Assembly (NCBI GenBank): GCA_016200205.1
Contig: JACQFF010000163.1
Span: 1-34,493 of the forward strand
From: Planctomycetia bacterium
GTDB taxonomy: Bacteria > Planctomycetota > Planctomycetia > Pirellulales > PALSA-1355
Reading direction: 5' to 3'
Length of the DNA stretch: 34,493 nt
Shown here: piece after piece, positions 1 to 34,493 of the stretch
How positions within the stretch are numbered: the first letter of the stretch is position 1
How the letters are laid out: every line of letters starts with the position of its first letter
Made by a program: the position numbers and the translations under genes
The notes under the pieces: generated by a model
Database searches by the model: none
What the model saw: only the letters and a program-made list of their open reading frames with translations
Told to the model about the DNA's origin: nothing

Positions 1-129
1 CGCATCCGGACAACAAGTCGCCTGGGCAACCCAAGATGAGAACGCAATCAGTGTGCGGTGGCGGAAGTCGGCGGTCAAGCGCCTAATTTCGCGCCTAATT
101 TCGCGCGCCACGGGACGAGCGCCAAGCCG

Positions 130-1236
130 CTAATGGCAAATCGGCCCTGGCGGGATCTGGCCAATGGGGTTGAGCAACCGCAGATAACGGACGGCGGCCG
201 GATCGGTCGGCAGCGCGCCGGCAAGCTCGGTATACAACTTCCGCAGCTCCATTTGCGTCGTGGGCTGCAAATCGGCCAAACGCACGAGTGGCCGGGCCCT
301 GAGCTCGGAACTGAGCAGGCACATGGCCAGCGTATTGAGCGGGTCAAATCCGATCCGGAACTTGACTTCCCGCGCCTGGCGATCGCCGAGCATTTTGCGC
401 ATCACGGAATTCGACTCGGGGCTGTGCACCGCTCCCAGGAAATGTCCCAGCTCGTGAATCAGCACTTCCAGGCATTCCGCTTCGGAGTTGTGGTTCACCC
501 ATTCGCGAATCAGCAAGTGCGTGTGCAATGGTCCGCGAGTGCCGCCCAAATGCAAATATTGTTGACGTGCCTGGTACTGCCCGGTAAAGCCGATCGCCAA
601 TCGCGCCGGCGGCGGATCGACCGTCCGCTCGAATTCGCTCAGCAATTCGTCCAAGCCGGTAATCGCGTCGTCCGAATGCCAGCTTTCGATCGCCACGATC
701 TTAAACCGCACGAAGCAGTGCTTTTCGAACACGCGCGAGGCTTCGTCGAAGCGCGAGCGGATTCGCCGTTCCCACGCCGCAATCGGTGTGCCTTGGTCCT
801 CGTCGAAGAGGATCTTCACCGGGATGACCACGGGGCTCCGAGTCGGCGTGTCGTCGAAGGCGCTACTCATCCGCTGGGGAACGAGCGACACTTGCCGCGC
901 CGCGTCTTGCCCGCTAAAGCCGATCTGTTGCAAGTCGAGTTGACCCCCTCGCGATTCGCCAAAGTAATACATGCCGTTGGGCACAAGCCGATACGATCGG
1001 GGCCGATCGGCCGCGCCGAACGAAAGTTGCATCGGGCCGGTCAATGCGATCGGCATAAGGTCGCCCGAGGCAAGCTTGAACTCGCGTGCCTCCGAGCCGG
1101 CGACCGGCTCGTTGGCCAGCTTGAAGACAACGGTCTGGGGGCTGCGATTGGCGACGACCACGAACTCCGCTTGTGCCGACCGCGGCGCGCCCGCGACGAC
1201 CCAAAAACAAAATAGAACCCGCAGAAACTGCGACAT
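130..1236 (-). CDS. Secreted zinc metalloprotease (matrixin/metzincin-like)
   Basis: Predicted exported zinc-dependent endopeptidase of 368 residues. Seen: an N-terminal signal peptide (MSQFLRVLFCFWVV... ending near SAQA, residue 23) and HELGHFLGAVH at about residues 261-271. This is the extended metzincin zinc motif HExxHxxGxxH, where the three His bind zinc and the Glu is catalytic. A Met-containing SVMRKML follows about 7 residues later and may serve as the Met-turn. The first ~130 residues are beta-rich and have no motif I recognise. In-frame starts also exist at 1248 and 1272; I chose 1236 because the signal peptide then begins correctly, GGGG lies 7 bases upstream, and a TATAAT box at 1283-1288 would leave almost no leader for the 1272 start. 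The gene is divergent from the sulfurtransferase. The substrate is unknown. The family call is firm, the subfamily is not. Confidence 0.8.
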   Translation of the reverse strand: MSQFLRVLFCFWVVAGAPRSAQAEFVVVANRSPQTVVFKLANEPVAGSEAREFKLASGDLMPIALTGPMQLSFGAADRPRSYRLVPNGMYYFGESRGGQLDLQQIGFSGQDAARQVSLVPQRMSSAFDDTPTRSPVVIPVKILFDEDQGTPIAAWERRIRSRFDEASRVFEKHCFVRFKIVAIESWHSDDAITGLDELLSEFERTVDPPPARLAIGFTGQYQARQQYLHLGGTRGPLHTHLLIREWVNHNSEAECLEVLIHELGHFLGAVHSPESNSVMRKMLGDRQAREVKFRIGFDPLNTLAMCLLSSELRARPLVRLADLQPTTQMELRKLYTELAGALPTDPAAVRYLRLLNPIGQIPPGPICH

Positions 1237-1595
1237 GGCGTGCCCCATCCGCGGAAACCTGCCAAGCGGCACTCGAGTCGCTATTATACCGCGCTGTCAC
1301 GGCGGCACGCTCAATCGCATCTATTGTCTCGACAGGATTTGATCTTACAGCAAACGATCAAAACCCATCGGCCACCGACGCAAGTGGCGTTTCGCGGCCG
1401 CTTGCGGCTCAGCGTTGCACCGACCGATTGGTTTTGTCCAGCCGCTCTTGAGAGACGGTAGAACGTATGCGATCCTAAACCGCCCGGCCTGGCGGCAATG
1501 GTCAGTCCCTTTTATTCCCGGGCGCGAGAACCTAGAATTTTGGCAAGAAACGATTTTGATCCTTCGCAACCACCCCCCTTTGGAGGGCACCATCG
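1237..1595. other. Divergent intergenic region
   Basis: This 359-base spacer separates the minus-strand metalloprotease from the plus-strand sulfurtransferase. It holds the TATAAT candidate for the protease and, at its right end, a good Shine-Dalgarno GGAGGG (1582-1587) for the sulfurtransferase. Open frames crossing it have no recognisable protein character. I see no RNA gene. Confidence 0.5.
1283..1288 (-). promoter_or_regulatory. Candidate -10 box (TATAAT) of the metalloprotease gene
   Basis: On the minus strand a perfect TATAAT lies about 46 bases upstream of the chosen ATG at 1236. No good -35 sits at normal spacing; TTGAGC occurs 20 bases upstream, which is too far. It is a single-box candidate only. 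Confidence 0.35.
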
Positions 1596-2492
1596 ATGGC
1601 GGCACAATACTCTCACCCCGAGCTGCTGGTGAGCACTGCGTGGGTCGACGAACATCGCCAAGACCCAAAGGTTCGCATGGTCGAGTCGGACGAAGACGTG
1701 CTACTCTACCAGCAGGGACATGTCCCCGGCGCGGTCAAGATCGATTGGCATACCGACCTGCAAGACCAAACGGTCCGCGACTACATCGATCAAAACCGCT
1801 TTGCCGCGCTGTGCTCTTCGAAGGGCATCGCGAACGATACGACGGTCGTGTTCTACGGCGACAAAAGCAACTGGTGGGCGTGCTACGCGTGTTGGGTGTT
1901 TAAGCTCTACGGCCATGCCGAGTGCCGGGTCATGAACGGCGGGCGCAAACGTTGGGAGCTGGACGGCCGGCCCTGGACGCGCGATCCGGAGCCGACTTAT
2001 CCTCGCACCCAGTACGTCGCCACAGCTCCAGATCCAGCCATTCGGGCCTTCCGCGACGAAGTGCTCAAGCATCAGAAAGCCAGCAAGCCCTTGATCGACG
2101 TCCGCTCGCCGGGTGAGTTTACCGGCGAACTGCTGCACATGCCCGACTATCCGCAAGAGGGGGCTCTGCGCGGCGGCCACATTCCCGGCGCGCGCAACGT
2201 CCCTTGGTCGCGAGCCGCCAATGAGGACGGCACGTTCAAGAGCGCCAAGGAATTGGAAAGACTTTACGTCTCCGAGGCGGGGTTGAAGCGGCGTATGCCA
2301 GTGATTGCATACTGCCGCATCGGCGAACGCTCGAGCCATACCTGGTTCGTTTTGCACTATCTGTTGGGTTTTCCGAAGGTGAAGAACTACGACGGTTCGT
2401 GGACCGAATGGGGCAACACGGTGGGCGTGCCGATCGAAAAAGGACCTGGCCAAGCAGCCGCGCGTCCCGAAATCGTGGGGAGCGCGACGTGA
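1596..2492 (+). CDS. Thiosulfate/3-mercaptopyruvate sulfurtransferase (two-domain rhodanese)
   Basis: Cytoplasmic rhodanese of 298 residues, the usual length for the tandem-domain family. It moves sulfane sulfur from thiosulfate (or a similar donor) to an acceptor through a persulfide on the active Cys. Seen: an inactive N-terminal rhodanese domain (about 1-140) and a catalytic C-terminal domain with the loop [11 protein letters not shown] starting at Cys240. The basic/acidic CRxGERS loop resembles actinobacterial CysA2/SseC-type thiosulfate sulfurtransferases rather than the CGSGVTA loop of mercaptopyruvate enzymes. The domain-2 start [13 protein letters not shown] is also typical. GGAGGG lies 8 bases before the ATG. 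The stop overlaps the GTG start of sufE (GTGA), so the two are translationally coupled, which suggests this enzyme may feed sulfur to SufE. That partnership is an inference. Confidence 0.9.
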
Positions 2493-2926
2493 CGGCAACC
2501 GTGGCTGACAAGCTGGATCAAATCGCGGCGGAATTCGCCGAACTCGAGCCGCGCGAGCGGTTGGAGCTGCTGCTGGAATTCGCCGAAAAGCTCGCGCCGT
2601 TGCCGAGCGAGTATCAGCCCCAGCGCGATGCGGGGCTCAACCGGGTGGCCGAGTGCCAGACGCCGGTCTTTTTGTGGGTTGTCATCGAACATGACCAGGT
2701 GCGGATTTTCGCCGACGTGGCTCCCGAGGCACCGACGGTGAAGGGATTTGTCAGCGTGCTGGTGGACATTTTCTCGGCCGCAAGGCCGGACGAAGTCATC
2801 GCGATGCAGGCCAATCTCGTGCAGCGTTTCGGATTGGCCGAGGCGCTGGGCATGGTGCGGATGCGCGGGATGCAGGCGATTGCACACTCCATCCGCCAGC
2901 ACGTGATCGCGGCGATGGCCGCTTAG
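2489..2926 (+). CDS. sufE: SufE-family cysteine desulfuration / sulfur acceptor protein
   Basis: Cytoplasmic SufE-like protein of 145 residues, which in known systems accepts persulfide sulfur from SufS on a single Cys and passes it to the SufBCD Fe-S scaffold. Seen: helical N-terminus with [17 protein letters not shown], then the sulfur-carrying loop [13 protein letters not shown] with Cys56, and a C-terminal [14 protein letters not shown] segment typical of the fold. The start is the GTG at 2489, overlapping the sulfurtransferase stop by four bases (GTGA) with GGGGAG at 2477-2482; the longer frame back to 2399 would lie inside the upstream gene and is not needed. No sufS or sufBCD is nearby. 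The pairing with a rhodanese suggests an alternative sulfur input. Confidence 0.9.
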
Positions 2927-3268
2927 TGGGCCGCACGATCGTGGGGCCAATTGTGCCAATAATTTGCAATAAAATGGCCCCGCACGCGCGAAATCAATTG
3001 TAGCAACTCCCATTCCAAACTCGCGTCGCGGCAGGAATGGAGTCCACGTCAAGGCGCCCGTCAGCAATTCCGGTAATTTCCAAAAAATTTACCCTTGCAT
3101 CTCGAATTGTCCAATACGCGAAGTTAGCATAGGTTCAAATTTGTGGTCGTCATCTGCAGCACGTCTTTGGCAGATGCGGAACGTGTGGCGGAAACACATC
3201 CTTCATCTTATTTCCTCATTCGGGATTTCGGATCAGCGTGTCTCGGCACGCCCACGAGGAGTTCAGCA
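2927..3268. other. Intergenic region after sufE
   Basis: This 342-base spacer holds the stem-loop near 2943-2981 and the leader of the 77-residue gene, ending with the Shine-Dalgarno-like GAGGAG at 3256-3261. It becomes AT-richer around 3070-3140, where a promoter would be expected, but I cannot pick a convincing -35/-10 pair. Confidence 0.45.
2939..2985 (+). terminator. Stem-loop after sufE
   Basis: GGGGCCA (2943-2949) pairs with TGGCCCC (2975-2981), and inside it ATTG (2950-2953) can pair with CAAT (2967-2970). It starts about 16 bases after the sufE stop. There is no T-run, so an intrinsic terminator is possible but not proven. Confidence 0.35.
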
Positions 3269-3502
3269 ATGCTTGCGTATCCTAGAGTCGATCTGTCATT
3301 GGACCGCTTACGCCGTGGCGGCTGGGCCATGGGAGACTTGTGCGTGGAGCGGCCCGAAGGACGAGTGTGGATTGTCACCGGTCAACGTCGAAAGCATTGG
3401 ATTATTGCGCAGGCGCCGAGCCAAGCGGCCGCCTGGTGGCTGGCCTGGGACCAGGCTAACAAATTGGCACGGCCGAAACGGCGTAGTGGGCGTACTGCTT
3501 GA
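3269..3502 (+). CDS. Small hypothetical protein, 77 aa
   Basis: I do not recognise a family. The product starts MLAYPRVDLSLDRLRRGGW and is rich in Trp (seven) and Arg; it contains MGDLCVERPEGRVWIV, a beta-hairpin-like stretch, then a helical AAAWWLAWDQANKLA tail. There is no signal peptide or membrane helix. I chose the ATG at 3269 because GAGGAG lies 7 bases upstream; the frame can be extended to 3143 but without a ribosome site. A convincing intrinsic terminator follows at 3636-3673, so this looks like a stand-alone transcribed unit rather than a chance frame. Codon use matches the neighbours. Confidence 0.6.
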   Translation: MLAYPRVDLSLDRLRRGGWAMGDLCVERPEGRVWIVTGQRRKHWIIAQAPSQAAAWWLAWDQANKLARPKRRSGRTA

Positions 3503-3821
3503 GGGACGGAGCGTACAATTTCCACGCCGGCGCGTGGAGCTCGCAAGTTTTGCGACTTGGATTTTCACCTTCGAGCTCCCGACAGTTCAGATGCCTTGTC
3601 AGAGAGCATCTGAGGCATCAACCGGCGGTGAATGGGCCCCTATCGCGCGCTTTTGCACGGTAGGGGCTTTTTTGCCAACGCGTCAACCAAGTGCGGGACG
3701 CGGCCGCGGACATCCGCGAAAGTTGGGCCCCGCGCGAGCGGCGCCGCAGGGCTCTTTTGGCGCGCTCTATGGTGGTGCGACAATTGATCGCAAGCCGGTG
3801 ATGAATTCACGCGGCGCTCTC
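3503..3821. other. Convergent intergenic region with terminator
   Basis: This 319-base spacer lies between the end of the plus-strand small gene and the end of the minus-strand Gfo/Idh/MocA gene. Apart from the terminator at 3636-3673 I see no gene or repeat in it. Confidence 0.6.
3636..3673 (+). terminator. Rho-independent terminator
   Basis: GCCCCTATCG (3636-3645) pairs with CGGTAGGGGC (3658-3667) over ten base pairs with one G-U wobble, around a 12-base loop, followed directly by six T (3668-3673). It lies 133 bases after the 77-residue gene and points the same way. Confidence 0.85.
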
Positions 3822-4805
3822 TCAAATCCAACTTCCGGCCCGGCCGCTCTCGATCACCGCTTCGATGACCCGCATGTTGGCCACGGCATCTTCGAGGGGC
3901 GTGGGCACGGGATGATCGTCGAGCACGGCTTCGGAAAACAGGTCGCCCTGAATCGTGTACTGGTCGCACGCGGCCAATGAGATTTCTTCGGTGCGCCCCT
4001 CGTGCTGGTGGCGCATCGTGCAGGGGCGATCGGGCGGGGCATTAAAGGGAATATCGATTTCCACCCGGCCTTCGCTGCCGAAAATGTCCACGCGCTGAAA
4101 CGGCGCCAACTGCGTGCTGCAAGTGAACGTGGAGGTGCCGGAACCGAAATCCAGGATGGCCGACGCGATGCGGTCGGTTTGGAAACGCGGATCGTATTCG
4201 ACGATACCCAACACGCGCCGCGCCTCGGCATTGAAAAGGAATCGGGACAGCGAAATCGAATAACATCCGATGTCGGCCAGCCCGCCGCCGCCAAGGCCGG
4301 CTTGATTGCGAATGTTCCCGGGGTCGTCGTTGAAATAGGAAAAGAACGATTGGATCGTGCGTAACTGGCCAACCCCGCCTTGGTCGACCAACTGCCTGGC
4401 GCGTTGCCATTGGGGATGATGACGATACATGAAGGCTTCCATGACCTTCAATTTCGGGTGGCGCCGGGCCGCCTCGACTAGCTTTTGTCCTTCCTCGGCC
4501 GAGAGGCCGATCGGCTTCTCGCACAGCACGTGCTTGCCCGCCTCGAGGGCCGCGATCGACCAAGGCACGTGCAAGTGATTGGGCAGGGGATCGTAGATCG
4601 CGTCGATTTGGGGATCGGCCAGCAATTGCTCGTACGAACCAAGAGCTTTGGGAATTCGCAAGCGTTGGGCCGCCTGTTGAGCGCGCGTCAGATCGCGCGA
4701 GGCGATCGCCACGATTTCACAATGCTTACCGCGCTGCATGCCTGGTATGACTTTGTCCAGGCCGATCTTGGCCGTGCTCAAAATTCCCCAGCGGACTTTG
4801 CTCAT
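3822..4805 (-). CDS. Gfo/Idh/MocA-family NAD(P)-dependent oxidoreductase
   Basis: Predicted sugar or polyol dehydrogenase of 327 residues, normal for the family. Seen: N-terminal Rossmann fold starting VRWGILSTAKIG (residues 4-15), the YDPLPNHLHVPW segment (71-82) and the family motif CEKPIG (95-100), where the Lys is the usual catalytic/cofactor residue, followed by the alpha/beta C-terminal domain. GILSTAKI in place of GIIGCG plus YxPLPNHLH points to the branch that holds D-xylose dehydrogenase-like and dihydrodiol dehydrogenase-like enzymes. There is no signal peptide, so it is cytoplasmic. It lies 66 bases downstream of the DUF1501 gene on the same strand and may be the last gene of that transcript. 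Substrate cannot be told from the sequence. Confidence 0.9.
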   Translation of the reverse strand: MSKVRWGILSTAKIGLDKVIPGMQRGKHCEIVAIASRDLTRAQQAAQRLRIPKALGSYEQLLADPQIDAIYDPLPNHLHVPWSIAALEAGKHVLCEKPIGLSAEEGQKLVEAARRHPKLKVMEAFMYRHHPQWQRARQLVDQGGVGQLRTIQSFFSYFNDDPGNIRNQAGLGGGGLADIGCYSISLSRFLFNAEARRVLGIVEYDPRFQTDRIASAILDFGSGTSTFTCSTQLAPFQRVDIFGSEGRVEIDIPFNAPPDRPCTMRHQHEGRTEEISLAACDQYTIQGDLFSEAVLDDHPVPTPLEDAVANMRVIEAVIESGRAGSWI

Positions 4806-4871
4806 AAGGGCATCCGAGACGTTTTTGCGCCTCGGCGAAAGAGGACGCTTCCCGGCGATTTGTTACGGGCT

Positions 4872-6323
4872 CTAAGCCAGGATCGCGGTGACAACATTTC
4901 CCGACACGTCGGTGAGCCGGAAATCGCGGCCCTGGAAGCGGTAGGTGAGCTTCGTGTGGTCGATTCCCAACAGGTGCAAGATCGTGGCGTGCAGATCGTG
5001 CACGTGGACGGGGTTCTCGACCGCGGCGTAACCCAGCTCGTCGGTGTTGCCGTAGGAAATACCCCCCTTGATCCCGCCGCCGGCCATCCACATCGAGAAT
5101 CCTTTAATGTGGTGATCGCGGCCGTTGCCCTGTGCCATCGGCGTGCGGCCGAACTCGCCGCCATAAACAATCAGCGTGTCGTCGAGCAGCCCGCGCTCGT
5201 TCAAGTCGCGAATCAGGGCCGCGGCTCCGCGATCCACTTCTTTGGCCGTTCCGGTGATATTGCCCTTCACGTCGCCGTGGTGGTCCCAATCGCGGTGATA
5301 GAGCTGGATGAACCGCACGCCCCGCTCGGCCAGGCGGCGCGCCAGCAGGCAATTGGCCGCGAACGAGCCGTCGCCCCCTTGGGTTCCGTACATTTCCAGA
5401 ATCGATGCAGGTTCGTTCGAGACGTCCATCAGTTCCGGCACGCTCGATTGCATGCGAAAGGCCATTTCATATTGGCTGATGCGCGTGGCGATTTCCGGAT
5501 CGTCGACCGCTTGTTCATGGATCCGATTCAAGGCCTGCACGCTATCGACCACGTCGCGCTGTTGCCGTGGGTTGACGCCGCTGGGGCGGCTGACGTAGAG
5601 CACCGGGTCGCCCTTGCTGCGGAATTCGACGCCCTGGAACCGGCTCGGCAGAAAGCCGCTATGCCACTGCCGCGAGGCAATCGGCTGTGCCTGGCCGAAT
5701 TTGCCCAGCGAGGTGAGCACCACGAAACCGGGTAGATTGTCGCAATCGCTACCCAATCCATACGACAGCCACGAGCCCATGGCTGGACGGCCGGAGATCG
5801 TCGTGCCGGTGTTCATGAACGTATGCGCTGGGTCATGGTTGATTGCTTCGGTGTGCAACGAGCGGATGATGCAGAGCTCGTCGGCCACTTTGCCGATTTC
5901 GGGAAACACCGAGGCCATCATTTGGCCGGAGGAGCCATAGCGTTCGAACTTGTGCTGCGGCGCCAAGCAGGTCAGCTTTTGTCCTTGGAGTTGGGCGATC
6001 GGCTGGCCCGCGGTAAACGACTCGGGCATCGGCTTGCCCGACATTTCGGCCAGCTTCGGCTTGTAGTCGAACGTCTCCAAGTGCGACGGTCCGCCGGCCA
6101 TGTAAAGGTAAATGACGCGGTTTGCCCGAGGCCTGAGATGCGGCGGGTTGACGACGCCCCGCCACTTGTCGAGCTGCGGCGGACCGCTCGACGGGCCTGT
6201 CGCGCCGACCAGGCACCGGGGATTCAGCAGGGATGCCAGCGCCAGGGAGCCGAGCGAGGTGCTCGCGGAGTTCAAAAAGGCTCGTCGTGTTTGTTGCCGT
6301 ATCGTGGGTTCGAATACCTTCAT
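4872..6323 (-). CDS. DUF1501 family protein (Tat-exported, sulfatase-like fold)
   Basis: DUF1501 protein of 483 residues. Seen: a twin-arginine-type N-terminus (TRRAFLNSASTSLGSLALASLL, residues about 12-33, read here as the RRAFL motif plus hydrophobic stretch), then VIYLYMAGGPSHLETFDYKP, the hallmark DUF1501 opening, and later GGEFGRTPMAQG and RDHHIKGFSMWMAGGG, both strongly conserved in planctomycete members. The fold is related to alkaline phosphatase/sulfatases, but the biochemical role is unknown. It follows the DUF1549/DUF1553 gene by 53 bases on the same strand; this pair is found together very widely in planctomycetes and is presumed to work as an exported complex, possibly in polymer breakdown. 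The start at 6323 gives the complete Tat signal. Confidence 0.92.
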   Translation of the reverse strand: MKVFEPTIRQQTRRAFLNSASTSLGSLALASLLNPRCLVGATGPSSGPPQLDKWRGVVNPPHLRPRANRVIYLYMAGGPSHLETFDYKPKLAEMSGKPMPESFTAGQPIAQLQGQKLTCLAPQHKFERYGSSGQMMASVFPEIGKVADELCIIRSLHTEAINHDPAHTFMNTGTTISGRPAMGSWLSYGLGSDCDNLPGFVVLTSLGKFGQAQPIASRQWHSGFLPSRFQGVEFRSKGDPVLYVSRPSGVNPRQQRDVVDSVQALNRIHEQAVDDPEIATRISQYEMAFRMQSSVPELMDVSNEPASILEMYGTQGGDGSFAANCLLARRLAERGVRFIQLYHRDWDHHGDVKGNITGTAKEVDRGAAALIRDLNERGLLDDTLIVYGGEFGRTPMAQGNGRDHHIKGFSMWMAGGGIKGGISYGNTDELGYAAVENPVHVHDLHATILHLLGIDHTKLTYRFQGRDFRLTDVSGNVVTAILA

Positions 6324-6376
6324 GACATTGTCTTCACGTCAGCCAGCAGCGTGATCCAATAATATGCGCAACCAAT

Positions 6377-9300
6377 TCAAGTTCGAGTAATCGTCTCGTG
6401 CAAATTCAACAGCACGCGCACCACCGATGTCCAAGCGGCCAGTTCAGCCGGATCGAGTTCGGCGGCAACCGGGGCTTCGCCGGCGCTAATCAACTGCCGC
6501 GCAGCCGCTTGCTCGGCGGCGTACTCGGCGCGATGTTTATCGAGCAAGCCGGTCAACACGCTTAACTCTTCGGAGTTCGGTTCGCGCGACAAGGTTTGTC
6601 GATAGGCCCAGCGCAGCCGCTCCCCGGCATTTGCGCCCCCTTCGACCAGCACGCGGCGGGCGAATACGCGAGCGACTTCGACATACGTGGGGTCGTTGAG
6701 CAGCACCAGGGCTTGCAGCGGCGTATTGGACCTCGGCCGCTCGACGGCGCACTCTTCGCGCGTGGGCGCATCGAAGGCCAGCAGGCTCGGATGCAGGAAC
6801 GTACGAGCCCAATAGGTGTACAGGCCACGGCGATATTGGTTCTCGCCGTGGTCGCTTTCGTATTCGCGCACCGGGAAATTCAAATGGGCCCAGTAGCCGC
6901 GCGGCTGGTACGGCTTGACGCTCGGTCCGCCGATTTTCAACTGCAGCAGCCCGCTGATCGCCAGGGCATTGTCGCGCACCATTTCGGCGTCGAGCCGAAA
7001 ACGGCTTTGACGCGCCAGCCACTTGTTGTAAGGATCGGCTTGCCGCAAGGGTTCGCCGGCGGCCGAAGATTGGCGGTAGGTGGCCGACATCACCATCAGT
7101 TTCAGCATGTGTTTTACGTCCCAGCCGCTTTCGATAAACTCGTTGGCGAGCCAGTCGAGCAATTCCGGATGCGTCGGAGCCACGCCCTGCGAGCCAAAGT
7201 CGTCGAGCGTTTTTACGATCCCTTGACCAAACGCCAGTTTCCACAGACGATTGACCGCCACCCGCGCCACCAGCGGGTTATCCGGGTCGGTCATCCAGCG
7301 TGCCAGATCGAGCCGAGTCGCCGGCCGATCTTTTACCGCCAGCGGAGGCAAGAAGGCCGGCACCGCCGGCGCGACGACTTCGCCGCTGTCCGAGAGCCAA
7401 TTCCCGCGCGGCAAGATCCGCATGGTCCGCGGCTGCGTCGACATCGAGACCAGCGTCGTCGGCACGCTCTTCACGAAATCTGCTTTCGCTTGTTCCAACT
7501 CCAAGAGCGATTGGCGCATGGGTGCGAGCAGGGGGGCAATCGAGCGGTAGTGCGCGGCCAAGGCTTGTTTTTGTTGCGGGGTGCGAGCGTCGTTGGCCAC
7601 TCTCAAGATTTCGACAACCTCGTTGGGCAGCCCCTGGTTCGCCCGCACCGGTTGAGGGCTATCCGTGGCGGAAACGCGAAAGCGGCCAAGGTTATGCGAA
7701 TTGCCGTGGTTTTGCAGAAGCTCGAAGGTCAGCACCGCCTCGGCGGCCGGTGGACCGCCTTGTATTTCGAATACCGCGACGTGTTGTTTTGTCATTTGGG
7801 GCGCGACGCCCCATCCCGTGGCCGGATTGTTGTCGATAGCGGCCGAAACCGGCAAACCGTCTTGCGCGAAATCGGTCGAGGCCTCCTGGAGCACCAGCGG
7901 CGTCGCCGCGGCCGGGTTCGCTTTCGGTGCGATCGTGCAGCGGATTTCCGAGAGCACGAAATTGCCGTTCGCTGCCCGCCCCGAGCCTTTGCCGGGCAGG
8001 CTGTTGTCCGGCAGCACTTCCAGACGCAAGGCCGAAATGTCCGGCAGGTTCGCCGGCGCCACAATGGTGTAGATGTCGCTCTCGGCGGTCGTCCCGCCGA
8101 GCAACATCGTGCCGTCGTTGGCGATCGTGAAGCTCGCGCCCGAGGCCGCGACCGCGCCGGAGGGCTTGAGCGGCTTCCAATCGGCAAGCTCGTTGTGGAC
8201 CGTTTTTTCCCATTCGACTTGCGCCGCTTCGAGTTCAGGTGTCGAGGTCTCGATCAGTTTGCGGAGGGCGGCAATCTGTTGGTCGAATTGGGCCAGTCTG
8301 TTGGCTTCGACGTCGTCCGGCATGAGGACCTGCTCTTGCGGACCGACGGCCACCTCTTTGATGTCCGCGAAAAACGCGGCGAAGCTGTAAAAATCCCTGG
8401 TCAAAAATGGATCGAATTTATGGTCGTGGCATTCCGCGCAGCCCAGCGTGGCACCAAGCCACAGCGACGAAGCGTTACGCACGCGATCGGCCGCGTACTT
8501 GGCCAGATACTCCTTCGCTTGTGCGCCCCCTTCGCGGGTCGTCATGAGCAGATGGTTGTAGCCGGAGGCGACCCGGGTTTCGCGGGTCGCGTTCGGCAGC
8601 AAATCGCCGGCGAGTTGCTCCACGGTAAAGCGGTCGAAGGGTTTGTTTTGATTGAATGCTTGAATAACGTAATCGCGGTACAGGGCGATGTCGCGATGGT
8701 TGTCGCCGTGGTAGCCATTGGTATCGGCGAAACGCACCAGGTCGAGCCAATACATCGCCATCCGCTCGCCATAATGAGGCGAGGCCAACAAACGATCGAC
8801 CAGGTTTTCATAAGCCTGCGGAGCTTGATCCTGCAGAAACGCGTCGACTTGCCGCGGGCTTGGCGGCAAGCCGGTTAAATCGAATGATAAGCGGCGCACA
8901 AGCGTGACGCGATCCGCTTCGGGCGCGGGAGAAAGTCCGACTTCAACCAGCCTGGCACGAACGAACGAATCGATGGGATTGGCAACGCCCTGTGCGGCAC
9001 TCGCCGAGGGCACCGCGGATCGCGCGGGTTTGGAATAGGACCAATGCTCTTGCCACTTCGCTCCTTCGAACACCCAGCGGCGTATCAAATCGATCTGGTC
9101 GGGGGTGAGTTTCTTGCCCGAGTCGGGCGGAGGCATCACTTCCTCCGGATCGCTGCTGATGATTCGCCACACCAGCTCGCTGTACTGGGGCTTGCCCGGC
9201 GACAGCGCGACATAGCCGCCCAAATCGGCGGTCGCCCCCTCTTTGGTGTCGAGCCGCAGATTGCCCTGTCGCTCGGCCGCGTCCGGCCCGTGGCAGGCGA

Positions 9301-9430
9301 AACAATTGGCCGACAAGATCGGCCGAATCTGGCGATTGAAATCGACCGGCGCCGCCGCTGTTGCTGTTCGGGCAAAACAAACGATGAGCGAAACGAGGCC
9401 CACGACACGGATGAGGCTGCGACGACTCAT
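6377..9430 (-). CDS. DUF1549/DUF1553 protein with N-terminal cytochrome c-like domain (PSCyt1/PSD1)
   Basis: Exported multidomain protein of 1017 residues. Seen in order: signal peptide (residues 1-26), a planctomycete cytochrome c-type domain with heme motif CFACH (43-47) in ILSANCFACHGPDAAERQG, a DUF1549 region (about 145-355) containing YWLDLVRFADTNGYHGD and a second CxxCH-type motif CAECHDHKFDP, a central beta-rich lectin/jelly-roll-like stretch (about 400-600), and DUF1553 (about 700-970) with WMTDPDNPLVARVAVNRLW and RSNTPLQALVLLNDP. All are standard for the family. It probably binds heme c in the periplasm. It is the first gene of a likely transcript with DUF1501 and the Gfo/Idh/MocA gene. 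Biochemical function is unproven. Confidence 0.93.
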   Translation of the reverse strand: MSRRSLIRVVGLVSLIVCFARTATAAAPVDFNRQIRPILSANCFACHGPDAAERQGNLRLDTKEGATADLGGYVALSPGKPQYSELVWRIISSDPEEVMPPPDSGKKLTPDQIDLIRRWVFEGAKWQEHWSYSKPARSAVPSASAAQGVANPIDSFVRARLVEVGLSPAPEADRVTLVRRLSFDLTGLPPSPRQVDAFLQDQAPQAYENLVDRLLASPHYGERMAMYWLDLVRFADTNGYHGDNHRDIALYRDYVIQAFNQNKPFDRFTVEQLAGDLLPNATRETRVASGYNHLLMTTREGGAQAKEYLAKYAADRVRNASSLWLGATLGCAECHDHKFDPFLTRDFYSFAAFFADIKEVAVGPQEQVLMPDDVEANRLAQFDQQIAALRKLIETSTPELEAAQVEWEKTVHNELADWKPLKPSGAVAASGASFTIANDGTMLLGGTTAESDIYTIVAPANLPDISALRLEVLPDNSLPGKGSGRAANGNFVLSEIRCTIAPKANPAAATPLVLQEASTDFAQDGLPVSAAIDNNPATGWGVAPQMTKQHVAVFEIQGGPPAAEAVLTFELLQNHGNSHNLGRFRVSATDSPQPVRANQGLPNEVVEILRVANDARTPQQKQALAAHYRSIAPLLAPMRQSLLELEQAKADFVKSVPTTLVSMSTQPRTMRILPRGNWLSDSGEVVAPAVPAFLPPLAVKDRPATRLDLARWMTDPDNPLVARVAVNRLWKLAFGQGIVKTLDDFGSQGVAPTHPELLDWLANEFIESGWDVKHMLKLMVMSATYRQSSAAGEPLRQADPYNKWLARQSRFRLDAEMVRDNALAISGLLQLKIGGPSVKPYQPRGYWAHLNFPVREYESDHGENQYRRGLYTYWARTFLHPSLLAFDAPTREECAVERPRSNTPLQALVLLNDPTYVEVARVFARRVLVEGGANAGERLRWAYRQTLSREPNSEELSVLTGLLDKHRAEYAAEQAAARQLISAGEAPVAAELDPAELAAWTSVVRVLLNLHETITRT

Positions 9431-9583
9431 GGATACTGTTCAACCTTCACGCCCCGCAACCAGCCGCGGGGTTGAATTCGGCCTGGCGACGACTCTTGGT
9501 ATTTTTCGACTCTTAGCCGCGGCGCACGGCAGGCGGCCATACAAATCTATGTCCATTTATAGCGTCTGGCGGTTTCGTTCCGC

Positions 9584-9601
9584 AATTCGGCGCCCCGAAT
9601 T
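9584..9601 (-). terminator. Hairpin overlapping the stop codon of the MBL-fold gene
   Basis: AATTCGG (9584-9590) pairs with CCGAATT (9595-9601) around a 4-base loop and overlaps the TAA stop at 9600-9602. No T-run follows in the minus direction, so its use as a terminator is uncertain. Confidence 0.3.
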
Positions 9602-10637
9602 AGTGGGTGCGGTAGGTCCGGGAATGTCCGGTCGAGGGAACCGACATCGTAAATGTCGTGCCCGTCGGGTCGACGGAAAGTTTTAAGAAACTGGCTTTGC
9701 AGGCTTGGGCGGCGTTGGCAATGTATTCGTCCTCGGCATTGGGCGAACCGTCGGTGCGCAGGTTGCGGTGCACCTGGTAGATGGCTTGCACCGAAGGGGT
9801 TTCCTTGAGCGTGGCGAACATCAGCGGGTCGCAGCCCTTGGTCGTGCCGTTGTTGATGACAGCCACCGTGGTCGCAAGCGCGCGGATAAGCAACGGGTTG
9901 TTGCTGGCGTCCATGCCGTGATGGCTCGCCTGATAGACATCCACCTTGCCCACGCGATCCGCCGGACAAACTAGTTCTTTTTCCAGGTTCCAGGTCAGAT
10001 CGCCGGCGTCGAAGAAGCGAAACGGGCCAAACGACAGCAGCGTCACCACGCTGTTGGCGTTATCGGTGGTGTCGATGGGCTTGGGCTTGAAGTCAGCGCA
10101 ACCGGGGTTCGCCGGCTCACCGGGCGGTGGAGCAATGTATCGTTGCCGCGTGCCCAAGCATTGCAGACGTAGTCGGGGTGAATTCTCGCCTGCCAAGGGT
10201 TCCAGCGCAATGAAATCGCCGGGCGAAATCACGGAGCGCTTTCCGGCCTTGCATTCGAGATAGCTTTTGTCGGGCCGATCCACAATGCCCTCGAAGATGC
10301 CGTTGTCGTGCAAGTGCTTGATCGGCAGCATCGTGGCGAGCGTGGCCGCGCCGCCAAAATGATCGGAGTGATAATGCGTGATGATCACGTGATCCAACTG
10401 GCGCAAGCCGGCTTCGCGAGCGGCGGTTTGCACGATCCGGTCCGGATCGCGATGACCGGGGTTGCCCGTGTCGATCAAGACCGACTCGCCCATGGGGGTG
10501 ACGATGAGCGTGGCGGCGCCCCCTTCCACGTCGATCCAATAGATATCAAGCGGCTCGTCGGTTCGTCCGGCTTGAGCCGATTCGACTCCACGGACCAGAA
10601 TGCAAATCGACACCAGGCACAGCGCAAGGGGTTTCAT
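9600..10637 (-). CDS. Secreted metallo-beta-lactamase-fold hydrolase (ComEC C-terminal-like)
   Basis: Predicted exported metal-dependent hydrolase of 345 residues. Seen: signal peptide (residues 1-23, MKPLALCLVSICILV... ending AQA), an MBL fold with LIDTGNPGHRDP (55-65) and the zinc motif HYHSDH (88-93), later a conserved DAGDLTW and SHHGMDASNN which carry the remaining metal ligands. The layout resembles the ComEC/Rec2 C-terminal hydrolase domain family, here stand-alone and secreted. Such proteins may act on nucleic acid or phosphodiesters, but the substrate is not known. I chose the ATG at 10637, not 10694, because the signal peptide begins there and a weak GAGA lies upstream. It is divergent from the redoxin fusion gene. 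Confidence 0.85.
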   Translation of the reverse strand: MKPLALCLVSICILVRGVESAQAGRTDEPLDIYWIDVEGGAATLIVTPMGESVLIDTGNPGHRDPDRIVQTAAREAGLRQLDHVIITHYHSDHFGGAATLATMLPIKHLHDNGIFEGIVDRPDKSYLECKAGKRSVISPGDFIALEPLAGENSPRLRLQCLGTRQRYIAPPPGEPANPGCADFKPKPIDTTDNANSVVTLLSFGPFRFFDAGDLTWNLEKELVCPADRVGKVDVYQASHHGMDASNNPLLIRALATTVAVINNGTTKGCDPLMFATLKETPSVQAIYQVHRNLRTDGSPNAEDEYIANAAQACKASFLKLSVDPTGTTFTMSVPSTGHSRTYRTH

Positions 10638-10958
10638 AAGTATCTCGATGGATCGATTGCGGAACGATTCCTGGAAGGTCGATTGCCGTTGCACGCAATT
10701 ATCCGCGCGTTTAGTCTACAACTTTATCCAGAGTCCGCGCGCGAGGCAAACCAGTTGGGGCCTCTTCGAGCGGAATTGGTCCCCGCCAAAAATCTCCCAA
10801 ATAGCCAACCGGGAGCAAATTGGCAGAATTGCGGTCCCAAAGATGGCTTCAATCCCGCGATCAGCAAAAAAAAGTTTTTCTCGTGAATCTCAAGCTGCAT
10901 GCCGCTGGTATTGATTACAGAGAAGTCGACCGCAATGAGTTCCTGGAGAAGTTGAGCA
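10638..10958. other. Divergent intergenic region
   Basis: This 321-base spacer separates the MBL-fold gene (minus) and the redoxin fusion gene (plus). It contains an A-run followed by a T-run near 10864-10880 and a Shine-Dalgarno GGAGAAG at 10945-10951 for the plus gene. I cannot define a promoter pair with confidence. Confidence 0.45.
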
Positions 10959-12815
10959 ATGAAAAATATGTATGGTCTGGCGACGCTGGTCGCCTTGGTG
11001 CTAGCGATGGGCGGCCCCCGGGCATTCGCCCAGGTGGAGGGGCAGGAGAAATCGCCCCTGGGTCAGCGTGTGCAACCTTTCGAACTGCGAGACTTCCGCG
11101 GCAAGACTTACTCGCTCGACGACTTCAAAGACAAGCGGTCGCTAGTCGTGGCGTTTTTGGGAACCGAGTGCCCGTTGGCGTTGCAATATGCGCCGCGGCT
11201 GGTGCAATTGTCCGAGCGGTTCGCCGAGCGGGGCGTGGCGTTCATCGGCATCAATTCGAACCAGCAGGATTCGATTACCGAATTGGCTGGATACGCCAAA
11301 ATCCACGAAATCAAGTTCCCGCTGCTCAAGGACGTCGGCAACGTGGTGGCCGATCGGATGGGGGCCGTGCGAACGCCCGAAGTATTCGTGCTCGATCAAG
11401 ATCGAGTGGTACGCTATTGGGGACGGATCGACGATCAGTACATCGTGGGCCGGCAGCGCAAGCAAGCGACGCGCGAAGATCTGGCCGTCGCCTTGGAAGA
11501 GCTATTGGCCGGCAAAGACGTCAGCCAGCCGGTGACCGACGTGCAAGGTTGCCGCATCGGCCGCGTTCACCGGACGAAAGTCGATGCGCAAATCACTTAT
11601 TCGAAGCACATCGCTCCACTGCTCAACAGCCGCTGTGTCGAGTGTCACCGAGCTGGCGAGATCGCGCCGTTTTCGCTGACCAGTTATGCCGAAGTGGCGG
11701 GCTGGGCCGAAACCATGTTGGAGGTGGTCCAGCAGAATCGCATGCCGCCCTGGCACGCCAGTCCCGAGTATGGCCACTTCAGCAACGACCGTCGCTTGAG
11801 CGACGCCGAAAAACAAATGCTCTCCGCATGGATCGAGGCCGGCGCTCCGCAGGGTGATCCGAAAGATCTGCCAGCGCCGCCGCAATTTGCCGAGGGCTGG
11901 CGATTGCCGCGCATCGATCAGGAAATCTTTATGTCCGAAACTTCATTCGACGTGCCGGCGGAAGGAACGGTCAACTACAAATACTTCGTGGTCGATCCGC
12001 GTTTCACGGAAGACAAATGGGTGCAAGGCGCCGAAGTTCGGCCCGGCAATCGGTCCGTCGTGCACCACATTATCCTCGCGACGCGGGGCGGCTCGCGAAA
12101 GCACGGACGCCGGGAAGGCCGCTTCGAGTCGGAGTTTCTCGCGGCCACCGCGCCGGGCGCTCAACCCATGAATTTGGGTGAGGGCATGGCCAAGCTGGTG
12201 CCGGCCGGATCAAAACTGGTCTTTCAAGTGCATTACACGCCCAACGGCTCGCCGCAAAAAGATCGCAGCAGCGTGGGCCTGATGTTTGTCGACGCCGCCA
12301 AAGTGCGCAAGGAAGTCGCCACGCTGGCGGTCGATACCCACCTGTTGCTCATTCCACCCCAGGTACCCGACTACAAGCTCGAGGCCTGGCACACGTTCCG
12401 CGAAGACACGCTGTTGCTCTCGTTGTTTCCGCACATGCACCTGCGCGGCAAGGCATTCCGCTACGAAGCTCAGTATCCCGACGGCACCAAGGAAGTGTTG
12501 CTCGACGTGCCGCGGTACGATTTCGCCTGGCAGCAAACCTACGAGTTGGCCGAACCCAAGTTGCTGCCCAAGGGTACCAAGATGCGTTGCATCGCCCACT
12601 ACGACAATTCGCCGGAAAACATCGGCAATCCGAACCCCAATGCGCTCGTGCACTGGGGTGAACAGACCTGGGACGAGATGTTGATGGGCTTTTTGGACAT
12701 GACCGTGCCCGACGAAGCCGCCAACGAACCGCCCAAAAAACCCGCCGCCGAAGCGGTCTCGTCCAACCAGGACAGGTCATCCAAGCCCGACGGGAAACTG
12801 CCCGCCGTCAAGTAG
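10959..12815 (+). CDS. Redoxin / cytochrome c / copper monooxygenase-like fusion protein
   Basis: Exported protein of 618 residues with three domains. Seen: signal peptide (1-24); thioredoxin-fold redoxin domain (about 32-190) with a single Cys71 in LGTECPLA, so no CxxC; a heme c motif CVECH (226-230) in a planctomycete-type cytochrome segment, followed by QNRMPPWHA; and a C-terminal domain (about 325-585) like the peptidylglycine/dopamine monooxygenase PHM fold. Its likely copper ligands are the His pair in VVHHII (369-370), HYTP (His425), PHMHLRG (His492, His494) and Met/His in MRCIAHY (542-547). The copper sites follow the known CuA/CuB pattern; copper loading is inferred. The tail (after 590) is charged and low complexity. 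GGAGAAG lies upstream of the ATG. Substrate unknown; an oxidative or thiol-related periplasmic role is likely. Confidence 0.85.
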   Translation: MKNMYGLATLVALVLAMGGPRAFAQVEGQEKSPLGQRVQPFELRDFRGKTYSLDDFKDKRSLVVAFLGTECPLALQYAPRLVQLSERFAERGVAFIGINSNQQDSITELAGYAKIHEIKFPLLKDVGNVVADRMGAVRTPEVFVLDQDRVVRYWGRIDDQYIVGRQRKQATREDLAVALEELLAGKDVSQPVTDVQGCRIGRVHRTKVDAQITYSKHIAPLLNSRCVECHRAGEIAPFSLTSYAEVAGWAETMLEVVQQNRMPPWHASPEYGHFSNDRRLSDAEKQMLSAWIEAGAPQGDPKDLPAPPQFAEGWRLPRIDQEIFMSETSFDVPAEGTVNYKYFVVDPRFTEDKWVQGAEVRPGNRSVVHHIILATRGGSRKHGRREGRFESEFLAATAPGAQPMNLGEGMAKLVPAGSKLVFQVHYTPNGSPQKDRSSVGLMFVDAAKVRKEVATLAVDTHLLLIPPQVPDYKLEAWHTFREDTLLLSLFPHMHLRGKAFRYEAQYPDGTKEVLLDVPRYDFAWQQTYELAEPKLLPKGTKMRCIAHYDNSPENIGNPNPNALVHWGEQTWDEMLMGFLDMTVPDEAANEPPKKPAAEAVSSNQDRSSKPDGKLPAVK

Positions 12816-12952
12816 CGCGTGATAAGGACGCGCGGGCCGACGCGCGGCGCGCGGGCCGTTCACGACGCTAGCGCAAATCTTCGGGACATTTCAAGCTCGG
12901 CTCCGAATCGCCTCGCGCGTAGAATGGAGTGAACTCTCGAAAGGATGCACCA

Positions 12953-14302
12953 ATGCAGATTTTCGCGCTGCTGGCGACGTCCGATGCTGCATTCAATCTG
13001 TTGGCCGCGCGCTGGCAAATGGGGATCACGCTGGGCGCGCATATTATTTTGGCCGTGTTTGGCGTCGCCATGCCGGTGCTTTTGCTGGCGGCCGAATGGC
13101 GCTATCTCACGACCGGCGACCCTGTTTGGAGGGCACTCGCCTACCGCTGGTCGAAGGTGTTCGCGGTGCTGTTCGCGGTGGGGGCCGTTTCCGGCACGGT
13201 CCTTTCGTTCGAACTCGGCCTGCTGTGGCCCGAGTTCATGGCCCGCTATGGGCCGGTGATTGCATTTCCATTCGCGATGGAAGGGTTCGCGTTCTTTCTC
13301 GAAGCGATCTTTGTCGGCATTTACCTCTATGGCTGGAACCGATTGCCCCCCTGGACGCACTGGTGGTGCGGAGTTCCGATCGCCACCAGTGGGGTCGCCT
13401 CGGCCTGGTTCGTGGTCACCGTAAACGCCTGGATGAATTCGCCCCAAGGCGTGCGGTTCGAGAACGGACGAGTCGTGGACATCGACCCGCTCGCCGCGCT
13501 GGTGAATCCCTGCACTGGGCCGCAAACCGCGCACATGATTGTGGGCGCCTATATGGTCGCCGGTTTCCTGGTGGGCTCGTATTATGCCGGGGCGTTGCTG
13601 CGCAATCCAATTTCGATCTACAGTCACCGGGCGATGACGCTTGGTCTGCTATTGGGCACGGTCATGACCCCCATGCAGTTCGTGGTTGGTGATTGGATGG
13701 CACGGCGAGTCGCCCAAGTGCAACCGGTCAAACTGGCCGCGATGGAGGGCCAGTTCCAGTCGCAGGCTGGGGCGCCGCTGCGGATCGGCGGCTTTCCCGA
13801 TGAGAAGTCGCGCAGAACCGGTTATGGCCTTGAAATTCCAGGCATGCTGTCCTGGCTGGCCTACGGAGACCGCAATGCGCTGGTGAACGGCCTCGACAGC
13901 TTCCCGCGCGAAAACACGCCGCCGGTGGCCGTCGTACACATCGCGTTTCAGGTAATGGTCGCCATCGGCACTCTGTTGCTGTTGCTCTCGCTGTACGTGT
14001 TTATCGTCGGTCTGGCGCGGCGGAAAATCCCGGACGGACCGATTTTTTTGCGGCTGCTCGCGGTGGCCGGGCCGCTGGCTCTCGTCGCTTTGGAAGCCGG
14101 CTGGGTTGTCACCGAAGTGGGGCGTCAACCGTGGATCGTGCAGGGCGTCACGCGTACGCACGACATGGTCACCGCCGCGCCTTACGTCGGTTGGATGCTC
14201 GTGGTGACGGTCGGCATTTACACCGTGATCGTGTTTGGCACGATTGCCGTGTTGCGCCAGTTGGCGCGTTTACCCATGCCGGAGGAAACGCGTGCAGCCT
14301 GA
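12953..14302 (+). CDS. cydA: Cytochrome bd-type quinol oxidase subunit I (CIO-like)
   Basis: Membrane subunit of a bd-type oxidase that reduces O2 to water with quinol, 449 residues. Seen: RWQMGITLGAHIILAVFG with His30, the equivalent of the high-spin heme b595 ligand; FAMEGFAFFLEAIFVGIYLYGW (read as two pieces around Glu110 and Glu117), typical of this subunit; HMIVGAY with His194, equivalent to a low-spin b558 ligand; KLAAMEGQ in the Q-loop; and GWVVTEVGRQPW, the family signature. The Q-loop is short and the sequence is closest in style to cyanide-insensitive (CioA) oxidases. About nine membrane helices. The ATG at 12953 has AAGGA 7 bases upstream; the GTG at 12929 is less likely. cydB overlaps the end. 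Cyanide insensitivity is inferred only. Confidence 0.94.
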   Translation: MQIFALLATSDAAFNLLAARWQMGITLGAHIILAVFGVAMPVLLLAAEWRYLTTGDPVWRALAYRWSKVFAVLFAVGAVSGTVLSFELGLLWPEFMARYGPVIAFPFAMEGFAFFLEAIFVGIYLYGWNRLPPWTHWWCGVPIATSGVASAWFVVTVNAWMNSPQGVRFENGRVVDIDPLAALVNPCTGPQTAHMIVGAYMVAGFLVGSYYAGALLRNPISIYSHRAMTLGLLLGTVMTPMQFVVGDWMARRVAQVQPVKLAAMEGQFQSQAGAPLRIGGFPDEKSRRTGYGLEIPGMLSWLAYGDRNALVNGLDSFPRENTPPVAVVHIAFQVMVAIGTLLLLLSLYVFIVGLARRKIPDGPIFLRLLAVAGPLALVALEAGWVVTEVGRQPWIVQGVTRTHDMVTAAPYVGWMLVVTVGIYTVIVFGTIAVLRQLARLPMPEETRAA

Positions 14303-15317
14303 AATGATCCTTCTCGTGGTGGTGTTTGGTGCCCTGACCCTCTATTCGCTGCTGGGCGGAGCCGATTTCGGGGCCGGCGTGTGGGAGGTCAATGCCGCGG
14401 TGCGTTCTTCGGATCGCGAGCGCGCAATGCTGTATGCCGCCATCGGACCTGTCTGGGAAGCCAATCACGTGTGGTTGATTCTCGTCCTCGTGGCGATGTT
14501 TGGCGCGTTCCCAGTCGCGTTCGCGGGTGTTTGCCGGGCGCTCTGGCTGCCGCTGCTTTTGGCGCTGGCGGGAATTGTTTTCCGTGGCGTCGGGTTCGCA
14601 TTCCGCTCTTACACGGCGGGCGCCGTGCGTCAGCAGGTGGCCTGGGACGCGTTGTTCGCGATGGGATCGACCGCGGCGCCGTTTTTTCTCGGCGCGAGCG
14701 TCGGCGCCTTGGCATCGGGCAAGTTGGCTATCAGAAGTGACGGCGGCTTCGAAGGAAATTATCTCACCGGTTGGATGGCGTCGTTGGCCCTGTTTACAGG
14801 ATTCCTTGTGGTCGGGATGTGCGCTTATCTTTCATCCGTGTATCTGGCCCGCGAGGCGAGCTTGCGCCGCGATCGAGAATTGGTGCTGCTGTGGCGGCGT
14901 CGAGCCTTGGCGACCGGCGCGTTGATGGGCGTTTTGGCCTTGGCCGGTGTCGTGCTCGTGGCGACCGGCGCCCCGCTGCTGTGGCAAGGTTTTCGCCTGC
15001 GCTCGTGGCCGCTGGTCGGCGGCTCGATCGTTGCAGGTTTTTCATCGCTCTATTCGCTCGCCGTCGAGCGCTATCGCACCGCCGTCGTTGGTGCCGCGCT
15101 CGCCGTTTCGACGGTGATCTGGGGTTGGGGGATCGCGCAGTTTCCCCTGATCGTGCCGCCGACGATCACCGTGGACAACGCCAAAGCCCCGGCGAACATC
15201 CTGTGGCTGATCGTCGCCACGGTCGGCATCGGGGCTCTGCTGCTCTTTCCGGCGCTAGGTTACTTGTTCTACCTGTTCAAGACCGGCCGATCCAAAGTTG
15301 CGACTTCGGATCGCTGA
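14292..15317 (+). CDS. cydB: Cytochrome bd-type quinol oxidase subunit II
   Basis: Second membrane subunit of the oxidase, 341 residues, normal length. Seen: LTLYSLLGGADFGAGVWEV near the N-terminus (the family opening is LYxxLxGxDxGxG), WEANHVWLILVLVAMFGAFP, and FRGVGFAFR; around eight hydrophobic helices follow. I chose the GTG at 14292 because GGAGG (14281-14285) stands 6 bases before it; the ATG at 14304 would be 18 bases from that site. The GTG start makes it overlap cydA by 11 bases, so the pair is translationally coupled. The gene ends 19 bases from the convergent ABC permease. No cydX-like small gene or cydDC genes are visible nearby. Confidence 0.93.
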   Translation: MQPEMILLVVVFGALTLYSLLGGADFGAGVWEVNAAVRSSDRERAMLYAAIGPVWEANHVWLILVLVAMFGAFPVAFAGVCRALWLPLLLALAGIVFRGVGFAFRSYTAGAVRQQVAWDALFAMGSTAAPFFLGASVGALASGKLAIRSDGGFEGNYLTGWMASLALFTGFLVVGMCAYLSSVYLAREASLRRDRELVLLWRRRALATGALMGVLALAGVVLVATGAPLLWQGFRLRSWPLVGGSIVAGFSSLYSLAVERYRTAVVGAALAVSTVIWGWGIAQFPLIVPPTITVDNAKAPANILWLIVATVGIGALLLFPALGYLFYLFKTGRSKVATSDR

Positions 15318-15336
15318 TCGCGGGCACCGGCGTCAA

Positions 15337-16410
15337 TCAAATCCAGCGGAACCAGCGCAAGGCGAGAAAGAACGTGACCACGGCCCAAGCTGTCAGCAGG
15401 CCGACTTGCGGAAGTTGCGAAGCCAGACTGGCTCCTTCTTGCATGACCGCTCGCAGTGCGTCGATCAACGCGGTCAGCGGCAAGACTTTGATCGCCGGTT
15501 GCACGACCTCGGGAAAGCGATCGGAAGAAAAGAAAATGCCCGACAGCAGCCACATCGGCAGCATCACGAGATTCATCAAGCCCGATACGGCCTCCAAGGT
15601 TCGCGCGCGGCTGGCCACCAGCAATCCCAGGCCGGCGAAAGTGACCGCGCCGAGCAAGATCAGAAACAGCACCGCCAGGATACTGCCGTAGATCATCACT
15701 CCGAACACAAAGCGGGCGAACACCAAGAGCACGATTACCTCGGGCACCATGAACAGCAAGCGGCTGATCATGACGCCGGTCAGAAAATCGCTCTTGCGCA
15801 TCGGAGTGGCCAAAAACCGCTTGAGCAGCTTGCGGATCCGCATATCCACCGTCACGAACCCAACACCCCACAGCCCGCCGCCCATCAAGCTCATGCCCAA
15901 CAGGCCGGGGATGAGAAAGTCGATGTACCGACCACCCGGCTCGTTGAACTCGTGATCGGTCGCCTGGGCCACATCTTTGCGGCCGTCGGCCCGCTCGAGC
16001 GCATCGTCGACGGCATTACGCGCCAGCATGCTTTCAGGGCGCGAGGGGTCGAAAAAATAGTCGTAGTGTGGAGTGGACCCCGTCGACGCGGCCACCGTCA
16101 GATCGGCCTTGCCGGTGCGCAGCCGCAGTTTTGCTTCGTCCGCCGAAAAGACCCCGGCCACGAATTTACTTTGCGCAGACAGTGCTCCAACCACGGCTTC
16201 GGCCTGCCCACCGGCCTCGACATCCACCGTGATTCGTTCGACCGGTTTGTTGCGAAACGCGACTCCCAAGCCCACCACGAGCAGAATCGGAAAACCGTAG
16301 ACCCAAAACAGGGCCTCCGGCTCGCGATAGAACTCGCGCACCCGAGCCATGATGATCTGGCCCAGCGGCCAATACCGCGCGGTGCTGGTTTCTTTCAGCG
16401 TGGTCTTCAT
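15337..16410 (-). CDS. ABC-2 type exporter permease
   Basis: Integral membrane component of an ABC exporter, 357 residues. Seen: an N-terminal helix (about 30-50), a long extracytoplasmic loop (about 55-175), then five hydrophobic segments from about 175 to the end, including FLIPGLLGMSLMGGGLWGVG and the MRIRKLLKRFLATPMRKSDF coupling region typical of ABC2_membrane_3 proteins. The start ATG at 16410 overlaps the stop of the ATPase gene (ATGA), so both are made together. Similar two-gene systems export drugs, lipids or antibiotics, or act in resistance. The substrate is not known. The frame can be extended upstream to 16932, but that would run through the ATPase gene. Confidence 0.9.
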   Translation of the reverse strand: MKTTLKETSTARYWPLGQIIMARVREFYREPEALFWVYGFPILLVVGLGVAFRNKPVERITVDVEAGGQAEAVVGALSAQSKFVAGVFSADEAKLRLRTGKADLTVAASTGSTPHYDYFFDPSRPESMLARNAVDDALERADGRKDVAQATDHEFNEPGGRYIDFLIPGLLGMSLMGGGLWGVGFVTVDMRIRKLLKRFLATPMRKSDFLTGVMISRLLFMVPEVIVLLVFARFVFGVMIYGSILAVLFLILLGAVTFAGLGLLVASRARTLEAVSGLMNLVMLPMWLLSGIFFSSDRFPEVVQPAIKVLPLTALIDALRAVMQEGASLASQLPQVGLLTAWAVVTFFLALRWFRWI

Positions 16411-17366
16411 CGCTCCGCTCGCTCGGTGTCGTTCAGATGGCGGCCGGCCAATTTGACGAACACGTCTTCGAGGCTGGCGTGCCGCGTGGTCAGGCTCGTC
16501 AAAGGACATTTCAAGTGATCCAATCGCTCCAAGAGCGCGGGCAGGACGATGTGTGGCTCGCTGACCGAAAGGCTGAGATGACTGTTCTCTTCGCGCACGG
16601 CGCTGGCGGCCGGCAAATCGGCCAGCAGATCGCGCTTGACGACCTGCTGTTGGCAGTCGCCGTCGAGAGTGAACTCGATAATGTGTTCGCCGCCCAGACT
16701 GGCGATCAGGTCGCGGGGCGAACCCAAGGCGATCACCTTCCCCTGGTCGACGATGGCCACGCGATCGCAGAGCCGTTCCGCTTCGTCCATATAATGCGTG
16801 GTCAGCAGCACGGTGCGGCCGGCGGCGCGGATTTCGCGGATGATTTCCCACAGTTGCCTGCGCGATTGCGGATCCAACCCGGTAGTCGGCTCGTCGAGGA
16901 ACAGCAGCTCCGGATCGCCGACCAGGGCACACGCCACCGCCAGCCGCTGCTTTTGACCGCCCGAGAGCTTGCCGACCCAGGAGCCGGCCTTCTCTTCGAG
17001 CGAAACCTTTTCGAGCACCGTCTCGGGCGCGAGGCCCCGGCGATAGAAACTACGGAACAGGGTGAGGGTCTCCAGCACGGAAAGTTTTTCCGCCAGCCGC
17101 GTTTCTTGCAGCGAAATGCCGATCCGCTGCCGTATCTCGTTATCGGCCTGGCCCCACTCGAGCCCGAGCACTTCGACGTCGCCGGAAGTCGGGGCCAGCA
17201 GCCCCTCGAGGATCTCGATGGTGGTTGTCTTACCCGCCCCATTGGGGCCGAGCAGACCAAAACACTCGCCGCGCTGCACGTCCAGGTTCAGCCCCCGCAC
17301 GGCATCGACCGGCGACCGCCCTTCGTATCGCTTGACCAGGTTAATACAGCGGATGGCCAGCGACAT
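16407..17366 (-). CDS. ABC transporter ATP-binding protein
   Basis: Cytoplasmic ATPase of an ABC exporter, 319 residues. Seen: Walker A GPNGAGKTT (40-48), Q-loop in GISLQETRL, signature LSGGQKQR (134-141), Walker B LLFLDEPTTGLD (154-165), and the H-loop in LLTTHYMDEAERL. A C-terminal extension of about 100 residues follows, as in DrrA/CcmA-type exporters. It drives the permease encoded directly downstream with a 4-base overlap. Not a CydDC component, in spite of being close to cydAB: those are fused half-transporters. Substrate unknown. Confidence 0.93.
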   Translation of the reverse strand: MSLAIRCINLVKRYEGRSPVDAVRGLNLDVQRGECFGLLGPNGAGKTTTIEILEGLLAPTSGDVEVLGLEWGQADNEIRQRIGISLQETRLAEKLSVLETLTLFRSFYRRGLAPETVLEKVSLEEKAGSWVGKLSGGQKQRLAVACALVGDPELLFLDEPTTGLDPQSRRQLWEIIREIRAAGRTVLLTTHYMDEAERLCDRVAIVDQGKVIALGSPRDLIASLGGEHIIEFTLDGDCQQQVVKRDLLADLPAASAVREENSHLSLSVSEPHIVLPALLERLDHLKCPLTSLTTRHASLEDVFVKLAGRHLNDTERAER

Positions 17367-17513
17367 GGGGGTTTTGAATCCGCGAAATGAAGGGAGGGAG
17401 CAACGGCTCGAGTACGCTCAACGTTCGAGTTCAATGATTCTATCGTTAGCCACGTTGGAGGTCGAGCGGCAGTAAGGCGTGGTATCCAGTTTTGAAATAG
17501 CCTTTGCAGAACG

Positions 17514-17783
17514 CTAACTGGACACCCAGAGCGCTGCACCAAAGACAGCGGCTTCGCTGAGAGCAAATGCCAAGACACACTTCGCGGTTATAGCCCTGCG
17601 TCCCAAGGCGTATGCGGCGAACACAAACGGAAACCAAAATGGGCCCAACCATATTACAGTTTGTGCGAGGTATTCTTGTTGCGCCGGTATGAGAAGCCTC
17701 CATTCTGCGACCATGCCACCCAACCAAACTGCGATGAACGCCGTGGCGATCAAGAGGGTCGACGTTGCAAATTGAAATCTCAT
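17514..17783 (-). CDS. Small membrane protein, 89 aa
   Basis: Unrecognised function. The product starts MRFQFATSTLLIATAFIAVW, a form common among small planctomycete membrane proteins, and has three hydrophobic segments (about 8-26, 38-59 and 66-87). The ATG at 17783 was preferred to 17804 because the family-like start MRFxxxTLLI begins there. It stands between the ABC exporter and hicB genes, all on the minus strand, with 27 bases to the hicB stop. No Shine-Dalgarno is obvious. Confidence 0.55.
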   Translation of the reverse strand: MRFQFATSTLLIATAFIAVWLGGMVAEWRLLIPAQQEYLAQTVIWLGPFWFPFVFAAYALGRRAITAKCVLAFALSEAAVFGAALWVSS

Positions 17784-17810
17784 GGCACTGTCGTCCCCGA
17801 ACAATTAGCA

Positions 17811-18239
17811 CTAGCCCGAAGCGCGCCTTTTTGGTTTGCGCTGCTTGTTGGCGGATACCTTAGGGCCTCGCGTAATTTCATTCTCGACCATCGCTGTCAA
17901 TCCATGCTCGACCAGCGCGTTCAAGCTCGTTCCGGAGTCCTTGGCCAGCTCGCTCAGTTGTTGATGCAACTGCGGGCTGATTCGGGCGAGGAATCTTCCA
18001 GAGTATGGCTTCTCCGGCGCTTCGCCTCGCTTTTTGCAGAACTCCAGATAGTCGTCGACCGAGTCGACGAACGCCGCGCGGAGTTGGTCAACGGTCTTGC
18101 CCTGAAACGTGATCACGTCCCGCGTGCCATCAACCTCTCCATGAAACAGCCCGGTTTCATGATCGTATTCGGCTCGTCCCGTGTACCCCTTGTACGGGCC
18201 AGCCAAATACTCGCAGCGATCGCTAACAATGGGTTTCAT
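17811..18239 (-). CDS. hicB: HicB-family antitoxin
   Basis: Antitoxin of a type II toxin-antitoxin pair, 142 residues. Seen: an N-terminal HicB fold (about 1-75) with YKGYTGRAEYDHETGLFHGEV and the DVITFQGKTVDQLRAAFVDSVDDYL segment, then PYSGRFLARISPQLHQQL and SGTSLNALVEHGL, a ribbon-helix-helix/Arc-like DNA-binding domain that normally represses the operon. The C-terminus is basic (KQRKPKRRASG). It overlaps the hicA stop by four bases (ATGA), with hicA first. This order is usual. Its DNA target may be the palindrome at 18495-18517. Confidence 0.9.
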   Translation of the reverse strand: MKPIVSDRCEYLAGPYKGYTGRAEYDHETGLFHGEVDGTRDVITFQGKTVDQLRAAFVDSVDDYLEFCKKRGEAPEKPYSGRFLARISPQLHQQLSELAKDSGTSLNALVEHGLTAMVENEITRGPKVSANKQRKPKRRASG

Positions 18240-18487
18240 GGTGTCAGGTCTGCCTCCGTTAAAAACCGGCGCATGGACTTGAGAGATCCCTTGTCCATTT
18301 CGGGTCGTGGATGAGGTCTGTGGAATACGGCCCTCACGCCGTTAAGGGCAATTCGCACGCGCGAACCGGCTCCTTCCGTTATCTCCGCGCCGTGATGCAA
18401 GAGCAGGGCTTCGACATCGGCCCACTTCACGTTAGCTCGCACGGGGTCAGCGAAGATGCTTTCGAGCGTCCTGTCGTGCCTGCCCAT
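18236..18487 (-). CDS. hicA: HicA-family toxin (mRNA interferase)
   Basis: Predicted toxin of 83 residues; HicA proteins cut mRNA and are neutralised by HicB. Seen: FADPVRANVKWADVEALL, then the dsRNA-binding-like strands EGAGSRVRIALNGVRAVFH and RPHPRPEMDKGSLKSMRRFL. This belongs to the longer HicA branch, where the GSHH motif of the classic toxins is replaced by GSRVRI and the likely active His lies in VFHRPHP. I chose the ATG at 18487; the ATG at 18517 would put the start inside the palindrome. Stop and hicB start overlap by four bases. Confidence 0.85.
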   Translation of the reverse strand: MGRHDRTLESIFADPVRANVKWADVEALLLHHGAEITEGAGSRVRIALNGVRAVFHRPHPRPEMDKGSLKSMRRFLTEADLTP

Positions 18488-18494
18488 CCGCCCA

Positions 18495-18517
18495 ATGATA
18501 CCATTATATAGTATCAT
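18495..18517. promoter_or_regulatory. Palindromic operator candidate upstream of hicA
   Basis: ATGATAC (18495-18501) is the reverse complement of GTATCAT (18511-18517), with nine bases between. A TATAAT on the minus strand (18503-18508) lies in the spacer, only about 15 bases from the hicA ATG. A ribbon-helix-helix HicB dimer binding here would block transcription. A matching -35 is not seen, so the site is best read as an operator and the promoter remains open. Confidence 0.5.
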
Positions 18518-18614
18518 AGTCAAGCACCGACGATCGACCCATCGCTGTGGGACCGTGCGCCGGGTAAGATGCGCCGTGGGTGAATTCGGATTCAAGTGAC
18601 AAGGAAACTCTGTG

Positions 18615-19586
18615 ATGCCGCGGCGCCATCCTCCACTCGGCGGGAATTTGGGAGTGATCGCTATGTTGGCGGCGCTCGTTTTGCTAGCGCTACGCGACCC
18701 CGGCCCAGCACTTCTAGGTGGCGCCGAACCCGCGCAAGCCGCCGCGGCTGATTTTCCCAGCCAGCTTGTCGATTTCGTGCCCGGCTCTGAAAATCCCGTG
18801 TTTGCTGCCCAAGGGGCGGGGCATTGGGACGTCAAAATTCGCGAACGGGGTTGGATCTTGCGCGAAGGGGATACCTACCACCAATGGTTCACCGGCTACG
18901 ACGGCACGCGAGAGGGAATTCGGCAACTCGGCTATGCGACGTCCTCCGACGGTCTGCGTTGGACGCGATATCCAGGCAATCCCTTGGTTCGCGGTCATTG
19001 GGTCGAAGACATGATGGTCGTCAAACACGACGGCACCTACTACATGTTTGCCGAGGGCCTCAATGATTACGCCCAATTGCTGACGTCCAAGGATCGGGTG
19101 AATTGGGATCGCCAGGGCACTCTCGACATTCGCTATACCAACGGCAAGCCGCTCTCGCCCGGTCCATTCGGCACGCCGACCGCCTGGTTGGAAAACGGTT
19201 CCTGGAACCTTTTCTACGAGCGGCAGGACGCCGGCGTGTGGTTGGCCAGGTCCAAAGATTTGAAAATCTGGACCAACGTGCAGGACGAGCCGGTGTTGCT
19301 GCCCGGGCCTGGCGATTACGACAAGTACATGATTGCGCTGAATCAGATCATCAAACACCAAGGCGTGTACTTTGGCTATTATCACGGCAGCGGCAGCCAG
19401 ACAGCGCCGCGGACGTGGAACACCAATGTTGCCCGCTCGACCGATCTGGTGCACTGGCAAAAGTATTCCGGCAATCCGATCGTGGGTCAAAACAAGTCGA
19501 GCGGCATCGTCGTATTCGATGGCCGGCAATTTCGCCTTTATACAATGCACGACCAGGTCGATGTCTATTTTCCGCGCGGCAACTGA
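18615..19586 (+). CDS. Exported beta-propeller glycosidase-like protein (GH43/GH32-type fold)
   Basis: Secreted protein of 323 residues. Seen: a signal peptide ending near AQAAAA (about residue 45), followed by repeated blades with the pattern of five-bladed GH43/GH130-type proteins: LGYATSSDGLRWTRYPGNPL, DGTYYMFAEG, LLTSKDRVNWDRQG, WLARSKDLKIWT, VARSTDLVHWQKYSGNPI, each carrying the S-x-D-x-x-W motif. The catalytic acids are not assignable from reading. Polysaccharide side-chain removal or sugar phosphorolysis is possible. AAGGA lies 9 bases before the ATG at 18615; a GTG at 18612 directly precedes it. The ribokinase gene follows by 31 bases. The gene is divergent from hicA. Confidence 0.75.
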   Translation: MPRRHPPLGGNLGVIAMLAALVLLALRDPGPALLGGAEPAQAAAADFPSQLVDFVPGSENPVFAAQGAGHWDVKIRERGWILREGDTYHQWFTGYDGTREGIRQLGYATSSDGLRWTRYPGNPLVRGHWVEDMMVVKHDGTYYMFAEGLNDYAQLLTSKDRVNWDRQGTLDIRYTNGKPLSPGPFGTPTAWLENGSWNLFYERQDAGVWLARSKDLKIWTNVQDEPVLLPGPGDYDKYMIALNQIIKHQGVYFGYYHGSGSQTAPRTWNTNVARSTDLVHWQKYSGNPIVGQNKSSGIVVFDGRQFRLYTMHDQVDVYFPRGN

Positions 19587-19617
19587 CCTCCCGGCGAAAA
19601 TCCGCGTGACGCGCGCC

Positions 19618-20517
19618 ATGCCGATTCTCAACTTCGGATCACTCAACATCGATCGCGTCCTCCGCGTCGGCCACATCGCTCGGCCCGGCGAGACAATCGC
19701 CGGCACGTCGCTCGGTGTGTTTGCCGGAGGGAAGGGGGCCAATCAATCGGTGGCGCTGGCCCGGGCTGGGGCCCAAGTAGCGCACGCGGGCAAGATCGGA
19801 GCCGACGGCGCATGGCTGCTCGAAAAATTGAGCGAAGAAAAGGTCGACACCCGCTGGGCACGCGTCGATGGTGGAACGACTGGGCAGGCCATGATTCAAG
19901 TCGATGACGCCGGACAGAACGCGATTGTGCTCCTCGCAGGCGCCAATCGTGAAATCGCGCCGAATGAAATCGACGAGGCGCTGGCCGATTTCCCGGCCGA
20001 GTCGTGGTTCTTGGTGCAAAACGAAACGAGCTCCGTCGGACATGCCATCCAAAGTGCCAAGGCTCGCGGCATGCGCGTGGCACTGAATCCCGCGCCGTTT
20101 GACAGCCAAGTGCTCGAATATCCGTTAGACCAAGTCGATCTACTCTGCGTCAACGAAAGCGAAGGGGCGGCAATGACCGGAGCAAATGCGCCGCGGGTGA
20201 TCGTCGCGGAGTTAGCGGCTCGGCTGCCAAAATGCGAAATCCTGCTTACGTTGGGATCCGCCGGCGTGCTCTATCGCGGGGCCTCCGGCCCGATCCATCT
20301 GGCTGCGCCGCAAGTCCAGGCCGTGGATACGACAGCCGCGGGCGATACGTTTCTGGGCTATTTTTTGGCCGGTCGCTGCGGGGAGCTTGGCCTGCGCGAA
20401 AGCCTCGAACTGGCCTGCCGGGCGGCGGCGCTGTGTGTCACCCGGCCCGGCGCGATGGATTCCATCCCGCGATTGGACGAGGTGCTCGCGTTTCGAGGAT
20501 GCCGACCAGCCGGATGA
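19618..20517 (+). CDS. rbsK: Ribokinase-family (PfkB) sugar kinase
   Basis: Cytoplasmic kinase of 299 residues, normal for ribokinase; it should phosphorylate ribose (or a related sugar) with ATP. Seen: NFGSLNIDRVLRV at the N-terminus, GGKGANQSVALARAG (38-52), the first PfkB signature, and DTTAAGDTFLGYF (237-249), the second signature holding the anion hole and the catalytic Asp243. VNESEGAAMTG is also typical. An in-frame GTG at 19606 exists; ATG 19618 fits the family start. It is close behind the glycosidase-like gene, so it may handle sugars released by that enzyme. The exact sugar cannot be told from motifs. Confidence 0.88.
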   Translation: MPILNFGSLNIDRVLRVGHIARPGETIAGTSLGVFAGGKGANQSVALARAGAQVAHAGKIGADGAWLLEKLSEEKVDTRWARVDGGTTGQAMIQVDDAGQNAIVLLAGANREIAPNEIDEALADFPAESWFLVQNETSSVGHAIQSAKARGMRVALNPAPFDSQVLEYPLDQVDLLCVNESEGAAMTGANAPRVIVAELAARLPKCEILLTLGSAGVLYRGASGPIHLAAPQVQAVDTTAAGDTFLGYFLAGRCGELGLRESLELACRAAALCVTRPGAMDSIPRLDEVLAFRGCRPAG

Positions 20518-20552
20518 CCAGCCTGCGTCACGTGAGTTGATGGGAGCCTGGA

Positions 20553-20861
20553 ATGCCGATGGCATACTCCAATTCTCCGCGCCGTGCGTTTTCTAGTTCC
20601 GCCGGCGTGCTCTCAGGCGGTAGCGATCGAGGTGGTCGTAGCGGTAGTTCGACCGGACGGGTCGCCTTTACGATTGTCGAGCTGTTGGTGGTTATCGCCG
20701 TTATTGGTGTGCTAATCGCCTTATTGCTTCCGGCCGTTCAAGCCGCGCGCGAGTCGTCGCGGCGGCTGTCGTGCGGCAATAACCTGAAGCGGATTGGCCT
20801 GGTGCTCGAACTCTGGCGTGCCATTGCCACGGTCGCCGGAGGAGAGCTCGGCACCGACTGA
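20553..20861 (+). pseudogene. Truncated DUF1559/prepilin-like N-terminal fragment, 102 aa
   Basis: Encodes only the start of a DUF1559 protein. Seen: a basic, Ser/Gly-rich leader of 38 residues, then the prepilin-type helix [18 protein letters not shown] (39-56), [26 protein letters not shown] and an unrelated short end with a stop at 20859-20861. Full DUF1559 proteins are some 300-400 residues and continue with the NNLKxIGLALxNYHD segment; that is missing. I found no continuation in other frames. GGGAG stands 6 bases before the ATG. It may be a remnant or, less likely, a short functional pseudopilin. Confidence 0.65.
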
Positions 20862-20894
20862 ATGCGACTTTCCCGCCGCGGCCGGGTACCACGT

Positions 20895-20929
20895 GGTGCC
20901 CCGCTCACGCTCGCCGTGAGCATGGCACC
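20895..20929. terminator. Double-stem hairpin between convergent genes
   Basis: GGTGCC (20895-20900) pairs with GGCACC (20924-20929) and inside it CTCACG (20904-20909) pairs with CGTGAG (20915-20920). It lies between the prepilin-like fragment and the end of gtrA-like gene. No T-run follows in either direction, so a Rho-independent role is possible but weak. Confidence 0.4.
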
Positions 20930-20939
20930 GCGCTATCGC

Positions 20940-21383
20940 TCACGCCGCGAGCGTGTTTTCTTCCGCGGCAACCTTCGGTTCCTGCTGGCCGTGCGCGCGA
21001 AATACCCAGTGCTTTTGCAGCAGAAAACTGGCCAACGTGGCCAACGTCATGGCGACCGCTTGAGCCGCCAGCGCGCCGAACGCCTGTCTTTCGACCAGCC
21101 GTTCGAGCACCAGATAGTTCAAAAGAAACGCCCCGACGAGCGTCACCGTGTACTTGCCGAACGCCTGCTTCAGATTCCTGCGATCGGCAAACGTGGAAAG
21201 TCGATGCAAGACGTATCCCAGCACGCTGCCAAAGCCGTAATCGGCCACCAGCGCCAGCTTGTAATTCATGTCGGCAAATTCCACCAGCGCCGCGTACACG
21301 GCGTAGCAGATGGCCGTATTCAGAGCGCCCATCACTACGAACAAGATCAGCCGACGAAGCTCAAGCGTATTTTCCGACAACAT
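20940..21383 (-). CDS. GtrA-family membrane protein (lipid-linked sugar flippase candidate)
   Basis: GtrA family, 147 residues, the usual size. Seen: four membrane helices, with LILFVVMGALNTAICYAVYAAL (first, residues about 11-32), then ALVADYGFGSVLGYVLHR..., AFLLNYLVLERLV, and a last helix ending in LLQKHWVFR, the conserved end of GtrA proteins. Family members help move undecaprenyl-phosphate-linked sugars across the inner membrane. The gene is last in the minus-strand glycan operon and overlaps the aminotransferase by 23 bases. In this context it most likely flips the lipid-linked sugar made by the upstream GT2 enzyme; that assignment is inferred. Confidence 0.88.
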   Translation of the reverse strand: MLSENTLELRRLILFVVMGALNTAICYAVYAALVEFADMNYKLALVADYGFGSVLGYVLHRLSTFADRRNLKQAFGKYTVTLVGAFLLNYLVLERLVERQAFGALAAQAVAMTLATLASFLLQKHWVFRAHGQQEPKVAAEENTLAA

Positions 21384-22485
21384 CGTTCACGGCGGAGCAG
21401 ACTCTCCGCACTGCCTCGAGGGATAATTCTGGATAACACGGAAGCGACAGGACTTCCGTTGCAGCCCGTTCGGTGATCGGCAGAGCCCCCGCGCGATAGC
21501 CGAGAAATTCGTACCCGCTCATGCGGTGAATCGGCGTGGGATAGTGAATGCCAAAGCCGATCTCTTCCTGCTTGAAACGCTCGATGATTTGGTCCCGTTG
21601 TCGGCTGGCGATCACGAATAGATGGTAGCTATGGTCGGCCGCCCGCTCGACGCGAGGTCGCACGACGCCGGGCGCGAGGTGCTCATGATACATTCGCGCA
21701 ATCGCGCGACGCTTGGCGAGATAGTCGCGCAGATAGCGCAGCTTCACTTCGAGAATGGCCGCCTGCAGCTCATCGAGCCGGCTGTTGACTCCTTCACGTT
21801 CGGCGTAGTAAGCCTTTCCGCGGCCATGGACGCGGATTTGTCGCATGGCGTCGGCCAGCTCCTTGCGCCGCGTGAAACAAAGACCGCCGTCGCCATAGGC
21901 GCCGAGGTTTTTGGTGGGATAAAACGAAAAACAGCCGACATCGCCAAAGGTGCCGGTCGGCCTGCCTTGCCAGGTGGTACCGCACGATTGCGCGCAATCC
22001 TCGACGACCGCCAGGGCGTGCCGCTGGGCGATTTGCATCAACCGCGGCATGTCGACCGCGTTACCGAACAGATGCACGGGCACGATCGCCTTGGTCCGCG
22101 CGGTGATCCGCGCTTCGGCATCGGTCAAATCCATCAGGAGCGAATGCCGATCGATTTCGCAGAATACCGGCGTAGCGCCGGCCATGCGAATGGCGCTGAC
22201 CGTGGGGATGGCGGTGTTCGAGACGGTGATGACTTCGTCGCCCGGCCCGATCTTCAAGGCGCCTAGCGCAATAGCGAGCGCGTCGGTGCCGTTGCCCACG
22301 CCCACGGCGTATCCCGGCTCGCCCAAAAACCGGCCGAAATTCTCCTCGAACGCTTGCACCCGAGGACCGAGGATCAGCGACCCACTCGCCAGCACGCTCT
22401 GGAGAGCGGCGAGGATTTCGCCCTGGATGGCCGCGTACTGTTCGACGTAGTCGAACATGCGGATCGCCGTGGCGGCAGTGCTCAT
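21361..22485 (-). CDS. DegT/DnrJ/EryC1/StrS PLP-dependent sugar aminotransferase
   Basis: Cytoplasmic aminotransferase of 374 residues, normal for the family, that converts a keto group on a nucleotide sugar to an amino group using PLP. Seen: VGVGNGTDALAIAL (61-74), PVHLFGN, VVEDCAQSCG (160-169), and SFYPTKNLGAYGDGG with the PLP-binding Lys192, followed by VNSRLDELQAAIL. Start ATG at 22485 overlaps the epimerase stop by four bases (ATGA), and the end overlaps gtrA by 23. It resembles ArnB, RmlB-linked FdtB-type and other amino-sugar enzymes. The product sugar is unknown. Confidence 0.92.
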   Translation of the reverse strand: MSTAATAIRMFDYVEQYAAIQGEILAALQSVLASGSLILGPRVQAFEENFGRFLGEPGYAVGVGNGTDALAIALGALKIGPGDEVITVSNTAIPTVSAIRMAGATPVFCEIDRHSLLMDLTDAEARITARTKAIVPVHLFGNAVDMPRLMQIAQRHALAVVEDCAQSCGTTWQGRPTGTFGDVGCFSFYPTKNLGAYGDGGLCFTRRKELADAMRQIRVHGRGKAYYAEREGVNSRLDELQAAILEVKLRYLRDYLAKRRAIARMYHEHLAPGVVRPRVERAADHSYHLFVIASRQRDQIIERFKQEEIGFGIHYPTPIHRMSGYEFLGYRAGALPITERAATEVLSLPCYPELSLEAVRRVCSAVNDVVGKYA

Positions 22486-23474
22486 TGCCAGTAGACTTCC
22501 TTGTTCTCTCGATAAAAGGCGACGGTTTTTTCCAAGCCCTCTTCGAGATCCACCGCGGGGTTCCAACCCGTGACCCCGTGGAACTTGGAAAAGTCACCGT
22601 AGTAGTCGCCGATATCGATAATTTTTTTGTCTTCCGGAAACGGCACCGATTCAACCTTGAACGCGCAGAATTTTTTCAAGACGTCGACAAATTGGATCAG
22701 CGAATAGGCCCGGAGCGAACCGAGATTGAAGAGCTTGCCCATGCAGCCGTCGTTGGTGATGCCCAACAACATGGCGGTGACGACGTCGTCGACGTAGTTG
22801 AAATCGCGAATTTGTCCGCCGCCACCGAACAGGCTAACGGTCTCGCCGCGCAGGGCCAGCCGCAAGAAGATGGTGGCAAAACCTTGCCGGTTGCCGCGGA
22901 TCCGTTGGCGAGGGCCAAACGTATTGGTCAATCGCAGCACGGTCGAGCGAATGCCGTAGGTGCCGTCGTAGAGCAGATGATAATACTCGGCGGCCAGTTT
23001 GTTGATGCCGTTGACGTCGATCGGCACGGTCGGATGGTCTTCGGTCACGGGCAGCTTTTGCGGCCAGCCGTAGACTTGCCGAGTCGACGTGTAAAGCATT
23101 CGCACGCCGACATTGTGCTTCCGACAGGCTTCGACCAGGTTCATCGTGGAGACGCAATTGACGGCCAAATCGAGCTGCGGGTCGCGCATGCTGTCGCCGT
23201 GGCTGACCTGGCCGGCGAGATTGAAAATGTAGTCTTTGCCCTGGACGAGGATATCCAGCGAGTTGGCGTCTCGCATATCGGAGATATTCACGACCACCTG
23301 GTTGCGAATCGGCGAGATGTTGAAAAAGCTGCCGCCGAACTGCGGAATGAGCGAGTCCAAAAGAGTGACGTTCGCGCCGTAGCGCACCAGCTTGATCGCC
23401 AGGTTGCTGCCGAGAAAACCCAGCCCACCGGTGACGAGCACGTTGCGGCCATGAAACGCGTCTGCCAGGCTCAT
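22482..23474 (-). CDS. NAD-dependent nucleotide-sugar epimerase/dehydratase (extended SDR) with altered YxxxK
   Basis: Extended short-chain dehydrogenase of 330 residues. Seen: NAD-binding GGLGFLGSN (16-24), NLAGQVSH (85-92), the catalytic Ser/Thr in YTSTRQVYG (128-136), and the segment IDVNGINKLAAE (152-163). The family rule is YxxxK in this place; here Lys159 is present but the Tyr position holds Asn155. RIRGNRQGFATIFL and GGGGQIRDFNYVDD are further conserved segments. Lacking the Tyr, it may use another general base or be a subfamily with altered chemistry. It overlaps the GT2 gene and the aminotransferase gene by four bases each. Confidence 0.88.
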   Translation of the reverse strand: MSLADAFHGRNVLVTGGLGFLGSNLAIKLVRYGANVTLLDSLIPQFGGSFFNISPIRNQVVVNISDMRDANSLDILVQGKDYIFNLAGQVSHGDSMRDPQLDLAVNCVSTMNLVEACRKHNVGVRMLYTSTRQVYGWPQKLPVTEDHPTVPIDVNGINKLAAEYYHLLYDGTYGIRSTVLRLTNTFGPRQRIRGNRQGFATIFLRLALRGETVSLFGGGGQIRDFNYVDDVVTAMLLGITNDGCMGKLFNLGSLRAYSLIQFVDVLKKFCAFKVESVPFPEDKKIIDIGDYYGDFSKFHGVTGWNPAVDLEEGLEKTVAFYRENKEVYWQ

Positions 23475-24520
23475 GCTGCGCTCGGTCGTGATATGCTGGG
23501 TCGCGATGCGTTCGCGAGTAATGTGTTCGCTTGCAAATCCGGCTCGCAGTTGAGTTGTTCGCGAATCACGAATTGGGGTCGGCCGTTATCCTTCAAAAAC
23601 AGCCGGCCCAAGTATTCGCCGATCATTCCCAGCGCGAACAATTGAATGCCGCCGATGATGAACAGCGACACGATCATCGACGCCCAGCCGGAAGGGAGCT
23701 CGGGATGATAGATTTTTTCCACGACGAAAATGGCCGCCACGGCCAAACCGGCGATGGAGGAAGCCAACCCGGCAAACGAAGCCAATCGCAGCGGCAAAAT
23801 CGAGAAATTGGTGAACATATTCAGGTACAGTGAGATCAGCTTGCGCAAGGTATAGCCCGAGCGTCCGTCGCGGCGAGGGTCGTGTGACACGAGGACTTGC
23901 GAATAGTTGCGTGTGAATCGCAACACCAGGCCGTCGATGTAAGGGTAGGGGCCGTCGTATTTGATCAATTCATTGACCACGAAGCGACTGAGGACTTTGA
24001 AGGACGAGAGGTACAACTCGCGCGGCTTGTCCAAAAGCAGCGCCGCGCACCAATCGTTCAGTCGGCTGCCCAGATTGCGGAGGAAGTGGTGCTGCTTGAC
24101 CCCGTAATATGAAAAGACAACATCGTAGCCTTTTTGAATCTCGTTGACGAGCTTGTTGACTTCGGACGGGGGATTCTGAAAATCGTCGTCCATGATCACG
24201 ACGAAATCGCCCGTGCAAAAGTTCAAGCCGGCCATCACGGCGTTGTGCTCGCTGAAGTTTCGGGAAAGATTGAGAAACTTCACGAATCGAAAGTGAAGGG
24301 CCAGGCCGCGACAGACTTCCGCCGAACGGTCGGGGCTGCCGTCGTTGACCAGTACGATTTCGAGTCGGTACAAGCTGGCCAGACAATCGGCCAGCGCGTG
24401 GACCAGAGGTCCCACCGTTTTTTCGCCCCGGAAAACCGGGATGACAATCGACAGCCGAACCGGAGTCGGCCGCGATGCCGGATCGGAACCAACCGGGCCC
24501 ATTGCGAACACTGTGCTCAT
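23471..24520 (-). CDS. Family 2 polyprenyl-phosphate glycosyltransferase (ArnC/GtrB-like)
   Basis: Membrane-bound GT2 enzyme of 349 residues. Seen: GT-A fold with VRLSIVIPVFRGEKTV, LVNDGSPDRS, SRNFSEHNAVMAGLN and the metal-binding DDD (111-113) in IMDDDFQNPP; later a C-terminal pair of membrane helices (about 250-310) ending near GEYLGRLFLKDNGRP. This matches DPM1/ArnC/GtrB enzymes, which load a nucleotide-linked sugar onto polyprenyl phosphate. It is first gene of the operon that continues with epimerase, aminotransferase and GtrA; its stop overlaps the next start (ATGA). Probably loads the amino sugar made by those enzymes onto undecaprenyl phosphate. Confidence 0.93.
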   Translation of the reverse strand: MSTVFAMGPVGSDPASRPTPVRLSIVIPVFRGEKTVGPLVHALADCLASLYRLEIVLVNDGSPDRSAEVCRGLALHFRFVKFLNLSRNFSEHNAVMAGLNFCTGDFVVIMDDDFQNPPSEVNKLVNEIQKGYDVVFSYYGVKQHHFLRNLGSRLNDWCAALLLDKPRELYLSSFKVLSRFVVNELIKYDGPYPYIDGLVLRFTRNYSQVLVSHDPRRDGRSGYTLRKLISLYLNMFTNFSILPLRLASFAGLASSIAGLAVAAIFVVEKIYHPELPSGWASMIVSLFIIGGIQLFALGMIGEYLGRLFLKDNGRPQFVIREQLNCEPDLQANTLLANASRPSISRPSAA

Positions 24521-24664
24521 GAAACAATCGCCATCCCACTCAAGTAAAACCGAGCGACATTATCGCCATTGCGTAAAATCGAAAAAGACGAGTTTCGTAC
24601 ACGTCAAGTTTCTGACTGCCGATCCGACACTGCTGGCGCTGCTAGCTGGTGGCAGTGGCCGGGC

Positions 24665-24693
24665 TTGACACTCCGAGGATGAAAAATTACAAG
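24665..24693 (+). promoter_or_regulatory. Candidate promoter of the GT39 gene
   Basis: TTGACA (24665-24670), a 17-base spacer, and TACAAG (24688-24693), which matches the -10 consensus at four of six places. It lies 47 bases before the ATG at 24741 in the 220-base divergent region. Confidence 0.4.
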
Positions 24694-24740
24694 GACGAGC
24701 CAAATTTTTATTGGGCCCTTGTTGGATTTCGGGAGACTGC

Positions 24741-26567
24741 ATGATGCGATCCGGCCACCTCGATGGCGCCGCCTGGCCAGGCGCATCGATCGCTGGGCGC
24801 CGCGAGAGTGTCTGGCGCGAGCGCGAGCTGTATTTGCTGGTGCTGCTGGTGCTGGGCGTGTATTTCTCCCGGTTGACCGACTTGACGATTCGGGGCGAAG
24901 AGTCTCGCTGGGCTCGCGTCGCGCACGAAATGATGGAATCGGGCGATTGGATCGTGCCTCGCCAGCAGGGGGCGCCCTTTCCGGATCGCCCACCCTTGAA
25001 CAGTTGGGCCATCATCGGTGCATCGAAGCTCACCGGCCAGTTGAATTTAGCCGCGATTCGCCTGCCCAGCGTGTTGGCCACGCTTCTGACCACGCTGTTG
25101 ATCTACTTTTACAGCAGGAATTTTTTGGCGCGGATTGGGGCTTTTGGTAGCGCGGCGGCTTTTGCCACAATGGCCCAAGTCTTGCAATTGGGCCGGGTGG
25201 CCGAAAGCGATGCACTGCTGACCGTGTGCGCGGCCGGAGCATTGTTCTCCTGGCACTACGGCTATGCGTGTCGCAACAGTCCGCCCCTGGCCTGGATCGC
25301 CGGATATGCCCTGGCGGCCTTGGCGGGCCTGGCCAAGGGACCGCAAGGACCGGTGTATTTCGTCGCGATCACGTCCGTTTTTCTGTGCTGTCGCCGCGAT
25401 TGGCAGTTTCTGTTCAACCGCTGGCACCTGGCCGGCTTCACCGGCTTTGCCTTGATTATCGGGGCCTGGCAATTGCCATTTTACCTGGCGCTCGACGCGG
25501 CCAGCGCGCAAGCGGTGTGGAGTGAAGGCGGAGAGGTCGGGGTCCGCTTCCAGTACCACAGCCTCGGTCGGGCGCTGGAACATTGGGTGTCTTATCCTTT
25601 CGAAGTGCTGATTTGCATGCTGCCCTGGTCGTTAATGCTGTCGGTGTTGCCGACGCGCTGGTTCTGGCGGGATGTCGGCGAGGCACGCCCGATGGCGATG
25701 TTTTTGCTGACCGCTTGCGCGGTCGCGTTTCCGACCTGTTGGCTGCCCGCTTCGTCGCGGGCTCGGTATTTTATGTCCTTGTATCCGTGCGTGGCGCCGC
25801 TTGTTGGACTGGCGATCCAGCGCTGTTGGGAGTCGCCGCAAGTCAGCTGGTGTCCACGTAGCTGGGATCGCTACTTGGTGACCGGCGCGGGACTGATCGC
25901 GATTGCCGGATTCGTGGTGTGCACGGCCCATGCCGTCGGTGGCTCAAACTTGCTCGGCTTGGGACAATCGGTTTCCACCGGCTTTGCGCTGGCCTATGCG
26001 GTCGGAACTGTCGCCGCCACGGCGGCGATACTCTGGTCGCGCATGCGACACGACCACGGGCACGCGCTGACAGGCATTTTGGCTGTGGCCGGGTTCATGG
26101 GGCTGTCCTACACCGGCGTGGTCGTCGACATGCAAATCCAAACGAGCAACGATCCCTCGGCCCAGGTTGCTGCGGTGCGAGAGAAGATTCCGCCCGGCGA
26201 GCATTTGGTGAGCTTCAATCGTATTCACCACTTGTTTGCATATTACTTTCAACAGCCGATTGAACTGCTCAAATTGTGCGACCACGAAGTGCCCTCCGAT
26301 ACGACAGCCAGTTATTTCTGCTTTGGCGAAGGCCCGGACATCGAGAAGATTGAGATTCCTTTTGCTTGGGATCGGATCGCCGTCATTTCGTGCGAACGTG
26401 CTCGCTCCAGTAATCCATCGACCATCGTCGTGGTGGGAAAACGCAGGACAACTCCGGCTGATGCACAATTCGACGAGGACGTGACAGCTCGAAAGAGGTC
26501 TTTCTATCTTGATCTTGATTCGACCGCGGCCCAAATACGTTCCGACGAGACCGCGATCCAGGACTAA
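24741..26567 (+). CDS. GT39-type membrane glycosyltransferase (ArnT/PMT-like)
   Basis: Large integral membrane enzyme of 608 residues. Seen: hydrophobic helices starting ELYLLVLLVLGVYFS (29-43), the acidic first loop TIRGEESRWARVAHEM (49-64) with Glu53/Glu54 at the catalytic acid site of the family, PDRPPLNSW (81-89), about ten further helices up to residue 450, and a soluble C-terminal domain of about 150 residues. ArnT/PMT enzymes take a sugar from undecaprenyl (or dolichyl) phosphate and transfer it to lipid A, protein or another envelope acceptor. GGGAG stands before ATG 24741. It is divergent from the glycan operon. Likely the transferase that uses the lipid-linked sugar made there. Acceptor unknown. 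Confidence 0.85.
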   Translation: MMRSGHLDGAAWPGASIAGRRESVWRERELYLLVLLVLGVYFSRLTDLTIRGEESRWARVAHEMMESGDWIVPRQQGAPFPDRPPLNSWAIIGASKLTGQLNLAAIRLPSVLATLLTTLLIYFYSRNFLARIGAFGSAAAFATMAQVLQLGRVAESDALLTVCAAGALFSWHYGYACRNSPPLAWIAGYALAALAGLAKGPQGPVYFVAITSVFLCCRRDWQFLFNRWHLAGFTGFALIIGAWQLPFYLALDAASAQAVWSEGGEVGVRFQYHSLGRALEHWVSYPFEVLICMLPWSLMLSVLPTRWFWRDVGEARPMAMFLLTACAVAFPTCWLPASSRARYFMSLYPCVAPLVGLAIQRCWESPQVSWCPRSWDRYLVTGAGLIAIAGFVVCTAHAVGGSNLLGLGQSVSTGFALAYAVGTVAATAAILWSRMRHDHGHALTGILAVAGFMGLSYTGVVVDMQIQTSNDPSAQVAAVREKIPPGEHLVSFNRIHHLFAYYFQQPIELLKLCDHEVPSDTTASYFCFGEGPDIEKIEIPFAWDRIAVISCERARSSNPSTIVVVGKRRTTPADAQFDEDVTARKRSFYLDLDSTAAQIRSDETAIQD

Positions 26568-26574
26568 CCGCGTT

Positions 26575-27399
26575 ATGCAGTCGAACGCATATCTGGCGCT
26601 CGCGGCAACCGAAGACCACGGCTGGTATTATCAAGCACGGATCCAAGCGGTGCATACGCTCGTCCGGAAATTCCTGCCTCGCTCTTGGGGATTGGACATC
26701 CTGGACGTCGGCTGCGGAACCGGTGGCACTTCGCATGCGCTCGAGAAGCTCGGCCGGGTCACGGGACTCGAGCCGAACGCCTTGGCGATTGGCCTGCTGC
26801 AGGCGAAATATCCAACTCTGAATGTGGTGCAAGGGACCATCGCGCAACTCCCCGGACTCGTCCAGCAGTCGAGTTACGATTTGGCGACCGTGATGGGGGT
26901 GCTCTACCACAGAAATGTAGCGGACCCCGGCTCGGCACTGCGAAATATCAGCGCGGCCCTGAAACCGGACGGCTGGATCATCTGGAACGAAGCGGCCTAC
27001 CCATTCCTCGCGCGCAAACACGACCGTTTCGTGCAAAGCCAGCGCCGATTCTATCCGCGCGAAATGCGCGGCCTGCTGGAAGAGGCTGGATTCGAAGTTC
27101 AATTCGGTTCGCACTTGCTCGCCTGGGCATTTCCGATCGGGGTCGCTCTGGCCGCTGCGCACCAGGCACGAAAATTGGTTTCCGCAATCTTGCCGCTGAA
27201 GCCGGACCGCGATCCGGCAGATGATCGGCCTCTACCCGCTTTTCTCAATTCCGCGCTTCGTCGGGTGACCTATTGGGAGTGGCACGCGTCGCTCAAACGA
27301 CTGAAGTTCCCGTTCGGGATTTCATACCTCGTCATTGCCCGTAAACCGGCCGCCGCCGTCGGGCTGCCAAGCTACGTAGCCAACTCTCGGGCTGCCTAA
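26575..27399 (+). CDS. Class I SAM-dependent methyltransferase
   Basis: Cytoplasmic methyltransferase of 274 residues. Seen: motif I DILDVGCGTGG (41-51), the acidic second strand end GLEPNALAIGL, and motif IV-like DLATVMGVLYHRN; DGWIIWNE follows. The start at 26575 is chosen because the upstream in-frame part lies in the previous gene and has no family match. It follows the GT39 gene by seven bases, so it is cotranscribed and may methylate the glycan or its precursor. The exact substrate cannot be told; small-molecule methyltransferases of this type are diverse. Confidence 0.85.
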   Translation: MQSNAYLALAATEDHGWYYQARIQAVHTLVRKFLPRSWGLDILDVGCGTGGTSHALEKLGRVTGLEPNALAIGLLQAKYPTLNVVQGTIAQLPGLVQQSSYDLATVMGVLYHRNVADPGSALRNISAALKPDGWIIWNEAAYPFLARKHDRFVQSQRRFYPREMRGLLEEAGFEVQFGSHLLAWAFPIGVALAAAHQARKLVSAILPLKPDRDPADDRPLPAFLNSALRRVTYWEWHASLKRLKFPFGISYLVIARKPAAAVGLPSYVANSRAA

Positions 27400-27607
27400 G
27401 CTTGTCGACTAAAATCGGCCAACGGCCACAAACGCCGCCAAGTGTCCCTTCACATTGCGGGATCTACGGCCACATTCCTGCCGCGACCCGCATTCCGCTT
27501 TGACACGATGGGGCGCGTGCGCGGGCGCAATCTGGTAAAAGGCTGTAATCTTAAACACCTGCAGCTAAACGCTTAATGGACTATTTGTTGAAAAACACGA
27601 TCTGCTC

Positions 27608-27650
27608 TTGACAAAACATTACTAAGATGAATATCATAGTCAACATGATA
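27608..27650 (+). promoter_or_regulatory. Promoter of the sulfate operon with overlapping inverted repeat
   Basis: TTGACA (27608-27613), an 18-base spacer and TATCAT (27632-27637) form a good sigma-70-type promoter 46 bases before the binding-protein ATG. TATCAT is also the left arm of an inverted repeat with ATGATA (27645-27650) around seven bases. A repressor binding there would cover the -10 and start site. The regulator is not in this window. The rest of the 283-base spacer (27400-27682) shows nothing else certain. Confidence 0.6.
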
Positions 27651-27682
27651 AAGTAACTTGTGTATTTTCAGGGAGCAATCCT

Positions 27683-28714
27683 ATGAGGCGCGTTTACTCT
27701 TTTGCAATCCTGATCGTGAGCACGGGTTTGCTTCTGCCGGGCTGCGGCACCAGCAAAGCGGAGGCCGATCGCGAGACCGCCTCGCAAGAGCTGCTCAACG
27801 TGTCCTACGATCCGACGCGAGAACTTTGGAAGAGCCTGAACAAGCAATTCATTGCCGAGTACCAGAAAAAGACCGGCGTGCAATTGGACATTAAACAATC
27901 GCATGGCGGCTCTTCGAGCCAGGCCCGCAACGTGATCGACGGCCTGGAAGCGGACGTGGTCACCTTGGCGCTATGGTCGGACACCAACGCGATTGCCAAA
28001 GCCGGACTGATCAATGAAGGTTGGCAAACCCGACTCCCCAACGGCGCCTTGCCTTACTCCTCGACGATCGTGTTCGTGGTTCGCAAGGGGAATCCCAAGC
28101 AGATCAAGGATTGGACCGACCTGGTTCGCGAGGGGGTGGAAGTGATCACGCCCAGCGCCAAGACTTCCGGCAACGGAAAGCTCAGTTTCCTGGCTGCTTG
28201 GGGAAGTGTCGTGTTGCGTGACGGCTCCGAAAAAGACGCCACCGATTACGTGACCAGGCTCTACAGCCATGTCCCCGTGCTCGATTCAGGCGCTCGGGCC
28301 GCAACTACCACGTTTGCCCAAAAACAAATCGGCGACGTGCACCTGACCTGGGAGAACGAGGCCTATTTCGAAGTGCGCGAAGCGAAGGGCGCGTTGGAAA
28401 TCGTCTATCCGCCGATCAGCATTCGAGCCGAGCCGCGCGTCGCCGTGGTCGATAAGAACGTCGACCGAAAGAAGACTCGGGCCGCGGCGGAAGCGTACTT
28501 GCGATTTCTCTATACGCCCGAGGCTCAAGAGATCATCGCCCAGAACTATTACCGCCCGCACAAGCCCGAAATCTTGAGGAAGTATTCCAATTCGTTCCCG
28601 CCGATTGAACTGTTCACGATTCAAAAGATCGCGGTCGATTGGGACGAAGCCGAAAGACGATTCTTCCATGACGGCGGCGTGTTTGACCAGATTTACGGCT
28701 TTGGGCAGAAGTAA
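27683..28714 (+). CDS. sbp: Sulfate-binding lipoprotein of ABC importer
   Basis: Periplasmic solute-binding component, 343 residues. Seen: a lipoprotein signal (LLLPGC, Cys at residue 21), the family opening LLNVSYDPTRELWKSLNKQF, then DIKQSHGGSSSQARNVIDGL (the sulfate-site segment), ADVVTLALWSDTNAIAKAGL, and VEVITPSAKTSGNGKLSF, all typical of Sbp/CysP. The lipobox is unusual compared with the soluble enterobacterial proteins but fits an anchored form. GGGAG stands 7 bases before the ATG. It is the first gene of the operon and is followed 30 bases on by cysT. It could also bind thiosulfate. Confidence 0.94.
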   Translation: MRRVYSFAILIVSTGLLLPGCGTSKAEADRETASQELLNVSYDPTRELWKSLNKQFIAEYQKKTGVQLDIKQSHGGSSSQARNVIDGLEADVVTLALWSDTNAIAKAGLINEGWQTRLPNGALPYSSTIVFVVRKGNPKQIKDWTDLVREGVEVITPSAKTSGNGKLSFLAAWGSVVLRDGSEKDATDYVTRLYSHVPVLDSGARAATTTFAQKQIGDVHLTWENEAYFEVREAKGALEIVYPPISIRAEPRVAVVDKNVDRKKTRAAAEAYLRFLYTPEAQEIIAQNYYRPHKPEILRKYSNSFPPIELFTIQKIAVDWDEAERRFFHDGGVFDQIYGFGQK

Positions 28715-28744
28715 ATCACCGCCCGAGCCACACAGGTGCCAGCC

Positions 28745-29569
28745 ATGTCGCCATCGAACCGCAAGGTATTGCCCGGATTTTCCCTGAGCCTGGGTTACAC
28801 GCTGTTGTACATGAGCCTGCTTGCGCTGATTCCCTTGGCGGCCTGCTTCACCAAGGCGTTTTCGTTGTCCGTCGACCAGTTTTGGGCGGCCGTGTGGACG
28901 CCGCGGACGGTGGCAGCCTACCAGTTTACGTTCACCGTGTCGATCGTGTCGTCCTTGGCGAGCATCATTTTGGGGTTCGTCATTGCCTGGGTGCTGGTGC
29001 GATATGATTTTCCCCTCAAGCGGATATTCGACGCCTTGATCGATTTGCCTTTCGCGCTGCCCACGGCCGTGGCGGGGCTGGTTTACTCGGGCCTGTATGT
29101 CGAGACCGGTTGGCTGGGGCAATTCTTGGTGCCCTTGGGCATTTACGGCGCTTACTCGCGATTCGCGGTGGTGTTAGTGCTGACCTTCTTGGGCATACCG
29201 TTCGTGGTCCGCACGTTGCAGCCCGTTTTGGAAAGCTTGGAAGACGACAAAGAAGAGGCGGCCTACCTGTTGGGCGCCAGCCGGAGCCAGACGTTTTGGC
29301 GCGTGATTTTTCCGACTTTGATCCCCGCCTTGGTGACCGGTTTCGCTTTGTCGCTGGCACGCGGTTTGGGGGAATACGGATCGGTGGTTTTCGTGTCGGG
29401 CAACATGCCCTTCAAGACCGAGATCGCGCCGGTGCTGATCGTCGCGCGGTTGGAGGAATTCGCCTATGCCGAAGCCACTGCGATTGCCGTGGTGCTGTTG
29501 GTCATTTCGTTTGCCATGCTCGTGCTGATCAACCTGCTGGAGCGCTGGAGCAAGCGGTACTATGCATAA
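28745..29569 (+). CDS. cysT: Sulfate ABC transporter permease CysT
   Basis: Inner-membrane permease of 274 residues. Seen: six predicted helices, with YTLLYMSLLALIPLAACF first, DLPFALPTAVAGLVYSGLY, and the EAA loop EEAAYLLGASRSQTFWRVIF that docks the ATPase. GLGEYGSVVFVSGNMPFKTE is characteristic of CysT/CysU. The ATG at 28745 is preferred to a GTG at 28736 because AGG lies 8 bases upstream. It is 30 bases behind the binding protein and its end overlaps cysW by eight bases, so both are made together. Confidence 0.95.
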   Translation: MSPSNRKVLPGFSLSLGYTLLYMSLLALIPLAACFTKAFSLSVDQFWAAVWTPRTVAAYQFTFTVSIVSSLASIILGFVIAWVLVRYDFPLKRIFDALIDLPFALPTAVAGLVYSGLYVETGWLGQFLVPLGIYGAYSRFAVVLVLTFLGIPFVVRTLQPVLESLEDDKEEAAYLLGASRSQTFWRVIFPTLIPALVTGFALSLARGLGEYGSVVFVSGNMPFKTEIAPVLIVARLEEFAYAEATAIAVVLLVISFAMLVLINLLERWSKRYYA

Positions 29570-30473
29570 CGCGAAGCATACATCCGCCGCGCAGCAATTC
29601 GGCATGCATCGCGCCACGCACCGCGACCCGAAACTGGTGCAGTGGGGCCTGACGCTGGCCGCCTTGCTGACGATTAGCGTGCTGATCGTGATTCCCTTGG
29701 TCAACGTGTTTTATCAGGCATTTGCCGGCGGACTGCCGACCTACTGGGAAAACCTGGTCCGGGACTCCGATACGCTCAATTCGATTCTTCTCACGCTGGC
29801 GGTCGCACCGCTGGCGGTCGTGGCCAATCTGGTTTTCGGCCTGGCGGCGGCTTGGGCGATCACCCGGTTTCAATTTCCAGGCCGCTCGCTGCTCACGGCG
29901 CTCATCGACTTGCCGTTTTCCGTCTCGCCGGTGGTCGCGGGACTGATGCTGATGCTGTTGTTCGGCTTGCAAGGCTATTTTGGTCCGTGGCTGCAAGAGC
30001 ATAACTGGAAGATCATTTTTTCCACGCCGGGTCTGATCCTGGCGACGTGCTTCGTGACGCTGCCGTTCGTGGCCCGCGAATTGATCCCCGTGATGGAAGC
30101 AATCGGCCCGGAAGAAGAAATCGCGGCGATCAGCCTGGGCGCCGACGGCTGGCAGATGTTTTGGCGCGTGACGCTGCCGAACATCAAGTGGGGACTATTG
30201 TACGGGGTGATTTTGTGCAATGCCCGCGCGATGGGTGAGTTCGGGGCGGTGTATGTGGTTTCCGGTCATATCACCGGCCGCACCGACACGATGCCGCTGC
30301 GCGTCGAAAAGCTATTCCAAGAATACAACAACCCCGGCTCGTTCGCGGTGGCTTCGCTGCTGACGCTGCTGGCGCTCGTGACGTTGATTGTGAAGGTACT
30401 GTTGGAACGCAAGACCCGGCTGGAGTTGGCTGAAGCCGCTCGAGTGGTTCATACCCCGGGAGAAGCGTCGTGA
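29562..30473 (+). CDS. cysW: Sulfate ABC transporter permease CysW
   Basis: Second permease of the sulfate importer, 303 residues. Seen: six membrane helices, [20 protein letters not shown], the EAA loop [20 protein letters not shown], and [19 protein letters not shown], which distinguishes CysW from CysT. The N-terminal 30 residues before the first helix are longer than in many relatives and rich in His and Gln. Start overlaps cysT by eight bases and end overlaps cysA by four (GTGA). Heterodimer with CysT. Confidence 0.95.
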
Positions 30474-31528
30474 GCATTTCCGTCAAGAACATCACGAAGC
30501 GCTTCGGCGACTTCACGGCGCTCGACAACGTCAGCGTCGAAGTGCCGACCGGCTCGCTGTTGGCCCTGCTGGGGCCCTCGGGGTCAGGCAAGACCACGCT
30601 GTTGCGCATCATCGCCGGACTGGAAATCGCGGATTCCGGTTCCGTGCTCTGCCAGGACGAAGACGTCACCCATCACTCGGCCCGCCAGCGCAACGTCGGA
30701 TTCGTGTTCCAGCATTACGCGTTGTTTCGCCACATGAACGTATTCGAAAACGTCGCTTTTGGAATGCGGGTTCGCAAACAACCGAAAAAGCTGATTTCCG
30801 AGCGAGTTCGTGAATTGTTGCACCTGGTGCGGCTCGAAGGCCTCGAACGGCGTTACCCCGCGCAACTCTCCGGCGGCCAGCGGCAACGGATCGCGTTGGC
30901 GCGGGCCCTGGCGATTCAGCCCAAGGTGCTGTTGTTGGACGAACCGTTTGGCGCTTTGGACGCGAAAGTCCGCCAGGAGCTGCGCAACTGGCTGCGGCGG
31001 CTGCACGACGAAATTCATACCACCAGCGTTTTTGTCACGCACGACCAAGAAGAGGCGTTCGAGGTGGCCGACAAAGTCGTGGTGATGAACCAAGGCCGCG
31101 TCGAGCAGGCCGGCGCGCCGCATGAAGTTTTCGAGCGCCCGGCCAACCCGTTCGTCATGGATTTCCTGGGCAACGTCAATGTCTTTCATGGGCGAGTACA
31201 GAACGGCCGGGCCCTCGTCGGCGGTTTGGAGGTCGATTGTCCCGAGTATCCGCACCAGGAATCCCGGCCGGCCACGATGTACGTGCGGCCGCACGAATTG
31301 GAAATCGAACACTCGCCCAACGGCGCCGCCAGCTTGAAGGCGCGGGTGGAACGGATCAATTCGGCGGGCTCAATCGCGAAAGTTTTTCTGCTGGCGGTCG
31401 AATTCCCAGTGGGCTTGAACGTCGAAATCAGCCCGGAGCGGTACGGCGAATTGGGATTGAAAGCGGGCGACACGGTGTACGTCTCGCCGCGAAAAGTGCG
31501 CGTGTTCGTGCCGGAATACGTAATCTAG
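30470..31528 (+). CDS. cysA: Sulfate ABC transporter ATP-binding protein CysA
   Basis: Cytoplasmic ATPase of the importer, 352 residues. Seen: Walker [10 protein letters not shown] (35-43), Q-loop [11 protein letters not shown], signature LSGGQRQR (133-140), Walker [12 protein letters not shown] (154-164), and H-loop [19 protein letters not shown]-type regulatory domain follows (about 240-352), with [11 protein letters not shown], as in sulfate/molybdate ATPases. The GTG start overlaps the cysW stop (GTGA). 40 bases after its stop lies the DUF2292 small gene. Confidence 0.95.
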
Positions 31529-31568
31529 TCGACGGTTTGCACGAGGGGCGCCAGAAAGGAGCGATGCG

Positions 31569-31763
31569 ATGTCAGACAGGCCGTCGAACGACTCGCCACT
31601 GGCGACTTCGCGCGATCCCCGGCAACTCGAACCGACCCTCGAGCACATTCGGCAGGCGCTCGTGGGACTGCAATTTGGCGAGGTCTCGATTATCGTCCAG
31701 GACGGAGTGGTCGTACAAGTGGAACGCATCGAGCGAAAACGTTTTCGCCGGGGCGAACGTTAG
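31569..31763 (+). CDS. DUF2292 / YezD-family small protein, 64 aa
   Basis: Small protein of unknown biochemical role. Seen: a disordered first 20 residues, a helix LEHIRQALVGLQFG, then the beta-hairpin EVSIIVQDGVVVQVERIERKR, the hallmark of YezD-like DUF2292 proteins. AGGAG stands before the ATG. It is the last gene of the sulfate importer operon, 40 bases after cysA. In many bacteria this family sits next to sulfur or metal uptake genes, so a role in sulfur uptake control or delivery is plausible. The direct evidence is position only. Confidence 0.8.
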   Translation: MSDRPSNDSPLATSRDPRQLEPTLEHIRQALVGLQFGEVSIIVQDGVVVQVERIERKRFRRGER

Positions 31764-31773
31764 CAACGTTTGC
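31753..31773 (+). terminator. Hairpin overlapping the YezD-like stop
   Basis: GCGAACGTT (31753-31761) pairs with AACGTTTGC (31765-31773) around a three-base loop, with one G-U pair, at the end of the operon. There is no T-run, so it may be a processing or stability element instead of a terminator. Confidence 0.35.
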
Positions 31774-32331
31774 GTGTCATGACAATTGAGGTATCGATGC
31801 TGCCGATAAGGTCGGGACGGCATCGGACAATAGCCGACCCGCTTTCGCGCGGGAGGCTTCTAAAGGACCAATCTCGGTCGCTGACTGGAGCTACCAGAGG
31901 CGAGCGAAGACTTGTAGGAGTCACGCATGCCTTGGTCTCATTCTTTCGTCAGCTCTCCGAGCAGCAACGTGAAACCTGTTCCGCGCCCTCTCCGTTTGGG
32001 AGAGTGCCGGAGCGAGGGTTTTGCTCTCTATTTCCCTCATCCTGACCCTTTCTCAAGGGGAGAGAGGTTCGCACAACACCTTTTGTGTTGTCGCGACAAG
32101 TAGGCGAGGCGTACGGCGCACGCGAGCCGCCTTGGCACGACCGTCTGATTTTCGACGTGCGCTTACAGTTCCCTCATCGTGCAGAGTTCGTCGCCGCGAA
32201 CCACGAACATCATCGCCAAGTTCGCCGAGGGGGCCCAATAGCGTGCCAATCAAGATCGTGCACTAAAAGCGCGTGGCCCGATGCGAAACATTTTTCAACG
32301 CTCGTTAGACCCAAACCAGAAGGAAGAAGTC
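31764..32331. other. Long spacer with repeat, no gene seen
   Basis: This 568-base spacer lies between the sulfate operon and the DUF1559 gene. It holds the degenerate inverted repeat at 31986-32067 and the ribosome site (AGGAAG at 32321-32326) of the DUF1559 gene. Open frames in it have no recognisable content and none carries a good ribosome site. Confidence 0.55.
31986..32067. repeat. Degenerate intergenic inverted repeat (CCCTCTCC...GGGAGAG type)
   Basis: The left arm (31986-32019) has a small hairpin CTCTCC-GTTT-GGAGAG-like core (31988-32004) and ends GAGCGAGGG. The right arm (32033-32067) starts CCCTCATCC and includes CCCTT-TCTC-AAGGG. Right arm reverse-complemented matches the left with several changes. 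The composition is that of common interspersed bacterial intergenic repeats with alternating CCCTCTCC/GGGAGAGG blocks. Confidence 0.5.
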
Positions 32332-33408
32332 ATGTCTCAATCCAACAGCAAATCGAACGCAGGCTTCACTCTTGTGGAGCTGCTCGTGGTGATCGCGATT
32401 ATCGGCGTGCTGGTCGCGTTGTTGCTGCCGGCCATCCAAGCGGCCCGCGAGGCGGCGCGTCGCACGTCGTGCACCAACAATTTGAAAAACCTCGGCATCG
32501 CGATGCTCAACTTCCACGATTCGCACAGATATCTGCCGTCCGCGACTCGGCCGGTCGGCAACGCGACCACCCCTCGGCTTGGAGTTTTTACTCTCCTGTT
32601 GCCTTATTTCGAAGAACAAAATATCTGGGATATGTACGACACAAGTGTTAACTGGTCAAACCCGAATCCGACGAAAGGGCCGATTTCGAACGCCCAGCTT
32701 GTCGGCACGCGTCTTCCCGTGTTCGAATGCCCCTCGGTGCCGGACGACGATCGATTCGATGGCGATTCCCAGTTTTCCATTGCCCCACAAAATTATCCCG
32801 ACTGGACGTCGAGCCGCGTCGCGGCGCCGTCCGACTACTCGGTGATCCCCAAAGTTGAGGCGCGCTTGATGAACTATACAGATCCAGCTACCGGCGGCAC
32901 GGTCATCGATCAAGGGATCATGGATCTGTCGGGAATGGTCCCCAGGAATGCCAGGCCGACGCTGCGCGAGGTCGCTGACGGAACCTCCAACACCATTCTC
33001 CTGGCGGAAGATGCCGGCCGCCCGTATGTCTACCAAAAGGGCCAGAAGGTTCCCGATCTGCCGGACCACCGGGTGAATGGCGGCGGTTGGACCCGGGCGG
33101 CGACGGATTTCGGCTTCGACGGCTCCACGCCCGACGGCCGTTCCTGCCCCGGAACGTGCGCCATTAACTGCACGAACGGCGATGACGTATATGCGATCAC
33201 CGGCGGCGCGAACACGGTGCCCTACCCGTTTTATAGTGCGAATGGAACCGGTGAACCGTACGCCTTCCACCCCAGCGGCGCGAATTTCACATTCGGCGAC
33301 GGCTCGGTCCATTTCCTCAACGAGACGATCGACATTCGCGTGTTTGCGCGGTTGGTGACGCGAAAGGGCAATGAAGTCATTTCGAAGGGTGACCTCGGCA
33401 CCGAGTAG
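32332..33408 (+). CDS. DUF1559 prepilin-like secreted protein
   Basis: DUF1559 protein of 358 residues, a full-length member of the huge planctomycete family. Seen: a short basic leader then the type IV prepilin methylation/transmembrane helix [20 protein letters not shown] (residues 11-30), LLPAIQAAREAARRTSC and NNLKNLGIAMLNFHDSHRYLP, a long variable middle, and the C-terminal hallmark AFHPSGANFTFGDGSVHFL (H-x9-DG-type motif). Such proteins are likely cell-surface pseudopilins; function is unknown. ATG 32332 is preferred to 32281 because AGGAAG stands 5 bases upstream and the prepilin leader then has normal length. A good terminator follows. Confidence 0.93.
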   Translation: MSQSNSKSNAGFTLVELLVVIAIIGVLVALLLPAIQAAREAARRTSCTNNLKNLGIAMLNFHDSHRYLPSATRPVGNATTPRLGVFTLLLPYFEEQNIWDMYDTSVNWSNPNPTKGPISNAQLVGTRLPVFECPSVPDDDRFDGDSQFSIAPQNYPDWTSSRVAAPSDYSVIPKVEARLMNYTDPATGGTVIDQGIMDLSGMVPRNARPTLREVADGTSNTILLAEDAGRPYVYQKGQKVPDLPDHRVNGGGWTRAATDFGFDGSTPDGRSCPGTCAINCTNGDDVYAITGGANTVPYPFYSANGTGEPYAFHPSGANFTFGDGSVHFLNETIDIRVFARLVTRKGNEVISKGDLGTE

Positions 33409-33434
33409 TGGGGCCCCAACAGCCTCGCCGACGA

Positions 33435-33477
33435 GCCCGCATCCGCGCACACCGCGTGGGTGCGGGCCTTGTCTTTT
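33435..33477 (+). terminator. Rho-independent terminator of the DUF1559 gene
   Basis: GCCCGCATCC (33435-33444) pairs with GGGTGCGGGC (33458-33467) over ten positions with one wobble pair, followed by CTTGTCTTTT. It lies 27 bases after the stop codon. Confidence 0.8.
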
Positions 33478-33509
33478 GGGACGCGAAGTTCTCTTGTTGC
33501 TTGTCCCTT

Positions 33510-33962
33510 TCAGAGACGATACGGCTGCCAATCGCCATTTGCTATGATCGCGCCCTCATCGCGGGTGACCAGCTTGCGCATGACTCGCGGATCGATCCCT
33601 TCAGCGAGAAAATGCACGCTGCCGTCGACGAACAAGGCCAAGGCGCCGCCCGGATGAAAGGAGAAAATTTCGTCGTTTGGCCCGCAGTTGTTGGTGCTCC
33701 AGGGGCAATCTGGCGGACCACTAATCCCGACCGCGTTGTTGTTGATGACACCTCTCAGGTCGCCTACCGTTGAGTTCGGCGGACCGGAGACGCCGTTGCC
33801 GGTGTCCGGTTCGGCCCAGCGATCGATCGCGCGATTGCCGCTGGGCGGCAACGGATCGGCCGCGTTAACGCCGATCGGATCGGGATATTTGGACGCGGTA
33901 AACGGGGCCACGGTTTCATAATTGCGACCGCTGTCTTCGGCAATGGCAATCGTTTGACTCGT
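33510..33962 (-). pseudogene. C-terminal fragment of a second DUF1559 gene
   Basis: On the minus strand about 150 residues match the C-terminal half of DUF1559 proteins: TSQTIAIAEDSGRN, then NAVGISGPPDCPWSTNN, DEIFSFHPGGALALFVDGSVHFL (the H-x9-DG hallmark) and MRKLVTRDEGAIIANGDW. The N-terminal prepilin helix and the following ~150 residues are missing. The frame stays open to 34100 but the first 46 residues do not look like the family, and the other two minus frames upstream do not supply the missing part. It points towards the complete plus-strand DUF1559 gene. Confidence 0.7.
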
Positions 33963-34493
33963 GCGTATGAGGATTCCGTGTTTATGGCTGCCCAACCGTC
34001 TGACCCAGAATCCGTCTTCGCTCGATCGAGCGGAGCTGTGAACGAGCTGCGCGAAAGAAGGATGAATCGCGCCTGCCTGATAGGGGGAATGCTTGACCAA
34101 TTTGACTATCCGAGTATGATCCGGATGTTTGCTCGTGGTGCGCTACCGATCGTGAATGGAATAACTGGATTCGAGACGCCGGCTCGCCGCGGTCAAGTAG
34201 GCCTTTGAGGCGCCCAAGACGTTTCGATCGACCGGTGCTTTCGACAAAGTACGGATCGAGAACGCCCCAGCATTGGGCAAGCGCGAGCGGCCCATCCGCG
34301 GAAATTGGCCAATTGAGTGGTTTGAAGAATGGCTCAACCTTCGAACCGTTGATCATGGCACTGGCCCGCGCGGGCGATACCAGGTCCGGCGGGGACAAGG
34401 GGACAGTCCCATTTTGCTCCCCGACCATCCTGCGGATGGTGCCCGCCGCAAAATCGGGACAGTCCCCGACGGTTCTCGGATAGGCTCTTCGGC
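33963..34493. other. Non-coding or decayed DNA upstream of the DUF1559 fragment
   Basis: About 530 bases up to the window edge. Short frames exist on both strands, but none has recognisable content or a good ribosome site. The palindrome at 34399-34467 is the only clear element. The region probably marks the insertion or deletion that removed the start of the DUF1559 fragment. Confidence 0.45.
34399..34467. repeat. REP-like long palindrome with GGGACAGTCCC ends
   Basis: GGGGACAGTCCC (34399-34410) and GGGACAGTCCCC (34456-34467) flank inner arms ATTTTGC (34411-34417) and GCAAAAT (34448-34454), and the centre holds ACCATCC-TGC-GGATGGT (34424-34440). The whole element can fold into one nested hairpin with one mismatch pair and a one-base bulge in the outer stem. 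This form fits REP/MITE-like intergenic repeats. Confidence 0.75.

Follow-up and report, generated by a model that had tools for sequence, protein, structure and literature searches.

The locus described here raises the question of what a bacterial polypeptide, apparently exported, might do with a redoxin domain, a c-type heme and a copper centre of a kind best known from animal monooxygenases, and whether these parts belong together. It lies in a contig of 34,493 nucleotides from a Planctomycetia bacterium of the order Pirellulales (JACQFF010000163.1), the whole of which is referred to as the window. An initial annotation had proposed a fusion of a one-Cys redoxin, a heme c site and a domain resembling peptidylglycine monooxygenase (PHM). 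The open reading frame is present where it was placed, and all of the motifs named are found within it (TECPLA, CVECH, VVHH, VHYT and PHMH), together with the methionine candidate, M574, in DEMLMG (Table 1). The N-terminus, MKNMYGLATLVALVLAMGGPRAFA, was judged by eye to be a Sec signal peptide, and with export so judged, the evidence supports one exported chain carrying both heme c and a two-copper domain of the type found in PHM and in dopamine beta-hydroxylase (DBM, or DBH). The structure prediction that had been suggested as a check gives pLDDT 93 and pTM 0.87 for residues 31-596, with a copper domain that matches both enzymes at Z of about 20. A tail rich in Pro and Lys follows, at a position occupied in relatives by EF-hand, GAF-like or CBM48 domains. 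Among the matches listed by a full-text search of the open-licence literature, we found no paper on a redoxin/heme c/PHM fusion.

Table 1. Features of the window gene and its product, in positions of the window.
Feature	Positions	Strand	Basis or conservation
Whole gene, exported redoxin - heme c - PHM-like copper protein	10959..12815	+	ORF, 618 aa, ATG start
Probable Sec signal peptide, residues 1-24	10959..11030	+	Cleavage after AFA inferred by eye
Redoxin (AhpC/TSA, thioredoxin fold), residues 31-205	11049..11573	+	Pfam PF00578/PF08534 and structure match
Cys71 (TECPLA, CxxA)	11169..11171	+	Cys in 76/77 aligned
Cys198 (QGCRIGR, GC.I motif)	11550..11552	+	Cys in 75/77; TGA in L143, L153, L146
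Heme c domain, residues 210-312	11586..11894	+	CxxCH; domain model pLDDT 82; Pfam Haem_bd below cut-off; weak fold match
CVECH heme c attachment site, C226-H230	11634..11648	+	C226, C229 and H230 in 77/77
Met262 (RMPPW), presumed axial heme ligand	11742..11744	+	77/77; ligand role inferred
PHM/DBM-like two-copper domain, residues 318-588	11910..12722	+	Structure and profile matches
His369-His370, CuH ligands	12063..12068	+	77/77; align with VHH of DBM
His425, third CuH ligand	12231..12233	+	77/77; aligns with VHY of DBM
His492-Met-His494, CuM ligands	12432..12440	+	Both His 77/77; align with HTH of DBM
Met574, CuM ligand (DEM motif)	12678..12680	+	77/77; aligns with Met of EMC in DBM, alignment confidence lower than for the His ligands
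Pro/Lys-rich C-terminal tail	12723..12812	+	Sequence

Conservation is reported for an alignment (A3) of 77 sequences, comprising the window protein and 76 relatives that are 37-62% identical to it; the 76 come from 84 matches, incomplete ones having been left out. Alignment A1 leaves out a locus with no redoxin (L037), the duplicates L001, L002, L003 and L043, and pieces at contig ends (L040, L042). A tree was computed from the 77 aligned sequences and 8 rows from the window's own genome by a quick method with no mixture model, and gave one warning of long branches being joined.

The fold of the copper domain is that of PHM and DBM, and the CuH (H369, H370, H425) and CuM (H492, H494, M574) ligand sets are both complete. 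Its model, a two-domain jelly roll with His-His plus His at CuH and His-x-His plus Met at CuM, superimposes on PHM (6ala) with Z 20.6 and rmsd 3.1 over 245 residues at 16-18% identity, and on DBH (4zel) with Z 21.4 and rmsd 3.4 over 268 residues; Foldseek matches PHM with E 1.4e-14. When a profile of the domain was searched with hmmsearch against solved structures, human dopamine beta-hydroxylase was the best match (E 5e-8), aligned over the whole domain and at all six of what we take to be its ligands, and PHM was matched with E 6e-6, in an alignment that stops short of what we take to be the peptidylglycine-binding residues. Indirect support for the HH, HYT and HMH residues coming together is given by the fold, matched over the entire domain, and by the way the profile aligns with DBM. 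Loss of these residues in close homologues had been named as a result that would count against the proposal, and none was seen. Since all 77 sequences agree at the six copper ligands, at the CxxCH and at M262, the set of motifs is not a product of chance. No activity is known for the family, and the fold might merely bind or store copper or serve as a structural element; we regard this as very improbable, given that F522, W524, Q525 and N550 are invariant among the 77 sequences along with both ligand sets. As for Pfam PF03712 (Cu2_monoox_C), the window protein itself gives no match at E up to 0.1; in a set of 37 aligned members, 12 match at E up to 0.01, none of these being the window protein, and two homologues encoded by the same genome are over the cut-off.

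PHM and DBM are familiar from textbooks as enzymes of animals. Rat PHM (1phm, 6ala) shares with residues 318-588 the two-domain jelly-roll fold and the HHH plus HHM pattern of copper ligands, but it has no fused heme c or redoxin, and the window protein is bacterial. PHM contains disulfides, and these are absent from the window copper domain because C544, which is present in 54 of the 77 sequences and thus not fully conserved, is its only cysteine. DBM also has an extra N-terminal domain, but this is, as we take it, a DOMON domain and not heme c, and there is no redoxin; its reductant is ascorbate. The table of a metalloproteome review lists PHM and DBM under eukaryotes only (PMC7435645).

A mono-heme c site lies in frame with the PHM domain, and its CxxCH, in a protein with a signal peptide by eye, is the attachment site expected of a c-type cytochrome. 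Pfam Haem_bd scores 24.2 bits in the window protein, below the cut-off of 27, and fold matches to this domain are weak, the best among those listed being the alpha subunit of hydrazine synthase (5c2v, Z 6.2), with FoxE at 5.0. The same genome encodes in the neighbourhood a planctomycete PSCyt1/DUF1549/DUF1553 protein (6377-9430) that likewise has a c-type cytochrome domain; unlike in the window protein, a domain search found no copper or redoxin domain in it. In a sample of 145 distinct PHM domains of at least 200 aa, which is not random (several loci were chosen for short frames) and in which some flanks are short, the heme domain lies in the same frame in 143, the two exceptions being a frame broken by TAA and a contig end. 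This arrangement supports, indirectly, the view that the heme and copper domains belong together. The redoxin, with C71 and C198, is fused in most and encoded by a neighbouring gene in some: it is in the same frame in 128 of the 143, adjacent on the same strand in 7, and was not found in the stretch examined in 8. Two of the adjacent cases (L143 and L153) are single frames with TGA at the C198 codon, and five are separate genes, upstream in L133 and L134 and downstream in L146, L147 and L150. Because the tandem copies at L121 keep all heme and copper residues while one has lost C198 and the other both redoxin cysteines, the heme and copper parts appear to form a core that cannot be reduced further.

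The direction in which electrons pass through this core bears on what the protein would do. Electrons usually leave for a respiratory chain through a c-type heme, and a cytochrome bd oxidase gene pair (cydAB, 12929-15317) directly follows the window gene; both would fit a chain run in reverse, with the copper site oxidising an extracytoplasmic substrate and heme c delivering electrons to respiration, in which case the protein would be a dehydrogenase or oxidase with no activation of O2 at copper. We consider this improbable, as all O2-activating CuM ligands are kept, the methionine included, as PHM and DBM, the characterised enzymes with the same fold and ligand set, are to our knowledge monooxygenases, and as no CydA or CydB relative occurs in the 20 kb examined at L125 or the 14 kb at L126, the loci of the two closest relatives. 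What is shared around those two is a metallo-beta-lactamase gene in one and a Gfo/Idh/MocA gene in both; with nothing specific kept, the window neighbours were rejected as a clue to function, and they indicate no substrate. Elsewhere in the family, one clade has an MMPL transporter gene as neighbour, with the exception of L100, where the downstream gene is from another family.

The redoxin domain is assigned to the AhpC/TSA family by Pfam (PF00578, E 1.2e-18) and by its model, in which helix 42-59 directly follows model residue 41, that is C71, so that the active-site cysteine sits where the first helix begins. The model superimposes on 3u5r with Z 26.8 and rmsd 1.6 over 173 residues and on 2cvb with Z 26.1 over 170 residues; with 2ywi, these stand-alone thiol-disulfide redoxins span Z 25.6-26.8 over 170-174 residues at 29-36% identity, but they carry neither a heme c nor a copper domain. 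The initial annotation was right that there is no CxxC, A74 standing where its second cysteine would be, but wrong in calling the domain a one-Cys redoxin: a second cysteine, C198, is conserved in 75 of the 77 sequences and is exchangeable with a TGA codon. It sits after the redoxin fold, 28 residues before the heme site, and aligns, as part of the late GC.I motif, with a cysteine in all three of these closest solved redoxins. In 2cvb and 2ywi another cysteine stands three residues before the aligned active-site one (CNHC), where the window protein has G.

What this domain contributes allows several readings. ResA, which reduces a CxxCH before heme is attached, is among its solved relatives (4nmu, E 2.5e-9); the redoxin stands directly before the CxxCH or in a neighbouring gene, and heme-PHM proteins with none in the stretch examined account for 8 of the 145 PHM domains. 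It could therefore be a built-in maturation aid of the ResA/CcmG kind acting on the protein's own CxxCH, with no part in catalysis. That is possible, and we hold it to be somewhat unlikely: the CxxC of ResA is missing, the eight redoxin-free members keep their CxxCH, and in three of the five separate-gene cases the redoxin gene lies downstream, so that fusion is not required. A peroxidase that removes H2O2 formed by turnover of the copper site without substrate would suit an AhpC/TSA protein with two conserved cysteines and TGA at the second, all the more as selenocysteine-containing peroxiredoxins are known; we find it doubtful, as those carry the residue in a PxxxTxxU motif according to the part of a review that deals with them (PMC13188914), whereas here it would replace the late GC.I cysteine.

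The TGA codons bear on a redox role of C198. Among 133 distinct redoxin-heme chains that could be read through, three have an in-frame stop, of which two (L143 and L153) are TGA exactly on the C198 codon, the frame continuing into the heme-PHM part, and one (L096) is a TAA elsewhere; the separate redoxin gene of L146 has TGA at the same codon. Three relatives of the window protein, which itself has Cys, thus show an in-frame TGA aligned with a conserved cysteine in a frame that continues. After removal of identical rows from a redundant set of 160, the position is Cys in 134 of 143 redoxin domains, a stop in 3, Arg in 1, Ala in 1 and a gap in 4. Seven stand-alone redoxins have a flagged stop: L183 and L184 have TGA at the same motif followed by a conserved tail, L181 has it one codon after the motif position, and in the other four the stop is terminal or outside the domain. 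Nine further loci (L155-L163), seven of them flagged for a stop in the PHM part, include eight with no stop between the domains; in L162 the one stop falls at the extreme end of the PHM domain. A scan of five read-through proteins against NCBIfam gave no match over cut-off.

These codons might also be sequencing errors, pseudogenes or true gene splits, for the source genomes are assemblies in many contigs and the TAA of L096 is an ordinary nonsense codon within the family. Both tRNA-Sec and SelB are over the cut-offs in the genomes of the TGA-form relatives (G291, G033 and G146), but the machinery does not discriminate, being present in the Cys-form genomes G000, G273 and G230, and 5 of 14 control genomes pass the tRNA-Sec cut-off and 2 of 14 that for SelB. 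A SECIS-like hairpin is predicted after each of the three TGAs and is no better than in shuffled sequences (z -0.32, -1.61 and -1.18, not significant), whereas the z values of two controls with a Cys codon were -0.69 and -2.54, the latter for the window gene, which folds better against its shuffles than any TGA case. With the SECIS prediction not significant, it is position, codon and machinery that carry the selenocysteine reading. Even so, we think an origin in error or gene breakage improbable: both TGAs among the 133 chains fall exactly on C198 and a third on the same codon, three of the seven stand-alone redoxins place theirs at or one codon after that motif position, the genomes concerned have tRNA-Sec and SelB, and by eye the heme-PHM parts after the TGA in L143 and L153 have no signal peptide of their own. 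Judged from sequence, TGA at C198 in such genomes points to selenocysteine there and to C198 being redox-active. The redoxin, AhpC/TSA and thioredoxin-like selenoprotein families described in two reviews share with the TGA-form relatives a thioredoxin fold and selenocysteine in place of a redox cysteine; the motifs in their tables are UxxC, UxxU, UxxS, UGC or VPGUxxT, and those tables describe no lone C-terminal GU linked to a heme c and copper domain (PMC13188914, PMC9312934). The exchange is a lead to a selenocysteine site absent from both, as far as their tables go, and marks a cysteine to mutate.

On balance we lean towards a copper monooxygenase that is exported, has the PHM/DBM fold and contains a one-electron relay of its own, with a Cys- or Sec-containing redoxin as partner. 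Electrons would pass singly from reduced heme c to CuH and onward, in the manner of PHM, to CuM, where O2 would be activated for hydroxylation of an extracytoplasmic substrate. The redoxin would be a thiol partner, or in some lineages a selenol one, supporting the heme/copper centre, whether as a source of electrons, as a scavenger of peroxide formed in uncoupled turnover, or as a reductant for the CxxCH or copper-site thiols. A more complete scheme places a full line in one chain, from redoxin C71 through C/U198 and heme c to CuH and an O2-activating CuM, independent of ascorbate and run on a periplasmic thiol currency, with some planctomycete genomes encoding roughly a dozen paralogues or more and some lineages using selenium at the hand-over cysteine; taken as a whole, this is rather unlikely. 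If the relay of the preferred monooxygenase works as inferred, the heme c would allow transfer from CuH to CuM to be tested, as it would provide a built-in optical reporter along with a one-electron donor that can be controlled.

Matches to the family occur in 25 of 29 genomes of the order, the window's own included, with up to 25 in each, and none was found in the viral contigs searched; counts at the level of the phylum are of best rows, with few candidates scored per genome. Among cultured planctomycetes, Lacipirellula limnantheis has a homologue (L057). The expansion of paralogues, together with the exchangeable C-terminal domains, suggests that the copies differ in substrates or locations. 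Individual bacterial genomes can hold many copies of the two-copper site known from PHM and DBM, joined there to a heme that could stand in for ascorbate. For the biology of the planctomycetes, the family amounts to an unexplored activity, a large set of exported proteins that are candidate oxygenases and whose tails are of calcium-binding, GAF-like or carbohydrate-binding types.

The reading frame at 10959-12815 on the forward strand encodes a protein of 618 aa, with a Sec signal peptide recognized by eye at its N-terminus and only a charged stretch as its tail. All of the motifs named in the initial annotation, which proposed a fusion of a one-Cys redoxin, a heme c site and a PHM-like copper domain, are found in this sequence. 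Pfam identifies AhpC-TSA at residues 35-153 (1.2e-18), a sub-threshold Haem_bd match, and no copper family at E-values up to 0.1. A profile of the copper domain only, compared against solved structures, matches human dopamine beta-hydroxylase (DBH, also DBM; E 5e-8) and PHM (E 6e-6), and in the alignment with DBM all six ligands coincide with the copper ligands of that enzyme. AlphaFold modelled residues 31-596 with a mean pLDDT of 93 and a pTM of 0.87. Model residues 288-558 (318-588 of the protein) resemble PHM (Z 20.6, 245 residues aligned) and DBH (Z 21.4), and the first 175 resemble the redoxins 3u5r and 2cvb (Z 26-27). The heme domain modelled alone is fair (pLDDT 82) and its fold matches are weak, the best being hydrazine synthase, a c-heme enzyme (Z 6.2). 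With its predicted fold and both putative ligand sets, the window protein has what defines the PHM/DBM family structurally.

We aligned the window protein with 76 sequences from 79 loci of the species-genome collection, at 37-62% identity to it. The CuH ligands H369, H370 and H425, the CuM ligands H492, H494 and M574, and the heme residues C226, C229, H230 and M262 are identical in all 77 sequences; the loss of copper ligands in homologues, which the initial annotation had named as evidence against its proposal, was looked for and not seen, and the motif pattern is more than chance. The family is widely distributed. Of 29 genomes from within the order, the window's own among them, 25 have matches (E up to 1e-5), with up to 25 per genome, pieces counted; the window's genome has 13 in 12 locations, and two of these locations are pieces at contig ends. 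In even draws of the phylum, with few candidates scored per genome, the copper domain is present in 121 of 294 genomes (E up to 1e-20) and the redoxin-heme pair in 132 of 392 (E up to 1e-45). A scan of species genomes confirmed at least 582 stretches, and among the best 80 of these, which were kept, a few further matches are in records labelled only 'bacterium', and others beyond Planctomycetota-labelled records are in bins labelled Verrucomicrobia (locus L117), Pseudomonadales (L123) and Chthonomonadales (L124); these may be cases of mis-binning.

The linkage of the domains was examined with 145 distinct PHM domains no shorter than 200 aa, a non-random sample fetched in part for short-looking frames. 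The heme domain shares a frame with the PHM domain in 143, the two exceptions being L151, at a contig end, and L096, whose frame is broken by a TAA. The redoxin is in the same frame in 128 and in an adjoining frame on the same strand in seven, with no match in the stretch around the other eight. In two of these seven (L143 and L153) a TGA interrupts what is otherwise one frame, and five have separate redoxin genes, upstream in L133 and L134 and downstream in L146, L147 and L150. L121 has two tandem copies in which redoxin cysteines are missing, C198 in one copy and both in the other, while every heme and copper residue is kept. From these counts and copies, the family core looks to be the heme plus two-copper domain, and the redoxin a partner usually, not always, fused. 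We note that L121 carries three tandem fusion copies in all (6456-11671), that L124 has a redoxin-less heme-PHM gene with a full fusion directly after it (8282-11743), and that the TAA of L096 (10919-10921) lies in the copper domain, the broken frame being a pseudogene or an assembly error. Homologues of 1037-1184 aa (L136, L137 and L138) have several hundred unassigned residues, after the three domains in L136 and L138 and before them in L137.

The window protein is not a one-Cys redoxin. Cysteine is present at C71 in 76 and at C198 in 75 of the 77 aligned sequences, and the C198 codon is exchanged with TGA in relatives. C198 lies past the redoxin fold, 28 residues ahead of the heme site, and the GC.I motif around it is common to the solved relatives. 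In L143 and L153 the three-domain frame is whole apart from one TGA, exactly on the C198 codon (APG-TGA), and the separate redoxin gene of L146 has a TGA at the equivalent place, followed by four residues and a stop. Among 133 distinct read-through redoxin-heme chains the only in-frame stops are the TGAs of L143 and L153 and the TAA of L096, elsewhere in the chain. The read-through proteins of L143 and L153 keep all heme and copper ligands, and no new signal peptide is seen by eye after the TGA, so that if the gene were split, its heme-copper part would stay unexported. Seven stand-alone redoxins were retrieved on account of a flagged stop: L183 and L184 also have TGA in place of this Cys and are conserved in the tail beyond it, L181 has a TGA one codon later, and in four the stop is terminal or outside the domain. 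The TGAs of L143, L153 and L146, whose genomes carry tRNA-Sec and SelB, are candidate selenocysteine codons.

Coordinates of features in relatives of the window locus
Feature	Position	Strand	Remark
In-frame TGA at C198-equivalent Cys	L143:1697-1699	+	candidate selenocysteine
In-frame TGA at C198-equivalent Cys	L153:3218-3220	-	candidate selenocysteine
In-frame TGA at C198-equivalent Cys	L146:3541-3543	+	candidate selenocysteine
MMPL/RND permease gene	L105:11997-14372		directly downstream of EF-hand clade member; 11 other loci likewise

Both tRNA-Sec (Rfam) and SelB pass their cut-offs in the window's genome and in genomes G291, G033 and G146, and tRNA-Sec also in G132 and G241. Several points speak against selenocysteine. 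This machinery is also present in G273 and G230, whose family members have the Cys form, and among 14 control genomes five are over the cut-off for tRNA-Sec and two over that for SelB. The hairpins predicted downstream of the TGAs do not exceed shuffled sequence in strength, whereas that of the Cys-coded control from the window does (z -2.54). The exchange is rare: in the class to which G291 belongs, one fused member out of 14 has it, and the phylum redoxin-heme scan gives none in any row among the matches listed. We read the putative Cys/Sec exchange as a sign that C198 is redox-active, and on this reading the one-Cys description no longer holds. In the window's genome the SelB and tRNA-Sec genes are close together (G000:C221:9366-11267 and 12868-12963), and for this reason it may make selenoproteins.

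The C-terminal tails of 84 reading frames were classed by pattern: 34 have one or two EF-hand motifs past the copper domain, six are GAF-like, two CBM48-like, three something else and two cut, and 37 have no tail or up to 30 aa. Pfam was run on ten of the tails. A family cut-off was passed by the two CBM48-like tails and by three of the five with EF-hands; the remaining two with EF-hands and a GAF-like one matched below it, another GAF-like tail had no match, and the last had a weak TPR match. C-terminal ends in L046-L124 are exchangeable, comprising EF-hand motifs, GAF-like, CBM48/AMPK-type glycogen-binding and possibly TPR modules. The window protein pairs with L046 in the tree, beside a five-row clade in which two members have GAF-like tails (L049 and L054).

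By clustering, 12 of 79 loci have an MMPL/RND permease gene directly downstream and in the same orientation, at least 1500 downstream bases being available in 63; the assignment comes from Pfam for one locus and NCBIfam for three. Ten of the 12 are in the tree, all in one 12-row clade (support 98) with EF-hands throughout, the remaining rows being L100, with a different gene downstream, and L112, at a contig end. Because the three permeases compared are nearest, though well below cut-off, to HAE3/HpnN-type transporters in NCBIfam, a lipid-like or amphiphilic substrate or product is a reasonable lead for this clade only. Directly downstream of the window gene are cydA and cydB (cytochrome bd oxidase; window 12929-15317); neither showed up in the regions retrieved for the two nearest relatives. 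At window 27683-31525, a solute-binding protein gene and a CysA-type ATPase gene flank two mutually related genes, probably a sulfate/thiosulfate ABC operon.

The components are already known, and among the matches listed in the open-licence full-text literature we found no published description of the redoxin/heme c/PHM combination. The analysis shows the fold, ligands, heme site, domain linkage and two conserved cysteines. Ascorbate is the reductant of PHM and DBM; here heme c would take the same role and reduce CuH, and CuM would activate O2. The redoxin may serve in electron input, in peroxide removal, or in thiol maintenance or heme maturation, and since the Cys/Sec198 position adjoins the heme site we keep electron input as a bold reading.
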